This document shows, one piece after another, positions 1-64,000 of a DNA stretch of 64,000 nucleotides (position 1 is the first letter of the stretch; the number at the start of each line of letters is the position of its first letter). The translations under genes were made by a program, and so were the position numbers. The DNA is from an uncultured Dehalococcoidia bacterium (GTDB lineage: Bacteria; Chloroflexota; Dehalococcoidia; Lucifugimonadales; Lucifugimonadaceae). The stretch lies in assembly GCA_951812795.1 (NCBI GenBank), contig OX638325.1, forward strand, positions 2,504,277-2,568,276. The letters run 5' to 3'. The notes under the pieces are model-generated. The model was not told the origin of the DNA, made no database searches, and saw only the letters and a program-made list of their open reading frames with translations.

Positions 1-264
1 TTCGGATTGCCGGACAGCAACGATCCTCAACCGTTCGATTACACGGAGATGTTCAAGAAGCGCGCCAACGCCTACTCGATACTAGGAGCGCAAGAGGAGC
101 CGGGGTTGAAGACTTTCAGGCGAGCGTTGTCGTGGATCGTGGAGGGCGAGATCGATATGGCGCCGATCGTTACGCACCTGATGCCGATTGAGCAGGTTAC
201 CGAAGCGTTTGAGTTGTCGGAGTCGCGAGGGGATGGGGTTGTGAAGGTTGCGTTGACGTTTTGA
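1..264 (+). CDS. Medium-chain (zinc-type) dehydrogenase, C-terminal fragment cut by window edge
   Basis: The reading frame is open from the first base, so the gene starts outside the window and only about 87 C-terminal residues are seen. The tail (a helix with HLMPIEQVTEAFEL followed by GDGVVKVALTF) is the typical end of the MDR family (threonine, sorbitol or alcohol dehydrogenase-like), where the last strand returns to the catalytic domain. None of the zinc ligands or the NAD-binding GxGxxG motif is inside the window, so the substrate cannot be told. Family assignment is by recognition of the C-terminal pattern only. It is followed by an opposite-strand gene, so it is the last gene of its transcript. 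Confidence 0.75.
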   Translation, partial: FGLPDSNDPQPFDYTEMFKKRANAYSILGAQEEPGLKTFRRALSWIVEGEIDMAPIVTHLMPIEQVTEAFELSESRGDGVVKVALTF

Positions 265-343
265 AGATGCGACTTTGAGCTGTAACTAGCGGTATGGAAA
301 TCGGAGCTTAGCTACATAGCTGCGTTGCTGATTCACTCGGCGA

Positions 344-1159
344 TCATTCATCGAAAACGCCCGTGTGCCGCGCTCTGAGCCACAATCCGACCGTGTAAGC
401 GATACCAAACAATACGCCAATGAACATCGATTGAACCAGCAGCGAACTGAACCAAAACGCGCTGACAACGGTGAATACCACGGCCCAGAAACCTATTGCA
501 ATTGGCAAAGACCTCGTAACCCTTTGTTCAGGAGTTAGATAACGATTTCTGTTGGCTTCTCTGACGCCCTCGTGTGCGTCGGTCGTGTGCATGATCTCGT
601 CAAAATATCTTTGCGGAATCCGTTGAACAGGCGGTTGCATGTAGTCGCCTACCAACTCGTAATAACGGTCTCTGAACTCTTCGTCCGTGTGATTTCCCTT
701 GCGGATATTGCAGCGTCTACATAGAGCTTGCAGGTTGTCGTCGTCGTTGGGACCGCCTCTGGATACGGGGTACATATGATCGATTTGCAAGTTATCGGTC
801 GTCAATCTGACTCCACAGTACATGCAGCGGTACCGTTGACTTTGCGCTATCGCTGCCCTCTCTTCTTTAGAGAATGTTGCTCTTATAGTGGGTCTTACGC
901 TTCGAGCGTTCTCGGTCAAGCTGAGGATCAACCATAGACTCACATCCATGAGCATCAGCGATGTCCATCTAGTGCCTATCCACATCCAAGTAAGCGCGAC
1001 CATGACGTAGCCGAAGAAGGTTGACCAACCATTGTCGTTTTGTTCTCGCTCAGCAACTTGGACGTTCCCAACTTGGACGCCTAAATCGCTCGGATCCGAG
1101 TCGTTGAGATCGTCGAACGACTCCTGTTCGGGTTCGGTGGAACCATCGGTTTCAGTCAC
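344..1159 (-). CDS. HNH endonuclease-domain protein with flanking membrane segments
   Basis: A complete HNH/zinc-ribbon module is visible: a CMYC pair, then LQIDHMYPVSRGG, then DNLQALCRRCNIRKGN. The two Cys pairs hold a structural zinc, and the H of IDH and the N of DDNLQ are the expected catalytic and metal residues. Just before it lie two hydrophobic stretches rich in Trp and Leu (FGYVMVALTWMWIG and the one after it), and near the C-terminus another two (IGFWAVVFTVVSAFWF, MFIGVLFGIAYTVGLWL), so the nuclease domain would sit between membrane anchors. The frame is open to 1300 (TTG), but a GTG at 1159 has an AGGAAGGA ribosome site about 8 bases upstream and drops an unconvincing N-terminus. 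HNH proteins with membrane segments are uncommon; the target is unknown. Start uncertain. Confidence 0.72.
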   Translation of the reverse strand: MTETDGSTEPEQESFDDLNDSDPSDLGVQVGNVQVAEREQNDNGWSTFFGYVMVALTWMWIGTRWTSLMLMDVSLWLILSLTENARSVRPTIRATFSKEERAAIAQSQRYRCMYCGVRLTTDNLQIDHMYPVSRGGPNDDDNLQALCRRCNIRKGNHTDEEFRDRYYELVGDYMQPPVQRIPQRYFDEIMHTTDAHEGVREANRNRYLTPEQRVTRSLPIAIGFWAVVFTVVSAFWFSSLLVQSMFIGVLFGIAYTVGLWLRARHTGVFDE

Positions 1160-1368
1160 GTTAATGCTTCCTTCCTCTTCGCCTCTTAACGATGTGTGCG
1201 AAGAAGTGTAAACGCAGGTGAGCGATCCGTCATGAATGACAATAGGAGTTGACGAGACAAGTAACAACCCAGGTAATTCAGTCAGAGTGACACGAGTCAA
1301 CGACGTGGAGATTACCTATCCCCAGGTATTCCCCGCTCCGATAACGTGGGTTTACCTCGATGGTTCCC

Positions 1369-1475
1369 CTTTCGCCCCGCGAAAGAGGCAAACGCCGTAA
1401 TCGTAGTGATAGTGCTATTCGTGCCAAGATCGCCGCGCTTGCGGTAGCCGTAAGCTTCACTGAAGGCGGCCGATC
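1369..1475 (-). pseudogene. Decayed copy of the 3' end of the sulfite-oxidase-like gene
   Basis: Read on the minus strand, this stretch encodes FSWGSAAFSEAYGYRKRGD and then remnants, which lines up with PGFWEAYGYHMYGDPW at the C-terminus of the intact gene at 1856-2479. The DNA similarity runs past the stop codon: the sequence around a GCGAAAG-GGCA block and TAATCGTAGTGATAG occurs both here and at about 1826-1870. It is therefore a duplicated 3' end plus downstream sequence, degraded by substitutions and small indels. Upstream of about 1480 no further similarity is obvious. Not expected to be functional. Confidence 0.6.
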
Positions 1476-1703
1476 CCCACGAAAATTCAGGGACGTCAAA
1501 ACGCGTCCTTGGGTGGTAATGATCGAGCCGGCAATTGTTCCCTAGCTGTCGGGTCGTGGCTCGATGGGTGGTAATGAACGGGAGTTTACCGAACACGTGG
1601 TATCGTTTCAAGCCGCTTATTCGCTACTTTCATCGTTATAAGACGAGGCGTCTTGGGTGATTGCATTCACATCTCCCCGGCATACGCCCTTTGCCTGACG
1701 GCA

Positions 1704-1725
1704 TTTCCCCCGCGAGCGGGGGAAA
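1704..1725. repeat. Perfect intergenic hairpin (REP-like)
   Basis: TTTCCCCCGC and its reverse complement are separated by two bases, giving a 10-bp perfect stem. It lies in the roughly 700-base gap between the HNH gene and the sulfite-oxidase-like gene, next to other intergenic repeat sequence (1660-1850). Closely related hairpins recur at 4600 and 5931, so this is a dispersed family. It may also act as a transcription terminator for the minus-strand gene upstream, though no T-run follows. Apart from the remnant at 1369-1475, I see nothing else in this gap. Confidence 0.7.
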
Positions 1726-1855
1726 CCCTGTACTGCTCTTTGGATTCCCGCGAAGGCGTGAATGACGTCGCCCATTTCATCACTCCCAGGGCATACCCCG
1801 CTCGCATCACTTCGTTCGCTCGCACCGCTTTCGCTCTGCGAAAGGGGCAGATGAC

Positions 1856-2479
1856 CTAATCGTAGTGATAGCGCTGTTCCCGCCAGGGGTCGCCGTACAT
1901 GTGGTAACCGTAGGCTTCCCAGAAGCCGGGGGCGTCGGAGTCCATGAAGCGGATGCCGCGGACCCATTTGGCGGATTTCCAGAAGTAGAGGTGGGGGACT
2001 ACCATTCGGATGGGGCCGCCGTGGGATTCTTCGAGGGGGGCACCGTCGAAGGTGTGGCCGAGGAAGCCTTTGCCATCGATGACATCGGCGGTCGGCAGGT
2101 TGGTGGTGTAGCCGCCGTCGCTGTAGGCCATCAGGAAGTCGGCGGGCGGGGCGTCTAGCCCGGCATCGGCGAGGAAGTCGTCGATGAGGACTCCTTGCCA
2201 GTCGGTGTCGAGCTTGCTCCACTTGGTTACGCAGTGGATGTCGGTGTGGATGTCGGTTTGCGGGAGGGCCATCATCTGGTCCCAGTCCCAGACGCCGATG
2301 TCTTCACCGTTGTATTCGATGCGGAAGGTCCACGTGGCGGTGTCTACCCGCGGCGTAGGGCCAGCGGAAAGGACGGGAAATCCTCGGTCGACATACTGCC
2401 CTGGCGGGACGCGTCCCGCGTTCTCATCTTCCTCTTCCTGCCTTCGTCGACCGAAGAAGCCTCTGGTGATTATTCCCAT
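1856..2479 (-). CDS. Sulfite-oxidase-like molybdopterin oxidoreductase
   Basis: 207 residues of the oxidoreductase molybdopterin-binding fold, the small cytoplasmic branch related to the MsrP/YedY catalytic subunit. The N-terminus (GFFGRRRQ..., then RVPPGQYVDRGFPVLSAGPTP) is the typical lead-in of this branch and carries no evident Tat signal. Cys83 in DIHCVTKWSKLD is the expected molybdenum ligand. Further motifs are the YSDGGYTTNLP loop and the C-terminal GIRFMDSDAPGFWEAYGYHMYGDPW block. The electron donor and substrate are not known for this branch. ATG start; it stands alone, divergent from the SDR gene at 2614. A decayed copy of its 3' end lies 400 bases downstream. Confidence 0.88.
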   Translation of the reverse strand: MGIITRGFFGRRRQEEEDENAGRVPPGQYVDRGFPVLSAGPTPRVDTATWTFRIEYNGEDIGVWDWDQMMALPQTDIHTDIHCVTKWSKLDTDWQGVLIDDFLADAGLDAPPADFLMAYSDGGYTTNLPTADVIDGKGFLGHTFDGAPLEESHGGPIRMVVPHLYFWKSAKWVRGIRFMDSDAPGFWEAYGYHMYGDPWREQRYHYD

Positions 2480-2613
2480 CGATGCACTCCCATGCTCTCA
2501 ACTGTTCCCATGCCGCACAAACTGCGCATAATGTTAATACGCAACAGGCGACCCGAAAGTTTCGCTGCCGATCGACACGGCGGCGTCCGAACTAGCTAGA
2601 AAGGCGAAATACG

Positions 2614-3381
2614 ATGAAGCGATTCGAAGGCAAGACGGTTATCGTGACTGGTGGTGGGACTGGCATCGGCGAGGCAATATGTCATCGCTTTGCGGATGAT
2701 CGTGCAAATGTGGTGATCGCGGAGTTGGAGTCAGACAATGGTGAGGGCACGGCGGCGGACATCAATGGAAACGGCGGCACCGCGGTATTTTGTCAGACCG
2801 ACACTTCAAACTCGGAATCGGTTCGGTCGATGATCGCGTGCGTGGTCGATGAATACGGGACGATCGATATTCTCGTCAACAACGCCGCGACATTCGTGTT
2901 CGGAAAGGTGGAGGAGGTTACGGATGCCGATTGGGCGCGAGTGTTTGGCGTGAACGTGATCGGGTATGCGAACTGTGTACGCGAGGTATTGCCGACATTC
3001 CGCAGCGCCGGAGCTGGCGCGGTGGTGAATATCGCTTCGGTAAGTTCTTTCATCGCGCAACCAGAGTTCATCCCGTACAACTCATCGAAGGGTGCGGTGG
3101 CGCAACTCACCCGATGTTTGGCGATGGACTTGGCGCCCGACAACATTCGCGTCAACGCCGTCTGTCCCGGCTCGATCAAAACACGGGCTACGGATATGCA
3201 CATCGACTCACTAGGTCTAGACCGCGAGCAGTCCTACATCGACTTCGGCCAAGATGCGCTGATGAAGCGCATGGGCGAGCCGAAAGAGATAGCGGCGGTC
3301 GTGGCGTTTTTGGCTTCGGACGATGCGTCGTATATGACCGGAGCGCACGTGATTGTGGATGGTGGGATGAGTATTGGTTAG
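2614..3381 (+). CDS. SDR-family NAD(P)-dependent oxidoreductase
   Basis: 255 residues, the normal length for a classical short-chain dehydrogenase. The cofactor motif TGGGTGIG (residues 12-19), the structural NNAA motif, a serine in NIASVSSF and the catalytic YNSSK are all intact, followed by the PGSIKTRATD loop and a C-terminal GAHVIVDGGMSIG. An acidic residue (ELESDN) after the second strand suggests NAD rather than NADP, an inference. A GAAAGGCGAA ribosome site precedes the ATG. It ends only 8 bases from the convergent enolase-superfamily gene and may act on sugar-acid or alcohol intermediates of the same catabolic region, but the substrate cannot be read from sequence. Confidence 0.9.
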   Translation: MKRFEGKTVIVTGGGTGIGEAICHRFADDRANVVIAELESDNGEGTAADINGNGGTAVFCQTDTSNSESVRSMIACVVDEYGTIDILVNNAATFVFGKVEEVTDADWARVFGVNVIGYANCVREVLPTFRSAGAGAVVNIASVSSFIAQPEFIPYNSSKGAVAQLTRCLAMDLAPDNIRVNAVCPGSIKTRATDMHIDSLGLDREQSYIDFGQDALMKRMGEPKEIAAVVAFLASDDASYMTGAHVIVDGGMSIG

Positions 3382-3389
3382 GTTGAACC

Positions 3390-4568
3390 CTAGTTATTCG
3401 TAAACGCCCCATCCGGCCGATGCAGTCTGGGGGACCAGCCTCGGGGGTCGGAGAGGCGTTGTTCGGCTACTTCTAGGTCCATGTCTACGCCCATGCCGGG
3501 GGTGTCGGGGCACCAGGCGTATCCGTCTTCCCATTCGATTTGCTGGGGGAAGAGGTCGGTGGCGAAGGTGCCGGGTTGGCGGGGCATTTCTTGGACGCCG
3601 ACGTTGGTGGATGCCATGCAGACGGAGACGCAGGCAGCGGCGGAGACGGGGCCGAGGGGGTTGTGCGGAACGATGTCGATGTAGTGGGCTTCGGCCCAGT
3701 GGGTGATCTTCAGGGTTTCGGTGATGCCGCCTACGATGCAGAGGTCGATACGCAAGTAGTCGATGCTCTCGTCTTCGATGACTTCTCGGAACGGCCACTT
3801 CGACCACCAGTGTTCGCCGGCGGCAAGAGGGACGTTGGTCTGGCGTCGGACGTTGCGGTAGGAGGCCGGGTTTTCGGAGCGCACGGCGTCTTCGATGAAG
3901 AAGGGTTTGAACGGTTCGAGTTCTCGGCAGAGGGCTATCGAATGAGTTGGATCGAGGCGGGTGTGGAAGTCGGTACAGATCTGGATGTCGGGCCCGACGG
4001 CATCGCGAAGGGCTCCGAACTGCTCGGTTGCCATGCGCATCGACTTGAGCGGGTCAAGTTCGGCGGTCGCGGCGTGGCGTCCGCCGTAATCTCCGACTAA
4101 GGGAGTGGTTGTCGGCTGTCCGGTTCGGACGAATTTCCAGCCTTCATCGACGTGTTTCATGGCGTCGACGACGATGTCTTGGGTCGTCTCGCCGCCAACG
4201 TGGGGGTAGCAGACTACTTTGTCGCGGGTCGGTCCGCCGAGGATTTTGTACAAAGGCATCCCGACGGATTTGGCTTTGATGTCCCAGAGGGCGATGTCGA
4301 TGCCGCTGATGGCGCAGGCGTATACGCGTTCGGCGGGGAAGAACAGGCCGCGGAACATCTGCTGCCAAAGGCGTTCGGTCTCCCACGGATCGGAGCCGAT
4401 GACGATTTCCGAGAGGTGGTCGATGGCTAATGCGATGGAGCGTCCGAGACGGGCGACGCCGACTTCGCCGAGGCCGTAGATTCCGGCATCGGTGTCGACG
4501 CGGACGATGAAGTAGAGGCGCCCGGAATCATCTCGGACTGGGAAGGATCGGATTTGGGTTACTTTCAT
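3390..4568 (-). CDS. Enolase-superfamily dehydratase, mandelate racemase/galactonate dehydratase-like (copy 1)
   Basis: 392 residues, with the capping domain about 1-125 and the barrel after it. The barrel residues match the D-x-H class of acid-sugar dehydratases: D200-x-H202 in TDFHTR, E226 in FIEDAVRSEN, E252 in AAGEHW, H302 in PHNPLGPV and E327 in VQEMP. In that class the three acidic residues bind magnesium, and the two histidines take the alpha proton and help water leave. The likely reaction is dehydration of an aldonate; the exact sugar acid is unknown. This is the last of three tandem minus-strand paralogues (with 4735-5898 and 5998-7161). It has a longer loop at 150-172 (TTTPLVGDYGGRHAATAE) than its sisters, so substrate specificity probably differs. 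Confidence 0.9.
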   Translation of the reverse strand: MKVTQIRSFPVRDDSGRLYFIVRVDTDAGIYGLGEVGVARLGRSIALAIDHLSEIVIGSDPWETERLWQQMFRGLFFPAERVYACAISGIDIALWDIKAKSVGMPLYKILGGPTRDKVVCYPHVGGETTQDIVVDAMKHVDEGWKFVRTGQPTTTPLVGDYGGRHAATAELDPLKSMRMATEQFGALRDAVGPDIQICTDFHTRLDPTHSIALCRELEPFKPFFIEDAVRSENPASYRNVRRQTNVPLAAGEHWWSKWPFREVIEDESIDYLRIDLCIVGGITETLKITHWAEAHYIDIVPHNPLGPVSAAACVSVCMASTNVGVQEMPRQPGTFATDLFPQQIEWEDGYAWCPDTPGMGVDMDLEVAEQRLSDPRGWSPRLHRPDGAFTNN

Positions 4569-4579
4569 TTGTGGGATGG

Positions 4580-4734
4580 CCCCCTTTGTCCTTCGGACAT
4601 TTCCCCCGTCAACGAGGGAAACCTAGAGTGGTTGCTGTTCTGGATGATTGTTTGGATTGGCAGGGGTGCGGTTAATACTCCATCGTTCGGTGGGCCCTCA
4701 CCCTAACCCTCTCCCTCGCGGAGAGGGGAGACGT
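4580..4734. repeat. Intergenic palindromic repeats between enolase-superfamily copies 1 and 2
   Basis: Two dispersed repeat types occupy this spacer. The first (about 4580-4624) has a TGTCC-TTC-GGACA hairpin and a TTTCCCCCGT arm, almost identical to the block at 5911-5952. The second (about 4695-4731) has the CTCACCCTAACCCTCTCCC arm followed by GAGAGGGGA, also seen at 28647 and, inverted, near 62140. They do not encode anything and probably form RNA hairpins in the transcript between the two genes. Confidence 0.7.
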
Positions 4735-5898
4735 TTACCAGTTGGTGAATGCTCCGTCGTTGCGTCTTAGTCGGGGTAGCCAACCGTGTGGGTCAGCGGC
4801 TCGGGTTTCGGCGACGTCCATGTCGATCTCGATGCCGAGTCCAGGGGCGTCTTGGCAGAAGGCGTATCCGTCTTCGAATCCGGCTTGGACGGGGAAGAGG
4901 TCGTTGAGGTAAGTGCCGGGTTCGATTGGCATTTCTTGGACGCCGACGTTGGTTGATGCCATGCAGAGTGCGACGCAGGCGGCGGTTGAGACGGGGCCGA
5001 GCGGATTGTGGGGGACGATATCGATGTAGTGGGTTTCGGCCCAGTGAGTGATCTTTGCGGCTTCGGTGATGCCTCCTACGATGCAGAGGTCGATACGGGC
5101 ATAGTCGATGAGTTCCTCTTCGATGACTTGGCGGAAGGGCCACTTTGAAACCCACTGTTCACCCGCGGCAATGGGTAAGCGTATTTGGTTGCGGAGGTTG
5201 CGATATGAGCCTGGGTTCTCAGATCGGATTGGGTCTTCGATGAAGTAGGGTTTGAACTCCTCTAGGTCCCTACACAGCTGGACGACGTGAGTCGGGTCGA
5301 GACGGGTGTGGACATCGAGGCAGAGTTGTATCTCGGGGCCGACGGCCTCGCGCACCCTCGCCATTCCTTCGACGGCGATGCGCATCGATTCGACTGGTTC
5401 GAGGCGACCTGTGTTTTCGATCTGATCGGTGTCGGACGTCTCGGGTTGGTGCCATCGGACGAATTTCCAGCCTTCGTCGACGCGTTGGACGGAGTTTTCG
5501 ACAAGCGCTTCGATGGTGTCGCCTTGGGTGTGCGCGTAGCAGACGACCTTGTTGCGGGTGGGGCCGCCCAAGAGGTTGTAGACAGGCCTGCCGACCGACT
5601 TGCCTTTGATGTCCCAGAGTGCGATGTCGATGGCGCTGATTGCGCAGCCGTATGTGCGCTCGGCGGGGAAGAAGTTGCCTCGGAACATCAATTGCCATAG
5701 GCGTTCGGTCTCCCACGGATCGGAACCGACGACGACTTCTGCGAGGTGGTCGATGGCCTGAACAATAGCGCGACCCTGCCCCAATGTTCCGACCTCACCA
5801 AGTCCGTAGATGCCGGCATCAGTGTCGACGCGGACGAAAAAGTAGACACGTCCGGAGTCGTCACGGATCGGGAGTGATCGGATTTGGGTTACTTTCAT
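4735..5898 (-). CDS. Enolase-superfamily dehydratase, mandelate racemase/galactonate dehydratase-like (copy 2)
   Basis: 387 residues starting at the ATG of MKVTQIRSLP. The frame is open further upstream to 5952, but that part runs through an intergenic repeat and has no counterpart in the sister genes. Catalytic residues: D195-x-H197 (LDVHTR), E221 (FIEDPIRSENP), E247 (AAGEQW), H297 (PHNPLGPV) and a final E in VQEMP. It is closest to copy 3, sharing long identical stretches such as KWPFRQVIEEELIDYARIDL. Same minus-strand array as copies 1 and 3, so probably co-transcribed from above 7161. Substrate not readable; an aldonate is the family-based guess. Confidence 0.9.
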   Translation of the reverse strand: MKVTQIRSLPIRDDSGRVYFFVRVDTDAGIYGLGEVGTLGQGRAIVQAIDHLAEVVVGSDPWETERLWQLMFRGNFFPAERTYGCAISAIDIALWDIKGKSVGRPVYNLLGGPTRNKVVCYAHTQGDTIEALVENSVQRVDEGWKFVRWHQPETSDTDQIENTGRLEPVESMRIAVEGMARVREAVGPEIQLCLDVHTRLDPTHVVQLCRDLEEFKPYFIEDPIRSENPGSYRNLRNQIRLPIAAGEQWVSKWPFRQVIEEELIDYARIDLCIVGGITEAAKITHWAETHYIDIVPHNPLGPVSTAACVALCMASTNVGVQEMPIEPGTYLNDLFPVQAGFEDGYAFCQDAPGLGIEIDMDVAETRAADPHGWLPRLRRNDGAFTNW

Positions 5899-5910
5899 TT
5901 GGTGGGATTG

Positions 5911-5992
5911 CCCCCTTTGTCCTTCGGACATTTCCCCCGTCAACGGGGGCAAGCCTTCGTCGGCTTCTGGATTCCGGCATTCACCGGAATGA
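5911..5992. repeat. Intergenic palindromic repeats between enolase-superfamily copies 2 and 3
   Basis: Contains the same TGTCC-TTC-GGACA hairpin and TTTCCCCCGT-CA-ACGGGGG palindrome as the spacer at 4580-4624, followed by a second hairpin with ATTCCGG and CCGGAAT arms (about 5970-5990). The near-identical block sits at the same place relative to both copies (just upstream of the ATG of copies 1 and 2), so it was probably duplicated with the gene. Confidence 0.7.
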
Positions 5993-5997
5993 CGGGT

Positions 5998-7161
5998 TTA
6001 CCAGTTGGTAAACGCGCCGTCGTTGCGGCGGAGTTGAGGTGGCCAGCCGTGGGGAACACCGGCGCGGGCTTCGGCGACGTCCATGTCCATTTCGATGCCG
6101 AGTCCGGGAGCGTCGTTGCAGAAGGAGTAGCCGTCTTCCCAGCCAATCTGGACGGGGAAGAGGTCGGTTAGGACCGTGCCGGGTTGGCGCGGCATTTCTT
6201 GGACGCCGACGTTGGTAGAAGCCATGCATAGCGAGACGCAGGCGGCGGCGGAAACGGGTCCGAGGGGATTGTGGGGGACGATGTCGATGTAGTGTGTTTC
6301 GGCCCAGTGGGTTATTTTGGCGGCTTCGGTGATGCCTCCGGCGATGCATAGGTCAATGCGGGCGTAATCGATGAGTTCCTCTTCGATGACCTGCCGGAAG
6401 GGCCACTTGGAGACCCATTGTTCTCCGGCGGCGATGGGTAAGTTAAATTGGTTGCGGAGGTTGCGGTATGAGGCGGGGTTTTCGGAGCGGAGCGGGTCTT
6501 CGATGAAATAGGGCTTGAACTCTTCGAGGTCTTTGCCCATCTGGACGATGTGCGCGGTGTCGAGACGGGTGTGTGCGTCGAGAAGGATCTGGATTTCGGG
6601 GCCGACGGCTTCGCGGACTCTGGACATCTGGTCGACGACTAGCCGCATGGATTCGACGGGTTCGAGCAGGGAGGTGCCGCTGTCTTCGAATCGGCCTGAG
6701 GTTTCGGGTAGTCCCCAGCGGACGAATTTCCAGCCCTCTTCCACGCGGTCGAGGCAGTTCTGCACGAGATCTTCGGTGGTTGCGCCTTGGGTGTGTGGGT
6801 AGGAGACGACTTTGTCGCGGACGGGTCCGCCGAGGAGTTTGTAGACGGGCATGTCGACGGATTTTCCCTTGATGTCCCAAAGGGCAATGTCGATGGCGCT
6901 GATGGCGCATCCGTAAACGCGGTCTGCCGGGAAGAAGTTGCCACGGAACATGAGCTGCCATAGGCGTTCGGTTTCCCAAGGGTCGGATCCAACGACGACT
7001 TCTGCGAGGTGGTCAATGGCCTCCATGATGGCGCGACCCATGCTTGCAATTCCGACTTCGCCGAGGCCGTGGATTCCGGCGTCGGTTTCGATGCGGACGA
7101 AGAGTGAGACTCCGCCGTTGTCGTTTCGGACGGGGACGTTCTTTACTTCGGTGACCTTCAT
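5998..7161 (-). CDS. Enolase-superfamily dehydratase, mandelate racemase/galactonate dehydratase-like (copy 3)
   Basis: 387 residues beginning MKVTEVKNVPVRN. The barrel carries LDAHTR (D-x-H), FIEDPLRSENP, AAGEQW, PHNPLGPV and VQEMP, so every metal ligand and both catalytic histidines of the galactonate dehydratase-type site are present. It is the first gene of the three-copy array. The 20s loop of the cap (NGGVSLFVRIETDAGIHGLGEVG) and residues around 150-165 (LPETSGRFEDSGTSLLEP) differ from the sisters, and these are regions that shape substrate choice in the family. The divergent spacer 7162-7374 should hold its promoter. Confidence 0.9.
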   Translation of the reverse strand: MKVTEVKNVPVRNDNGGVSLFVRIETDAGIHGLGEVGIASMGRAIMEAIDHLAEVVVGSDPWETERLWQLMFRGNFFPADRVYGCAISAIDIALWDIKGKSVDMPVYKLLGGPVRDKVVSYPHTQGATTEDLVQNCLDRVEEGWKFVRWGLPETSGRFEDSGTSLLEPVESMRLVVDQMSRVREAVGPEIQILLDAHTRLDTAHIVQMGKDLEEFKPYFIEDPLRSENPASYRNLRNQFNLPIAAGEQWVSKWPFRQVIEEELIDYARIDLCIAGGITEAAKITHWAETHYIDIVPHNPLGPVSAAACVSLCMASTNVGVQEMPRQPGTVLTDLFPVQIGWEDGYSFCNDAPGLGIEMDMDVAEARAGVPHGWPPQLRRNDGAFTNW

Positions 7162-7290
7162 GAGATGTTCCTGTACCTACGTCGTTGAGGATCCGCAAGG
7201 CGATCCACATCTTGGTTGCAAATGTGCCTACTCAATGTTCGCACGTGACGAGATGTGATGTGAGCGTGATTTTGCAGCCGCGCGTATAAC

Positions 7291-7296
7291 TATAAT
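7291..7296 (+). promoter_or_regulatory. Candidate -10 box for the small membrane-protein pair
   Basis: A perfect TATAAT lies 79 bases before the ATG at 7375, within the 213-base divergent spacer. No convincing -35 is seen 17 bases upstream (GATTTT). A strong ribosome site, AGGAGG, lies about 10 bases before the ATG. Confidence 0.4.
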
Positions 7297-7374
7297 CACC
7301 GCGGTTGGACGGTTTCGCAGTGATCTGTTCGATCGTTATCAGCGATGCCGTAAGAATCTAGGAGGCTATTCGAG

Positions 7375-7818
7375 ATGGATTTGATAAAGAGGTTGTTCGG
7401 TTACATCCACATCATTTTGGGTTTAGCAGTCGCGGTGCAGTTTTTGGCGAGTGAGGTCTACGATGACGATTCGGTAGTTCAGGTCTGGGATGTCTTGAAC
7501 TACTTCATGGCGGTGGGTGCGATCGCGGCGTTGATTTTCAGTTTTCTGAGGGCGAGGTCGGCAGACGAGTCGGATTTGCAGGAGTGGATCACCGCGAACG
7601 CGATGCTGATCGCGTCGTCGGCGCTGTTCTTGCTCTATTTCGAGCAATGGTTCGCGTGGACGGTGTTTAAGGATGCAGCTGATGAGATAGGCGATTTCCG
7701 CTGGTTGATTTGGACAGCAGTCGATGTAATGTTCCCGATAGTGAACATAATCGTTGGCACATACTTGTTGAGGAGCGTCGGTTTCAGGCCCTTCGATGGG
7801 GGTGCCGACGCCGAATAG
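7375..7818 (+). CDS. Small four-helix membrane protein, unknown function
   Basis: 147 residues with four predicted hydrophobic helices: residues about 9-27 (IHIILGLAVAVQFLASEV), 38-57, 78-95 (ANAMLIASSALFLLYF) and 113-130 (DVMFPIVNIIVGTYLL). No catalytic or metal-binding motif is visible and I do not recognise the family. A canonical AGGAGG ribosome site makes the ATG start secure. The next gene starts on its stop codon and encodes a diverged copy of the same layout, so this is a tandem duplication. Confidence 0.75.
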   Translation: MDLIKRLFGYIHIILGLAVAVQFLASEVYDDDSVVQVWDVLNYFMAVGAIAALIFSFLRARSADESDLQEWITANAMLIASSALFLLYFEQWFAWTVFKDAADEIGDFRWLIWTAVDVMFPIVNIIVGTYLLRSVGFRPFDGGADAE

Positions 7819-8282
7819 TGAAGGCCATCAAAACCGTATTGGAAGCTCCGGAGGACGGTCAAGATGGATGGAACCATGCGATAATCGGGGTGGTGCACAT
7901 TTTGGTGTCGTTGGTGGTTGCTGTGCATTTGATTGCTTTGCGGCTGTAGGACTCTGGCGATGTCTGGACCGTGGTCAACTGCATCTCGTTGGTGGCGATA
8001 GCGTTGGCTTGCTACTTCAACTTGGAGCGGAAGCGAAAGAGCGATGCGAGCGGTGAAACAGGGATCACTAGGGAGTATCTAGAGTCGAATGTGTTGTATT
8101 TCGCGACGATGATTTTGGCGGCATTGTTCCTCTTCAACTGGTTGAATCTACTGGTCAGCGGGGCCAACGATGTCGGTGTAGAGGTGATGCACGATGTGGT
8201 ATGGGCAGTCGTGGACATCATGATCATCGTGGTATCGGGAGCTACTGAGGGGTACTTGTTGCAGGGGCATTCGGGGGAGTAG
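7818..8282 (+). pseudogene. Second small membrane protein, interrupted by an in-frame TAG
   Basis: GTG at 7818 overlaps the TAG stop of the previous gene by one base. The frame reads through a hydrophobic helix (GVVHILVSLVVAVHLIALRL), meets TAG at 7947-7949 and continues in the same frame with DSGDVWTVVNCISLVAIALACYFNLERKRK to the stop at 8280-8282. The part after the TAG lines up with the intact neighbour (YDDDSVVQVWDVLNYFMAVG), including the later helices (VLYFATMILAALFLF, VVDIMIIVVSGATEGYLL). Only the single TAG breaks it; no frameshift is seen. It is either a fresh nonsense mutation, a sequencing error or a readthrough site. An internal start for the second part (GTG at 7971) would give a 103-residue three-helix protein. 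Confidence 0.6.
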
Positions 8283-8436
8283 GGAACCACATCGAGAAAG
8301 TTGTCAACCGTTCGCGTTGATTTTTTGGATGAGTGCGGTTGCCTCCAACCCGCCATCCTTTGGGATCTGTAACTATCCGTGAGGTTCGCCATTTGCGAAC
8401 CGGACGTTTGTCGGGTGATGGTAGTCTGAGCTTGTA

Positions 8437-9360
8437 ATGACTGCTCTTGAAACTGCTCTTCCGATTCGCTCACTCGTCGAAGAAACGGCACAAATTATCC
8501 ACGGCGATGCCTTTGCTTGGTTAGAGAAAGCGCGACCGAACTCGATCCACGCGGTGGTGACGGATCCGCCCTACGGGTTGATCGAATACACACCGCGTGA
8601 AATTGAGAAGCTCCGCAGTGGTCGAGGAGGCGTTTGGCGCATCCCACCTGCGTTTGACAACGCCGTCCGAAAACCATTGCCTCGGTTCACGGTACTCAAG
8701 GATGGCGACAAGGAGCGCCTCGAGCAGTTTTTCGACCACCTTGCAAATCTGCTGATGCCGGTGTTGGTGCCAGGTGCGCATGTTTTCATCGCCACTAACC
8801 CATTAGTTTCCCATTTCGTGTATCTCCCATTCATTCGAGCCGGTTTTGAGAAGCGTGGGGAGATCGTCAGAGTTGTGCAAACGCTACGAGGCGGAGATCG
8901 ACCAAAAAACGCACACGAGGAATTCGATTCAGTCTCGGTGATGCCTCGCTCTTGTTGGGAACCTTGGGGATTGTTCCGCAAACCGTGTGAAGGACGTGTT
9001 CAAGATAATCTCCGCAAATGGAAGACCGGGGGGTTGATGCGTCTGTCCGATTCGGAACCGTTTCGCGACCTCATCTACTCGTCTCCCGCCAGAGGATTTG
9101 AAAAACAAGCAGCGCCGCACCCTTCACTGAAACCTCAAGATTTCATGCGACAGATAGTGCGAGCATCCCTACCGCTGAGCGAAGGATCGATTTTGGACCC
9201 GTTCATGGGTTCGGGTTCAACTGTCGCGGCCGCTACATCATGCGGGCTCGACAGCATCGGGATCGAAATCGACTCGGAGTACTTCGAACTCGCAAAATCC
9301 GCGATTCCACAACTCGCCATGTACGAACCCAAAAGGACAAGACAAATTGGATCGGGATGA
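8437..9360 (+). CDS. DNA methyltransferase, N6-adenine or N4-cytosine class beta
   Basis: 307 residues. The catalytic motif IV, TDPPYG, is at residues 42-47, and the S-adenosylmethionine-binding motif I, LDPFMGSGST, is near residue 253 at the C-terminal end. This order is the beta class of amino-methyltransferases. DPPY is the usual adenine-N6 form, but some N4-cytosine enzymes share it. The region between, with a variable middle from about 60 to 230, should hold the target recognition domain. ATG start with no obvious ribosome site. The next gene starts inside its 3' end (14-base overlap), which ties the two together as a probable restriction-modification pair. Recognition sequence unknown. 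Confidence 0.9.
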   Translation: MTALETALPIRSLVEETAQIIHGDAFAWLEKARPNSIHAVVTDPPYGLIEYTPREIEKLRSGRGGVWRIPPAFDNAVRKPLPRFTVLKDGDKERLEQFFDHLANLLMPVLVPGAHVFIATNPLVSHFVYLPFIRAGFEKRGEIVRVVQTLRGGDRPKNAHEEFDSVSVMPRSCWEPWGLFRKPCEGRVQDNLRKWKTGGLMRLSDSEPFRDLIYSSPARGFEKQAAPHPSLKPQDFMRQIVRASLPLSEGSILDPFMGSGSTVAAATSCGLDSIGIEIDSEYFELAKSAIPQLAMYEPKRTRQIGSG

Positions 9361-9955
9361 ATGGTTCGATTTGTCTTTGCCCTTGCCACCCGGCTTGACG
9401 GTATCGGCGATCCGAAGAGCGGTCGATTACATCGAGCGAGAACTCTCCGAATTGGTCGACATCTACCACGAACAGATGAACGTGTTCAGCGCTATCGTCG
9501 GGATTTACGGAACCAAAGCGCTAGATTCTGTCAGCAACTACGAAAAACATCGAAACGTCGACACTGCGCAACAACGGTTTCCCGATTTGATTCGGCGTGG
9601 GTCCGGCCCCGACCCCTTTCCTGATGATTCGTTAGAGAGTAAAGCAAGCAAACGACCATGGGCCGTCCAATCCCACTACAATCACCCCGGTTGGTACATC
9701 ATATGGCGATATCTGGTCGACTCGACTGAGTCGCTAGAGGCGGGCAAACCTGTCATCGTGTGGCGAGTGGACATTGCATTTGTTGAGGAATCGGATTGGA
9801 AATACGAATCGAGCCGCGCAGGACCCGAACAGGGAGGCAGAACCCACACGTTCGGCTTGCACCGACCGGCGACGAAACTACGCGGCAAAGCGGTTTATAA
9901 GCGTGCCGACGTGGTTCTTTCCGGTGGTAAACCCATCCCCGTTAATGGGGATTAA
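9347..9955 (+). CDS. Unrecognised protein coupled to the methyltransferase; candidate restriction endonuclease
   Basis: 202 residues, start ATG (MDRDEWFDLSLPLPPGL) lying inside the methyltransferase 3' end, which implies translational coupling. I do not recognise the family. Features seen: an N-terminal helical part (residues 20-60), a Trp/Tyr-rich core (NHPGWYIIWRYLVDS), then IVWRVDIAFVEESDWKYE, where an Asp followed ten residues later by D-x-K could be a PD-(D/E)xK type nuclease site, then GGRTHTFGLHRPATKLRGKAVYKRADVVL with several basic residues. A nuclease role is inferred from position only; it could also be a control or specificity protein. It converges with the next gene, overlapping it by 4 bases. 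Confidence 0.8.
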   Translation: MDRDEWFDLSLPLPPGLTVSAIRRAVDYIERELSELVDIYHEQMNVFSAIVGIYGTKALDSVSNYEKHRNVDTAQQRFPDLIRRGSGPDPFPDDSLESKASKRPWAVQSHYNHPGWYIIWRYLVDSTESLEAGKPVIVWRVDIAFVEESDWKYESSRAGPEQGGRTHTFGLHRPATKLRGKAVYKRADVVLSGGKPIPVNGD

Positions 9956-11127
9956 CCCACCAACCAACCCGCCTCTTCCTTCGCAGGCGGCACAATGAAC
10001 CTTCCCGCCCCTTCCCGCCTGGGAAACGGATTCCGTCGTCGTCGTTCCGGCTCCGGCGGATTTGCCTGCAGCCGCGCTAACGCGTCCTCGTCAATCGAAA
10101 TACCCAGACCCGGCTCGTCGGACAGCTGAATGAAGCCGTCCTCGATTGTGTGGTTGAAGTTGATGCACTGTTCGCGACCCGGGTCTACGACCTCCATGAT
10201 CATGTGGTTGGGGAGAGCTGCGGCGAGGTGTGCGGCGTAATTTGCTTGGCAGTTCATCATCGTGACTGGCAACTCATACGCGTAGCAGAGGTTGGCCACC
10301 TGCCTGCACCCGGTGAAACCGCTGTGACCGGCGCTGATGTTGACAACGTCGACGGCTTGTTGGGATACGAGGGGGTAGAAATCGCCGATGTGGTTGAGGT
10401 TTTCGCCGGAAGCTACAGCTGCAGAGATGTTGCGTGAGACCTGTCGGAGGCCGTCGAAGTCCCAGCGTCGGGCGGGTTCTTCTGCCCAGGTGATGTCGAA
10501 GTCTTCTTCGATGCGTTGGATGCGGATGATCGCTTCTTTGGCCGACCAGTATTCGTTGCTGTCGATCAGTAGCCGAGGCCGATCGGAGCCGACGCTCAGC
10601 GCTTCCTGCATGATGCCGATACGCCGGAGGTCAGTCTTCATGTCGAGTCCGACTTTGAGCTTGCCACCGTCGACACCGTGCTCGGCCATTCGGCGATAAA
10701 AGGCGAAGATTGCGTCGTCGTCGAGGCAGAGGTCGATGCCGCTGGCGTAGGCCTTTGTCATTCCTTCACGCGCGCCAAAGGTCTGCCACAATGGTTCGTC
10801 AGCGATCTTGGCTTTCAGGTCCCAGAGGGCAGTGTCGATGGCGTTGATCGCGCCGTTCATCTCGCCTTCGTTTCCGCCCTTGAATACGAAGTCGACGAGC
10901 CGCATCCACAGTCCGACGACGGATCGAGGGTCTTCGCCTTCAATCAGGTGGAAAAGACGCCCCACAGCCGGATTGCCGCCGGGTGCGACGCCGGTTATTC
11001 CTTCGTCGGTCTCGATCCAAAGGACCGAACCGCCGGCGATGTCCTCGCCGACCACTCCGTTGGCATCGCCGATGGGGCGGTCCATTTTCATCTCGTATTG
11101 TTCTACGCGGTATCCGGTGATTTTCAT
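9952..11127 (-). CDS. Enolase-superfamily enzyme, K-x-K (muconate lactonising/racemase) type, copy A
   Basis: 391 residues from the ATG of MKITGYRVEQ; the frame is open to 11187, but the shared MKIT start of the neighbour supports 11127. Barrel residues: K156-x-K158 in GKLKVG, D189 and N191 in IDSNEYW, E216 in WAEEPARRWD and E242 in ASGENL. This is the mandelate racemase/MLE type of site with Lys-x-Lys on one face, unlike the D-x-H genes at 3.4-7.2 kb. The other-face base is probably within NISAGHSGFTG. It may be an acid-sugar dehydratase or a racemase. Downstream partner of 11263-12489, separated by a 135-base spacer with a hairpin. Confidence 0.88.
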   Translation of the reverse strand: MKITGYRVEQYEMKMDRPIGDANGVVGEDIAGGSVLWIETDEGITGVAPGGNPAVGRLFHLIEGEDPRSVVGLWMRLVDFVFKGGNEGEMNGAINAIDTALWDLKAKIADEPLWQTFGAREGMTKAYASGIDLCLDDDAIFAFYRRMAEHGVDGGKLKVGLDMKTDLRRIGIMQEALSVGSDRPRLLIDSNEYWSAKEAIIRIQRIEEDFDITWAEEPARRWDFDGLRQVSRNISAAVASGENLNHIGDFYPLVSQQAVDVVNISAGHSGFTGCRQVANLCYAYELPVTMMNCQANYAAHLAAALPNHMIMEVVDPGREQCINFNHTIEDGFIQLSDEPGLGISIDEDALARLQANPPEPERRRRNPFPRREGAGRFIVPPAKEEAGWLVG

Positions 11128-11207
11128 GGTGTTCTTGGTTCCGGGATTGGTTAGTTTCGATTGTGTTTCGGGCACCCCCTGCGCCATCGCTTCGTAACCC
11201 CTTCTTA

Positions 11208-11256
11208 ATCTCCCCCTGAGAGGGGGAGGGTGGAATAGGAGCTTCGCGAAGGGGAC
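11208..11256. repeat. Intergenic hairpin between the two K-x-K genes
   Basis: CTCCCCCT-GAG-AGGGGGAG forms a short GC-rich stem, and a second small one (CTTCGCGAAG) follows. Similar short hairpins with CCCCCT arms recur in other spacers of this window, for example near 46081. It may weaken transcription from the upstream gene into copy A. Confidence 0.5.
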
Positions 11257-11262
11257 GGGAGG

Positions 11263-12489
11263 TCAATATGCGTGGCGGCCTTCGGACTGTCCGGTGATGC
11301 CGCGTACGGCTTCTGCTTTTTCCTCTTCGGTTGGCGGAACTTCATACAGTCCGGCGCCGGGGCGACGTCCGAACGGGCTCGGGCCGGCACCGGGCGGGAT
11401 CGCGTCGACCTGTGCTTTCGCCATCTCCTCGTGGTCGATTTCGATGCCGAGTCCGGGTTTGTCGCCAAGGATGGCTTGTCCGTTCTCGAACGTGATGTCG
11501 ATCGAGGCGACGCGATTTTCGGATGCTGCGTTGCCCACTTCGATGGTGACGTAGTTGGGAATCACGGTTGCGAGGTGGGCGTGGTGGTGTCCGGCAGAAC
11601 CGCCGAGGGTGACCGGCAGATTGAAGCCGTGCGCGGCATCAGCGATCTGGAGAGCGCAGGTGATGCCGGTCATTCCGGAGCCGACTTGGATTATGTCGGC
11701 GGAGCGGTTGTGGAAGTACGGGAGGAAATCACCTAGCGTGTCGAGGTTTTCGCCAGCGCAGACGGGAGTTTTGATCGCGTCGCAAATACGGCGAAGACCG
11801 AGGAAATCCCAACGGCGCGCCGGTTCTTCGATCCACATGAGATCGAACTGCTCTTCCATCTCGCGGACTTTGCGGATGGCTTGTTTCGGCGACCAGTATT
11901 CGTTGGCATCGACCACAAGACTGGGTTCGTCGGTGTTAATGCTTAGCGCATCCTTCATGATGCCGATACGACGGAGATCGAAGTCTTGGTCGAGTCCGAC
12001 TTTGAGCTTTCCGTCTTTGAACCCGTAGTCCTCGGCCATCCCGCGGTAGAAATCGAAGATCTCTTCGTCGGAAAGCGGCATGTCGAGGCCGCTGGCATAG
12101 GCGTTGATTGGCTGCTTAACTCCGCCGAGGGTTTTCCATAGCGGCTCGTCGTTGGATTTCGCCTTTAGATCCCACAATGCGATGTCGAGAGCGGAGATGG
12201 CGTCGTTAGCGATGCCGTCGTGCCCGCCCTTGAAGTGCTTGTTGACCATTCGCTGCCAGAGGCCGGTGACGCGTCGCGGGTCTTGTCCGATGAGTACGCC
12301 CTCGACCAGCGAGTTGATGATGCCGATGGCACCGCCGCCGCCCATAGAGATTCCGGTGAGTTCGGTGTCCGTGTGGAGCTCGATTACGCAGCCACTCGCG
12401 CGGGCGCGGCCCATCGGAGAGTTGGCGTCGCCCATCCGGCGGGGCATCGGGTACTGGAAGAGCGCAGAGGATACGCCGGTGATCTTCAT
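11263..12489 (-). CDS. Enolase-superfamily enzyme, K-x-K (muconate lactonising/racemase) type, copy B
   Basis: 408 residues from the ATG of MKITGVSSALFQYPMP; an open extension to 12603 looks non-coding. It shares with copy A the GKLKVGLD (K-x-K), VDANEYWSPKQAI, WIEEPARRWDF and CAGENLDTLGDF blocks, so the magnesium ligands and Lys base are kept. After the barrel it has a tail of about 35 residues (PPGAGPSPFGRRPGAGLYEVPPTEEEKAEAVRG), similar in kind to copy A's tail. The pair probably arose by duplication and may work on related substrates or on opposite isomers. First gene of a two-gene minus-strand unit. Confidence 0.88.
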   Translation of the reverse strand: MKITGVSSALFQYPMPRRMGDANSPMGRARASGCVIELHTDTELTGISMGGGGAIGIINSLVEGVLIGQDPRRVTGLWQRMVNKHFKGGHDGIANDAISALDIALWDLKAKSNDEPLWKTLGGVKQPINAYASGLDMPLSDEEIFDFYRGMAEDYGFKDGKLKVGLDQDFDLRRIGIMKDALSINTDEPSLVVDANEYWSPKQAIRKVREMEEQFDLMWIEEPARRWDFLGLRRICDAIKTPVCAGENLDTLGDFLPYFHNRSADIIQVGSGMTGITCALQIADAAHGFNLPVTLGGSAGHHHAHLATVIPNYVTIEVGNAASENRVASIDITFENGQAILGDKPGLGIEIDHEEMAKAQVDAIPPGAGPSPFGRRPGAGLYEVPPTEEEKAEAVRGITGQSEGRHAY

Positions 12490-12734
12490 TTCGACCTTTC
12501 GATATTGGCTCTTAACGTTCGGCAGAACCGCCAAATGGGAAACAGATCCCAAAGGGGTCACGTCAAGCGTTGATTCTTGCACACTTTCGAAGCGCAATGT
12601 CAACCAAACGACGAGTATTTACGTATCAAGGGTGTGCGGTGGCCCAACGCAAGGGCGATGAGGTCTTGTCCGTTAAAATCAGAACGTCAACTAGCCGCTG
12701 CGTCGGCTTAGTGTCGTTTCGCCGAAATACAGGC

Positions 12735-14915
12735 ATGTTCAACACACTTCCAAACCACACGCTGTCAACAGTGCTCGCGTTCATTGCGCTTGTCGGGATA
12801 GTGGTTTTCGCGTCCGGAAACGCGCGCGTCGCGGAGGCGCAAAGCGGACTGCAGGACAAGCTCGGTTTCACGTTGGTTGCGTTCGACACTTCGCTATTGA
12901 ATGTTGAGGACATCGAGGCCGCTGGGCTGGCTGCGAGGATGGTGTTGTCGAATGCCGACGAGGGTCTGATCTTGGTGGGTCAGTACGCGGATCACGCACA
13001 AGTCCCGCAGACCTTTGCTACCGGCGATCTGGCAAAGAACGCGGTCGACGAAGCGATCGAGGCGATGAAAACGCGGCTCGGTGACGACTCAACGCCCGCC
13101 GATCTTTCCGAAATGCTCGAAAGTTACGAGTCTTTCGTCGCGCAGCTTGGTGAGAATGGGAAGCTGTACATCCTTTCGGCCGGGGGATTCACGTTTCACG
13201 AGTCTTCAGGTGTTGGTGGACTCGAATCCGTGGCATCAAAACTCGCGGCTGGTGGCGTCACAATTGACACGATCTCATTGGCGACTACACCATCGACGGA
13301 CCGCGACGTTCTTTCACGGATAAGTTCAGCGGGTGGCGGTAGCGCATACGATCTTGGCTTCTTGGACGGTGTTCTCGAGTTCATCAATGGCGAGTTGGGT
13401 GTCGTGTTGACCCCTACTTTGCAGACCGACTCGCTAGGCAGCGCAGGAGAAACCATCGACGTCGGAGTACCTCCTCATTCGTCGTATCTCGTGGCAGGTT
13501 ACTCGTTCGAGGACCCTGAAACTCTCAACGTGATTAGGCAACCGAACGGACAGGAAATCTCGGATACCGTCGGTTCGGTAAATGCATTCTCGATTTCTGG
13601 AATGAAGTTCTTTACGGTTCAGAACCCTCAACCCGGTGTGTGGTCGTTGAAATCCGCGGTCGGTTCGGGTCCCTTGACAATCTATAGCGACGTGGTCAAC
13701 AACCTGAGCGTCGTGATGCAAACGCAGCCACCGTTTCCGATCGGTGAGCCGTTCGTATTGACCGTCGATGCCCGGTCCGGTGAATCTCCGTTGATCGACT
13801 CCTCAGCTTTAGTCGACGCCTTCATCACGGGGCCGGACGGCGCCGAGCTCGCTTATGTGTTGAACGATTTGGGCGAGGATGGTGATGAGTTTGGCGAGGA
13901 TGGGGTGTTCTCGGCTACGGTAGCGGCACAGGAGTTGGTTGGCGTGAGCAATGTCAGGTTCAGCATGCGATGGCCGAATCTTGCGCCGACAATCGACGGC
14001 GACGGCGTGTTCGTAGTCGAAACGTTTCCCACGATCGAGATCGAGATCGCGGGCGATGGAACTGTGGTTGACGGCGCGAGGTCGCATTTAGCGACTGTCG
14101 ACCTGAAGTTCGCGGACGCCGCCTTCTTGGCCGACCAAGGCGATATCGAGGTGTCAATCGTCAACTCTGCCGATGGCATGGCCGTGGAAATCGAACTTGA
14201 ACCGACGGAGATTGTCGACGAGAAGATCTACCAGGTGAAGGTTTTCGGTGCATTGACGTTGGACGGTGACTACGTCGTGAACGCCAAGTTGAACAGCACT
14301 CACCTTGAGCGGCAGTTCGAGGTTGCAGCTGTTGAACAGACGACCAGCATCGAAGTGACTAATCCGGTTTCGATACCGTTGCTGACCGGGATCGGTGTAG
14401 TCGCGTTTGTCGGTTTCCTGATTATCTTGCTGTTGTTGAGGGCATTGTTCCAATCGACACCATACGGGTCTCTCTACCGGGTCGATTCGCAAGGCGAACG
14501 TGAGTTGGTGGCGAATTTCCGCGAACACAATCGCTCGCCTTGGGACTGGTTGATGAACAAACCAATCGTTCCCGCGGCGGCGATGCCCGGCGTGCCCTTG
14601 CTCGGTGGAAGGTTCCTGTTTAACCGTAGAGGGATCGCCTTTAGATATCGTCCAGATTCGGATGGTTTGCTTAGAATGACGATCCGCGGCGAACCATTGC
14701 AACCGGGGGAGACCCCAATCCTCGATGGTGAGGAATTCCAGATCGGCTCAGAATCGTTCGTGTTTGATAGAGCCGCGATCGGCGAGGGCGTGCGTATTTC
14801 CGAACGATTAACCAGTTCGCAACGGGCGCGCCACGAAGACCTCGATGATTTCGCATTGGACCCCATGACTTGGGACGCGCCTTCGAGCGCGCGACCTACG
14901 CGACGGCATTACTGA
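12735..14915 (+). CDS. Secreted/membrane vWA-like protein with one transmembrane helix and cytoplasmic tail
   Basis: 726 residues from the ATG of MFNTLPNHTL, chosen because a classic signal peptide follows (hydrophobic core AFIALVGIVVFASG, cleavage near AEAQ, residue 36); the frame is open upstream to 12570. Residues about 40-225 look like a von Willebrand A fold: GFTLVAFDTS at the first strand, GENGKLYILSAGG in the middle and GVTIDTISLA...ISSAGGGSAYDLG at the end. The metal site is incomplete (FDTSLL instead of DxSxS). Residues 230-540 are beta-rich repeats. A transmembrane helix (about 546-571) is followed by a 155-residue cytoplasmic part. Possibly a sensor or adhesion protein; function unknown. 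Confidence 0.78.
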   Translation: MFNTLPNHTLSTVLAFIALVGIVVFASGNARVAEAQSGLQDKLGFTLVAFDTSLLNVEDIEAAGLAARMVLSNADEGLILVGQYADHAQVPQTFATGDLAKNAVDEAIEAMKTRLGDDSTPADLSEMLESYESFVAQLGENGKLYILSAGGFTFHESSGVGGLESVASKLAAGGVTIDTISLATTPSTDRDVLSRISSAGGGSAYDLGFLDGVLEFINGELGVVLTPTLQTDSLGSAGETIDVGVPPHSSYLVAGYSFEDPETLNVIRQPNGQEISDTVGSVNAFSISGMKFFTVQNPQPGVWSLKSAVGSGPLTIYSDVVNNLSVVMQTQPPFPIGEPFVLTVDARSGESPLIDSSALVDAFITGPDGAELAYVLNDLGEDGDEFGEDGVFSATVAAQELVGVSNVRFSMRWPNLAPTIDGDGVFVVETFPTIEIEIAGDGTVVDGARSHLATVDLKFADAAFLADQGDIEVSIVNSADGMAVEIELEPTEIVDEKIYQVKVFGALTLDGDYVVNAKLNSTHLERQFEVAAVEQTTSIEVTNPVSIPLLTGIGVVAFVGFLIILLLLRALFQSTPYGSLYRVDSQGERELVANFREHNRSPWDWLMNKPIVPAAAMPGVPLLGGRFLFNRRGIAFRYRPDSDGLLRMTIRGEPLQPGETPILDGEEFQIGSESFVFDRAAIGEGVRISERLTSSQRARHEDLDDFALDPMTWDAPSSARPTRRHY

Positions 14916-15245
14916 TCGGCTGCTGAGATACCGACTTCCCCGATGACTTCGGTGCATCGCGTCGTATCGCGTTGTTGGATCGCCAATTCGGTTATTAGAC
15001 CGTCAATGATTCGCTCGAAAGCGGAGCATTAGCGGGTTCGGCGTCCTTGATGTCAAGAAGACATCGTCTTCGAGGAGCACCGATGCACGGCAGCCAATCC
15101 GTTCATCGTCGCAAGCAGGCCGGGTATCAAAAACAAAGCGAGTATGGGCCTGCTCGACGAACAAATACCCGTTCGCGGGAGAGTGCCTTCTGGTTTGTAA
15201 TCGTCGGGAAGGGCGAGCCGGGCGGAATGATTGGGCGAAACCGAT
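14916..15245. other. 330-base spacer with no supported gene
   Basis: No open frame with a credible start, ribosome site or family match is seen on either strand. On the minus strand a short hydrophobic run (LFLIPGLLATMNGLAAV) appears near 15090-15140 but ends quickly at stops; it may be a remnant of a membrane protein. The region borders the duplicated cyclophilin tail and may be rearrangement debris. Confidence 0.4.
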
Positions 15246-15449
15246 TTAATTCTTGTGAATCTCGACCGATTCCATCACGTCGCCTTGTTGGATGGCGAGG
15301 ACCACGTCCATGCCGCTGGTGACTTTGCCGAAGACGGCGTGGCAGGAGGTGCCTTGGACTTGGCAGGGCTTGAGCTGGCCGTCTACGTAGGGGTCTAGGT
15401 GGGGAGTTTCGGCATGGGTTACGAAGAACTGCGAGGTGTTGGTGTCCAA
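15246..15449 (-). pseudogene. Duplicated C-terminal fragment of the cyclophilin gene
   Basis: About 66 codons almost identical to the 3' end of the cyclophilin gene at 16852-17424: [20 protein letters not shown] through MESVEIHK, with only a few changes (S for N in KVTSGMD, last residue N for K). The homology breaks abruptly at about 15448, at the codon where the intact gene has NTNTSQ, and is replaced by unrelated sequence. The catalytic N-terminal half (HRV, QGG) is missing, so no working isomerase can be made. The LRR lipoprotein gene sits between this fragment and the intact gene. Confidence 0.85.
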
Positions 15450-15481
15450 GCTTTGTATTCGTAAATGGTTGTTACGAATGG

Positions 15482-16690
15482 CTATGGCACTGTACCGTCA
15501 TCATTGCAGAATGGCAACTCTAGGCTTGTGAAATCGTTGTTCCGGATATTGTGGAAGCCGCGAGGTTTGCAACCAGTGAAGCGATTGGTACCACCGATGT
15601 GAAGCTCATTCAAATGGGGCATGCGTCCTAACTCTTGAGGGATACTGCCTTCGAGATGATTGTCCCAAAGGCGTAGGATTATGAGATTGGTTAATCTTCC
15701 GAGCTCGGGGGGAATCCCGCCGCTGAGCTGATTGCTCTGGAGTTTCAAGGAATACAGATTCTCCAGATTGCCTAATGCAGGTGGAATCTGACCGCTCAGC
15801 ATATTTTGTCCGAGCCACATCACTTCGAGATTCGCGAGATTGCCCAACTGATAAGGTATCTTTCCAGTCAACTCATATCCGAGGGACAAAAGTCGCAACT
15901 CAGATAGATTCCCTAGTTCGGACGGTATCTCACCGCTTAAACCTGCCAGTCGCAACTCGACTACACGACCGGAGTTGTCAGTTTCGACACCGTACCAAAA
16001 ATCGACGGGTGTTGGTTCGCTTAGCCAGTGGCTACTGCGATGCCAACTCGGTCCATTTGTGGAGTTGTAGAGAGTGATGAGAGCGGCACGGTCAGCCCGG
16101 TGCCCGTCGGTCAATCCGCAAAACGGTAGTCCTAAATCAAACAAGTCGTGGCTTTCTGCCCAGAGGTTGCGAAAACCTTCAGGCATGCATCCCGAAAATT
16201 GATTGCTGCCTGCGAGGTACGCTATTACTAATTCAGGTGCGCTACCGAGGGCTTGGGGTAATTGGCCGTTCAACTGGTTATCGTGAAGATTCAAGATTTT
16301 CAATTTTGTCAAACTCGCTAATGCCGCTGGGATCGTGCCTTGTAGATTGTTTCCGTACAATCTGAGCGCGACAACGCGATCGTTCTCATCCGTATCGACG
16401 CCGTGCCATTCGCGTAGTGGTTTGTCACTGAGCCAGTTGGTGTTAATTATCCAGTTATCGCCGTCTGTTGAGTCGTAGAAGGCAGTAAGTGCCGCCCGGT
16501 CTGGGAATGAGGTAGGTGTCGGCGTACCTATTGGAGCAGGGGTTTCGGTGTAGGTCGGTTGTGGCGGAACAGCTGGCGCGTCGGTATAAGTTGGTGTTGG
16601 TTGGGCATGTTGGCAAGCGAAAAACGCGATGGCGAGCGCGAGGCTGAACGCTAACGCGGCTGCGAAATACGCCAGTTTAGATTGCGTCAT
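15482..16690 (-). CDS. Leucine-rich repeat lipoprotein
   Basis: 402 residues from the ATG of [12 protein letters not shown] lipoprotein signal with Cys at the end of ALAIAFFAC is followed by a Pro/Thr-rich linker ([23 protein letters not shown]), typical of surface lipoproteins. Two modules follow, each opening with DRAALxxxYxSTxGxxW and containing plant-type LRRs (GxIPxxLGNLxNLxxLxLxxNxLSG): about three in the first module and six in the second. Each module ends with a FTGC-type cap ([18 protein letters not shown]). Likely a protein-binding surface protein; the partner is unknown. An upstream ATG at 16744 is possible but would place the signal peptide 18 residues in. It lies between an intact cyclophilin gene and a duplicated piece of it. 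Confidence 0.85.
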
Positions 16691-16851
16691 TAGTAGAGCC
16701 GATTTCGAGTAAAGATTCGAAAAGTCGGGTGATACGGCTCGCATAGCCTCCGAATCTACTGCTTGATCTGATTGGGGTTTGAAACTGTATGGGTGAAATT
16801 ATCTACCGCCGGTTCGGATTATCTGAGATCGAGACGCAGGGAGTTTGAGTG

Positions 16852-17424
16852 CTACTTCTTGTGAATCTCGACCGATTCCATCACGTCGCCTTGTTGGATG
16901 GCGAGGACCACGTCCATGCCGTTGGTGACTTTGCCGAAGACGGCGTGGCAGGAGGTGCCTTGGACTTGGCAGGGCTTGAGCTGGCCGTCGACGTAGGGGT
17001 CTAGGTGGGGAGTTTCGGCATGGGTTACGAAGAACTGCGAGGTGTTGGTGTTGAATCCTCGGTTCGCCATCGATAGGATGCCGGGCGCGTCGTGCTTCAT
17101 GTCGGGATGGAATGCATCGTCGAATTCGGCAGCTTGTTTGCCGTCGGCGTTGGTTCCGCCTTGGATGACGAAGCCGGCGATAACTCGGTGCCACGGAGAA
17201 TTGGTGTAGAAGCCGTCGTTAGCCAGATTGACGAAGTTTTCGACGTAAATGCCGGCGATGTCGTTGTAGAGATCGGCCTCGATGTCGCCTTTGTTGGTCT
17301 TGATGGTCACGGAGTAAGAGGCGTTTGGATCATAATCGCCACCGCCGCCACTGCTGCATGCACCGAAAAGTGCGACCGTGGTAGCACTTGCGATCAACGC
17401 CGAAGCCTTCAAGATATTCGTCAT
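16852..17424 (-). CDS. Cyclophilin-type peptidyl-prolyl isomerase, lipoprotein
   Basis: 190 residues: a lipoprotein signal (ALIASATTVALFGAC, then a Ser/Gly-rich SSGGGGDYD tether), followed by a single small bacterial cyclophilin domain. Active-site residues are present: WHRVIAGFVIQGG holds the catalytic Arg and Gln, and [10 protein letters not shown] the binding Phe. It probably speeds proline isomerisation in exported proteins outside the membrane. GGAGA lies about 9 bases before the ATG. Upstream is a perfect inverted repeat (17452-17475). Its last 66 codons are duplicated at 15246-15449. Confidence 0.92.
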   Translation of the reverse strand: MTNILKASALIASATTVALFGACSSGGGGDYDPNASYSVTIKTNKGDIEADLYNDIAGIYVENFVNLANDGFYTNSPWHRVIAGFVIQGGTNADGKQAAEFDDAFHPDMKHDAPGILSMANRGFNTNTSQFFVTHAETPHLDPYVDGQLKPCQVQGTSCHAVFGKVTNGMDVVLAIQQGDVMESVEIHKK

Positions 17425-17451
17425 GCGAATTGTCTCCTCGATCCATTCGAA

Positions 17452-17475
17452 CTACGGTTGGACATCGAACCGTAG
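17452..17475. promoter_or_regulatory. Inverted repeat upstream of the cyclophilin gene
   Basis: CTACGGTT and AACCGTAG, perfect complements of 8 bases, are separated by 8 bases and lie 28-51 bases before the cyclophilin ATG. This could be a dimeric repressor operator or a leader hairpin. Nothing shows which protein would bind. Confidence 0.35.
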
Positions 17476-17625
17476 AGCACTATGCTGTTTCACGATATCT
17501 GAGTATATCCGCGGGAGTCCAAGGAGTGGATCCCCAGCGTCTCTTTCGGCTCTCCGTGCCGACATCTGCTTCAGCAAAAGGGAAAGTGGTTTCCATTGGG
17601 ATGTCATTCCGAGCGCCTCCTGGGC

Positions 17626-17718
17626 TGTCATTCCGAGCGAAGCGAGGAATCTGATCGCGTGGCGATGGGGTTGGGTTGTTAGATTCTTCACTCCGCTTCG
17701 CTCCGTTCAGTATGACAA
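17626..17718. repeat. About 93-base hairpin repeat, copy 1
   Basis: Starts TGTCATTCCGAGCGAAGCGA and ends with its approximate inverted complement (CTCCGCTTCGCTCCGTTCAG followed by TATGACA), so the unit folds into a long imperfect stem around a GATCGCGTGGCGATGGGG loop. It is nearly identical to copy 2 at 17823-17914, and half-copies flank both (17603, 17930). Non-coding, of the MITE/REP type. Confidence 0.8.
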
Positions 17719-17822
17719 TGAGGGATTGTTCAGACTGACAAGGATGGCTCCGTCCAGTGTGATAGGACCGGTTTGGATCGGACCGGCGCGATGGGCATGG
17801 TTCAGACCGACTCGTGCTGGGA

Positions 17823-17914
17823 TGTCATTCCGAGCGAAGCGAGGAATCTATTCACGTGGTGGTGCGGTTGGGTTGTTAGATTCTTCACTCCGCTTCGCTC
17901 CGTTCAGAATGACA
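17823..17914. repeat. About 92-base hairpin repeat, copy 2
   Basis: Same structure and almost the same sequence as copy 1; the loop differs (TTCACGTGGTGGTGCGG). Together with half-copies on both sides it fills the 638-base gap between the cyclophilin gene and the 2-oxoacid dehydrogenase operon. No gene is supported in this gap. Confidence 0.8.
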
Positions 17915-18028
17915 TTCTTGGTGCCGTTCAGAATGACAAGAAGGACTTAGTTCGGAGTGACTCGATCGATTTCTTCGGAATGACACGATTCATAGAAACG
18001 ATGGGTTGGTGCTAAGCGTTTCGGGGTC

Positions 18029-18055
18029 TTGTTTGGTGCGCGCACAAACTATAAT
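18029..18055 (+). promoter_or_regulatory. Candidate promoter of the 2-oxoacid dehydrogenase operon, leaderless type
   Basis: A perfect TATAAT (18050-18055) ends 7 bases before the ATG at 18063, with TTGTTT (18029-18034) upstream at a 15-base spacing. With the -10 box so close, transcription would begin at or next to the start codon, giving an mRNA with no leader. No ribosome site is present before the ATG, which fits. Confidence 0.5.
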
Positions 18056-18062
18056 CCGCGTT

Positions 18063-19106
18063 ATGAGCGAATCGCCGAGTGATATTGCAGTTGAAGCTGA
18101 ATTGAGCCTGCCGTCGGGACTCACTCGAGAGCGTCTGTTAGGTGCGTATAAGACAATGTGCTTGAGCCGGGTGTTGGATGTTCGTATTTGGACGCTGAAT
18201 CGGCAGGGGAAGGCGGCGATCGCGGCGTCGGCGCAGGGGCATGAGGCGGCGCAGTTGGGGACGGTCCTGGCTACCGATCCGACGCGAGACCGCTACTTGA
18301 TCTACTACCGTCAGCTGACCGCGATGCTCGCGTTGGGAACAACCCCCACGGAAATGCTGATGCAGTTCTTGGCGCGGGATGGTGAGATCCTTAGCGCAGC
18401 GCGGCAATTCCCGTTGCACGGGGCGCATCCGCGGGTGGATCTGTTTTCGTTTTCCAACGTCGTCGGTACGCAGTTGCCGCAGGCCGTTGGCGTTGCGCTT
18501 GCCGACAAGATGAAGGGTAGGGACGCGGTTACGATCTCGTTCTTCGGCGATGGCGCGGCAAGTCAGGGCGATTGCCACGAGGCGATGAACTTTGCCGGGA
18601 TCCACAAGGTTCCTGTGGTGTTCCTGTGCGAGAACAATCGGTACGCGATATCGGTGCCGTTGGAGCAGCAGATGCCGGTGGATTCGATTGCTAGTCGGGC
18701 CTCATCATACGGCATCCCGGGTATCGAGGTTGATGGAACTGATGTTGTGGCGACCTATGAGGCGGTGAAAGAAGCTGTGGATCGGGCAAGGTCGGGAGGC
18801 GGAGCGAGTTTGGTGGAATTGCGCGTCGAAAGATTGTTGCCGCACACCACCGACGATGATCACACACGATATCGCTCCAAAGAGGATATCGAGCGTATAG
18901 CGAGTATGGATCCGTTGCCAATCACGGAAGCGATGTTGAAGCGCCAAGGAATCTTGGATCAGGCTACTGACGATGAGTTCAAAGAGTGGGCGAGGCGTGA
19001 GGTAGATGATGCTACGGATGAGGCAGAAGCTACGCCATTTCCTCCGGTCGGCGATATGTACGAAAAAGTGTTGGAGTCGGATGCGGGAGGCAACTCTCGT
19101 GCCTGA
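18063..19106 (+). CDS. 2-oxoacid dehydrogenase E1 component, alpha subunit
   Basis: 347 residues from the ATG of MSESPSDIAV; the frame is open 19 codons further up, but that part would overlap the promoter. It is the thiamine-diphosphate-binding half of the E1 heterotetramer: GDGAASQGDCHEAMNFAGIHKVPVVFLCENN is the ThDP motif (GDG to NN), and RLLPHTTDDDHTRYRSKEDI holds the phosphorylation-loop-like segment typical of branched-chain and acetoin/pyruvate E1 alpha. With E1 beta and E2 it oxidatively decarboxylates pyruvate or branched-chain 2-oxoacids to acyl-CoA. The substrate is not certain; the sequence looks more branched-chain-like. No E3 gene is nearby. Confidence 0.92.
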   Translation: MSESPSDIAVEAELSLPSGLTRERLLGAYKTMCLSRVLDVRIWTLNRQGKAAIAASAQGHEAAQLGTVLATDPTRDRYLIYYRQLTAMLALGTTPTEMLMQFLARDGEILSAARQFPLHGAHPRVDLFSFSNVVGTQLPQAVGVALADKMKGRDAVTISFFGDGAASQGDCHEAMNFAGIHKVPVVFLCENNRYAISVPLEQQMPVDSIASRASSYGIPGIEVDGTDVVATYEAVKEAVDRARSGGGASLVELRVERLLPHTTDDDHTRYRSKEDIERIASMDPLPITEAMLKRQGILDQATDDEFKEWARREVDDATDEAEATPFPPVGDMYEKVLESDAGGNSRA

Positions 19107-20085
19107 GATGACGTTGATCGAATCGGTTAGGGAGACGTTGCGCATGGAGATGCGGAGGGATCCGGACATCTTTATGCTGGGTGAGGATATTGGGCCGCGG
19201 GGTGGTGTGTTTCTCGCCAGCGAGGGGTTTGTGGACGAATTCGGCGAGGGTCGAATAATGAACACTCCCTTGGCCGAATCGTCGATCATCGGTATCGCGT
19301 TGGGTGCGGCAGTGAACGGAATGCGGCCGGTTGCTGAAATTCAATTTGCGGACTTTGTCTGGCCAGCGATTAACCAACTGGTCGGTGAGGCCGCGCGGGT
19401 GAGGTACGGGACGAATGGCGGGAAATTCGCGCCGATGACGGTCCGTGTGCCGTACGGCGGAGGGGTACGTGGAGGGCTCTATCATTCGCAGAGCATCGAA
19501 GTACTATTCGCACACACGCCGGGTTTGCAGGTGATCGCGCCAGCAACACCGTGGGACGCGCGTGGATTGCTGCGCTCGGCAATTCGGTCGAACGACCCGA
19601 CGGTGTTTCTAGAACACAAGAGAACCTATCGGTTGGTGCGTGGTGAAGCGCCGGATAGGGAGTACACGGAGCCGATAGGGAAGGCGGATGTGAAGCGCGC
19701 TGGAAGCGATGTCACGTTGGTCACCTATGGTTTGATGCTGCACTATTCGTTGCAGGCGGCGGAGATGGTTTCGCAGTCGGACGGGATCGAGACGGAAGTG
19801 GTCGATCTGCGGACGCTGCGGCCGATCGATGGTGAGACGATACTAGATTCGGTTTCGCAGACGGGCAGGGCGATGATTGTGCAGGAGGATACTGGAGCGG
19901 TGAGCGTGTCGTCGGAGGTTGCGGCCATCATTGCGTCGGAGGGCTTTTTCGATCTTGATGCACCGGTAAATCGGGTTACCGCGCCGGAGATACCGCCAAT
20001 GCCTTTCAGTCCCTTGCAGGAAGCGGAGTACATGCCGTCGCCGGAGAAGATTGCGGCGTCGATACGGCGGTTGGCGGAAGTCTGA
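19099..20085 (+). CDS. 2-oxoacid dehydrogenase E1 component, beta subunit
   Basis: 328 residues. A GGAGG site 8 bases before GTG 19099 favours that start over ATG 19108; both are next to or overlap the alpha stop codon at 19104-19106. The transketolase pyrimidine-binding half (FMLGEDIGPRGGVFLASEGF, then PLAESSIIGIALGAAVNGMRPVAEIQFADF) and the C-terminal transketolase domain (VTLVTYGLMLHYSLQAAEM, LRTLRPIDGETILDS, VQEDTGAVSVSSEV) are complete. It pairs with the alpha subunit to form the E1 active site. Translationally coupled in the operon E1alpha-E1beta-E2-lipB. Confidence 0.93.
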   Translation: MPEMTLIESVRETLRMEMRRDPDIFMLGEDIGPRGGVFLASEGFVDEFGEGRIMNTPLAESSIIGIALGAAVNGMRPVAEIQFADFVWPAINQLVGEAARVRYGTNGGKFAPMTVRVPYGGGVRGGLYHSQSIEVLFAHTPGLQVIAPATPWDARGLLRSAIRSNDPTVFLEHKRTYRLVRGEAPDREYTEPIGKADVKRAGSDVTLVTYGLMLHYSLQAAEMVSQSDGIETEVVDLRTLRPIDGETILDSVSQTGRAMIVQEDTGAVSVSSEVAAIIASEGFFDLDAPVNRVTAPEIPPMPFSPLQEAEYMPSPEKIAASIRRLAEV

Positions 20086-20088
20086 ACG

Positions 20089-21411
20089 ATGGCGACGATG
20101 CAGATAGAGATGCCGCACGTCGGGGAGTCGGTCACCGAGGCCGTGATCGGCAAGTGGTTGGTTTCGCCCGGCGATGCTATACGGCGTTACGATCCGCTTG
20201 TGGAGGTAATCACTGACAAGGTGAACATGGAAGTCCCGGCGCCGCGGGATGGCACGGTTACCGGGTTGTTGGTGAGCGAGGGCGACACAGTTCAGATGGG
20301 CGCTCCGATCGCCGAGATGGAGATCGAAGGAGCGGTTCCTGCACCGATAGTCGAAGAACCCGTTGCGACGTCAAGCCCGCCGGTCCAATCGGCGAGTCGT
20401 GTTGGCTCGATGATCGTGGGAGCGAATGTCGGCCCGACCGGTGGCGAGTTTACTGACACGAGTTTGCAGGCGGAATCCGTTGCCGCGGCGGAGCCAACGG
20501 CATCTTCGCCGGGCGCTCAAAGTCGGCGCCGGCGCGGCAGGGACGATCGCGGCGCCCGGATATCGCCGGTTGTGAGGCGGTTGGCAGAGCGGCACGGGAT
20601 TGATGTCAACGCGGTTAGCGGCACCGGAGCCGGCGGTCGCGTCACTAGACGAGATGTCGAGGAATACCTGGAGTCTTCTCCTGCAAGCGTCGTCGAAGCG
20701 CGAGGCGACGAGGTCGTAGAGCCTACTCCGATCCGGCGAATGATCGCCGAAAACATGGCGAAGAGCTTCCGGGAGATTCCCCACGCTTGGGGCGCAATCG
20801 AGGTGGACGTCACCGAATTGGCGAGTTACCGCTCACAGAATATCGAGCGAGTTCGGTCGAATACTGGTCACCGGCTGACGTATTTGCCGATGGTGTTGCA
20901 CCATGTCGCACGCGCATTGCGAGAGCACCGATTATTGAACGCAAGCTGGGTTGATGGAAAGGTTGTGTTGAAGGGCGCTGTAAACATCGGCGTTGCGGTG
21001 GCTGCCGAACAGGGGTTGGTTGTGCCGGTAGTGCGGAATGCCGATCAACTGACGATTGAGGAGACGGTGTCGGAGATGGCGAGAATCGTCGAAGGTGCCC
21101 GAGCTGGCAAGTTGCAGCTGGGTGATGTTCAGGGCGGCACGTTTACGTTGAACAATACAGGTGCGTTAGGCTCGGTGCTCGGCGGCGCGATTATCAACTA
21201 CCCACAAGCGGCAATCCTGACCACCGAGGCCATAATCAGGCGTCCGGTCGTGACCGAAACTCAAGATGGCGGAGAGGCGATTGCGATCCGGTCCATGATG
21301 AACATGTGCCTGTCGTTCGACCATCGGATCATCGACGGTGCAGAGGCATTGGCGTTCTTGGGCGAAATCAAGATTCGGCTCGAATCGATTTCCCAGGACG
21401 ACGTTTCCTGA
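20089..21411 (+). CDS. 2-oxoacid dehydrogenase E2 component (dihydrolipoamide acyltransferase)
   Basis: 440 residues. One N-terminal lipoyl domain (residues 1-77) with the lipoylated Lys44 in ITDKVNMEVP; an Ala/Pro/Glu-rich linker; the E3/E1-binding domain (about 157-195, RISPVVRRLAERHGIDVNAVSGTGAGGRVTRRDV in outline); and the acyltransferase domain ending in SFDHRIIDGAEA, where His412 and Asp416 are catalytic. It is the core of the multienzyme complex and passes acyl groups from the lipoyl arm to CoA. Three bases after E1 beta; its stop codon overlaps lipB by one base, so the enzyme that supplies its cofactor is made alongside it. Confidence 0.94.
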   Translation: MATMQIEMPHVGESVTEAVIGKWLVSPGDAIRRYDPLVEVITDKVNMEVPAPRDGTVTGLLVSEGDTVQMGAPIAEMEIEGAVPAPIVEEPVATSSPPVQSASRVGSMIVGANVGPTGGEFTDTSLQAESVAAAEPTASSPGAQSRRRRGRDDRGARISPVVRRLAERHGIDVNAVSGTGAGGRVTRRDVEEYLESSPASVVEARGDEVVEPTPIRRMIAENMAKSFREIPHAWGAIEVDVTELASYRSQNIERVRSNTGHRLTYLPMVLHHVARALREHRLLNASWVDGKVVLKGAVNIGVAVAAEQGLVVPVVRNADQLTIEETVSEMARIVEGARAGKLQLGDVQGGTFTLNNTGALGSVLGGAIINYPQAAILTTEAIIRRPVVTETQDGGEAIAIRSMMNMCLSFDHRIIDGAEALAFLGEIKIRLESISQDDVS

Positions 21412-22166
21412 TGATCGTTGATCGTTCAGTGATGCGCGCATCATGGTTGGGACGCGTTGCCTATCGCCCGACGCATGAGTTGCAGTGGTCGTTGGTGGAA
21501 CGGCGCAAAGCAGATCAGATTCCGAACACGCTGTTACTGCTGGAGCATGAAAACGTGTTTACTTTAGGGCGTCGGGCAGATGAGACCCATCTTTTAGCGA
21601 GCGGCGGGTTGGCAGCGACCAACGTTGCCGAGATTGTGGAGACGGATCGGGGTGGCGAGGCGACGTACCATGGCCCCGGTCAACTCGTCGCGTACCCGAT
21701 TATCAGCATCCGCGAATTGAAGTTCGGGCCAGTCGCCTACGTGCGGATCTTAGAGGAGACGATCATTCAATTGTTGCGCGGGTATGGGATCGCCGGCCAT
21801 CGAGTGGTTGGAAAGAGTGGCGTATGGATTGGTGGAGAACCGGGAAGCAAACCGGCCGTTGGCGATATCCCGGTGGGTCGCAAAATTGCCGCGATTGGCG
21901 TGCGAATCAGTGGCGGCGTCGCAATGCATGGAATGTCGCTAAACGTGAGCACAGATTTAAGCCTGTACTCGCACATTGTGCCATGTGGAATGCCTGGATT
22001 GGATGTTACGTCGATGGAACGGGAGACCAATCAGCTGCTAAGCGTAGAGAACATAGGGCGAGAATGGGCTGAGTTGTTTGCCGACATTCTGTTCCTAGAT
22101 GTCAAATGGCGGCCGGCATCGCAGTTTTCAGATTTTCAATCCGCACATGTGCCAGTTTCCGTATAG
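21411..22166 (+). CDS. lipB: Octanoyltransferase (lipoate biosynthesis)
   Basis: 251 residues, the family's usual length. It transfers octanoyl from acyl carrier protein to lipoyl domains, the first step of lipoate synthesis on E2. Conserved features: HENVFTLGRRAD, RGGEATYHGPGQLVAYPI, GRKIAAIGVRISGGVAMHG with catalytic Lys158, and VPCGMPGLDVTS with catalytic Cys192. The ATG overlaps the E2 stop (TGATG). An internal ATG at 21432 is also possible. No lipoyl synthase (lipA) is in the window. Seven bases later the beta-propeller/cyclophilin gene begins. Confidence 0.94.
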   Translation: MIVDRSVMRASWLGRVAYRPTHELQWSLVERRKADQIPNTLLLLEHENVFTLGRRADETHLLASGGLAATNVAEIVETDRGGEATYHGPGQLVAYPIISIRELKFGPVAYVRILEETIIQLLRGYGIAGHRVVGKSGVWIGGEPGSKPAVGDIPVGRKIAAIGVRISGGVAMHGMSLNVSTDLSLYSHIVPCGMPGLDVTSMERETNQLLSVENIGREWAELFADILFLDVKWRPASQFSDFQSAHVPVSV

Positions 22167-22172
22167 CGAACC

Positions 22173-25133
22173 ATGAAAATCACGACCTATAACCCGCGCG
22201 TTCTGTTCGTCCTCGGCTCTGCAATAGCCGCCGCATTGGTTTTGGTGGCCTGCACCACCGAGGAATCAGAACCTACCGCCACAGCTACACCGCCGCCGCC
22301 GATAGTGGTCGATATCGGGATGACGGCGAGTACGGTGATGGCACCGGTCGATATCGAGTTCGAGGCAATGAACTTTACTGATGGAGCCTCGTATTTCTGG
22401 GATTTCGGTGACGGTAACACCGCCGCCGGAACGAAAGCTCGTCATAGCTATCTTGATGCCGGATCGTTTACCGTCAAGCTGACAGCGTCTCGGGGCGATG
22501 AAGTCACATCAGCGGAGTCGACTATCGCAGTGCAACCCGGCGACGCGGGATGGCTGATATTGAACGCCGCGGAATTGACGCTGATTGGGGAAGAGGAGTT
22601 TCAGTTTGAGTTTGAGGCTTTTGATCATCTCGGGAATCAAGTCGACGATCCGATTTTAGTCTGGCACGCGGACCCATTCACTGGGAGCATTGACGAAAAA
22701 GGACTGTTTACGGCAAGCACGAATATCGGTTTCGCCGCGGAGGGAGTGCGCGTTGATTTCACGCGGGGTAATTTCACCGCGAATTACGTGGTGCCGGTAA
22801 CGGTGGTGCACGGCCCGGCGACGACTTTGGACGTTACGCCGGAGACAATCGATACCCGCGTGACTTGGGAAGTCGATCTGCATGCGGAGGTTTTGGATCA
22901 CGTCGGACACGTTCTTGAGGAGGCGGAAATCACATGGGAGGTATTGCGACCGGGAGATGCGGTAGATCAAACCGGCCATTACACACCGAACAAAGCCATC
23001 TCAGCGGAGGGCGCGTCGCTGGTTTTGGTGACGGCAGCCGTTGACGGCGTCACGTTGGAGCGGATCGTCAAGGGCACGGTCAAACCGGGGGCTTTGGATC
23101 GTGTAGAGGTCGAAGGATCATTGCTCGATTTGAAGACCGGCGACGAAGTGCAATTGACCGCCAAAGGATACGACCGATTTGGCAATGAGTTGGAGCTGGA
23201 CGAACTGAGTTGGGAGGTCGACGACCCTGAAGTCGGGAGTTTCAGCGAAGATGGAGTGTTCACCGCTGGATCCAATTCGGGCGAGTTTACCGAGAACACA
23301 GTTCGGGTGCGCGGAACCAAGGAGGGTGTGCAGACATTCGCAAACGTGCAACTGTCCATACTTCCCTCGAAAGCGGTCGCGATCGAATTTTCGACGCCGT
23401 TCGACTCGGTTCCCGCGGGTTCAAGTTCGCCAGTCCAGCTGCGGGTTGTTGACGAGAATGGAAATTCCATCAACGACGTTGACGTGTTTCTGGAAGTGAC
23501 AGGTGGCGGTAAGTTGAACTCGAACTACGCGTTCAACGCCGGGTTTAAACCGGGTTATTACGAAGATGCGATAGTAGCTAGGATTGTCGCCGAAGGCGCC
23601 GGAAACGAAGAACAGCTTGAAGCCGCGATGGACATCGAGGTACGCCAACGGAGTTCGGATTTTCTAGCCGTTGACATCGTCGGACCCCGAGGGGCAGTTG
23701 TCTATCTGATAAATCTTGCTACCGGCGATTTGATTCCTCTTTCGGCTGATATTGAGACCAACGAGTATATCGAGGACACGCCGGCGTGGTGGCCCGACGG
23801 ATCCCGTATCGCATATTCGAGCAATGTGAATGGTAGACGTGAGATCTGGGATATTGATCCATTCACGAACGACGTCAGGTTGTTGGTGTCGACGGAGAAT
23901 GGTGTCCTCATGCCGTCGATATCGCCTGATGGCCAGCGAATAGCTTTTGTCGAAGCCCGTGAGGATGCAACGGGCGTTTATGTAGCGGATTTCGAGTTCG
24001 ATGCGAATGGGGAGATAGCGAGTGTGGTGACGCTCGATGATGCGACTTTGTTGTCGACGGAACCGGGATTGCAGCACCTGTTTCCGGCGTGGTCGCCGGA
24101 CGGTGAATTTGTGATGTACACCTCAACATCGGGAGAGGGTCGTTTCAGAACGACCATAGCCGATGTGGTGGATGATTTCGGTAACGCAGTGGCCGAAGCT
24201 CGTGGCGCGCGTGGTCTGGCTTGGCACCCAGACGGGAATCGGATACTTGTGTCCGCCGCGCAACGCACGGAGGATGGTGAGGAGAAGACCGCGATCGCTC
24301 TCGGTGACCTCACAACGGGCGAAGTTGAGGAAATTGACGTTGGCGAATTGGATGTGGCGATCGCGACGATATCGCCCGATGGTTCGGAGATCGCGTTCGT
24401 TGACGAGGGTGAAGGCCAGTTGTGGTTGATGGACATCGATGGAACCGGGAGACGCCGCGCGCTCGGTGCACAGTTCCAGACCACGGTCACTGCATGGCGA
24501 CCGCAACCCTTGCAATTGCCTACGCCGATTGAACGTGAGGCGGGGAGCAAACTACTAAAGATTCCGACTGGGAACGTAAGTTCGGTCCGCGTGGATGATC
24601 CTATTTATGGGTCAGTGGGACCGTATCAGGTGTTGATTGAAACCGACCGTGGCGATGTACGACTCGACTTATTCAATCACCTCGCGCCGGTGACGGTCGA
24701 GAATTTTGTGAATCTCGTCAAGGCCGGGTATTACGACGGGCTGACATTCCATACCGTTGAACCCGAGTCGGCCGTTTTTGGCGGGTCCGTCGTCGATGCA
24801 TTTGGTGGGACGGCCGGTTACTACATACCCTCGGAGTTCAGCGCTGAAGCTTTGCACGACTCGGCAGGTACGGTTTCGATGGTTTCGAAAGTGGTGAACG
24901 GTGGTTCGTCCGAGTTTGTGATCGCTTTGGAGCCTAAACCGGACTGGGACGCCTATGTTGGCGGCGAACTGAAAGACTGTTCCGATCTGAGCGAGATTTG
25001 CTACACGGTGTTTGGTCGTGTCATCGAAGGACTTGACGTTGTGATGGGTTTTGAGCAAATTGACAAATTGTCCAGGGGAGCAACTCCGCATCGGATCATG
25101 CGAGCTACCGTGGAGGACGGAACTCAACAGTGA
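22173..25133 (+). CDS. Lipoprotein with PKD domain, Ig-like repeats, TolB-like beta-propeller and C-terminal cyclophilin domain
   Basis: 986 residues. Lipoprotein signal with Cys27 (AAALVLVAC) and a Thr/Pro linker. PKD domain at about 60-110 with YFWDFGDGNTAAGTKARHSY. Residues about 120-500 are beta-sandwich repeats of the invasin/Big kind (VTPETIDTRVTWEVD, LSWEVDDPEVGSFSEDGVFTAG). Residues about 505-795 are WD40/TolB-type blades (WPDGSRIAYSS, ISPDGQRIAFV, WSPDGEFVMYTS, WHPDGNRILVS, ISPDGSEIAFVD). A cyclophilin-type domain follows at 816-980. In that domain the catalytic Arg is replaced (FHTVEP where the family has FHRV) and the Gln of QGG is lost, so it is probably a binding module rather than an isomerase. 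Likely an exported surface protein; role unknown. Confidence 0.85.
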   Translation: MKITTYNPRVLFVLGSAIAAALVLVACTTEESEPTATATPPPPIVVDIGMTASTVMAPVDIEFEAMNFTDGASYFWDFGDGNTAAGTKARHSYLDAGSFTVKLTASRGDEVTSAESTIAVQPGDAGWLILNAAELTLIGEEEFQFEFEAFDHLGNQVDDPILVWHADPFTGSIDEKGLFTASTNIGFAAEGVRVDFTRGNFTANYVVPVTVVHGPATTLDVTPETIDTRVTWEVDLHAEVLDHVGHVLEEAEITWEVLRPGDAVDQTGHYTPNKAISAEGASLVLVTAAVDGVTLERIVKGTVKPGALDRVEVEGSLLDLKTGDEVQLTAKGYDRFGNELELDELSWEVDDPEVGSFSEDGVFTAGSNSGEFTENTVRVRGTKEGVQTFANVQLSILPSKAVAIEFSTPFDSVPAGSSSPVQLRVVDENGNSINDVDVFLEVTGGGKLNSNYAFNAGFKPGYYEDAIVARIVAEGAGNEEQLEAAMDIEVRQRSSDFLAVDIVGPRGAVVYLINLATGDLIPLSADIETNEYIEDTPAWWPDGSRIAYSSNVNGRREIWDIDPFTNDVRLLVSTENGVLMPSISPDGQRIAFVEAREDATGVYVADFEFDANGEIASVVTLDDATLLSTEPGLQHLFPAWSPDGEFVMYTSTSGEGRFRTTIADVVDDFGNAVAEARGARGLAWHPDGNRILVSAAQRTEDGEEKTAIALGDLTTGEVEEIDVGELDVAIATISPDGSEIAFVDEGEGQLWLMDIDGTGRRRALGAQFQTTVTAWRPQPLQLPTPIEREAGSKLLKIPTGNVSSVRVDDPIYGSVGPYQVLIETDRGDVRLDLFNHLAPVTVENFVNLVKAGYYDGLTFHTVEPESAVFGGSVVDAFGGTAGYYIPSEFSAEALHDSAGTVSMVSKVVNGGSSEFVIALEPKPDWDAYVGGELKDCSDLSEICYTVFGRVIEGLDVVMGFEQIDKLSRGATPHRIMRATVEDGTQQ

Positions 25134-26317
25134 AATATCCATCCGCGATTACGCATCTAGAGTGCACATTGACTGGCGAGCGTTTCGACTCCTCGCAGCC
25201 ACATCGTACCAACCCGGCTAACGGAAAACCTCTGTTCGCGAGATACGACCTCGACAGGGCGAAGACAACCTTGACCAAAGACTCTTTGTCGGATCGTCCA
25301 ACAAACATGTGGCGTTATCGAGAAGTCATGCCGGTGATCGACGATGGCAACATCATAACGCTAGGCGAGGGCTGGACACCATTGCTCAAGGCTGATCGAT
25401 TGGCGGCCGCGACGGATGTGAACACAATCCTGATCAAGGACGAGGGAGTAAACCCAACGGGTTCATTCAAAGCGCGGGGGCTTGGTGCGGCGGTATCGAA
25501 GGCGAATGAGTTGGGTCAGACGCGATTGACGATGCCTTCCGCAGGCAATGCTGCGGGTGCAATGTCGGCGTATGCGGCCGCGGGCGGAATGGAGGCACAC
25601 GTCTTCATGCCGAAGGATGCGCCTATTGCAAACAAAGTCGAATGTGAGGCATACGGAGCGAGGTTGACGCTGGTTGAAGGCTTCATAACCGACGCCGGGC
25701 AGATGTCGCAACGGGCCGCTGAAGAGTTGGGATTGTTCGACGTCTCGACCTTGCGGGAGCCGTATCGCGCGGAGGGCAAGAAGACGATGGGATATGAGAT
25801 CGTCGAGCAGATGGGTTTCGAGGTGCCCGATGTGATCGTTTATCCGACTGGTGGTGGCACTGGAATAGTGGGCATATGGAAGGCAATGGACGAGATGGAG
25901 GAGTTGGGCTGGATCGGATCAGAACGTCCGCGGATGGTCTGCGTTCAGGCGGAGGGTTGCGCGCCTTTAGTTGCAGCGTTCGAAAAGGGGGAGGAGTTCG
26001 CAGAGCCGTTCCCTAACCCTCAAACGTTGGCAGCCGGGATGCGAGTTCCGGCTGCAATTGGTGACTTCTTGGTCATCCGCGCAGTCCGGGAGAGCGGCGG
26101 GACTGCCGTAACTGTGTCGGACGAGGAGATGGTGGATGGGATGGTCGAGATGGCTCGGATGGAAGGCGTGTTCGCCGCGCCTGAGGGTGGTGCAACCTTG
26201 GCGGCGATGCGGAAGTTGATCGACAGTGGATTGATTTCGCGTGACGAGCGGGTCGTGCTGCTCGTGACCGGGAACGCGCACAAGTACTTGGATATGTTGC
26301 CGGCTGGGATGATCTGA
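25130..26317 (+). CDS. thrC: Threonine synthase
   Basis: 395 residues. PLP-dependent conversion of O-phosphohomoserine to threonine. The PLP lysine is Lys114 in NPTGSFKARGL, and the phosphate-binding loop is PTGGGTGIVG. The N-terminal segment (HLECTLTGERFDSSQPH and onward) is the usual start of this group, though it keeps only one Cys where many relatives have a zinc-ribbon. GTG start overlaps the previous stop (GTGA), so translation is coupled to the propeller/cyclophilin gene, an odd partner for an amino-acid enzyme. The related cysteate or cystathionine enzymes are less likely given the length and N-terminus. Confidence 0.88.
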   Translation: MKYPSAITHLECTLTGERFDSSQPHRTNPANGKPLFARYDLDRAKTTLTKDSLSDRPTNMWRYREVMPVIDDGNIITLGEGWTPLLKADRLAAATDVNTILIKDEGVNPTGSFKARGLGAAVSKANELGQTRLTMPSAGNAAGAMSAYAAAGGMEAHVFMPKDAPIANKVECEAYGARLTLVEGFITDAGQMSQRAAEELGLFDVSTLREPYRAEGKKTMGYEIVEQMGFEVPDVIVYPTGGGTGIVGIWKAMDEMEELGWIGSERPRMVCVQAEGCAPLVAAFEKGEEFAEPFPNPQTLAAGMRVPAAIGDFLVIRAVRESGGTAVTVSDEEMVDGMVEMARMEGVFAAPEGGATLAAMRKLIDSGLISRDERVVLLVTGNAHKYLDMLPAGMI

Positions 26318-26424
26318 AATTTGACAGTGGCCGGTGCTTGTGTGGTGATTGACAGATTGTCCGAAGTGCGTCCTGCCGATGTAGCGCGTAGTATGATGAT
26401 GCCATTAGGATTCGAAAGCAGGCT

Positions 26425-26658
26425 GTGTTGTCAAACTATACGGACATAATCACGGTTGCGCCGGGTAAGCGTGGAGGGAAGCCGTGCATCCGAGGTCTTA
26501 GGGTGACTGTCTACGATGTTTTGGAGTACATGGCCTCGGGGATGTCCGAGGAGGAGATCCTGTCAGATTTTCCCGATCTTGAGTTGGCAGACATTCGAGC
26601 TTGCTTGTCTTTCGCGGCTGATCGTGAGCGTCGATTGGTGTCCTTGCCGCCTGTATGA
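26425..26658 (+). CDS. DUF433 antitoxin
   Basis: 77 residues, all within the DUF433 (winged-helix-like) family: ITVAPGKRGGKPCIRGLRVTVYDVLEYMASGMSEEEILSDFP, with the hallmark GKPCIRG segment. DUF433 genes typically pair with a downstream PIN-like DUF5615 toxin, and here such a gene overlaps the stop codon (ATGA at 26655). That toxin is truncated, so the antitoxin may be an orphan. GTG start; TTG at the next codon is an alternative. Confidence 0.85.
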   Translation: MLSNYTDIITVAPGKRGGKPCIRGLRVTVYDVLEYMASGMSEEEILSDFPDLELADIRACLSFAADRERRLVSLPPV

Positions 26659-26783
26659 GGCTTCTGTTCGACCAGAACCTCTCTCCGAGGCTGAGCTCAG
26701 TTTTGGATGATACCTACCCCGGGACCGTTCATGTACGAGCATGGGGCTTTTCTTGCGTTGGTTTGACTCATACTCGGGATTGA
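26655..26783 (+). pseudogene. Truncated DUF5615 PIN-like toxin
   Basis: ATG overlapping the antitoxin stop opens a 42-codon frame: MRLLFDQNLSPRLSSVLDDT, then YPGTVHVRAWGF and a divergent tail ending at TGA 26781-26783. The start, with Asp in FDQNLSPRL, is the unmistakable N-terminus of the DUF5615 PIN-like family, but family members run to about 110-120 residues and contain further acidic residues and a second conserved block, which are absent here. After the break comes the promoter of the next toxin-antitoxin pair. Toxin activity is not expected. Confidence 0.75.
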
Positions 26784-26786
26784 ATT

Positions 26787-26808
26787 GACTAGTCTGACTA
26801 GTTATAAT
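26787..26808 (+). promoter_or_regulatory. Promoter with tandem operator-like repeats for the phd/PIN pair
   Basis: TGACTAGTC is followed directly by TGACTAGTT (26787-26804), a direct repeat whose ACTAGT core is also palindromic. It runs into TATAAT (26803-26808), which ends 6 bases before the ATG at 26815. The repeats overlap the -10 box, as expected for an operator bound by the antitoxin to repress its own operon. The short distance to ATG points to a leaderless mRNA. Confidence 0.5.
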
Positions 26809-26814
26809 CATTTC

Positions 26815-27090
26815 ATGGTCACTACATATTCAACTTACGATGCGAAAGCCAAATTCTCTGAGGTGATGCGGCGTGTCCGAGACGGTGAAACGGTCATCGT
26901 GTCGTACCGTGGCGATCCTGTCGCAGAGATCAAACCGATCGAGCGGCAGAAGACTTCGTTGGAAGAGCGCATGGCAGATCTTGAGCGACGAGGTGTATTG
27001 GTTCCGGCGCGGGGACCGAGGAAATCGTTTAAGCCATCAGCGCGTCGACCAGGAGCGTTGAAACGGTTTTTGGAGGACCGCAACCGTTGA
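26815..27090 (+). CDS. Phd/YefM-type antitoxin
   Basis: 91 residues starting MVTTYSTYDAKAKFSEVMRRVRDGETVIVSYRGDPVAEIKP in outline; this is the Phd/YefM fold, where the N-terminal part binds DNA as a dimer. The C-terminal half (KTSLEERMADLERRGVL to the Lys/Arg-rich end) would wrap around the toxin. ATG chosen over an upstream frame extension because that would start inside the promoter. It overlaps the PIN toxin start by four bases (TTGA), the usual arrangement. Confidence 0.9.
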   Translation: MVTTYSTYDAKAKFSEVMRRVRDGETVIVSYRGDPVAEIKPIERQKTSLEERMADLERRGVLVPARGPRKSFKPSARRPGALKRFLEDRNR

Positions 27091-27500
27091 CGGTCGCGTA
27101 CGTTGACAGTTCTGTCCTGATAGCGATCCAGTTTCAGGAAGATCGTAGCACATCGTTGATCGATTGGTTGGACGGATTCGAACGTTTGGCATGTTCGAAT
27201 CTGGTTGAAGCTGAGGTTGAGTCTGTGTGCTATCGCGAAAGAATTGAATTGGATCAGGCGTTCCTGTCTGACATAAGTTGGGTTTTTCCGTACCGTCCTC
27301 TATCGCTTGAAATTGCAAAGGTGCTGGGCGCCGGTTACTTGAGAGGAGCGGATCTTTGGCACGTTGCCACGGCGCTTTACTTTTCGCCGGAACCGAGTGA
27401 GATTAGTTTTCTCACGCTAGATGTTAGACAGAGATCGGTGGCAGAAGCTTTGGGTTTTCGGGTCGCGTTGGCAAACCCTCCGGGCTGTCAGGGCGATTAG
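27087..27500 (+). CDS. PIN-domain ribonuclease toxin (VapC-like)
   Basis: 137 residues with the PIN acidic residues in place: Asp in VAYVDSSVL (strand 1), Glu in NLVEAEVES, Asp in RGADLWHVATAL and Asp in FLTLDVRQRSVAEALG. These coordinate magnesium for RNA cleavage, in this family usually tRNA or rRNA. TTG start overlapping the antitoxin stop. The pair is complete and looks functional, unlike the DUF433/DUF5615 locus just upstream. Confidence 0.88.
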   Translation: MTVAYVDSSVLIAIQFQEDRSTSLIDWLDGFERLACSNLVEAEVESVCYRERIELDQAFLSDISWVFPYRPLSLEIAKVLGAGYLRGADLWHVATALYFSPEPSEISFLTLDVRQRSVAEALGFRVALANPPGCQGD

Positions 27501-27558
27501 ATATTTCTACGCATTCGCGATGAGGATCGTCTTCCTCTAACTGATGACGGAGTATCGC

Positions 27559-28170
27559 TCACACGTTCCCTTCCCAACCGATGACGTGGCTGCTGACGCC
27601 GTCGGGGAAGCGCTGGTGATACTCGTCGACGAGCATGCCGAGTACCGCTGAGTCGTGGCGGGCGCCGTGGTGCGGTCGGCTGCTTCTCAAGGTGCCTTCG
27701 TGCACGAAACCGATGTGTTCGAACATGGTTCGTGCGGCTTCGTTGTAAGTGGGTACGTCGACCCAGCCGCGGTAGAGACCTAAGTGGTCGAAGATGTGTT
27801 CGAGCATGGCCAGCGTTGCGGCGGTGCCGTATCCGGAGTGCCATTTGGTCTTGTCACCGATGAGAACGGAGATTTGCGCGTCGCCGAGGGGCTCGTCGAT
27901 TGAAAGTTGTCCTTCCCCGATGTGCTCGCCTTCTTCAGAGTAGATCGAGAATATGTCGCGGTGCGGTTCGTGATGCGGGTCGTCGAAGACCTCGTCCCAC
28001 TGCTCCTGTGTGGCGTTAATCATCTCCTCGGGTTCATATCCGAGGTGCGCAGCGTCGCCATAGGTGTAACGTCCGAACCAGCTATCGGACACGTCCGGGT
28101 CCTTGAGCCACTCGGCAATACGTCCTACGTCTTCTCTGGTTACCGGGCGAAGTTCACATCTTGATGGCAT
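27559..28170 (-). CDS. GNAT-family N-acetyltransferase
   Basis: 203 residues. The N-terminus (CELRPVTREDVGRIAEWLKDPDV) is the typical RimJ/RimL-like start, and the acetyl-CoA loop appears as DKTKWHSGYGTAATLAMLEHIF, followed by VPTYNEAARTMFEHIGFVHEGTLR. It acetylates an amine on a protein or small molecule; the substrate cannot be read. ATG with a GGAGA site about 9 bases upstream. Convergent with the PIN toxin, single gene. Confidence 0.88.
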   Translation of the reverse strand: MPSRCELRPVTREDVGRIAEWLKDPDVSDSWFGRYTYGDAAHLGYEPEEMINATQEQWDEVFDDPHHEPHRDIFSIYSEEGEHIGEGQLSIDEPLGDAQISVLIGDKTKWHSGYGTAATLAMLEHIFDHLGLYRGWVDVPTYNEAARTMFEHIGFVHEGTLRSSRPHHGARHDSAVLGMLVDEYHQRFPDGVSSHVIGWEGNV

Positions 28171-28266
28171 ATTGAGCGTTCTCCCTGATTAGAGATCAAC
28201 GGTTACATGGTGGCGAGAAAAACTGCCACCGAAAAGGCTTGAATACATTATCGCACGTTCCCCGTT

Positions 28267-28295
28267 TTGCGGAATTTACCTGCCATTGATAGAGT
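28267..28295 (+). promoter_or_regulatory. Candidate promoter of the Rdx-like gene
   Basis: TTGCGG and TAGAGT with a 17-base spacer lie about 53 bases before the ATG at 28348. The -10 is weak. A clear AGGAGA ribosome site stands 8 bases before the ATG. Confidence 0.3.
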
Positions 28296-28347
28296 TTGAG
28301 ATTGCAGCCTACAAAGCGTAGGCACAAAAACATAGGAGACATCAAAT

Positions 28348-28632
28348 ATGTCCGACCACTGGAAGATGGAAGCCGATATCGAATACTGCGTGCCTTGCGG
28401 GTACGCCAACTTGGCCGCCTACATGGCCGCCGAGCTATTTCAGGCCGCTGGCCCCGCGCTGGCGATCAGCCTGACCCCAGGTCACTCCGGCGCCTTCAAG
28501 GTGACCGTTGACGGAGAGGTCCTCTGGGACAAGAAAGTCCAAGGCAAGTCACCTGAAATCATGCAGGTCAAAGAACTCAAGGCCAAAGTCGCGAACATGA
28601 TTCAGTCTGGCGCGATGATCCAGATGAACTGA
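28348..28632 (+). CDS. Rdx/SelW-SelH-like redox protein
   Basis: 94 residues with a thioredoxin-like fold: strand then CxxC (YCVPCGY, residues 14-17), helix (ANLAAYMAAELF), and the later VTVDGEVLWDKKVQGKSPEIMQVKEL with the conserved W-KK segment. The family has CxxC or CxxU; here it is Cys-Cys, so no selenocysteine is involved. Presumably a small thiol oxidoreductase in the cytoplasm. Strong ribosome site (AGGAGA). Single gene, followed by a GC-rich palindrome (28647-28680) that could end its transcript. Confidence 0.88.
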   Translation: MSDHWKMEADIEYCVPCGYANLAAYMAAELFQAAGPALAISLTPGHSGAFKVTVDGEVLWDKKVQGKSPEIMQVKELKAKVANMIQSGAMIQMN

Positions 28633-28646
28633 TTGGGTGCCGTCAC

Positions 28647-28680
28647 CCTAACCCTCTCCCGCCGAGCGGGAGAGGGGACG
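28647..28680. repeat. Intergenic palindrome of the CCCTCTCCC family
   Basis: TCACCCTAACCCTCTCCCG followed by CGGGAGAGGGGA: CCCTCTCCCG and CGGGAGAGGG pair perfectly across a short loop (CCGAG). The same family occurs at 4695 and, inverted, near 62140. Placed 15 bases after the Rdx-like stop; may act as a terminator though no T-run follows. Confidence 0.7.
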
Positions 28681-28797
28681 GAGTGGCGGCTCCTACGGTT
28701 TTACTACCAAGTCCGCGGGAACTAACGTCTGTTCCGCGCGAATTTCAACTGGCTATGTGTGTCGTTGCGGTGGTGACGAATTGACTGAAGGGACGTA

Positions 28798-29904
28798 ATG
28801 GTTAAAGCAGCGGTTTTGTATGCGGCCAACGAGCCGATGCCGATCAAAGATCTGGAGCAGTTGCCGCCCCGCAACGGCGAAGTGCGGGTGAAGATCGGTG
28901 CGGCTGGGATTTGCGCTTCCGATCATCATGTGATGAAGGGGCAGACGAATTTCCCGATGCCGATCGTTTTGGGACACGAGGGCGCGGGCGTTGTGGATGA
29001 AGTAGGGGATGGCGTTTCCGGCCTGAAAACGGGCGACCGTTGCATATTGTCTTTTGTCCCGAGCTGCGGGCACTGCCGATCTTGCCGGACCGGACTGCAA
29101 AACATCTGCGACACCAACCGGTTGACGGGAACGAAGCAGTACGACAACACGTTCCGGCTTTTCGATGAGGACGGTGTCGAGGTTCATCAATTCGCCAAGG
29201 TGGGTGTGTTCGCTGAGAGCATCATCTGTCCGCAGGAAGCGGTTTTTCCAATTCCCGACGATGTCCCGATGGATGTGGCGGCGTTGATCGGATGCTCGGT
29301 GACGACTGGTGTCGGCGGCGTTATCAACCAACCGAACGCAAAGGCCGGGATGACGGTTGCGGTATTTGGTGTCGGAGGTGTCGGACTTAACGTGCTGCAA
29401 GGTGCGAGATTGTTGAACGCTTCGAAAGTCATCGCGGTAGATATTTTGGACAACAAGCTGGAGTTTGCGTATCGGTTTGGCGCGACCGATGTTGTCAACT
29501 CCCGGGCCGAGGATGCCGTTGAAAAGATCATGGAGTTGACGGACGGTGGTGTCGATATGGCTTTCGACGCGTTTGGTCATGCGATGACGACACGATCGGC
29601 GTTCGATGCGACGCGGAAGGGTGGCACGTGCGTGGTTATCGGGATTGCGCCGGAAGGTTCGGAGGCTGAAATACCGATGGTCGAGATTGTCCGCAATCAG
29701 AAAACGATGGTCGGCAGTTACTACGGATCGGCGTCGCCGCATGAGACTTTCAGGACTTTGATCGATTTCTATCAGTCTGGGAAACTCGAAATCGGCGGAT
29801 TGGCTTTGCGACAGTACTCCCTTGACCAGATAAATGAGGCCTACGACGACCTTGAACGGGGAGCCGATGGGCGCGGCGTTATCGTTTTTGAAGGCGTCAA
29901 CTGA
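28798..29904 (+). CDS. Zinc-dependent alcohol dehydrogenase (MDR family)
   Basis: 368 residues. Catalytic zinc ligands in GICASDHH (Cys) and LGHEGAGVVDEVGDGV (His, Glu); structural zinc from four Cys in CGHCRSCRTGLQNIC; and NAD-binding GVGGVGLNVLQGARLL followed by an acidic VDI at strand end. All are those of the class III-like/aryl-alcohol dehydrogenase branch. It oxidises an alcohol to an aldehyde or ketone with NAD; the substrate is unknown. ATG start. Alone between two spacers. A separate MDR enzyme ends at position 264, so the genome has several. Confidence 0.92.
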   Translation: MVKAAVLYAANEPMPIKDLEQLPPRNGEVRVKIGAAGICASDHHVMKGQTNFPMPIVLGHEGAGVVDEVGDGVSGLKTGDRCILSFVPSCGHCRSCRTGLQNICDTNRLTGTKQYDNTFRLFDEDGVEVHQFAKVGVFAESIICPQEAVFPIPDDVPMDVAALIGCSVTTGVGGVINQPNAKAGMTVAVFGVGGVGLNVLQGARLLNASKVIAVDILDNKLEFAYRFGATDVVNSRAEDAVEKIMELTDGGVDMAFDAFGHAMTTRSAFDATRKGGTCVVIGIAPEGSEAEIPMVEIVRNQKTMVGSYYGSASPHETFRTLIDFYQSGKLEIGGLALRQYSLDQINEAYDDLERGADGRGVIVFEGVN

Positions 29905-30067
29905 GACGCGGACAGATTCTCGTGCTGGTAGGAAGTCTGCATCGCCAATCAGCGCGCGGACAGGGTAAAATCAACTATCGAAACGTAACGTGTTGCGTGA
30001 TTCCCGTTTAGACGATGGGTACGCGCGCGCACGACCACTAACATCAAGAGACTGACAAACATTCCCG

Positions 30068-30478
30068 ATGCTTGAAGACTACTTTCGCCAGTACGGGATC
30101 CTCGTGATGTTCCTCATGGTTGCGATTGGCGTTCCCATCGGGATGCTGCTCCTGTCGTATGCGGCGGAGTTTATTCGGGTTCGACCGGCGCAGACCTCTA
30201 AGGTGAAACGTACCTCCTATGAGAGTGGTCTGCGGCCCTTCAGCCCGAAGCCGCGGCTTTTCAACATTCGCTACTACTACTACGCCATCCTTTTCGTGGT
30301 ATTCGATGTGGAGACCGTGCTGCTGTTTCCGTGGGCCATCAAGTACGGTGTTCTGTCGAAGGAGTTCGGCATGATCGCCTTCTTCGCGGTGCTGGTATTC
30401 TTGGTTGTGGTCACGTTGGGTTATCTATATGCGTGGCGAAAAGGCGCACTCGAATGGACACGGAGCACCGAAAATTGA
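30068..30478 (+). CDS. nuoA: NADH-quinone oxidoreductase subunit A
   Basis: 136 residues, three transmembrane helices (residues about 8-30, 70-92, 97-118). Signature [44 protein letters not shown] in outline, with the conserved ESG and FDVE. First gene of a nuoABCDHIJKLMN operon. Part of the quinone-binding junction of complex I in the membrane. Upstream, TAAAAT at 29966-29971 is a possible -10 box, but no -35 is convincing. Confidence 0.95.
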
Positions 30479-31122
30479 CCTCCGAAATCGAAAACGCCTA
30501 CCGAGTCCCGTTGGGGCACGACCCGGGCAATCCACTGTTCAACGTAACTTGGGACATGGATCGGGACGAGGGCGACGAGGTCAATTTGATGAAGGCGACG
30601 CGTTTGAGTCCGTTGCCGGAACCCATCATGCACATGGATGATGACCACTCGCGTAACGTCATCGTTACCTCCGTGGATTATCTCTTGAACTGGGCGCGTA
30701 AATCGTCGCTGTTTCCCTTGCAATTCGGTTTGGCGTGCTGCGCCTTCGAGATGATTGCCTCCGCCATGGGGCGCTTCGACATATCGCGCTTCGGTATGGA
30801 GGCGTTTCGTGCGACACCAAGGCAAGCAGACCTGATGATCGTAGCCGGTACAGTGACTTGGAAGATGGCGGTTCCCCTGCGTCGGCTGTACGAGCAGATG
30901 GCGGAGCCAAAGTGGGTGATTTCGATGGGTGTGTGCGCGACAAGCGGTGGCCCTTACTTCCAGTCATATTCTGTGGTTCCCGGCGTCAACCACATTGTTC
31001 CGGTGGATGTGTACGTTCCCGGATGTCCGCCGAGGCCGGACGCGTTGCTTTACGGGATCATGCAACTGCATGACAAGATCCGTCGTTACTCGTTGACGAG
31101 CAATCCGGCAGGTGGCGTATGA
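30475..31122 (+). CDS. nuoB: NADH-quinone oxidoreductase subunit B
   Basis: About 215 residues. Carries the N2 iron-sulfur cluster: [11 protein letters not shown] (two adjacent Cys), [12 protein letters not shown] and [18 protein letters not shown] 30475 overlaps the nuoA stop by four bases and has GGAG 9 bases before it; ATG 30454 is an alternative start giving 7 more residues. The N2 cluster passes electrons to quinone at the membrane interface. The coupled TTGA overlap is repeated through the operon. Confidence 0.95.
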
Positions 31123-31658
31123 GCAGGGCGTGGGATGGCGCCAAGTTGGCGGAAGCGATCCAAAAATCACTTCCCGACGCGGTAGTCGACGCCCGCGGAA
31201 CCGACATCTGGATCGCACCTAGATCCGTTGTCGAGGTCATGCGATTGCTTCGAGATGACCCGGAGTTCCGTTTCGAGTTGCTCAGCAGCGTCACCGCCGT
31301 CGACTACATCTCATATTTTGAAGTGGTCTATCACCTGACATCCTTGACTAGGAACGCCACCGCCGTAGTGAAATCCAAGTGTGGAATCGGACGGGACGAA
31401 GCGAAAATACCTAGCGTTTTCGATATCTGGCGCGGAGCTGATCTACAGGAGCGCGAGGTGTGGGATCTGATGGGGATAATCTTTGAAGGTCACCCGAACC
31501 ACAAGCGAATCATGCTCTGGGAGGGATTCCCAGGCCATCCTTTGCGGAAGGATTTCGCGACTTACGAACAGTCAATCGTCCCTGAGTCTGAATGGCGCGT
31601 CCCGACCGCTTTAGCCGATGAGCTATCCGCCGAAAACGGAGGTGCACAAGGATCGTGA
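31119..31658 (+). CDS. nuoC: NADH-quinone oxidoreductase subunit C
   Basis: 179 residues with the 30-kDa subunit signature [36 protein letters not shown] in outline. A separate gene, not fused to nuoD as in some bacteria. ATGA overlap with nuoB. Peripheral-arm scaffold near N2 and the quinone site. Confidence 0.95.
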
Positions 31659-32773
31659 CAACGCAGGTCCGCACAGAGCCGATCACGGTCAACCTCGGCC
31701 CGCAACACCCGTCGACTCACGGTGTGTTCCGGATGCGCGTCACATTTGACGGTGAGGAGATCATCGACGTCGAACCCATTTTCGGCTACCTGCATCGCGG
31801 TTCGGAGAAGTTGGCGGAGGAGCGGACGTATGTGCAGGTGGTTACGCTGACGGATCGTATGGATTACGTCGGTTCGATGCTGAACAACCAGGCGTACATG
31901 CTTGCCGTTGAGAAGTTGGCCGGAGTTGAGCCTTCGCCTCGGGGTGTGTGGCTGCGGATGATTGCATCTGAGTTGCAGCGGATCGCCAGCCACTTGGTGG
32001 CGGTTGGATTCTTGATCCAGGACCTAGGCGCTTGGGGAACGCCACTTATCTACACCATGCGCGAGCGGGAGAAGATACTTGATCTCTTCGAGATGCTGTG
32101 CGGTGCTCGAATCACGAACTCATATCTGAGGCCCGGCGGCGTTTTCATGGACGCGCCTGAAGAGTTCTGGCCGGCCATGAACGCCGTGCTCGACGAACTG
32201 CCTCCTCGGATCGACGACTTAGACGATCTTCTTACCGACAACGACATAATCTTCTCGCGCACGAAGGGCGTGTCGGTGCTGACCCCCGAGCAGATGCTAG
32301 ACGCGTCGATTACGGGTCCGATGCTTAGAGCCGCGGGAGTCGACTGGGACCTGCGTCATCGCGACCCCTATGACTACTACGATCAGGTAAAGTTCGAGCG
32401 CCCTCTTCACACTGCGGGTGACAATTTCGCTCGGTATTGGGTGCGTGTGCAGGAAATGCGAGAGAGCATCAAAATCGTTCGCCAATGCGAGAAGATGATC
32501 GAGCCGGGACCGGTGCGACCGGATCACGACGATGTGCCTTGGTTGCTGCGTCCACCCGTTGGCGATGCCTACGCGGCGATTGAGCACTCCAAAGGCGAAT
32601 TAGGCTTCTATTTGGTCAGCGATGGGTCGATATCGCCATATCGATGCCACGTCCGAGCGCCGTCGTTGATCAATTTGACGCTGTTACGGGAGATGCTGGT
32701 GGGCGAGTTGTTGGCCGACATGTTCGTGAGTTTCGGCAGTGTTGACATCAACATGGGCGAGGTAGATCGTTGA
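31655..32773 (+). CDS. nuoD: NADH-quinone oxidoreductase subunit D
   Basis: 372 residues, the 49-kDa subunit that builds the quinone pocket with NuoB. The N-terminal VNLGPQHPSTHGVFRM and the later LHRGSEKLAEERTY blocks carry the His and Tyr region near the quinone. The hydrogenase-type nickel Cys residues are absent, so this is complex I, not a hydrogenase. GTG start overlapping nuoC. The C-terminus (GELLADMFVSFGSVDINMGEVDR) is complete. Confidence 0.96.
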   Translation: MTTQVRTEPITVNLGPQHPSTHGVFRMRVTFDGEEIIDVEPIFGYLHRGSEKLAEERTYVQVVTLTDRMDYVGSMLNNQAYMLAVEKLAGVEPSPRGVWLRMIASELQRIASHLVAVGFLIQDLGAWGTPLIYTMREREKILDLFEMLCGARITNSYLRPGGVFMDAPEEFWPAMNAVLDELPPRIDDLDDLLTDNDIIFSRTKGVSVLTPEQMLDASITGPMLRAAGVDWDLRHRDPYDYYDQVKFERPLHTAGDNFARYWVRVQEMRESIKIVRQCEKMIEPGPVRPDHDDVPWLLRPPVGDAYAAIEHSKGELGFYLVSDGSISPYRCHVRAPSLINLTLLREMLVGELLADMFVSFGSVDINMGEVDR

Positions 32774-34041
32774 ATCCCGCCTTCTTGGACAACTCGCTCT
32801 TCCGCAACATCTACTGTTATCTTGCAGGCAGCAGTGATTCGTGCGCCGAGCGTGGGTACGACACAACGCTTTTGCCGGCCGGATTTGAATGGCTGGCATT
32901 TGCGATCACTGCTTTCATCATCATCAATATCGTGATCAATGCAGGTCTCGGTGCCGTAGTCGTCTATATCTGGGGTGAACGCCGGATTTTGGGACGAATC
33001 CAGAACCGGACCGGACCGAACCGTTGGGGCCCGTTTGGCTCATTCACGTCAGTTGCGGACGCCATCAAGACGCTCTTCAAGGAAGACATCGTTCCCGATG
33101 AAGCCGACCGATGGCTATTCAATCTTGCACCGATATTGATGGTGTTCCCAGTACTGTCGGTGCTCGCAGTCATCCCGTTCGGCGTCGGAACATTCGTTGT
33201 GGACCTCAACATCGGGATATTGTTCGTGATCGCGATCACTTCAATGTCCGGCATTTCCGTGGTGCTCGCGTCTTGGGCGTCCGGCAACAGAATCGCTATA
33301 TTCGCTGGCATGCGTTCGGTGGCGATGCTGATCAGCTACGAAATACCGATGGCATTGTCTCTCATTGGCGTGTTGATGCTTGCCGGATCGATGTCCTTAG
33401 GGAAGATCGTGGATGCTCAAGACATCCCATTTGTCTTGGTGCAACCGCTCGGCCTGTTTGTGTTCCTAATCGCCGCGCAGGCGGAAACGAGCCGCACACC
33501 GTTTGACTTGATCGAGGCGGAGTCTGAACTCGCCGCTGGCTACTTGAACGACTACAGCAGCATGAAGTTCGGCATCTTTTTCTTGGCGGAGTTCTTGGCC
33601 ACGATCGTGGCTTCGATGTTGATCGTGACGCTATTCCTCGGCGGTTGGCGTGGATGGGATCTGATACCGTCACAGATCTGGTTTGCCGGCAAGACCGTTC
33701 TCGTATTGCTGTTCATCATGTGGATGCGATTTTCGTGGCCGCGGTTGCGCGTCGACCAAATTCTCTCCTTGGCTTGGAAAGGCCTGTTCGAACTCACGTT
33801 GATCAACATCTTCGTGACCGCGATATTGATCGCTATCTGGCCCGATCCTGGCATCACTGAGTTGCTGATTATGTCGGCGATCAACTGGGTGGTGTTCTTC
33901 ATTTCGATCTGGTTGGTCAGCAAATTGCTGCGTCCAGGCGACTACACGGCGCCCGCGCCCCGAACTGACCGACCGACATATCCGGTGGCCACGGACGAGC
34001 TACCTGATGAGGTTGCTTACACAGGAGGTACGACGCGATGA
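32770..34041 (+). CDS. nuoH: NADH-quinone oxidoreductase subunit H
   Basis: 423 residues, eight or so transmembrane helices; the longest part of the quinone tunnel. Conserved WGERRILGRIQNRTGPNRWGPFG and EAESELAAGYLNDYSSMKFGIFFLAEF blocks are present. TTG start (TTGA overlap with nuoD). It directly follows nuoD: the nuoE, nuoF and nuoG genes that usually lie here are missing. An N-terminal insert with two Cys (IYCYLAGSSDSCAERG) precedes the first helix. Confidence 0.96.
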   Translation: MNPAFLDNSLFRNIYCYLAGSSDSCAERGYDTTLLPAGFEWLAFAITAFIIINIVINAGLGAVVVYIWGERRILGRIQNRTGPNRWGPFGSFTSVADAIKTLFKEDIVPDEADRWLFNLAPILMVFPVLSVLAVIPFGVGTFVVDLNIGILFVIAITSMSGISVVLASWASGNRIAIFAGMRSVAMLISYEIPMALSLIGVLMLAGSMSLGKIVDAQDIPFVLVQPLGLFVFLIAAQAETSRTPFDLIEAESELAAGYLNDYSSMKFGIFFLAEFLATIVASMLIVTLFLGGWRGWDLIPSQIWFAGKTVLVLLFIMWMRFSWPRLRVDQILSLAWKGLFELTLINIFVTAILIAIWPDPGITELLIMSAINWVVFFISIWLVSKLLRPGDYTAPAPRTDRPTYPVATDELPDEVAYTGGTTR

Positions 34042-34706
34042 TCGGCCTCGGACTATTGAAGGCGATGAAGGTGACGTTGAGGAACGCCCTCAAGGTGCCA
34101 TTTACGATCCAGTATCCCGACCGCAAGGTTGGCATCATTGGAGCGGCGAAGAACGAGGGTAAATCGACCGTAGGTTTGATGGCCACCCAACCAGTGACCG
34201 CCGCCAAAGCCGCGCTCAGCATGTATTCGGTGCCCGTCAACATCCCGCAAAATCGACGTTTTCGGGGCAACGAGTTTACGTGGTACGAGGATCGATGTAC
34301 TGGTTGTGCGTCGTGCGCAAAGTACTGTCCGCTTGGAATAATCGAAATCGTGACCAGCCCAGGCGGCTTCGACGTGCAGCAAGGCGAGAGCTACGCGATC
34401 GATGTATTCGACATCGATATCGGTAGGTGCATGTTCTGTGGGTTGTGCGTTGAGGCTTGTCCCTATGATGCGTTGCATATGGGCAGCCAATTCGAGCGGA
34501 GCAAATATGAGCGAGATGCCTTGGTGATTTCGGTCGATGAGTTACGCCAAGCATTGAGGCAACCGAGCTCGTGGTTCAGACCGCAGTTCGAGGAACGCGA
34601 CTACGATCCCTTCCGCGACGGCCCCGAGGACGACCACTACAAGACCGGACGCCACGAGATGCCGGATCAAGAGACATTGGATCAGCGTTGGGTTGAGGAT
34701 CGATGA
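34038..34706 (+). CDS. nuoI: NADH-quinone oxidoreductase subunit I
   Basis: 222 residues with two 4Fe-4S sets, CTGCASCAKYCP and CMFCGLCVEACP, the N6a/N6b clusters that carry electrons towards N2. An N-terminal amphipathic start (GLGLLKAMKVTLRNALKVP) and a charged C-terminal tail. In complexes lacking NuoEFG this subunit is a likely docking site for a ferredoxin-type or other electron donor (inference). Confidence 0.96.
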   Translation: MIGLGLLKAMKVTLRNALKVPFTIQYPDRKVGIIGAAKNEGKSTVGLMATQPVTAAKAALSMYSVPVNIPQNRRFRGNEFTWYEDRCTGCASCAKYCPLGIIEIVTSPGGFDVQQGESYAIDVFDIDIGRCMFCGLCVEACPYDALHMGSQFERSKYERDALVISVDELRQALRQPSSWFRPQFEERDYDPFRDGPEDDHYKTGRHEMPDQETLDQRWVEDR

Positions 34707-35356
34707 GCGGAGCTTTCGATTCAGGACCGATCGCGACGCTGGCGTTCTTCGTCGCCTCGGCGATAACGATCGCTTCGGCGATCATCGTCGTCACACAGCG
34801 CGATCTAGTGCGCGCGGTCGTTGCGTTGGCGATGTCGTTCGTGGGCGTTGCCGCGATTTATTTCATCTTGAACGCCGAGTTCATTGGCGTTGTTCAGATT
34901 TTGGTGTACGTCGGCGCAATCTCGATCCTGATCGCGTTCGCGGTCATGTTCATCGGCGATCTGGCGAATGCGGGTACGTTGTCCCAAAGCCGATTGGTGT
35001 CCGCGGTCTCGGGCGTGTTAATGCTCGCGTCCATCATCTTTGTGGCATACAACACCGATTGGACCGCGATTGATGAAGTGAACGATCCAGACGCCGTCGC
35101 GGGGCTTGTCGGACACTACGAGGTCACGGGCGGATCGGGCGGTGAAAACTCAATTGTTGTTGCAGGTAATGACGTTGAGGACTCTCGGGGAGGAGCTTTG
35201 GTGGACGGATCTTCCCACATTGGACCGGCATTGATTCGCGAATTTGTGTTGCCGTTTGAAACTCTGGGTCTGCTGTTGATCGCGGCGTTGATCGGTGCGT
35301 TGGTCGTAATCCGTGGCCGCCAGGAGGACGACGCGCAGGAGGACGACGCGGCATGA
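34703..35356 (+). CDS. nuoJ: NADH-quinone oxidoreductase subunit J
   Basis: 217 residues, five transmembrane helices (LAFFVASAITIASAIIVV, RAVVALAMSFVGVAAIYFIL, GVVQILVYVGAISILIAFAVMFI, VLMLASIIFVAYN and the last LETLGLLLIAALIGALVVI). An outside loop of about 70 residues rich in Gly and Asp (GGSGGENSIVVAGNDV) before the last helix is longer than usual. ATGA overlap with nuoI. Confidence 0.94.
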   Translation: MSGAFDSGPIATLAFFVASAITIASAIIVVTQRDLVRAVVALAMSFVGVAAIYFILNAEFIGVVQILVYVGAISILIAFAVMFIGDLANAGTLSQSRLVSAVSGVLMLASIIFVAYNTDWTAIDEVNDPDAVAGLVGHYEVTGGSGGENSIVVAGNDVEDSRGGALVDGSSHIGPALIREFVLPFETLGLLLIAALIGALVVIRGRQEDDAQEDDAA

Positions 35357-35706
35357 CGCTCGAGATCGTCCTTGTCGTAGCGGGAGCGCTGTTCTCGATC
35401 GGACTGTTCGGAGTCTTGGCTCGCCGCAACATCATTGCCGTCATAATGTCGCTCGAGTTGATGTTCAACGGAGTTCTCGTAGCCGCGATCGGATTTTCTC
35501 GGTTTACGGCACCGGCTGCGTTGGTCGGCGTGGACGGCGCGATCACTGAAAGCGCGGTCAGATCGGCGTTGACCGGACACATGTTCGCGGTCTTCGTCAT
35601 CAGCATCGCGGCGGCCGAAACGGCACTTGCACTGGCGTTGGTTTTCGCGTTTTTCCGGGCAAAACAGTCGGTCGAGATTACGGACGCAACGGATATGAAG
35701 AACTGA
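35353..35706 (+). CDS. nuoK: NADH-quinone oxidoreductase subunit K
   Basis: 117 residues, three helices. The conserved glutamates of the proton path are visible in MSLELMFNGVLVA and in AAAETALALALVF. Start at ATG 35353 overlapping nuoJ. Mrp-antiporter-related subunit. Confidence 0.95.
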   Translation: MTLEIVLVVAGALFSIGLFGVLARRNIIAVIMSLELMFNGVLVAAIGFSRFTAPAALVGVDGAITESAVRSALTGHMFAVFVISIAAAETALALALVFAFFRAKQSVEITDATDMKN

Positions 35707-35708
35707 AT

Positions 35709-35903
35709 ATGTGGGTCGAATACAAGAGGACTAAGACCTTGAAGATCGCCGAGAGCTGGAAAAACCTGCTCGATGGCGAAGGATTGCCAGCCAAGATTTT
35801 GCCGGTAGGCGACATATTGGATTGGGCCGAAGACGTGCCGTTCATGGTCATGGTTCCCAAGGGTAGGGAACACGTGGCCGATGAGATTATCAGGAAACTC
35901 TAA
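35709..35903 (+). CDS. Small soluble protein inserted between nuoK and nuoL (DUF2007-like)
   Basis: 64 residues: MWVEYKRTKTLKIAESWKNL, then LDGEGLPAKILPVGDILDWAEDVPFMVMVPKGREHVADEII in outline. The pattern (a substrate-independent beta-alpha-beta: aliphatic strand, AESWKNLLDGEGLPAKI helix and turn, VMVPKGREHVADEII end) resembles the small DUF2007 'putative signal transducing' family, which I suggest with moderate confidence. No membrane helix, no Cys. Two bases after the nuoK stop and 12 bases before nuoL, so it is co-expressed with complex I. Not a standard complex I subunit; a regulator or assembly factor is conceivable. Confidence 0.8.
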   Translation: MWVEYKRTKTLKIAESWKNLLDGEGLPAKILPVGDILDWAEDVPFMVMVPKGREHVADEIIRKL

Positions 35904-35915
35904 GCGAATCTAGAT

Positions 35916-37946
35916 TTGGCATCAGAACTGACAATTTGGCTGATTATCCTCCTGCCGGCAGCCGCGTTCGTCATCAACGGTGTGGTGGTTCGGTGGATTC
36001 CGGAATTCGCAGTCGGACCCTATCGCCTCACCGGTAAGAAATCAGATCTTGCGGGTTGGTTGACCGCCGCGGCGATTGGCGTCTCATTCGCCTTGTCGTT
36101 CCTGGCGCTGATCAAGGTCGTTTCGGACGGCGCCCAGCAATTCGAGATGCACACCTGGATCGCGGTTGGTGGCGTCGACATCGGCTTCGGCATCATGCTC
36201 GACCAGCTGACGGCCATCATGTTGATCGTCGTGAGCGGCGTCAGTTTCCTGGTGCAGGTCTACGGCATCGGATATATGCATGGTGACGACGGCTACACCC
36301 GTTACTTCGCCTACATGGCACTCTTCACCGCGTCGATGCTGGGATTGGTGACCGCGCGAAGCGTTATTCAACTCTTCGTTTTTTGGGAGTTAGTCGGAAT
36401 CTCGTCATATCTGCTCATCGGTTTTTGGCTGAACCGACCGACGGCAGCCGCGGCGGCGAAGAAGGCATTCTTGATGACGCGCTTCGGCGATTTTGGTTTC
36501 TTGCTCGCGATCCTCTACCTGTACTCGAACAATCCGTCATGGCTCGACATCCACGAAATGTACGGTGCTATCGCGGGCGGAATGATGGCGATTTCAGTTG
36601 CTTCGTGGATCGCACTAGGTTTCCTATTGGGAGCAATCGGTAAATCCGCGCAGTTCCCACTGCATTCCTGGCTGCCGGACGCGATGGAGGGGCCGACCTC
36701 GGTTTCGGCATTGATCCACTCCGCGACAATGGTGACCGCGGGCGTCTTCCTTGTGGCTCGGTTCTTCCCGCTATTCGAGCACAGCGACATCATGTTCTTG
36801 GTGACTTTGGTGGGCGCGATTACGGCGGTGTTTGCAGCGTCGATGGCGTTAGTCGCGGACGACATAAAACGAGTCTTGGCGTATTCGACGGTGAGTCAGC
36901 TTGGCTACATGATGTTTGCGCTGGGCGTCGGTGCCTATGGAGCGGCGGTGTTTCATCTCTTCACGCACGCGTTCTTCAAGGCCGGTCTGTTCCTTGCCGC
37001 GGGTTCGGTGCACCACGCAGGTGGGACGTTCAATATGCGGTACTTGGGCGGTCTCAAGGACCACATGAAAATCACTTATTGGGCGATGGTGATCGCGAGC
37101 CTGTCACTAGCAGGAATCATCCCACTTTCCGGATTCTGGTCCAAAGACGAGATTTTGGCGCACGCATTCCACGCCGGGACACCGATCGGCACGGTCGCGC
37201 TGGTGTTGGGTCTGCTCGCCGCATTGATGACTGCGTTCTATATGTTCCGAGCGGTCATCATGACCTTCCATGGCGAGTTCCGGGGTGGTGGAGACAAAGA
37301 ACGCGAGGATATCGAGGCGTCGGGCGAAGAAGCTCCCGAGGGTTTGGAGCATGTGCATCTGGGCGAATCGCCGCGCACGATGATCGTTCCGATCGCTCTT
37401 CTTGCGTTTCTTGCGATATTCATTGGCTTCTTCACGAACCCAGTTTTCGATTTGGGTGTTGTCAACAAACACGCGTTCTCGACATTCGTTGTCGAGCGTA
37501 ATGTCGATGTCTTCGTTGATCACGATGCACAGGTACACGCCGGTTCGGAGCCAGAATTCGACGCTTTGATTGCGATCCTGTCGACCATACTGGCGGTTTC
37601 AGGCATTGTCCTTGCATGGCGGTTGTTGACCAAACCGGGCATTGTGCCGATCTGGGTTGAACGGACGACCAACCCGCTGCAAACTCTGTTTAAACGCAAA
37701 TACTTCATCGACGAGTTGTACGAGGATCTGATCGTCTCCCGCGGCTTCTATAGCTACTTGGCGATGCTGATCGACAGGCTCGATATTTCAGGATTCGACA
37801 ACGTGAACGTACAGCTTTATCGCTGGACCGATCGCGCAGGACGAGCGTTGGCCAAGGTTCAAGACGGCCAAGTCCAGACATACGGCATCGTTTCGGTCGT
37901 CGGACTGATCGTGGCCATCGTGATCTTTGTGGTGGTGGCGCAGTAA
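35916..37946 (+). CDS. nuoL: NADH-quinone oxidoreductase subunit L
   Basis: 676 residues, the antiporter-like proton pump with the long lateral helix at the C-terminus. Signature LFVFWELVGISSYLLIGFW and PLHSWLPDAMEGPTSVSALIHSATMVTAGVFL, with the key Glu in WELVG and Lys in IGKSAQFPLHSW. TTG start; no clear ribosome site. C-terminal helix segment (FKRKYFIDELYEDLIVSRGF) and the final helix (IVSVVGLIVAIVIFVVV) are complete. Confidence 0.96.
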   Translation: MASELTIWLIILLPAAAFVINGVVVRWIPEFAVGPYRLTGKKSDLAGWLTAAAIGVSFALSFLALIKVVSDGAQQFEMHTWIAVGGVDIGFGIMLDQLTAIMLIVVSGVSFLVQVYGIGYMHGDDGYTRYFAYMALFTASMLGLVTARSVIQLFVFWELVGISSYLLIGFWLNRPTAAAAAKKAFLMTRFGDFGFLLAILYLYSNNPSWLDIHEMYGAIAGGMMAISVASWIALGFLLGAIGKSAQFPLHSWLPDAMEGPTSVSALIHSATMVTAGVFLVARFFPLFEHSDIMFLVTLVGAITAVFAASMALVADDIKRVLAYSTVSQLGYMMFALGVGAYGAAVFHLFTHAFFKAGLFLAAGSVHHAGGTFNMRYLGGLKDHMKITYWAMVIASLSLAGIIPLSGFWSKDEILAHAFHAGTPIGTVALVLGLLAALMTAFYMFRAVIMTFHGEFRGGGDKEREDIEASGEEAPEGLEHVHLGESPRTMIVPIALLAFLAIFIGFFTNPVFDLGVVNKHAFSTFVVERNVDVFVDHDAQVHAGSEPEFDALIAILSTILAVSGIVLAWRLLTKPGIVPIWVERTTNPLQTLFKRKYFIDELYEDLIVSRGFYSYLAMLIDRLDISGFDNVNVQLYRWTDRAGRALAKVQDGQVQTYGIVSVVGLIVAIVIFVVVAQ

Positions 37947-37967
37947 CAATTCGATGAAATCTAGCGA

Positions 37968-39524
37968 ATGAGTGAATTCAACGGCATATTGACTGTAACG
38001 GTGTTCCTGCCCGCTTTGGCGGCGCTGGTGATTCTGCTCGCCCGTCCACTCAATCTCGAGGATCGAGTGATCCGCTGGTTTGCCATCCTAAGTACCGTCG
38101 CCGCGTTCATCCTCTCACTCGTTGTCTTCCTGGCGTACGACCGCGTCGTAGGAGGCGTGCAGTTCATCGATCACCTGAACTGGTTGTCAGCAGAGACCAT
38201 CAAGTCGTCGTATCTTCTTGGCGTCGACGGATTGAGCGCTCCGCTTGTACTCCTGACCGGAATATTGGGTCTAGCCGCGGCATTCGCTTCACGGAACATC
38301 GAGTTGCGAGTATCGGAGTACTTCGTTTGGCTGTTGCTCCTGGAATCGGCGGTGATGGGAGTTTTCGTCAGTCTCGATCTGCTGCTGTTCTTCGTCTTCT
38401 TTGAATTCGAAGTCATTCCCATGTTCATGCTCATCTCAGTTTGGGGCTCCGGACGTCCACGATACTCGGCGATGAAGTTCGTACTTTTCACCCTTGCAGG
38501 CGGCGCCTTCATGTTCGTGGGTATATTCGCCGTCTACCTGACCGGTGCGGTAGACAGTTTGACGATGGTTCCGGTACCTGAACTTGGGATCGTTGGTATC
38601 GCTGACCAGATTGCAGGTGTCGACCTGATCGCACCGGCATCTCTGATATTCGCATTCTTCCTAGTTGCGTTCGCCGTGAAATTGCCAGTGTGGCCGCTCC
38701 ACAACTGGCTTCCCGATGCCCACACCGACGCCCCGACTGCGGTCAGCGTAATGCTCGCCGGAGTACTTCTGAAGATGGCCGGTTACGGCATGATCCGAAT
38801 CAACATCGGCTTTTTCCAAGAGACGAACGGTTTTACGGTGCATGACGCCGCAGGGATTTTGTCAGTCGTTGCCGCGGTCAGCGTCGTCTACGGTGCCATC
38901 GTCACCATCCGGCAGACCGACATGAAACGATTGATCGCGTACTCATCGGTGAGTCACATGGGCTTCGTGCTTCTAGGTCTGACCGCCATTGGCGGCAACA
39001 CGGCGGCCACGCAACACGGTGGCATAAACGGCGCCGCGTTGCAGATGTTCACACACGGCACGATCACTGGATTGGCGTTCCTAGTGGTCGGAATGGCGTA
39101 CGATCGCACGCACACCCGGCACATTCCGCATCTGGGCGGATTATGGCGAAGGATGCCGGTGATCGGAATCTTCTTCTTCGTTGCCGGATTCGCTTCGTTG
39201 GGACTGCCCGCATTGTCGGGCTTTGTCTCCGAGATCATGGTGTTCCTCAACGCATTCCCAGTGTGGCCTTGGGCGGCGAGCATATCAGCGTTCGGAGTCG
39301 TGCTGGCAGCGGGATATGTGCTTTGGATGATTCAGCGCACGTTCTTCGGATCTAAACCTCCAGAGGGTGGAATACCGGATGACAAGTTCGAAGAGTTGAC
39401 GGACGCGGAACCGTTGGATCTGATACCGATACTGGCCTTGACGATTCCGATATTCGTGGTTGGCATCTGGCCGAAGACCATCGTCGACGTTTTCAAGATC
39501 GGCATTGAAGGGATACTTCGCTAG
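37968..39524 (+). CDS. nuoM: NADH-quinone oxidoreductase subunit M
   Basis: 518 residues. Second antiporter-like pump: FFVFFEFEVIPMFMLISVWG (with the Glu of the pair) and KLPVWPLHNWLPDAHTDAPTAVSVMLAGVLLKMAGYG in outline (Lys of the pair). About 14 helices. ATG start 21 bases after nuoL. Its TAG shares a base with the GTG start of nuoN. Confidence 0.96.
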   Translation: MSEFNGILTVTVFLPALAALVILLARPLNLEDRVIRWFAILSTVAAFILSLVVFLAYDRVVGGVQFIDHLNWLSAETIKSSYLLGVDGLSAPLVLLTGILGLAAAFASRNIELRVSEYFVWLLLLESAVMGVFVSLDLLLFFVFFEFEVIPMFMLISVWGSGRPRYSAMKFVLFTLAGGAFMFVGIFAVYLTGAVDSLTMVPVPELGIVGIADQIAGVDLIAPASLIFAFFLVAFAVKLPVWPLHNWLPDAHTDAPTAVSVMLAGVLLKMAGYGMIRINIGFFQETNGFTVHDAAGILSVVAAVSVVYGAIVTIRQTDMKRLIAYSSVSHMGFVLLGLTAIGGNTAATQHGGINGAALQMFTHGTITGLAFLVVGMAYDRTHTRHIPHLGGLWRRMPVIGIFFFVAGFASLGLPALSGFVSEIMVFLNAFPVWPWAASISAFGVVLAAGYVLWMIQRTFFGSKPPEGGIPDDKFEELTDAEPLDLIPILALTIPIFVVGIWPKTIVDVFKIGIEGILR

Positions 39525-41041
39525 TGGTTGCTCAGGACTACTGGGCGTTATCGCCCGTCATTGCGATGGCAACACTAGCAATAGTTCTGCTGTCGGCGGA
39601 CGCGCTCCTTGCTGAACGCATGTTTGGCGGACGGCGATGGGGTAGCAAGCGCGCATTATCGTGGATCGTCGTGATCGGACTCGCCGCGCCCACTTTCTTC
39701 GCGCTAAATCTGTGGTTCGGTTGGATCGGCGATTCGACCTCTTCTCCGGTCGTCTACGGTAGCTTTACGGCCGATCGCTTCACGCTGTTCTTCCAATTCC
39801 TGATCATCGGCGCAACAGCTGCGGTGCTTCTGGCTTCAGTGCCATATCTAGCGCAGTTCAAGGATTCACTGGGTGAATTCTTCTCGTTGCTACTAATCGC
39901 CGCCGCGGGAATGATGCTCCTCGTCGGTGCAAGCGAACTGATAACGATCTACGTTGCGCTCGAAACGACCGCTTTGCCAGCGATTGCCCTTGCGGCATTG
40001 CGACGTGACGGTTTCTCGATCGAGGCAGGCGCTAAGTTCTTGATACTGTCTGCCCTGTCCACAGCCCTGTTGTTGTTCGGACTCGTTTTCCTGTACGGCT
40101 ACACTGGCGCGACCAGAATCGACGAGATAGTCGTGCGACTGGCCGCGCTCCCATTTGAAGCCGGAGTGCCATTTGGGTCCTTGCCCGTAATGTTTGCGGT
40201 TTTATTGATCGTCGCTGGTTTCGGCTTCAAGATGGCTATCGCACCTTGGCACATGTGGGTGCCGGATGTTTACCAAGGCGCGCCGACCCCGGTCGCCGCG
40301 TTCTTGTCTGTGGCGTCTAAGGCATCGGCTTTTGCCGTCCTCATGCGGTTGCTCTACTCCTTGTCAGGATTTGAGACGGTAGCGCAGGACTGGCAGATAC
40401 TGTTCGCCGTGATTGCGACCGCGAGCATGACGGTCGGCAACTTGATCGCGCTGTCGCAAACGAACATGAAGCGTCTGTTGGCTTATTCGACCATCGCCCA
40501 AGCCGGATACATCATGGTCGGATTCGCCGCGGTGTCAGTTGCGTCTTCGAGCGGGAGCACGACATCCGGGCCGCAGAGCGTCATGTATTACCTAGCCGGA
40601 TATGCCTTCACCAACCTCGCCGTCTTCCTCGCCTTCACTGCCATAATCCACCGCACCGGAGACGACACGATCGAAGGATTGAGCGGACTCGTGAAGAGGT
40701 CACCCTTATTGGCGGTGATGATGGTGATTGGATTGCTTTCGCTGCTAGGCATGCCACCAACGGTGGGATTTATGGCGAAAGCGGTCGTGTTCAGTACAGC
40801 CGTCGATCAAGGCTTGGTGTGGCTCGCGATCGTCGCAGTGATCAACACCGTGATCGCTGCGTTCTACTATCTGCGAATCGTAGGATTAATCTTGTTCGGT
40901 GAAACGAAAGATGCCGAACCGATAAAGCCCGGTACCGGCGAAATGGCGGCGGTGGCATTAGGAGTCGTTGGATCGATCATCTTCGGAGTTGTTCCGTGGT
41001 TGATCTTGCAGTTGATCGACGATTCCCTAACGATCGTTTGA
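39524..41041 (+). CDS. nuoN: NADH-quinone oxidoreductase subunit N
   Basis: 505 residues, third antiporter-like pump: ITIYVALETTALPAIALAAL and GFGFKMAIAPWHMWVPDVYQGAPTPVAAFLSVASKASAF in outline. GTG start overlapping nuoM by one base. Last nuo gene; NAD kinase follows 53 bases later. Together the 11 genes A,B,C,D,H,I,J,K,L,M,N encode the membrane and quinone modules only. Confidence 0.96.
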   Translation: MVAQDYWALSPVIAMATLAIVLLSADALLAERMFGGRRWGSKRALSWIVVIGLAAPTFFALNLWFGWIGDSTSSPVVYGSFTADRFTLFFQFLIIGATAAVLLASVPYLAQFKDSLGEFFSLLLIAAAGMMLLVGASELITIYVALETTALPAIALAALRRDGFSIEAGAKFLILSALSTALLLFGLVFLYGYTGATRIDEIVVRLAALPFEAGVPFGSLPVMFAVLLIVAGFGFKMAIAPWHMWVPDVYQGAPTPVAAFLSVASKASAFAVLMRLLYSLSGFETVAQDWQILFAVIATASMTVGNLIALSQTNMKRLLAYSTIAQAGYIMVGFAAVSVASSSGSTTSGPQSVMYYLAGYAFTNLAVFLAFTAIIHRTGDDTIEGLSGLVKRSPLLAVMMVIGLLSLLGMPPTVGFMAKAVVFSTAVDQGLVWLAIVAVINTVIAAFYYLRIVGLILFGETKDAEPIKPGTGEMAAVALGVVGSIIFGVVPWLILQLIDDSLTIV

Positions 41042-41094
41042 TCGGACCGGGAGCATGAAGCCGCGCCGTCAACACGCCTCCTGGATGGCGTAAC

Positions 41095-41961
41095 TTGAAC
41101 AATTTCGACGAAGTCTGTATTGTCCATCACAGCCTGTTGCCCCGGGCTGCAGACCTCGCCGCCCAAATCACTGCGAAATACAAAGGTCGGTGTCGTTGGT
41201 GGAGCGCCAACGAAGCTACGGTTGCTTGCGACGAAACGGGTGATCGTCTGCGCAACACAGATCTGATCATCACCATCGGCGGAGACGGCACGATTTTGCG
41301 TGGGATGCATGCGGCCATTGCGCACGGAATACCAGTCCTCGGCGTGAACATGGGGCGAGTCGGATTCATGAGTGAAATCGATTCCGGTGATGCTCTCGAA
41401 GAAATCGCCTGGTATCTCGACAGCAACGGGCGGATCGACGAAAGGGTGATGCTCGAGGCCAAACTCGGAGGCGGTAAGGCGTCGTACCACGCGTTGAATG
41501 ACGTGACCGTACACCGCGGCGCTGAACTGCGAATGATCGAGGTGAAGGCAGTTATTGACGATGTGGAGTTGTCTACCTTCCGTGGTGACGGAGTGATCGT
41601 TGCCACCTCAACCGGATCCACCGGATACAACCTTCAACTTGGTGGACCGGTGATCGACCCGAACTCGTCGGTGTTCTTACTCAAACCGATCGCCGGGCAC
41701 ATGAGCCAATTCGGCGGCGTCGTTCTCGATTCCAACAGCACGCTTGAGTTGACGCTCGACACAACCGCCGACGCCACGTTGACGATCGACGGATACATCA
41801 GCCGCACGATGCAGATCGGAGACTCTGTTCGGTTGACGCGCAGCGAACATTCCGCGAGGTTTCTGCGGCGTGGCCCCAAGAGCGCGTACTGGGAAGGTCT
41901 ATCGGATCGACTGGGGATGAGAATCGGTGCGGTCCAGCGTGGCGAGGGATCCGGAAGATGA
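41095..41961 (+). CDS. nadK: NAD kinase
   Basis: 288 residues. The diagnostic ITIGGDGTILRGMH (GGDGT) motif, then GVNMGRVGFMSEI, NDVTVHRG, GDGVIVATSTGSTGYNLQLGGPVIDP and PIAGHMSQFGGVVL. Phosphorylates NAD to NADP in the cytoplasm. TTG start. It sits between the complex I and succinate dehydrogenase genes, with its stop overlapping the Nudix start; this placing ties NAD(P) balance to the respiratory operon, by position only. Confidence 0.95.
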   Translation: MNNFDEVCIVHHSLLPRAADLAAQITAKYKGRCRWWSANEATVACDETGDRLRNTDLIITIGGDGTILRGMHAAIAHGIPVLGVNMGRVGFMSEIDSGDALEEIAWYLDSNGRIDERVMLEAKLGGGKASYHALNDVTVHRGAELRMIEVKAVIDDVELSTFRGDGVIVATSTGSTGYNLQLGGPVIDPNSSVFLLKPIAGHMSQFGGVVLDSNSTLELTLDTTADATLTIDGYISRTMQIGDSVRLTRSEHSARFLRRGPKSAYWEGLSDRLGMRIGAVQRGEGSGR

Positions 41962-42536
41962 CCGATCCCGCGGAAGAAAACCTGCCGCTCAAAACCGAGC
42001 TGATCGACAGCAAAACCATCTTTAGCGGTGAAAAGCTGTCTCTACGACTAGACACGCTCAAGATGGGTGATCGCCCACCGGCAACCAAAGAGATCATCGC
42101 CCATCCGGGATCGACAGTGATGATCCCGATAACCGAGAAGGGTACCGTGCTACTGGTTAAGCAGTGGCGCGCGGCGCAGGGATGCTACACCTTAGAGCTA
42201 CCTTCGGGAACCCGAGACGCCGACGAACCACCGGAGATGACCGCCGCTCGCGAACTGCGTGAAGAAACGGGCTATCGAGCATCGAATTTCACTCCCATCG
42301 GCGGTTTCGTGCCCGTATCGGGTTACAGCGAAGAATACTGCCACGGATACGTCGCAACTGACCTCGAAATCGACCCATTGCCGCAAGATAAACTTGAAGA
42401 CATCATGGTTGTAGAAACGACCGTCGACGATTTGCGGCATATGTGCATGAATGGCGAAATTGATGATGCGCTGACAATAGCGGCGGTCACCCGCGCCTCC
42501 GCATTTCTAGATGATGCTAGGAGAGCGGATGTATAA
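41958..42536 (+). CDS. Nudix hydrolase, probable ADP-ribose pyrophosphatase
   Basis: 192 residues. The Nudix box [23 protein letters not shown] matches GX5EX7REUXEEXGU except that the first Glu position is within DADEPPE. The preceding [20 protein letters not shown] is the ADP-ribose pyrophosphatase-type lead-in (RQYR...E-PxG). Hydrolyses ADP-ribose or a related nucleoside diphosphate. ATGA overlap with nadK; its last codons overlap the sdhA start. The coupling suggests turnover of NAD breakdown products. Confidence 0.9.
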
Positions 42537-44211
42537 GCATGATGTCCTCATTATCGGTGCCGGATTGGCCGGCCTCCGTGCTGCCGTCGAGGCTACTCGG
42601 CTCGGATTGGACGTTGCGGTTATCAGCAAAGTTCACCCGGTTCGCAGCCATTCGAACGCCGCACAGGGAGGCATCAATGCACCCCTCACCGACCGCGGTG
42701 ACGACTGGGAGGGGCATGCCTTAGACACGATCAAGGGAAGCGACTATCTCGCCGACCAAGACGCCGTTGAGATCATGTCGAGCGAAGCTGGCGATGCCGT
42801 TATCGAACTCGAACGAATGGGTGTCATCTTCAGTCGTGGCGAGGACGGAAGGTTGGGTACGCGAAGGTTCGGCGGTCAGCTGGTCGCCCGGACGTTCTTC
42901 GTTGGCGCCATCACCGGCTCCGCGATATTGCATGTGCTCTACGAGCAAGCCCTGAAACACGGATTGAACGTGTACGAGGAGTGGTTCGTTACCGATTTAA
43001 TCATCGAAGATGGTCGTTGCGTCGGCGTCGTGGCGCTGGATATCAAGACCGGCACCTTGCACTCGATCTGGGCGAAGACAGTGATCATGGCCGCGGGCGG
43101 CGCCGGACGAGTTTTTGAGCCTTCCACCAATGCAATCATCTGCACCGGCGATGGCCTTGCTCTCGCATGGCGCGCCGGGGTTCCGATGATGGATATGGAG
43201 ATGGTTCAGTACCACCCGACGACGTTGGCGAGGACCGGCATACTGCTGTCCGAGGCCGCGCGCGGGGAGGGCGCGCATCTCCTCAATTCCGAGGGCGATC
43301 GCTTCATGTTGAAGTACGCTCCACAATACGAGGAGCTAGCGTCCAGAGATGTCGTATCGCGGTCGGAGCAAACGGAAATCAACGAAGGACGAGGAATCGA
43401 CGGGAACGTTCTGCTCGACCTTCGACATCTGGGTCGCGAATTCATTGAAGACCGCCTCGGTTATCTCCAAGAGGTCGCGGTGGAGTTCCTCGGGATCGAT
43501 CTGGCTGAGCAACCCGTACCGGTGCGTCCCGGTGTGCATTACATCATGGGCGGCATCAAGACCGATGTGGATGGCGCGACCGTCGTGCCTGGCCTTTACG
43601 CGGCGGGCGAATGTGCCAACGTCAGCGTCCACGGCGCCAACCGATTGGGCGCCAACTCATTGCTCGACACCGTAGTGTTCGGTCGGCGATCAGCCGTTCA
43701 TGCTGCCGAATACATTAAGTCGGTAGACGCTGGTTCCGGTTCGGATGAGCATCTCAACGCAACCAAGGCGCGCATCCAATCGCTGATGGATCGCGAACCG
43801 AACGAAAACTGGGCCGCAGTCCGAAACTACATGGCGAACGAGATGACCAAAGGCATCGGTGTTTTCCGCGATCAAGCATCGATGGAAGGTGCAAAAGCAG
43901 CCATTCGCAACGTCAACGAGCGAATGCCGAATATCGCAATCCAGAATAAGGGCAAAGTGTTCAACACGGACCTCATCTTCTCGTTAGAAATGGAGTTCAT
44001 GGCGGACGTCGGCAACGCAATTGTGCATTCGGCGTTGACGCGCAAGGAGAGCAGGGGAGCGCATTTCCGCACCGACATCACCGAGCGCGACGATGAGAAC
44101 TGGCTCAAGCACACACTCGCATACCACGATCCCGACAATGAGGACGGCGTTCGGGTTGAGACATCACCAGTCACGATAACTAAGTGGGAACCAGTGAAGA
44201 GGGTCTACTGA
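42529..44211 (+). CDS. sdhA: Succinate dehydrogenase/fumarate reductase flavoprotein subunit
   Basis: 560 residues from the ATG of [15 protein letters not shown] with CTAGGAGAG before it. FAD-binding [27 protein letters not shown] with the His that bonds FAD covalently; [30 protein letters not shown]; the active-site region [23 protein letters not shown]; and [28 protein letters not shown]. Oxidises succinate to fumarate, or the reverse. The gene cluster lacks classical SdhC/SdhD membrane anchors and continues with sdhB and a CCG-domain subunit. Confidence 0.95.
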
Positions 44212-45176
44212 TGAATTCGAAACTAAAGGTCAGTAGATTCGATCCCGAAACGATGGGCTCCGGCCAACGGCGTTGGGACGAGTTTGAAATGGATCTGCAC
44301 CCGAGCGCGACCGTTCTCGACGCTCTGATTCAGATCCGGGAAGAAGTAGACGGCACACTGGCGCTGCGCTGTGCATGTCGGGCCTCAATCTGCGGCTCCT
44401 GTGGAATGCGCGTGAACGGCGAGGCCAAACTCGTCTGCAAGACCCGCATCGCCGACGTCACCGAAGAGGGGACGACGATAGTCATTGAACCAATGGGCAA
44501 CCACGGCATCATCAAGGACCTCGTAGTCTCTCTCGACCCGTTCTTTGACAAAGTCCGCCAAGTCGATCCGTATCTCCAACCCGACGAGGAACCGGAGCAG
44601 GGTGAGTTCGTGGTCAACAACGATTCGATGGAGAATCTGTTGACGGCGATGAACTGCATCATGTGTGGCGCATGCGTCTCCGACTGCACCGTCCTTGAAG
44701 TCGACGAAGCCTTCATCGGTCCCGCCGCGCTGGCCAAGGCGTGGCGTTTCGTAGAGGACCCGCGCGACGACCAACGTGACGAACGCCTAAAGGAACTCAA
44801 CGAAGTCGAAGGCGGCATTTGGGACTGCACCCGCTGCTTCAAGTGTGTCGAGGTCTGCCCCAAGGACGTGGCGCCGATGGATCGCATCATGGAGATGCGG
44901 GACATGGCCATCGAAGCCGGCAATCGAAATACATCCGGGTACCGACACACCGAATCATTTAGCAAATCGGTCAAGAAACACGGCCGTCTCGACGAAGCAC
45001 GGCTTGCCGTCGAATCTGCGGGCTACACCAACATTCCGCGACTGATCGACCTTGCTGAGATCGGCGTAAAGTCGGTGCTGAAGGGCAAGATGCCACCGAT
45101 AGTGCCGCACAAGGCAGACGAAAACGAAAAGATCACCCGAATCTTCGAACGAGTGGAGAGCGAGCGCAACACATGA
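44211..45176 (+). CDS. sdhB: Succinate dehydrogenase/fumarate reductase iron-sulfur subunit
   Basis: 321 residues from the ATG that overlaps the sdhA stop (TGATG). 2Fe-2S ligands in CRASICGSCGMRVNG, then CIMCGACVSDCTVLEV and CTRCFKCVEVCPKDVAPMD for the 4Fe-4S and 3Fe-4S clusters. About 80 residues longer than the common form, with a C-terminal extension (after about 240) that is typical of the type linked to CCG-domain subunits. Passes electrons from FAD to the membrane partner. Confidence 0.95.
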   Translation: MNSKLKVSRFDPETMGSGQRRWDEFEMDLHPSATVLDALIQIREEVDGTLALRCACRASICGSCGMRVNGEAKLVCKTRIADVTEEGTTIVIEPMGNHGIIKDLVVSLDPFFDKVRQVDPYLQPDEEPEQGEFVVNNDSMENLLTAMNCIMCGACVSDCTVLEVDEAFIGPAALAKAWRFVEDPRDDQRDERLKELNEVEGGIWDCTRCFKCVEVCPKDVAPMDRIMEMRDMAIEAGNRNTSGYRHTESFSKSVKKHGRLDEARLAVESAGYTNIPRLIDLAEIGVKSVLKGKMPPIVPHKADENEKITRIFERVESERNT

Positions 45177-46069
45177 AATTCGCCTTCTATCCAGGATGTG
45201 TCGCGCGCGGAGCGGGACCCGAACTCTTCGACTCCGCGGTCGCGGTGATGGATCGCCTCGGTATCGAGTGGGTCGAATTGACTGGCGCTTCATGCACCGG
45301 CGCAGGCGTGTTGCAGGAGAAGGACCAAAAACTCGGCGACATCCTCAACATCCGTACGCTCGCAATGGCCGAGCAACTTGGACTGCCGGTCATGACGATC
45401 TGTTCGACGTGCCAAGGCGTAATGGCGCAGGCAGACCGCCGAGTTCGCAAGGACGCCGACTACCTCGAAGAGATCAACGGCTACCTCGCCGAAGAGGGAC
45501 TGTCGTACAGCGGCAACACCACGGTCAAGCATCTGCTTTGGGTGCTCGTTGAAGATATCGGCGTTGAGACGCTCAAAAAGACGTTCGTCAAGGAGCTTTC
45601 GGGAGTCAACCTCGCACCGTTCTATGGCTGCTACATCGTTCGACCATCCGACGCATTGGGCTTCGACGAAAACCCGGAGCGCCAAACATCGCTCGAAACC
45701 GTCATCGAGTCGGTCGGCGGCAACGTCGTCGACTTCCCCGGCAAGACCGCCTGCTGCGGCTTCCCGATACTGCTCATCAACCAGCGCAACTCCCTGCGGA
45801 TGGTAGCCAACCACACCGGAACCGCCAGCGAACTCGGCGCCGACGCAATGGTTACCCCGTGCCCCCTCTGCCATCTCAACCTTGACGGCTACCAACCCAA
45901 AGCCCGCCGACAGAACAACCGCGGCAAGGCCGACCTGCCAATCATCCACCTACCGCAGTTGCTCGGCCTCGCGATGGGAATGGATGCCAAGGAACTCGGA
46001 CTCGGCAAGCACCTAGTCAACACCAAAGACATCGTCGGCAAGGTCGAGTCGATACCGGTAGCCAGCTGA
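45173..46069 (+). CDS. CCG-domain subunit, SdhE/HdrB-like (membrane-side partner of succinate dehydrogenase)
   Basis: 298 residues with two cysteine-rich CCG modules, as in heterodisulfide reductase subunit B and type E succinate dehydrogenases. First module: FYPGCVARGAGPELFDSA, ELTGASCTGAG and TICSTCQGVMAQADRRV; its CCG is altered to SCTG. Second: APFYGCYIVRPSD, KTACCGFPILL and VTPCPLCHLNLDGYQP, which is canonical and could bind an unusual 4Fe-4S cluster. No transmembrane helix, so membrane contact would be through an amphipathic surface. ATGA overlap with sdhB. An HdrB role in methanogen-like chemistry is unlikely here. Confidence 0.9.
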   Translation: MKFAFYPGCVARGAGPELFDSAVAVMDRLGIEWVELTGASCTGAGVLQEKDQKLGDILNIRTLAMAEQLGLPVMTICSTCQGVMAQADRRVRKDADYLEEINGYLAEEGLSYSGNTTVKHLLWVLVEDIGVETLKKTFVKELSGVNLAPFYGCYIVRPSDALGFDENPERQTSLETVIESVGGNVVDFPGKTACCGFPILLINQRNSLRMVANHTGTASELGADAMVTPCPLCHLNLDGYQPKARRQNNRGKADLPIIHLPQLLGLAMGMDAKELGLGKHLVNTKDIVGKVESIPVAS

Positions 46070-46080
46070 ACAAACACCTC

Positions 46081-46204
46081 CCCCTTTGCGTCAGCAAAAG
46101 GGGGACGCGTCAAGCGCAGCGAGACGCAGGGGGTTCATACCGCAATCACAGCCCATCACGAAAAATCACCGCAATGGCGTAGGGGCAACCCTCGTGGTTG
46201 CCCC
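46081..46204. repeat. Intergenic hairpins after the succinate dehydrogenase genes
   Basis: Two stem-loops. CCCCCTTTGC-GTCA-GCAAAAGGGGG begins 12 bases after the CCG-subunit stop and may end the transcript. GGGGCAACC-CTCGT-GGTTGCCCC (46182-46204) is a perfect 9-bp stem. Both are repeat-like, not protein coding. Confidence 0.65.
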
Positions 46205-46222
46205 CACTCCCAATTCCCCCCT

Positions 46223-46672
46223 TTGCAAGCCGACACACGCGCACTAATCCAGCGATGCGCAATCCTCATGATTGCCGCATCGTTCATCATCGCCTGCGGT
46301 GAACCAGAAGAACCAGTACCTACAATCGATCCCGACCCGCCAATCACCGAGGCGCAAGCGATCGATATCGCCAAGGATTCTCTGACCGAAGTCATCGAGG
46401 ACATCGAGTTCGCCGGATACGACCAGATCCGCATCCGCGTCGGCTCAATGCGCCTCAGAAAACTCCAAGAGTTGACCAAGTCCGATCTCTACACCGCCGA
46501 CTCACCCCGAATGCAACGACAGATCTGGGCCGTTCAAGTAGGCGGCAAGTTCGACAACGATCCTAGTCCGTACATTGTCGAATTCGGCTACGGCATCGTA
46601 GGCATCGACGCCACCAATGGTGACATCCACCTTAGGGCGCGGTACGACAAAGAGATTTTGGTGGAGCCGTAG
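46223..46672 (+). CDS. Small lipoprotein, PepSY-like, unknown function
   Basis: 149 residues: TTG start, short positively charged part, hydrophobic ILMIAASFIIAC lipobox, then GEPEEPVPTIDPDPPITEAQAIDIAKDSLTE. The ITEAQAIDIA-helix, followed by beta strands (QIWAVQVGGKF, YIVEFGYGIVGIDATNGDIHLRA), resembles a PepSY domain, which often inhibits peptidases or sits outside the membrane. No catalytic residues. Weak start evidence; located between the sdh operon and the convergent transporter operon. Confidence 0.7.
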   Translation: MQADTRALIQRCAILMIAASFIIACGEPEEPVPTIDPDPPITEAQAIDIAKDSLTEVIEDIEFAGYDQIRIRVGSMRLRKLQELTKSDLYTADSPRMQRQIWAVQVGGKFDNDPSPYIVEFGYGIVGIDATNGDIHLRARYDKEILVEP

Positions 46673-46701
46673 AGTCGGCGACTCCGGGAATTAACGAAAA
46701 T

Positions 46702-47601
46702 CTAATCCCGAACAATCCGCCGGTCGATCAACGGGTATAGCGTTTCCATTACAGCCAACAGCACCGCGAAGATGACTGCGGTTGTAATCACAATCGATTG
46801 AACCAGCCCAGAATTGTTCCCGAGAATCGCCTGCTGTAGCAAGTAACCAACTCCGGGATAAGCGAAGACGATTTCGACCATCACCGCACCAGTAAAGATG
46901 ATTCCCATGCTGAGGAAGAGTTGAGTGAGCTGGGGCAATGCGCAATTCCGCATCCGGTACCACGTAAAGATACGCCAATCCTTCAAACCCATTGCACGCG
47001 ACTGGACGACGTAGTCCTCGCCTTCAATCGTCACCATCATCCCACGCATCAAGACGAGCCAGTGAGCTGTGCCCGTAAGGACGATGCTCAGCGCCGGGAG
47101 CGTCCCGTGCAGCAGCAACGTTCGAATTCCGTCCCACGACATTTCAGGTGTCTCGCCAAGCGTGTACCCGCCACCCGTCGGAAAGATCTCAACAAGCCAA
47201 ACGAAGAGCCAGATTAGAATCATCCCGAAAATGAAATAGGGAGTGGCGTACATCGTCATCGCCGCCGGTGTTCCCCAACGCGCGAGCCGACCAATCTTGC
47301 CGAATGGCGATGCCATCAGAGCACCTACGATCGTGCCTATGATGAACGATACCGATGTCGCAAGGCCCATTAGTGCCAGGGTCCACGGTATTGCCTGCGT
47401 CACCGCGTCACTCATAAATCCGCCTTGAAGGACCCAAATCCACCACTCTATGAAATCATGCAACGTCGGGAATGAGCCGTTCTCGATCCATAACGCGGGC
47501 ACCCGTGGCACAAAGTAAGTGATTGAGCCGGCAAGGAACACCGTTGCCACGAACGAGGTTGTGCGACGGGTCAGTTGAAACATGGATCGATTGAAGGGCA
47601 C
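46702..47601 (-). CDS. ABC transporter permease, DppB-type, second copy
   Basis: 299 residues, about six helices. The inner-membrane-component signature is HWLVLMRGMMVTIEGEDYVVQSRAMGLKDWRIFTWYRMRNC in outline (EAA-type loop that contacts the ATPases). GTG 47601 or ATG 47583 start. It lies downstream of the first binding-protein gene, 91 bases away, in the same direction as the dppBCDF operon, and is similar to dppB at 55128 (VIVQGEDYVQMSRAMGLKSWRVFYSYQVRNA). No DppC partner or ATPase is adjacent, so it would have to share those of the main operon or be redundant. Confidence 0.88.
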   Translation of the reverse strand: MPFNRSMFQLTRRTTSFVATVFLAGSITYFVPRVPALWIENGSFPTLHDFIEWWIWVLQGGFMSDAVTQAIPWTLALMGLATSVSFIIGTIVGALMASPFGKIGRLARWGTPAAMTMYATPYFIFGMILIWLFVWLVEIFPTGGGYTLGETPEMSWDGIRTLLLHGTLPALSIVLTGTAHWLVLMRGMMVTIEGEDYVVQSRAMGLKDWRIFTWYRMRNCALPQLTQLFLSMGIIFTGAVMVEIVFAYPGVGYLLQQAILGNNSGLVQSIVITTAVIFAVLLAVMETLYPLIDRRIVRD

Positions 47602-47692
47602 GCGATCTGCAATCGATCGCCAGCCGATAAGTGTACCTACACCCCCTTTCGCCGAGTGAGGATTGCATCAGCTCAAAATGCGGAGGTTGAAA

Positions 47693-49750
47693 CTAACCGC
47701 CAACAGGTTGCAGGCGGATGATGGCTTGGTAGAACGCGGCCCAGACGCGGTGCGATGGGAAGTCAGAGGTCTCACCCGTCGGCCACCCGGTCCAGTATGT
47801 GGTGTTCATAGCGTTGATGATTCCGTCCTCCGCCAACTGGATCTCCGGCATGTCGCGGAGGATGATCTCCGTGGCTTGACGGAACAGATCGATGTACTCA
47901 GGATCGTCCGGTGATGCCTCCATCGCTCCCATCTGCTCGATGATTGCGTCGTACTCCGGATTCTCGTAACGGGGAGACGATAGGAAGTACCCGACAGTTT
48001 CGCCGATTTCAGCAGAGTTGCTGGAATGCCAATGGATGTACGTCTGATACGGCTCGATAGTGCTGCCACAATGCCATGTCAACCAAGAGGGAAGGTCGCC
48101 GACGGCCTGTTTGCCCCAGAAACCGGTAAGACCACGACGCTCAACCGCGTCGAATCCGGCCCGCTGAAGGCTCTCAACAACTGCTGTCCCGGAGCGGGAC
48201 ATAATGAAGTATCCGGGTGCCGGATTCCAAAGTTCGATTTTGAGGACGTCGCCGTTAGCGTCGGTCCAGAATCCTGCTTCGTTTTTGGAGTAACCGGCGG
48301 CTTCCATGATCTCGACAGCCTTTTCAGGGTTATGGAGTTCGGTGCCGTCGGCATCGACCAGATCCTTGATCTTTTCGTAGTACTCCGCAGGCCCCGGGAA
48401 CGTAACCGCGAGAGGCACCCCAACATTATTCGCCGCACCCTCGAACGCAAGGTTGTTAACGGACTGCTTGTCGATGGAGTAATTCAACGCCCGCCGCACG
48501 GCTGGATCGTCGAACGGCTTCACCTTGTTGTTCATCGTCATCGAGATCATGCATCCGTTAGGGTCGAGCCCGAACGGCTCGTCTTGGAACGAGATGATCT
48601 TGGGGTTGCGCACGCGTGTCAGTTCGTACAACCCGGCCTGGAACGTAAACTGCACGTCGATATCGTTGTTTGCCATCCTCAGCGCGATCGACTGCTCATC
48701 GCCTGCCGGTGCGAAGACTATGCGTTCGACCGCGGGCAACGGTGCTACACCTGCTTTAGCCGCCCACCAGTTGTCGTCGCGGTCGAAGATCAATGCTTCG
48801 GGCGCAGCTTTGACAAGTTTGAATGCACCAGTGCCGACCGGCCAACCCTGCGGGATGTCGATGTTCTCGAAAATCTCCGGGTCCTTGCCTTCCCAGATGT
48901 GTTTTGGCAATACCGGAATCTGTTCTTCGGAATTTTCTTGGAAGAGGACCAAGAATATGCGTTGGTCCGGTTGCGTCAGGTGCAGTTTGATGGTGTTGTC
49001 GTCGACCTTTTCCACGCTTTCGATCACGCCCTTCATGCGGAAGTGGAACGCGCTCGACGGGTTGTCTAAGATGAGGTCTTGCCACGTAAATCGGACGTCT
49101 TCGGCGGTGAACGGTGTGCCGTCTGACCAGTGGACGTCATCACGGAACGTGATGGTAACCTCGTCGAACCTGTCGTTGTACTGCCAGTCTGTGGCGAGCC
49201 ATGGATAAACCTGCCCGTCATGATGACCGTAATAGAATGGGAACTCGAGCCACGTTTGGTTAGCGAAGTCCCTAATGCGACTCAGAGCACCGCCGGATAG
49301 CAGGTTCATGTTCGCGGGGGCAAGCTGCTGACCACCGATTGCGATTACCAGAGTGCGGTTGCGAGGCACATCCCTGAGATCTTCGGTTCCGACAGCAGGT
49401 GGCGGTGTCGCTGTTGGTTGGGCGGTTGCGGTGACGACCTTTTCGACCTCGACGGCGACTTCCTGCTGCACGACGACTTCTTTTTCGACCACAACCGTCT
49501 CGACGACTGTTTGGCCTTCGACTACGCGTTCCTTCTCGACGACGACCGTTTGAACGACGGTCTCGCCTTCGACAATGGTCTCTTTCTCGACGACGACGGT
49601 TTCGACGACGCGGACTTCGCGATCGACTTGAACTTCTACCGTTTGGACGACGATTTTTTCTTGCGTACAGGCGAGAGCTGCGATGCCAGATACAGCGATG
49701 CTCAATAGGCCGAACGCGAGTAGTTTACGTAACTTCAACGTTTTGTCCAC
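47693..49750 (-). CDS. Peptide/nickel-type ABC transporter substrate-binding lipoprotein (copy 1)
   Basis: 685 residues, SBP_bac_5 family. Lipoprotein Cys in SIAVSGIAALACTQ; then a repeat stalk (residues about 32-110) of Val/Glu/Lys/Thr with TVVVEKE units; then the binding domain beginning DLRDVPRNRTLVIAIGGQQLAPANMN. Typical blocks: DDVHWSDGTPFTAEDVRFTW, RRALNYSIDKQSVNNLAFEG. GTG 49750 is the longest start; TTG 49738 has GAGGTG at better spacing. It should bind oligopeptides or similar solutes outside the cell for the downstream permease. About 80 percent similar by eye to copy 2 at 50083. Confidence 0.92.
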   Translation of the reverse strand: MDKTLKLRKLLAFGLLSIAVSGIAALACTQEKIVVQTVEVQVDREVRVVETVVVEKETIVEGETVVQTVVVEKERVVEGQTVVETVVVEKEVVVQQEVAVEVEKVVTATAQPTATPPPAVGTEDLRDVPRNRTLVIAIGGQQLAPANMNLLSGGALSRIRDFANQTWLEFPFYYGHHDGQVYPWLATDWQYNDRFDEVTITFRDDVHWSDGTPFTAEDVRFTWQDLILDNPSSAFHFRMKGVIESVEKVDDNTIKLHLTQPDQRIFLVLFQENSEEQIPVLPKHIWEGKDPEIFENIDIPQGWPVGTGAFKLVKAAPEALIFDRDDNWWAAKAGVAPLPAVERIVFAPAGDEQSIALRMANNDIDVQFTFQAGLYELTRVRNPKIISFQDEPFGLDPNGCMISMTMNNKVKPFDDPAVRRALNYSIDKQSVNNLAFEGAANNVGVPLAVTFPGPAEYYEKIKDLVDADGTELHNPEKAVEIMEAAGYSKNEAGFWTDANGDVLKIELWNPAPGYFIMSRSGTAVVESLQRAGFDAVERRGLTGFWGKQAVGDLPSWLTWHCGSTIEPYQTYIHWHSSNSAEIGETVGYFLSSPRYENPEYDAIIEQMGAMEASPDDPEYIDLFRQATEIILRDMPEIQLAEDGIINAMNTTYWTGWPTGETSDFPSHRVWAAFYQAIIRLQPVGG

Positions 49751-50026
49751 CTCATTTGTGAGTGCCGAAACACTCGTATTTCGTTGAATAGTCGAGCGAA
49801 TCTACGCAGAATACGTAACTGATGTGAGTCTAAAAACATGAAAACGTAGGTTATCAGAGATTCGATGTTGGTGCCAAATTGAACTTTTCCGCGTGACGCA
49901 AACTCACCGTACGTGTTGCACGGCGCGTGATTCGAACCTCCCGTCAATAAATCGTCGTTGGGCAGATGGTTATTGGGTCGCCAGCGACTTCAGACAGGCG
50001 GTGAGTTGATTCACGAGTCAAGAAGA
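49751..50026. other. Spacer upstream of binding-protein copy 1
   Basis: AT-rich, no supported gene on either strand. It should contain the promoter of copy 1 on the minus strand, but I see no clear -35/-10 pair. It is bordered by the terminator of copy 2. Confidence 0.4.
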
Positions 50027-50054
50027 AAGGGCCCGTTCGCTAGAACGGGCCCTT
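50027..50054 (-). terminator. Rho-independent terminator after binding-protein copy 2
   Basis: AAGGGCCCGTTC and GAACGGGCCCTT are perfect 12-base arms around a GCTA loop. On the minus strand they are followed by TTTCTTCTT. It starts 29 bases after the stop of the copy 2 gene, so transcription of that operon should end here and copy 1 would need its own promoter. Confidence 0.85.
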
Positions 50055-50082
50055 AAGAGTTCGCTAGTCAACGAACGTCGGA

Positions 50083-52137
50083 CTATCCACCAGCTGGCTG
50101 CAAGCGGATAATCGCGTGGTAGAACTCGGCCCAAATGCGCTCCGAGCGTAGATCTGAAGTCTGGCTCGTCGGCCAACCTGTCCAATAGGTCGTGTTCATC
50201 GCGTTGATGTGACCGTCGATCACCAACTGGATTTCCGGCATGTCCCTCAAAATGATCTCCGTTGCTTTACGGAAATGTTCGATGTACTCTGCGTTGTCCG
50301 GTGAGGCTTCAAGTGTGCCCATCTGCTCAACGAGGGCGTCGTACTCGGGGTTCTCGTATCGCGGTGCGGAGAGGAAGTAAGCAACCGTGTCACCGATTTC
50401 AGCCGAGTTGTTCGAGTGCCAGTGAACGTATGTCTGGTACGGCTCAACGGTGCTGCCGCAGTGCCATGTTAGCCAGGACGGCAGATCACCAACAGCCTGC
50501 TTACCCCAAAAACCGGTTAAACCGCGCCGCTCGACTGCGTCGAATCCGGCACGCTGTGCGCTTTCTACGACCGCTGTGCCTGCACGAGACATCTTCCAGT
50601 AACCCGGCGAGGGATTCCAGAGCTCGATCTTAAGGACTTCACCGTTTGAGTCAGTCCAAAAACCATCGTCGTTGCGCGCGTATCCAGCAGCTTCCATGAT
50701 TTCGGCTGCCTTCTCCGGGTTGTGGACGTCTGTCCCATCCGCTTCAATAAGATCTCTGATCTTCTCGTAGTAAGCCGCTGGCCCTGGGAAACCGATTGCC
50801 AAAGGCACCGCTACAGGCATCGTCGTACCTTCGAAAGCGAGGTTGGCAACCGACTGTTTGTCGATGGCGAAGTTCAACGCTCGGCGTACCGCTGGATCGT
50901 CGAATGGTGCCACCTTGTTGTTCATCGTCATCGAGATCATGCAACCGTTCGGATCGTGGATGAACGGATCGTCCTGCCACGAGATCACCTTAGGGTTGCG
51001 GACGCGCGTCAATTCGAACAAACCGGGTTGGAACGTGAATTGCAGGTCGATCTCGTTGCGCGCCAAACGTAGAGCGATAGATTGCTCGTCGCCAGAAGGC
51101 GCAAATACGATGCGCTCAACCGCCGGCAACGGAGCCAAGCCAGCTTTGGCAGCCCACCAGTTTTCATCTCGATCAAAGATCAACGCCTCGGGCGCTGCCT
51201 TAACCAGCTTGAACGCGCCTGTACCGACGGGCCATCCCTGCGAAATGTCAACGTTCTCGAACGTCTCTGGGTCCTTGCCTTCCCAAATGTGCTTGGGCAA
51301 GACCGGCAGTTGCTCTTCGGAGTTCTCTTGGAAGAGGATGAAGAAAATCCGTTGATCTGGTCGCGTCAAATTGAGTTTGACGGTGTAATCGTCGGGCGCT
51401 TCAACGCTCTCCACCACGCCCTTGAGTCGGAAGTGAAACGCACTTGACGGGTTGTCGATGATCATGTCCTGCCAGGTGAATCGGACGTCTTCAGCTGTAA
51501 AAGGAGTGCCGTCAGACCAATGCGCTTCTTCTCTTAGATTGATCGTTATCTCGTCGTACGTGTCGTTGTACTGCCAGTCTTCTGCCAGCCACGGACGCAC
51601 TTTTCCGTCATGGTGCCCAAAGTAGAAAAGGAACTCGAGCCAAGAGTTGTTTGAGAACGTCCGGATTCGGCTCAGACCTCCGCCAGACAGGAGGTTCATG
51701 TTGGCGGGATCGAGTTGCTGGCCGGCTATCGCGATGACCAACGTGCGGTCACGTGCGACATCGCGCAAACCTTCGGTTCCCGAAGCAGGTGGCGGAGTTG
51801 CCGTCGGCTCAGCGGTAGCCGTGACTACCGTCTCGACCTCGACAGCAACTTCAACTTGCTGTTCGACCACAACTTCTTTTTCGACCACGACGGTTTCGAC
51901 GACCGTTTGGCCTTCTACAACGCGTTCCCTTTCGACTACGACGGTCTGGATAACGGTTTGCCCCTCTACGATCGTCTCCTTCTCAACCACAACCGTTTCG
52001 ACGACCCTAACCTCGCGCGCGACTTCCACTTCGACCGTTTGGACGACGATCGTTTCGGACGTACACGCAATTGCAGCGATGCTCGTTAGGAGAACGCCCA
52101 ATACAGCGATCGCGAGAAATCTTCCTAGCTTGTTCAT
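50083..52137 (-). CDS. Peptide/nickel-type ABC transporter substrate-binding lipoprotein (copy 2)
   Basis: 684 residues. Clear ribosome site (AAGGAGAT) before the ATG; lipoprotein Cys in LTSIAAIACTSE; repeated stalk (residues about 30-115, TVVVEKE and TVVVERE units); binding domain starting GLRDVARDRTLVIAIAGQQLDPANMN. It keeps the same overall layout and most motifs as copy 1 (RRALNFAIDKQSVANLAFEG; TWHCGSTVEPYQTYVHWHSNNSAEIG). It is part of the dppBCDF operon, 76 bases after dppF. The two copies probably differ in solute range. Confidence 0.93.
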   Translation of the reverse strand: MNKLGRFLAIAVLGVLLTSIAAIACTSETIVVQTVEVEVAREVRVVETVVVEKETIVEGQTVIQTVVVERERVVEGQTVVETVVVEKEVVVEQQVEVAVEVETVVTATAEPTATPPPASGTEGLRDVARDRTLVIAIAGQQLDPANMNLLSGGGLSRIRTFSNNSWLEFLFYFGHHDGKVRPWLAEDWQYNDTYDEITINLREEAHWSDGTPFTAEDVRFTWQDMIIDNPSSAFHFRLKGVVESVEAPDDYTVKLNLTRPDQRIFFILFQENSEEQLPVLPKHIWEGKDPETFENVDISQGWPVGTGAFKLVKAAPEALIFDRDENWWAAKAGLAPLPAVERIVFAPSGDEQSIALRLARNEIDLQFTFQPGLFELTRVRNPKVISWQDDPFIHDPNGCMISMTMNNKVAPFDDPAVRRALNFAIDKQSVANLAFEGTTMPVAVPLAIGFPGPAAYYEKIRDLIEADGTDVHNPEKAAEIMEAAGYARNDDGFWTDSNGEVLKIELWNPSPGYWKMSRAGTAVVESAQRAGFDAVERRGLTGFWGKQAVGDLPSWLTWHCGSTVEPYQTYVHWHSNNSAEIGDTVAYFLSAPRYENPEYDALVEQMGTLEASPDNAEYIEHFRKATEIILRDMPEIQLVIDGHINAMNTTYWTGWPTSQTSDLRSERIWAEFYHAIIRLQPAGG

Positions 52138-52213
52138 TCCGGATATCTCCTTCGCTTGTTTTCTTTCGTTTTTCGTTGGCGGCTGAGTAGAAAAGATACA
52201 GTAAACGCGAGTA

Positions 52214-53242
52214 TCACGCCGTATTCGATCCGAGATCGTCAGATAACAGCGAATCTAGGTGTGTGATCGGCCGGTCTTCGTTGAGGAAACACTTGACCGC
52301 TCGACCGTCTTCGAGCCGATAGTGTGGAGGCGACTCGATCTCGCAACGTTCGAAAGCGTGAGGGCAACGCGGCGCAAAGGCGCACCCTCGCGCAGATGCC
52401 TCACGCTCGTCGTCCGAAGATATTTGCGCGAAGTTTTCGCCCCACGGGACGCGCGGATCGGGTACCGGGATTGAGCCCATCAATAGTTGGGTGTAAGGAT
52501 GCGATGGCTCTTGAACCACATCCTCAACATTGCCTGCTTCGACCACCGATCCCTTGTAAAGCACATAAATGGCGTCGCCGACTTGATATGCGGTCGTCAG
52601 GTCATGCGTGATGTAGATGATCGATATTCCCAACTCAGTCTTTAGTTCTCGCAAGCTTTCCAACACCGTCGCTCGTAGCGACGCGTCAATCATGGACACT
52701 GGTTCATCGGCAATGATTACTTTCGGTTTTAGCAAGAAAGCACGAGCGACCGTGATGCGTTGACGTTGGCCACCGCTCAATTGATGAGGAAATCTCCCCA
52801 TCGTTTCTGCCGGCCGCAAACCAACCTCGCGCAATGCCCCCTCCACCAATTCCATAGCATGCTCTTCCGATTCAGCAATGTTGTAGAGCCTTGCGGGGAG
52901 GGTCAAAATGCGGTCAACGCGATACACGGGGTTAAACACTTCAAACGGATCCTGAAATATCGGTTGAACATTGCGTCGGAATGCCCGCCAATCTCCACCC
53001 TTCAAAGAGTAAATATCGCGACCTTGGTACCGAATCTCGCCGCTCGTAGGGCGCATGAAGCCGAGCAGCATCGATGCCAAAGTCGTCTTGCCGCTGCCGC
53101 TTTCGCCGGCGATAACCGTGATGCTCGGGTTTTCATCATCGATTCGCAGGCTGATATCGTTGACCGCGACGTTTTCGACCTTATTGATGAGCCCGCGACT
53201 AAAAACGCGCGTCAAGTGATCGGCTTCCAAAACTGCGCTCAC
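52214..53242 (-). CDS. dppF: Oligopeptide/dipeptide ABC transporter ATP-binding protein (DppF type)
   Basis: 342 residues. Walker A AGESGSGKTTLA, signature LSGGQRQRITVARAF, Walker B KVIIADEPVSMIDAS. The oligopeptide C-terminal domain has CAFAPRCPHAFERCE, where Cys residues may bind an iron-sulfur cluster in this family. Four-base overlap with dppD. Cytoplasmic ATPase of the transporter. Confidence 0.92.
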   Translation of the reverse strand: MSAVLEADHLTRVFSRGLINKVENVAVNDISLRIDDENPSITVIAGESGSGKTTLASMLLGFMRPTSGEIRYQGRDIYSLKGGDWRAFRRNVQPIFQDPFEVFNPVYRVDRILTLPARLYNIAESEEHAMELVEGALREVGLRPAETMGRFPHQLSGGQRQRITVARAFLLKPKVIIADEPVSMIDASLRATVLESLRELKTELGISIIYITHDLTTAYQVGDAIYVLYKGSVVEAGNVEDVVQEPSHPYTQLLMGSIPVPDPRVPWGENFAQISSDDEREASARGCAFAPRCPHAFERCEIESPPHYRLEDGRAVKCFLNEDRPITHLDSLLSDDLGSNTA

Positions 53243-54228
53243 GTCGTCACCACCGTTTCTTCGTAGAGGTGGCAGCTCGCAAAACGACCATCGCTAATCT
53301 CGTCTAGATTCGGGTCCACAGATCTGCAAATGTCCATGACTGAATCACAACGCGGATTAAACGAGCAGCCGCCAGGTAACTCAAGCAATGCTGGTGGTAG
53401 GCCAGGAATGCCGCTCAGTCGATGACGCCGGTTCGTGGAAGGGAGGCTCGCAATCAACGCACGTGTATACGGATGAAACGGGTCGTCAAATATTTCCAAG
53501 ACTTGACCGGATTCAACCAGTTTGCCGGCGTACATTACTCCGATATGCGATGCGAATTGAGCCATCAATCCCATGTCGTGTCCGACGATGAGCACCGCCG
53601 CTCCAATCTCCTCTTGGAGTTTACGCAGTGTCAGCATGACTTCTCGCTGCACCACCACGTCCAGCGCGCTAGTAGGTTCGTCGGCGATTATCACCTTAGG
53701 GCCGAGCGAAACTGCGATGGCTATGGCTACGCGTTGTTTCATCCCTCCGCTGAGTTCGTGCGGATACATTCGTGAAACTGACGGGTCAAGTCCGACGCTC
53801 CGCAGGACATCAACGATACGCTCAGATATTTCGGACCCGCTGATTTGGTCAACATGGTCTTTGAAACCGTTGGCGATCTGATTCCCCACTTTGGCAACCG
53901 GATTTAGCGAGTTCATTGCGCCTTGCGGAACATACGAGATCTGCGCCAACCGCATCTCACGCATTCGGTTCTCCGATAGTCCAAGGAGATCAACGCCGTC
54001 GAGCAGCACCTCCCCTCCGACTATTCGCCCGGGAAGCTGAGTCAACCGCATCAGCGCCAAAGCGGTAGTCGTCTTGCCAGAACCCGATTCGCCGACAAGT
54101 CCGAATCGTTGGCCAGGCCACAACTCGAACGAAACGTCATCAGCCGCGCGTAGCATCCCGCGTGCAGTTTCGTACTCGACGGTGAGATTGTTGACCTTTA
54201 GTACGGGCCCGCCATTCTGCGAGGTCAA
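53239..54228 (-). CDS. dppD: Oligopeptide/dipeptide ABC transporter ATP-binding protein (DppD type)
   Basis: 329 residues. Walker A VGESGSGKTTTALAL, signature LSGGMKQRVAIAIAVSLGPKVIIADEPTSALD, and the C-terminal CSFNPRCDSVMDICR block of the family. GTG/ATG start overlaps dppC by four bases. Pairs with DppF. Confidence 0.92.
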   Translation of the reverse strand: MTSQNGGPVLKVNNLTVEYETARGMLRAADDVSFELWPGQRFGLVGESGSGKTTTALALMRLTQLPGRIVGGEVLLDGVDLLGLSENRMREMRLAQISYVPQGAMNSLNPVAKVGNQIANGFKDHVDQISGSEISERIVDVLRSVGLDPSVSRMYPHELSGGMKQRVAIAIAVSLGPKVIIADEPTSALDVVVQREVMLTLRKLQEEIGAAVLIVGHDMGLMAQFASHIGVMYAGKLVESGQVLEIFDDPFHPYTRALIASLPSTNRRHRLSGIPGLPPALLELPGGCSFNPRCDSVMDICRSVDPNLDEISDGRFASCHLYEETVVTT

Positions 54229-55115
54229 GATGTGCCTCGCAATCGCGGATTTGCCACCCGGTCAAGACCCAGTGAAGTCAAGAAAAGTCCGAGGAATATG
54301 ATCACGATCATGACCACTGGCGAACCCCACCACCACCAGAATCCTCGGAGCACCGCGCCATAGTCGTTGGCCCACCAGATCGACCAACCAAGCGTCTGGG
54401 AATTAGCGGGACCAAGTCCAAGTACTTCCAATCCAATCGAGAAGAGGATTCCGCCTGAAACCGCTTGCACGAAACTTGCGGCTAGATAAGAAGTAAGGTT
54501 CGGCATCAGTTCTAATGAGATGATTCGCCATGTGCCCGCACCGGACGCTCTTGCCATGTTGATGAACGCCCTCTCGCGCAATGTCAGTACCTGAGCGCGA
54601 ACCGTCCGCGCGGTACCCATCCAAGACAGAAGACCAATGACGATTCCCATGATCCAAACTGCACCGACCGGGAAATATTCGATTATGAAGACAAGCAGGA
54701 ACAAAATCGGGATGACGAACAACACATCTGAAATGATCCGGATGAAAGTGTCGGCCCAACCCCGAACATATCCGGCGAAGAACCCTAAACATGTTCCAAT
54801 CGTGATCCCACAAACACCCGCCAACAAGCCGATCAGCAGCGTTTTCGGGGTACCGATCACCAGAAGCGCGAGTATTGACCTTCCGACGGCGTCGGTTCCG
54901 AACCAGTGCTCAAAGGATGGCGGTTGTGCTAACGGTGCCGCGTTGAGGCGGGCCAGTTCAAGGTCGACAAACAGGTAACCGAGCACGGTAAATGACACGA
55001 CGGCCGTTATGAGCAGCAATCCGAGGAGAAGTAGCAAATTCCCGGACAACAATCGGGAAAATCTGCTCGTTAAAGATATAGGCGGTATTTCGGTGCCGAT
55101 CTGTTCGACCATCAC
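54225..55115 (-). CDS. dppC: Oligopeptide/dipeptide ABC transporter permease (DppC type)
   Basis: 296 residues. N-terminal cytoplasmic piece (EIPPISLTSRFSRLLSG), six helices, and the permease loop MGTARTVRAQVLTLRERAFINMARASGAGTWRIISLELMPNL in outline. The DppC hallmark HWFGTDAVGRSILALLVIG is present. Twelve bases after dppB, so it is in one operon with it. Confidence 0.92.
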   Translation of the reverse strand: MMVEQIGTEIPPISLTSRFSRLLSGNLLLLLGLLLITAVVSFTVLGYLFVDLELARLNAAPLAQPPSFEHWFGTDAVGRSILALLVIGTPKTLLIGLLAGVCGITIGTCLGFFAGYVRGWADTFIRIISDVLFVIPILFLLVFIIEYFPVGAVWIMGIVIGLLSWMGTARTVRAQVLTLRERAFINMARASGAGTWRIISLELMPNLTSYLAASFVQAVSGGILFSIGLEVLGLGPANSQTLGWSIWWANDYGAVLRGFWWWWGSPVVMIVIIFLGLFLTSLGLDRVANPRLRGTS

Positions 55116-55127
55116 ATCACCTCACTG

Positions 55128-56138
55128 TCACTCGGTCTCATGACGGATGCGGGGATCAAGTAGGGGATAAATGACATCCAGCAATACCAAGAACAGCGTC
55201 ACGACAATGATGACGACAAGCAGTATCAATTGGAGCAGCGGCAAATCCTTGACAGTGATCGCGTCGATCAACGTCGAACCAATCCCCGGATACGAAAAAA
55301 CCACCTCCACGAGCGCAGAACCTGACACGACAAATCCCAAACTCAAAGCTAAGAACGTAATCTGTGGCAACAATGCGTTCCTAACCTGGTATGAGTAGAA
55401 AACGCGCCAAGACTTCAAACCCATCGCGCGCGACATCTGAACGTAGTCCTCGCCTTGCACTATCACCATCATCGATCGCATCACGATAGCCCATCCTCCC
55501 GCCGCAACCGCAACCAACGACAATGCGGGCAAGAACGCATGTTTGGCGAGTGTGAACAGGCCGTGCAGACTAAATTCTGGAGATTCACCAAGTGTGTATC
55601 CGCTGCCTACAGGGAACCAAGCCCACGTAACCGCGAACATTGCTATCAGCATGATGCCAAGCAGGAAGTACGGTATCGAATGAACGATCATCACAATAGG
55701 AATCGACCAATCCAAAAGCCGTTTCCAAGGTCCTGGCACCGCGACCATCAAAGCGCCTAGCAATGTCCCGATGAAGAATCCAATCATCGTGGCAATCGAC
55801 AGCAGCCCCAGTGTCCATGGCAGTGCAACTCGGATCACCCGCGTCACCTCCACCGGATAATCAACCACCGATAACCCAAAATTCAACTGCGACACGTCTA
55901 TCCAGTAGTTCACGTATTGTTGCCAAAGCGGTTTGTCGAGGCCGAACTTCGCCCGGTATTCCTCGACGAATCCAGCGGAAGGATCTCCAACGAACATTCC
56001 AGCTTGTGCCAGTTGCCCCAGATACTCTTGGATCGGGTCACCCGGTGCGAGACGAGGAAGGAAGAAGTTAATCGTTACCCCGAGCCAAACAACCAGAAAG
56101 AACAACCCGACTCTTTTCAAGAGGTATATGACGGACAT
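55128..56138 (-). CDS. dppB: Oligopeptide/dipeptide ABC transporter permease (DppB type)
   Basis: 336 residues from the ATG of MSVIYLLKRVGLFFLVVWLGVTINFFLPRLAPGDP; the frame is open upstream to 56219 but that piece (MRRSRGLRPIWMKRF) has no family counterpart. Six helices. Loop: VIVQGEDYVQMSRAMGLKSWRVFYSYQVRNALLPQIT. First gene of the dppBCDF-SBP operon. A second permease of the same type is at 46702. Confidence 0.92.
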   Translation of the reverse strand: MSVIYLLKRVGLFFLVVWLGVTINFFLPRLAPGDPIQEYLGQLAQAGMFVGDPSAGFVEEYRAKFGLDKPLWQQYVNYWIDVSQLNFGLSVVDYPVEVTRVIRVALPWTLGLLSIATMIGFFIGTLLGALMVAVPGPWKRLLDWSIPIVMIVHSIPYFLLGIMLIAMFAVTWAWFPVGSGYTLGESPEFSLHGLFTLAKHAFLPALSLVAVAAGGWAIVMRSMMVIVQGEDYVQMSRAMGLKSWRVFYSYQVRNALLPQITFLALSLGFVVSGSALVEVVFSYPGIGSTLIDAITVKDLPLLQLILLVVIIVVTLFLVLLDVIYPLLDPRIRHETE

Positions 56139-56280
56139 AACGCGGTTCGCATCGGTTCCCAAGCGAAGTTCAACGAAGCGCTTCATCCAAATTGGGCGAA
56201 GGCCACGACTGCGCCGCATTATACGTGAATTCGAAGGCGCAGCAATGGGGACGGAATCAGAAATCGCCGCGTTTGGTCAA

Positions 56281-57111
56281 TCATCTTTGCAGTTTTAACC
56301 CCCCACCCCTACTCAACCCCTCCAACTTCCCAGCCACACCTTCTCCAGCCGGCCCCGCCAAATAGCCATCCGCATCGTCAATCACCATCGGATGCGCATC
56401 ACCAACGGCGTACCCCCGACCGGCCCACCTGATCATCTCCAGATCACCCAAACCGTCGCCGAAGGTTATGTAGTCCGACGGTTCGAGTTCATACCGCTCC
56501 GCCAACCAGTGCAGAGCGCGGACTTTGCCGGCCTTTGGCGAACCTACCTCGCAGAAATGCGGCAACGAGTGGGTGACCTCCGCCGCTGAACCTAATAGTT
56601 TTGCGACATCATCTACATGCTCCCCCATCTCGTTTGGCGGGGATATTCCGAGCACAACGGTGGGTTCACGCTCGGCGAGCGGGAAGAGATCGTTGACCTT
56701 TACGAGCTTGGCATGATTCCGCTGAGCGTAGTCGAAATCTTCTTCGTTCTGGTGTGAAACAAAGACATCGTCATTGACATAGACACGAATATCCAACCCA
56801 CGCCCCTTGAAGAACTCGATCGCCGTCGCCGCGGTCGACTTGTCCAACCTTTCATGCCTAAGCAACGTGTTCGTCTCGGCATCCACCGCCATTGCACCTT
56901 GGTAGCACATCATCGTGGCGTTGGCACCGATTTCCTGATGCACGGTCCAAGCCGAACGTCGCATTCGACCCGTAGACAACGAGAACGGTATTCCCCGGGC
57001 GGTAACGTCGGCCACCGCCGCCTTTAACCTCGCCGAAATCCGGTCATTCACCCTCGTCAACAGCGTGCCGTCGATGTCGGATACGATTGCTGAGAACGGC
57101 CCGTCGCTCAT
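56281..57111 (-). CDS. HAD-superfamily phosphatase (Cof/SPP-like)
   Basis: 276 residues. Motif I SDIDGTLL (Asp12, Asp14); motif II STGRM; motif III/IV region KVRALHWLAERYELEPSDYITFGDGLGDLEMIRWAGRGYAVGDAHP, typical of the Cof-type (IIB cap) branch. Dephosphorylates small sugar or cofactor phosphates, in relatives often flavin or pyridoxal phosphates. The substrate is unknown. Last gene of its own minus-strand unit, facing away from the 31-residue peptide gene at 57145. Confidence 0.9.
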   Translation of the reverse strand: MSDGPFSAIVSDIDGTLLTRVNDRISARLKAAVADVTARGIPFSLSTGRMRRSAWTVHQEIGANATMMCYQGAMAVDAETNTLLRHERLDKSTAATAIEFFKGRGLDIRVYVNDDVFVSHQNEEDFDYAQRNHAKLVKVNDLFPLAEREPTVVLGISPPNEMGEHVDDVAKLLGSAAEVTHSLPHFCEVGSPKAGKVRALHWLAERYELEPSDYITFGDGLGDLEMIRWAGRGYAVGDAHPMVIDDADGYLAGPAGEGVAGKLEGLSRGGGLKLQR

Positions 57112-57144
57112 CAGGCGTGCCTTCCCAAGTCACAGGTTTCATCG

Positions 57145-57240
57145 GTGTTCAAGAACGTTAGTCCCCGCATCGTCATTTGGGCGATCTTCATCGCCATCGC
57201 TGTATACATCTTCATTCGAGCCTTGCAAGAGGATAACTAA
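57145..57240 (+). CDS. Possible 31-residue single-helix membrane peptide
   Basis: GTG opens a 31-codon frame, MFKNVSPRIVIWAIFIAIAV then YIFIRALQEDN and TAA. The pattern is a basic N-terminus, one hydrophobic helix (IVIWAIFIAIAVYIFI) and a charged tail, with the frame fitting exactly between two oppositely oriented genes (HAD at 57111 and folK stop at 57249). Too short for most gene finders. No ribosome site is strong, so it may not be translated. Confidence 0.4.
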   Translation: MFKNVSPRIVIWAIFIAIAVYIFIRALQEDN

Positions 57241-57248
57241 CAACTGCG

Positions 57249-57767
57249 TCAATCCGCCAATTCGTCGATCTCGCCAACGCGATAAACGCCTTGATCGCTG
57301 AGTCGGGCTGCGATTTCGGACACCGTCAACTTGAGCGTCGGATGCACTGCTTGGGGCGAAATTTCGGAGAGCGGCAGCATCACAAAGGCACGTTCATGCA
57401 TCCGCGGATGCGGGAGCACCAGCTCGGGGGTTTCGAGAACTTGGCTTCCCACCATCAGAATGTCGATGTCGAGCGTCCGCGATTCGTTCTGACGGTTTCG
57501 AGTGCGCCCGCGGGTGCGTTCGATGTCCAGAAATTTAAACAGTAGCACCGTCGGTATCAAGTTCGTTCGGATCGCGACCACCATGTTTAGATATTTCGGC
57601 TGTTCCTCGTCGACGCCGAACGGCTCCGTTTCGTAGACCGCTGACATCCCAATTGAATCACCGAGTTGTTGAATTGCGTTAATGGCGGCTCGCAGATTGG
57701 CGACGCGATCACCAAGGTTACTGCCGAGGCCGATATGCACGGTCTTCGGTTCGATTTGTGAACCCAA
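57249..57767 (-). CDS. folK: 6-hydroxymethyl-7,8-dihydropterin pyrophosphokinase
   Basis: 172 residues. VHIGLGSNLGDRVANLRAAI, YETEPFG, then FLDIERTRGRTRNRQNESRTLDIDIL with the two Asp residues (D-I-D) that bind magnesium and ATP, and LPHPRMHERAFVMLPL. It attaches pyrophosphate to hydroxymethyl-dihydropterin for folate synthesis. TTG start directly after the folP stop. Together with folP it forms the last two steps before dihydropteroate. Confidence 0.93.
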   Translation of the reverse strand: MGSQIEPKTVHIGLGSNLGDRVANLRAAINAIQQLGDSIGMSAVYETEPFGVDEEQPKYLNMVVAIRTNLIPTVLLFKFLDIERTRGRTRNRQNESRTLDIDILMVGSQVLETPELVLPHPRMHERAFVMLPLSEISPQAVHPTLKLTVSEIAARLSDQGVYRVGEIDELAD

Positions 57768-58700
57768 TCAGGTTGCCCTTTCGACCGCGCGACGGATGCG
57801 TTCACTGCTATGCGAAACCGGGTCCGGTTTCCATCCGCGCACGATGGCATCTGCAACCTTCGCGACGCGTGACATCTCACGCACTTCGTGGACGCGAACG
57901 ATGTCGACGCCAGAGGCGACGGCGAGCGCCGTCGAAGCTGCGTTGCCTTCTAAACGATCTTCCGGCTCCGCATCCAGAATTGCGCCGACAAATGATTTTC
58001 GGGACGCACCGACGAGTATCGGACGATCCGCTAGGTTGTTTTTGATAACACCGAGGTTACGCAGCGCCTCGAGGGAATGCGCCGCGTTCTTCGCAAATCC
58101 GATTCCCGGATCGATGATGATGTGCGAATCGTCAACACCCGATTGAAGCGCGCGGTCAACCGAATCGGATAATTCGAGACTGATTTCGGCTACGACATCG
58201 TCGTATTGAGCGCGCGGACGGATATGACTAATCACGATCGGCGCGGAATGTTTCGCAACTACATCCGCCATCAACGGGTCGGAGAGCATCGAGACATCGT
58301 TGGCCATGCTCGCACCCTCTGCCAATGCGGCATCTGCTACGACCGATTTGCGCGTGTCGATGCTGATCGGGACATCGCAACGGATCTTGAGCGCCGAAAT
58401 GATCGGCAATACCCGCTCAAGTTCTTCGTGGGCCGAAACCGGACGAGCGTCGGGATATACAGACGCCGGTCGCGTCGACTCGCCGCCAATATCGATAATG
58501 TCGGCGCATTCGTCTTCCATTCGAAGCGCAAAATCAACCGAGGCACCGATCCAATCCAAACCGTCGCGCATGGTGCCATCACCCGAAAAAGAATCCGGAG
58601 TGGCGTTCAGGATGCCCATGATGTACGTTCGTGATCCCCAATCGAAGATCTTCCCACCGATTTGCAGGGCAGAGCGATACCGTGTTTTGTCAGTCTCCAA
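57768..58700 (-). CDS. folP: Dihydropteroate synthase
   Basis: 310 residues. The MGILNATPDSFSGDG pterin-binding loop 1, then DIIDIGGESTRPASV, CDVPISIDTRKSVVADAAL, ANDVSMLSD, and the lower-barrel IIDPGIGFAKNAAHSLEAL, PILVGASRKSFVG, RVHEVREMSRVA. Joins pterin pyrophosphate to p-aminobenzoate. Upstream of folK in one unit. Divergent from the carboxylase gene at 58783, with an 82-base spacer. Confidence 0.95.
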   Translation of the reverse strand: METDKTRYRSALQIGGKIFDWGSRTYIMGILNATPDSFSGDGTMRDGLDWIGASVDFALRMEDECADIIDIGGESTRPASVYPDARPVSAHEELERVLPIISALKIRCDVPISIDTRKSVVADAALAEGASMANDVSMLSDPLMADVVAKHSAPIVISHIRPRAQYDDVVAEISLELSDSVDRALQSGVDDSHIIIDPGIGFAKNAAHSLEALRNLGVIKNNLADRPILVGASRKSFVGAILDAEPEDRLEGNAASTALAVASGVDIVRVHEVREMSRVAKVADAIVRGWKPDPVSHSSERIRRAVERAT

Positions 58701-58782
58701 TGGCGTTACCAGTGCACACAGGTCGATAAGTTGCTCGCCGCGAATTTGCGTCGATAAGTTAGGATTCTAAGTTGGCACATGG

Positions 58783-60423
58783 ATGAATTCGACGCTAACG
58801 TCGATACTCGATTTAAAGGTTGCATGGAGGCGAATAGAAATCACCAACCAAGCCGACATATCAACTGCATCAAACGGTTTTGAAGGTCGTCTCTCTGCAC
58901 TCGAATCACGACGGGCCAGCGCCAAACTCGGCGGTGGCGAACGACGCATTGAATCGCAGCAAAAACGCGGCAAGCTAACCGCTCGCGAACGCCTGTCGAA
59001 ACTCTTCGATGATGGCAAGTTCACCGAGATCGACACCTTCAACACCCATCGCTCCACCGACCTCGGACTAGACCGCCAACGCTTCGAAGGCGACTCCGTA
59101 GTTACGGCATGGGGCAAAGTCGAAGGCAGAACAGTCTTCGCATACGCCCAGGACTTCACCGTCCTAGGCGGCTCCCTTTCCCAGATCGCTGCCCAAAAGA
59201 TCTCCAAGGTGATGGATCACGCCATCAAGGTCGGTGCTCCAGTGGTGGGCATCAACGACTCCGGCGGTGCTCGTATCCAGGAAGGCATCGACTCCCTCGC
59301 TGGCTATGGTGAGATATTCCGAAGGAACACGCTCGCATCCGGTGTCATCCCCCAAATCACCGTCATCGCCGGACCCTCTGCAGGCGGCGCTGTCTACTCG
59401 CCCGCAATGACTGATTTCATCTTCATGGTCGAGTCGATAGGGCAGATGTACATCACCGGACCCGACGTCGTCCGCTCGGTAACCGGCGAGGATGTTAACC
59501 ACGAAGACCTCGGCGGGGCGGGAATGCACGCCACGACCTCCGGCGTAGCCCACTACGCCGCAACCGACGAAGAAACCTGCTTCAACGAAGTCCGACGCCT
59601 CCTCGGCTTCATCCCATCCAACAACGCCTCCTCACCCCCAACCGTCCCCTGCGAAGACCCAACGGACCGTCGGCCCGAAAAACTAGGTACCGCCATCCCC
59701 GACGATCCCAACATGCCTTACGACGTTTTGGACATCGTCGAAGAACTCGTCGACGATGGCGAATTCATGCAAGTCCACGCCGAGTTCGCCCGCAATATCG
59801 TCGTCGGGTTCGGCCGGATGGCAGGATCGACCGTCGGCATCGTCGCCAACCAACCGAACGAACTCGCCGGTGTCCTCGACATCGATGCCTCCGACAAAGG
59901 TGCGCGCTTCGTTCGTTTTTGCGACGCCTTCAACATCCCGATCCTCACCCTCGTCGATGTCCCCGGCTTCATGCCCGGGACTGCTCAAGAGCAGGGCGGT
60001 ATCATTCGCCATGGCGCCAAGATGCTCTACGCCTACTCTGAAGCCACCGTCCCCAAAATCACCGTAATTCTCCGCAAGGCATACGGTGGTGCCTACATTG
60101 TGATGGGCAGCAAAGAACTCCGCTGCGATGTAAACCTTGCATGGCCCACCGCTGAGATCGCCGTCATGGGTCCTGATGGTGCCGTGAACGTCATCGCCCG
60201 CCGAGACATCGCCGCCGCGGATGACCCCGACGCCAAACGGCAAGAGCTAGTGGCCGACTACCGGGCGCAATTCGCAAACCCGTACGTCGCGGCAAACCGA
60301 GGATACGTCGACGATGTCATCGATCCGCGCGGCACCCGTGCGCGTGTCATCGACGCTCTTGAGATGCTCGCCAACAAAGTCGACGACCTTCCACCGAAAA
60401 AACACGGAAACATTCCCCTGTGA
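58783..60423 (+). CDS. Acyl-CoA carboxylase carboxyltransferase (beta) subunit, propionyl/methylmalonyl-CoA type
   Basis: 546 residues. Typical: RRIESQQKRGKLTARERLSKLFDDGKFTEID, FVYAQDFTVLGGSLSQIAAQKI in outline, GAPVVGINDSGGARIQEG, RNTLASGVIPQITVIAGPSAGGAVYSPAMTDFIFMV, GARFVRFCDAFNIPILTLVDVPGFMPGTAQEQGGIIRHGAKMLYAYSEATVPKITVILRKAYGGAYIVMGSK. Transfers the carboxyl from biotin to acyl-CoA (propionyl-, acetyl- or methylcrotonyl-CoA). No biotin carboxylase or biotin carrier gene is in the window. The first 30 residues look atypical; a start after MNSTL is possible. Overlaps the next gene. Confidence 0.93.
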   Translation: MNSTLTSILDLKVAWRRIEITNQADISTASNGFEGRLSALESRRASAKLGGGERRIESQQKRGKLTARERLSKLFDDGKFTEIDTFNTHRSTDLGLDRQRFEGDSVVTAWGKVEGRTVFAYAQDFTVLGGSLSQIAAQKISKVMDHAIKVGAPVVGINDSGGARIQEGIDSLAGYGEIFRRNTLASGVIPQITVIAGPSAGGAVYSPAMTDFIFMVESIGQMYITGPDVVRSVTGEDVNHEDLGGAGMHATTSGVAHYAATDEETCFNEVRRLLGFIPSNNASSPPTVPCEDPTDRRPEKLGTAIPDDPNMPYDVLDIVEELVDDGEFMQVHAEFARNIVVGFGRMAGSTVGIVANQPNELAGVLDIDASDKGARFVRFCDAFNIPILTLVDVPGFMPGTAQEQGGIIRHGAKMLYAYSEATVPKITVILRKAYGGAYIVMGSKELRCDVNLAWPTAEIAVMGPDGAVNVIARRDIAAADDPDAKRQELVADYRAQFANPYVAANRGYVDDVIDPRGTRARVIDALEMLANKVDDLPPKKHGNIPL

Positions 60424-60842
60424 GCACCGCCGACCGACCGCGCTACGCTCCAAACGCCGTGAGCGAAGAAGAATTCGTCAATACAGTCTCCGACATGGCA
60501 CGCGAAGTCTGGGACTTCCACAACCGATGGGGGTTCGGCTCCGGGCACTTCGAAAACACAAGCCCAGCCGACATCATCAGTCGTCGCAAAGCCATCCTGG
60601 CCGAAGAGGTCCGTGAACTAAGCGAAGCCGTTTCCGAAGACGACACCGAAGGCATCGTCAACGAAGCCGCCGACGTCCTCTTCGTAGCCATCGGTCACGT
60701 GGAAGCGCTTGGCCACTCCGGGCTCGACGGTGTCCGCTACGTCACCAGCAAAAACGCCAACAAAACCGAGGCGACCCACGCCATCCGGCAAGACACCGGA
60801 AAACTATTGCCCAAAGAAGGCAAACCACACAAGTGGGAATGA
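60420..60842 (+). CDS. MazG-like nucleotide pyrophosphohydrolase-domain protein
   Basis: 140 residues, alpha-helical. The EEVRELSEAVSEDDTEGIVNEAADVLFVAIGHVEALG stretch is the EExxE...ExxD magnesium site of the all-alpha NTP-pyrophosphatase fold. It may cleave nucleoside triphosphates or a phosphoribosyl nucleotide; the substrate is unknown. An N-terminal EEFVNTVSDMAREVWDFHNRWGFG and a C-terminal NKTEATHAIRQDTGKLLPKEGKP flank it. GTG start (GTGA) in the carboxylase stop. Translation coupled to the carboxylase, an unusual partnership. Confidence 0.85.
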   Translation: MSTADRPRYAPNAVSEEEFVNTVSDMAREVWDFHNRWGFGSGHFENTSPADIISRRKAILAEEVRELSEAVSEDDTEGIVNEAADVLFVAIGHVEALGHSGLDGVRYVTSKNANKTEATHAIRQDTGKLLPKEGKPHKWE

Positions 60843-60865
60843 TCCCGCGACCAGAGGAACTCTGA

Positions 60866-62080
60866 ATGCAAAACGTAGCCCCCAACGCCGCAATCGAGCG
60901 CGCCAAGGATCACTTCGGCGAACTTCTCGAACGACAGATCGATCGAGTAGCTGCGATGAAAGAGTCGGCCGATTTCGTCGACTACGATACGCTTGACACC
61001 ATCAAGATCGGTCTCATTGGCGGCGACGGCATCGGGCCTGCAATCACGGACACCGCTCGTGGCGTCCTCGAACGACTCCTCTCCGACGCGGTGGCCAGTG
61101 GCAAGATCGAATTCCGAGACATCGAAGGTCTAACCATCGAGAACCGAGCCGAACACCTCCAGTCGATCCCCGACGCCGTTCTCGCCGAGATCAAAGAGTG
61201 TGATGTAACCCTCAAAGGCCCGACAACTACTCCCGAAAAGGGCGACGGTTGGCCAAACCTCGAATCCGCAAATGTCGGCATGCGGAAGGAACTCGACCTC
61301 TTCGCCAACGTCCGACCGGTACGCGTCCCATCCGAAGGCATCGATTGGGTCTTTTTCCGAGAGAACACCGAAGATCTGTACGCCCTCGGCTCTGACGGCA
61401 TTGACGTCACCGACGACTTCACCATCGATTTCCGCCTCATCTCAGAACCCGGGTCCGAGCGAATTATCCGCGCCGCTTTCGAGCACGCCAAGCAGAACGG
61501 TCGCGACCGCGTGACGGTCGTCACCAAAGCGAACATCGTCAAACTCAGCGACGGTCGCTTCCTGCAGGTAGCCGAACGCATCGCCAAAGAGTACCCAGGC
61601 ATCGAATGGGATGGCTGGTACATCGACATCATGACCGCCAAGCTCCTCGATACCGCCCGACGCTCCGACTTCCAAGTCTTCGTCATGCCCAACCTCTACG
61701 GCGACATCCTCACCGACGAAGCCGCCGAGATCCAAGGCGGAGTCGGAACTGCCGGTGCCGCCAACATCGGCACCAGATACGCCATGTTCGAAGCCATTCA
61801 CGGCTCCGCACCCCGCATGGTCACTGAGGGCCGCGCCCAATACGCCGACCCATCATCCATGCTTAAAGCCTCCGCCATGCTCCTCCAGCACATCGGCTAC
61901 GCCGACCTCGGACGACGCCTCGACATGGCCCTCGAAGTCTGCGGACAATACGAGCGCAAAATCGTCACTACCGGCCGCGACACCGGCGCAACCGGCGACG
62001 AATACGGAGCTTACGTAGCCGACGCCGTCAACGACCCCAACCTCGAATCCAAGTGGCAGTCCTACGTCGACGCTTCGTAA
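60866..62080 (+). CDS. Isocitrate/isopropylmalate dehydrogenase family, probable isocitrate dehydrogenase
   Basis: 404 residues. An extra N-terminal helix (about 45 residues) leads to IKIGLIGGDGIGPAITDTARGVLE. ESANVGMRKELDLFANVRPVR carries the Ser, Asn and Arg pattern of isocitrate-specific enzymes. FFRENTEDLYALG, then the DxxxD metal site around NLYGDILTDEAAEIQGGVGTAGAANIG. Oxidises isocitrate to 2-oxoglutarate with NAD or NADP. ATG start with GAGGAAC before it. Probable co-transcription with the MazG-like gene; the malate dehydrogenase follows. Confidence 0.9.
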   Translation: MQNVAPNAAIERAKDHFGELLERQIDRVAAMKESADFVDYDTLDTIKIGLIGGDGIGPAITDTARGVLERLLSDAVASGKIEFRDIEGLTIENRAEHLQSIPDAVLAEIKECDVTLKGPTTTPEKGDGWPNLESANVGMRKELDLFANVRPVRVPSEGIDWVFFRENTEDLYALGSDGIDVTDDFTIDFRLISEPGSERIIRAAFEHAKQNGRDRVTVVTKANIVKLSDGRFLQVAERIAKEYPGIEWDGWYIDIMTAKLLDTARRSDFQVFVMPNLYGDILTDEAAEIQGGVGTAGAANIGTRYAMFEAIHGSAPRMVTEGRAQYADPSSMLKASAMLLQHIGYADLGRRLDMALEVCGQYERKIVTTGRDTGATGDEYGAYVADAVNDPNLESKWQSYVDAS

Positions 62081-62119
62081 CTGACAACCGTCATTCAGGC
62101 GAAGGCCGGAACCCACCGA

Positions 62120-62188
62120 CTGCGGCAGGGGAGCGATAAAAACCCCTCCCCCGCTCGGCGGTAGAGGGTTAGGGTGAGGGCCCCACAA
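62120..62188. repeat. Intergenic palindrome before malate dehydrogenase
   Basis: CCCCTCCCCCGCTCGGCGG followed by the complement of the CTCACCCTAACCCTCT arm, in inverted orientation to the copies at 4695 and 28647. Sits in the 143-base gap between the isocitrate and malate dehydrogenase genes and may act as an attenuator. A ribosome-like GGAG and ATG at 62224 follow. Confidence 0.65.
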
Positions 62189-62223
62189 CGACAAACCAAC
62201 CAGAAACGGAGTAACCAAACAAC

Positions 62224-63156
62224 ATGCGATTCAAAGTAACAGTCGTAGGCGCCGGAAACGTCGGCGCAACCACAGCACAACGCATATACGAACGCGGATA
62301 CGCCGACGTCGTCCTCGTTGACGTCGTCGAAGACATGCCACAAGGTAAAGCCCTCGACCTTTTGGAGTCCGGCCCCGTCCTCGGTACCGACGCCCAAATC
62401 ACCGGCGCCAACGACTACGCACCGACCGCCGACTCCGACGTCGTCGTCGTAACCGCCGGCATCGCCCGTCGCCCCGGCATGTCCCGAGACGACCTCCTCC
62501 TCACCAACATGCGCATCATGCAGTCTGTCACCGAGCAGGTCGTCAAATACTCCCCCAACACAATCCTTGTCATCGTCTCCAACCCGCTCGACGCCATGGT
62601 CCAGCTCGCCCAAAAGGTCAGCGGCTTCCCCAAAGAGCGCGTCGTCGGCATGGCCGGCATCCTCGACACCGCGCGTTTCCGCACCTTCCTCGCGCAAGAA
62701 CTCGACGTCTCCGTAACCAACGTCTCGGCATACGTCCTCGGCGGCCACGGCGACACCATGGTACCCCTCATCAAAGCCACCACCGTAGGCGGCGTTCCCG
62801 TATCCGAACTCATCGCATCCGACCGCCTTGAAGAGATCATCCAACGCACCCGCGACGGCGGCGCCGAAATCGTAGCCCTCCTAAAGACCGGCTCCGCCTA
62901 CTACGCCCCCTCCGCCGCGGCCGCGCAGATGGTCGAAGCCATCCTGCTAGACCGCAAAGAGATTCTGCCATGTGCCGCTATGTTGGATGGGGAGTACGGG
63001 ATATCCGGTTTGTACGTCGGGGTTCCAGTGAAGCTTGGTTCAGGTGGTGTCGAGGAAATCATCGAGGTAGACCTTTCCGAAGCCGAACAAACCGCACTTC
63101 AAGCCTCCGCCGACGCAGTCCAAGAGCTAGTTGACGTGATGGCAGCCGCAGATTGA
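62224..63156 (+). CDS. mdh: Malate dehydrogenase
   Basis: 310 residues of the lactate-dehydrogenase-like type. NAD-binding [17 protein letters not shown] with the acidic [26 protein letters not shown] (Arg binding substrate and mobile loop); [34 protein letters not shown] with catalytic His. Interconverts malate and oxaloacetate. AACGGAGTAACC ribosome site. With the isocitrate and succinate dehydrogenases of this window it gives three TCA cycle steps. Confidence 0.95.
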
Positions 63157-63233
63157 CAGACCATCGCAATAAAGTAGTAGGCGTATTCCATCGCCACAGG
63201 CAATTGCTGGCAACCTAACCAATCGAGAAACGC

Positions 63234-63924
63234 GTGAACATCACCGCTCGCAAGTATCGAGTGAGCGTCGTGAATCGAATGATTGGCTCAGCATTCTTTT
63301 TGGGATCCAGAGAACAGCGAATTTCATTACTGCTAAGCATTTGCTGACGTTAGGTATGGCACCTTTCGAGGTATTGTGGAACGATTGCTGGCGATCTTTG
63401 AGTGTCACTTTGGTGGGAAATTGTGTCGGCGACACTGATATTTCGGATTTGAAAACCGACGTCGATTTGCCGTTTTTCGAGTCTCGGATCCCACCGAATG
63501 TTTAATTGAACCCTATTTGTACTTGGTTGAAGATGTGGAATTTTGCGGTTTTCCTGTTGGATTGAGTACCCAGCTTGGCGGAGACCGCGGCTCGGTTGCA
63601 CTCGTGAAACGAGGGATAGTAACAGGATTTTTCGGCGCACCTTTGTCAAGCGGCCACGAGTCGTTTTGGATCGACGCGGACAGTAATCCAGGTTTCTCTG
63701 GCGGCCCGGTAGTTTGCCGTAGAGAAGCGAAATTTGCCATCACCGGTTTTGTCAGCGGTCGAACGATGGAAGACATCAACGTTTAAGACATTGAATCCAA
63801 AGGTCACGATGATCCTGGGACACCCATGGGCTTTTCGCGTCAGAATACCGGAATCGTGGCGGCGTACAACATCAAGTACGCCATTGATGTCATCGAACAA
63901 TCGATTAGCGGAAAGTCAGCGTGA
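63234..63924 (+). pseudogene. Trypsin-like serine protease gene broken by frameshifts and a stop
   Basis: Pieced together over three frames. Frame 1 from GTG 63234 gives VSVVNRMIGSAFFLGS; after a frameshift near 63325, ITAKHLLTLG (catalytic His); then CVGDTDISDLKTDVDLPFF (catalytic Asp region) ending at TAA 63503-63505. A second shift leads to IEPYLYLVEDVEFCGFPVG through to IDADSNPGFSGGPVVC (catalytic Ser in GFSGGP), stopped by TAA at 63784, with DIESKG onward to NTGIVAAYNIKYAIDVIE continuing in the same frame to 63924. All three triad regions are recognisable. Too broken to be functional as it stands. Confidence 0.8.
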
Positions 63925-64000
63925 TTTTTCAAACGATTGCATAGTGATGGAATTCCGTATCAGTTTCAAACCAACCCAATACCCCGCCGCCGCTCCCTCA

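Follow-up and report, generated by a model that had tools for sequence, protein, structure and literature searches.

Controller-type HTH genes are typical of conventional Type II restriction-modification systems, and NaeI is a conventional restriction enzyme whose active-site residues follow the DxK pattern. In the beta-class family, DPPY in methyltransferase motif IV goes with N6-adenine as the target. Among characterised systems, HindIII and EcoVIII (plasmid pEC156) have the same general organisation and the same beta-class N6-adenine type of methyltransferase as the locus described here, as set out in two reports (PMC4743918, PMC5974420). The likeness to EcoVIII extends to its plasmid setting, as relatives of our system also are found on small enterobacterial plasmids, but a comparison with plasmid methyltransferases places our methyltransferase in a clade separate from those of HindIII and EcoVIII. 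The locus lies in a stretch of 64,000 nucleotides analysed as a whole (the window; positions 2504277-2568276 of the genome of the host, a sponge-associated SAR202 bacterium, which consists of one 2.61 Mb contig). A preliminary description had proposed that it encodes a methyltransferase and an unrecognised restriction enzyme as a Type II pair, a proposal that the coupling, fold, residues, selection and mobility documented below support.

An inserted methyltransferase gene and its overlapping partner

The first gene, M (8437-9360, + strand; ATG start, 307 aa), encodes an exocyclic amino DNA methyltransferase. Its catalytic motif IV (DPPYG, 8563-8577, + strand) is near the N-terminus and its AdoMet-binding motif I (DPFMGSGS, 9196-9219, + strand) is near the C-terminus; motif IV lies N-terminal to motifs X and I, the order of the beta class. 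Matches to PADLOC MTase_II PDLC03215 (380 bits) and to the Pfam N6_N4_Mtase domain (65.7 bits, cut-off 26.7) agree with this class, which also had been assigned in the preliminary description. Given the DPPY motif, the target base of M is probably the N6 of adenine. The clade to which M belongs is well delimited, with identities of at least 51% inside and about 36% or less outside when compared with plasmid methyltransferases. A methyltransferase of this clade, 51% identical, also is encoded by a Halorubrum tailed virus (OP630574.1, 25767-26669; match H101 in the phage collection), where it is possibly an anti-restriction enzyme.

The second gene, R (9347-9955, + strand; TTG start, 202 aa), encodes a predicted PD-(D/E)XK restriction endonuclease. 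The coordinates of the two ORFs confirm the 14-base overlap noted earlier (9347-9360, exactly 14 bases), and a Shine-Dalgarno-like AAAAGGA (9331-9337, + strand) is present 9 bases 5´ of the TTG. M would be translated first and, since the TTG of R lies inside the end of M, R probably would be expressed by translational coupling, an order that would help protect the host when the pair enters a new cell.

We searched R against the Pfam (HNH included), NCBIfam and PADLOC families and the PDB sequences and obtained no match. Used as a profile against families, PHROG and PDB sequences, R gave no meaningful match either, and the single hit of R in PHROG was at chance level (E 0.29). The protein thus falls outside the families of these libraries, in line with the preliminary description, which could not place it, and none of these searches returned a non-nuclease family for it. 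Restriction enzymes as a rule resemble no other proteins in sequence (PMC548270), so the missing family match of R by itself is unsurprising.

To define the insertion, we compared the flanks with those of sister genomes. The same flanking genes are 124 and 82 bases apart in two sisters (G002 and G006) and about 1.69 kb apart in the window; because they nearly abut in both sisters, the M-R pair is a discrete insertion, a restriction-modification unit of about 1.7 kb (8274-9955). The insertion carries M and R only, with no ATPase/helicase or specificity subunit, which separates it from Type I and Type III systems, and no integrase was found within it. In another sister, G005, the same chromosomal site (L144, G005:C9:5400-7200, locus 412-1217) is occupied by a gene for a PIN-domain (VapC-like) protein together with a small partner gene, which suggests a small hotspot at which defence or toxin-antitoxin genes insert. 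Paralogues of the mandelate racemase/muconate lactonizing (enolase) superfamily, confirmed by Pfam, lie on both sides of the pair (5998-7161, 9952-11187 and 11263-12603, - strand), and translation similarity indicates that 4735-5952 probably encodes a fourth.

Recurrence of the pair in other genomes

A single scan of 84,980 genomes identified 13 R loci with 53-99% identity, in SAR202, another Dehalococcoidia, Sulfuritalea, other Gammaproteobacteria, Sphingosinicella, Gemmatimonadetes and Acidobacteria. The distribution is sparse and patchy: R was present in 3 of 149 relatives and in 6 of 347 genomes of an Acidobacteria draw, and genome searches recovered one close R (that of the host itself) and two distant ones in the host phylum, and one close and one distant relative in the class of Sulfuritalea. 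The same M-R pair, with 98% protein identity, is found in a SAR202 genome of the same genus (bin127, public record MPNN01000007) from a study of the sponge Aplysina aerophoba, in which restriction-modification genes were reported to be enriched in uncultured sponge-associated bacteria (PMC5649159). No close-family relatives of R were found in plasmid and phage records.

Each of the 18 tabulated loci, which span Chloroflexota, Pseudomonadota, Gemmatimonadota and Acidobacteriota, has M directly upstream of R in the same orientation, with aligned-end spacings of -10 to +124 bases. The divergence of M and that of R are correlated across these loci (Mantel r 0.61, 0 of 5000 permutations). Given this recurrence across phyla, the pairing is far beyond chance, and it bears out the earlier remark that the tight coupling with a methyltransferase resembles a type II arrangement, in which the two genes are separate and closely linked.

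Several loci were of note for their setting or state. One complete pair (L130, 3068-5567) is on a virus-labelled IMG/VR contig, where it adjoins an IS1595-family transposase and has a lysozyme-like ORF nearby; it possibly is carried by a phage or transposon. Another pair (L011) is located between genes predicted from their translations to be dnaN- and gyrB-like. In an acidobacterial locus (L128, 775-1712), R is intact and only about 60 N-terminal residues of M are left; decay, an error in the assembly or a different methyltransferase that provides protection are possible reasons. In L131, R is present as a fragment.

Profile searches also detected distant R-like proteins with 24-27% identity. 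These are encoded beside the same M family in other orders: convergent in L018, L019 and plasmids, divergent in L123 and in tandem in L022. A plasmid search with the R of L019 found relatives beside the M clade in small plasmids of Klebsiella and Citrobacter as well as in plasmids of Gordonia, Mycobacterium, Rhizobium and Acidiphilium, all annotated as hypothetical proteins only. The occurrence of distant R proteins beside the same M family in varied orders indicates that the partnership between the methyltransferase clade and the endonuclease family outlives gene-order change. A stand-alone HTH gene directly precedes R in the Acidiphilium plasmid, and in the R of L123 (1249-2148) an HTH with a match to PADLOC Control_protein (5e-9) is fused to the N-terminus, through which this endonuclease may regulate its own expression.

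These data bear on the possibility that M acts alone as a regulatory methyltransferase and that the second gene is unrelated or accessory and adjacent by chance. Orphan methyltransferases are common and the second protein has no family match, both of which fit such an arrangement, but the strict co-occurrence of the two genes at 18 loci of four phyla, their correlated divergence, the persistence of distant partners in other gene orders, and the PD...ExK residues and fold of R make it extremely improbable.

Active site and fold of R

Given the pairing, we looked for residues of R that are retained across the family. P79, D80, E97 and K99 are invariant in three alignments of 15, 18 and 22 sequences (A1, A2 and A3), and the resulting P-D-(x16)-E-x-K (codons 9581-9643, + strand), invariant in close and distant relatives alike, is the classic PD-(D/E)XK pattern. 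The 18-sequence alignment, which takes in close and distant members, shows invariance at P14, L17, S48, P79, D80, E97, K99, H110, R165 and T168; P79, D80, E97, K99 and H110 are retained in the 22-sequence alignment. D80, E97 and K99 would be the metal and catalytic residues. E42 (codon 9470-9472, + strand), at the end of a long helix, is invariant in the close family (A1), and its conservation was not found in the distant members of the 18-sequence alignment; by inference, it is possibly a residue like Glu45 of EcoRV.

The preliminary description had placed a nuclease-like D...D-x-K site elsewhere, in VDIAFVEESDWKYE (residues 141-154 of R; 9767-9808, + strand). This segment is a conserved strand and not a catalytic motif: D142 is replaced by H in L006, D150 is replaced by H in L013, and K152 is missing in distant members, whereas the invariant site is about 45 residues upstream.

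An AlphaFold model of R built from 22 sequences had a mean pLDDT of 89.4, with all five models at 88-89. In the model, E97 and K99 are on a strand (95-101) and D80 directly precedes another (81-83), giving the alpha-beta core of PD-(D/E)XK proteins with (D/E)xK on the central strand. Structural alignment gave Z scores of 9.7 for NaeI, 7.7 for SfiI, 7.3 for DpnI, 7.2 for SwaI, 7.2 for 3NDH, 6.8 for NhoI, 6.6 for EcoRV, 6.1 for BglI, 6.0 for HincII and 5.7 for NlaIV, but a best Z near 8 is common for any model, so the evidence for the fold is the uniform list together with the invariant motif and not the top Z alone. Lower matches, down to Z 3.4, were Holliday-junction resolvases (one at 4.4), PvuII, Sau3AI and SPARDA nucleases. 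All PDB matches at Z 9.7-3.4 are PD-(D/E)XK nucleases and unrelated phosphatases appear from Z 3.2, such that the structure-prediction check against PD-(D/E)XK proposed in the preliminary description returned nothing but nucleases of this superfamily above Z 3.3. With Foldseek, nothing was found at E < 0.001; the best values were 0.064 (BglI, 22-sequence model) and 0.022 (SfiI, first model).

The presence of DpnI, NhoI and a Holliday-junction resolvase among the fold matches (Z 7.3, 6.8 and 4.4, respectively) would be in line with R being a modification-dependent nuclease (DpnI- or NhoI-like) or a repair nuclease of the MutH, Hjc or Vsr kind, with DNA that carries methylation or damage at the M site as its substrate. 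However, an enzyme that cuts methylated DNA would turn on the host if encoded next to its own methyltransferase, the best fold match is a conventional restriction enzyme, and the controller-type HTH of a relative is typical of conventional Type II systems; we regard this alternative as barely plausible. We also considered whether R is an inactive remnant beside a working methyltransferase. Decay is seen in the family (the R fragment of L131 and the M remnant of L128), but in the window the conserved residues are all intact and the frame is open, and dN/dS values between two SAR202 genomes are low for R (0.083) and M (0.081), indicating that both proteins are maintained by purifying selection. 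An inactive R is thus very unlikely.

Predicted role and nearest known systems

Collectively, the pairing, fold, conserved residues, selection and mobility support a reading as methyltransferase and restriction endonuclease, and we conclude with high confidence that M and R form a compact, horizontally acquired Type II restriction-modification system. R very probably is a restriction endonuclease, as predicted from the pairing, motif and modelled fold. The pair is predicted, almost certainly, to defend the host against foreign DNA as restriction-modification systems usually do. By analogy with the families, M would methylate one base on each strand of a short target sequence wherever this occurs in the host genome, and R, probably working as a homodimer with Mg2+, would cut the site of M in incoming unmethylated DNA.

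To look for a signature of the target site, we analysed palindrome avoidance in the host (864 kb), in sisters that lack the system (300 kb) and in further carriers (780 kb). No palindrome was specifically depleted in the host relative to sisters without the system, with CGATCG, CTCGAG and similar sequences low in carriers and non-carriers alike, and gapped palindromes in the same data gave nothing beyond multiple testing. With a recent acquisition, missing depletion is expected, yet it adds no positive support for the system. A literature search for a SAR202 methylome or a characterised R homologue found nothing.

As far as the libraries searched show (Pfam, NCBIfam, PADLOC and PDB, with REBASE outside the comparison), the endonuclease subfamily is new. 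More tentatively, and with some doubt, R may found a distinct Type II endonuclease family that has spread horizontally through at least four phyla with one methyltransferase clade and has a recognition sequence unassigned to characterised enzymes. With these assignments, hypothetical proteins beside one methyltransferase clade are now predicted to be a family of endonucleases, with the active-site residues specified, and the pair could yield a new restriction enzyme specificity.

Systems of this kind are already well known and the biology itself is familiar. The best structural match, the endonuclease domain of NaeI (PDB 1EV7, 1IAW; Z 9.7, 142 residues, rmsd 4.0), has the PD-(D/E)XK core in common with R and aligns over nearly all of it. 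In contrast to this agreement, the identity is 11%, NaeI was not matched by R among the PDB sequences, R has ExK where NaeI has DxK, and R aligns to the N-terminal endonuclease domain only, lacking a counterpart of the NaeI C-terminal domain. Similarly, EcoRV, HincII, SwaI, SfiI, BglI and the ThaI-type enzyme (3NDH) share the core fold (Z 6.0-7.7, 135-162 residues) but have 9-14% identity and no sequence-level match. Several distant R proteins have E values of 2e-5 to 5e-3 with the PADLOC REase_II model PDLC03564, which they match in the catalytic core, whereas the R of the window itself does not reach it.
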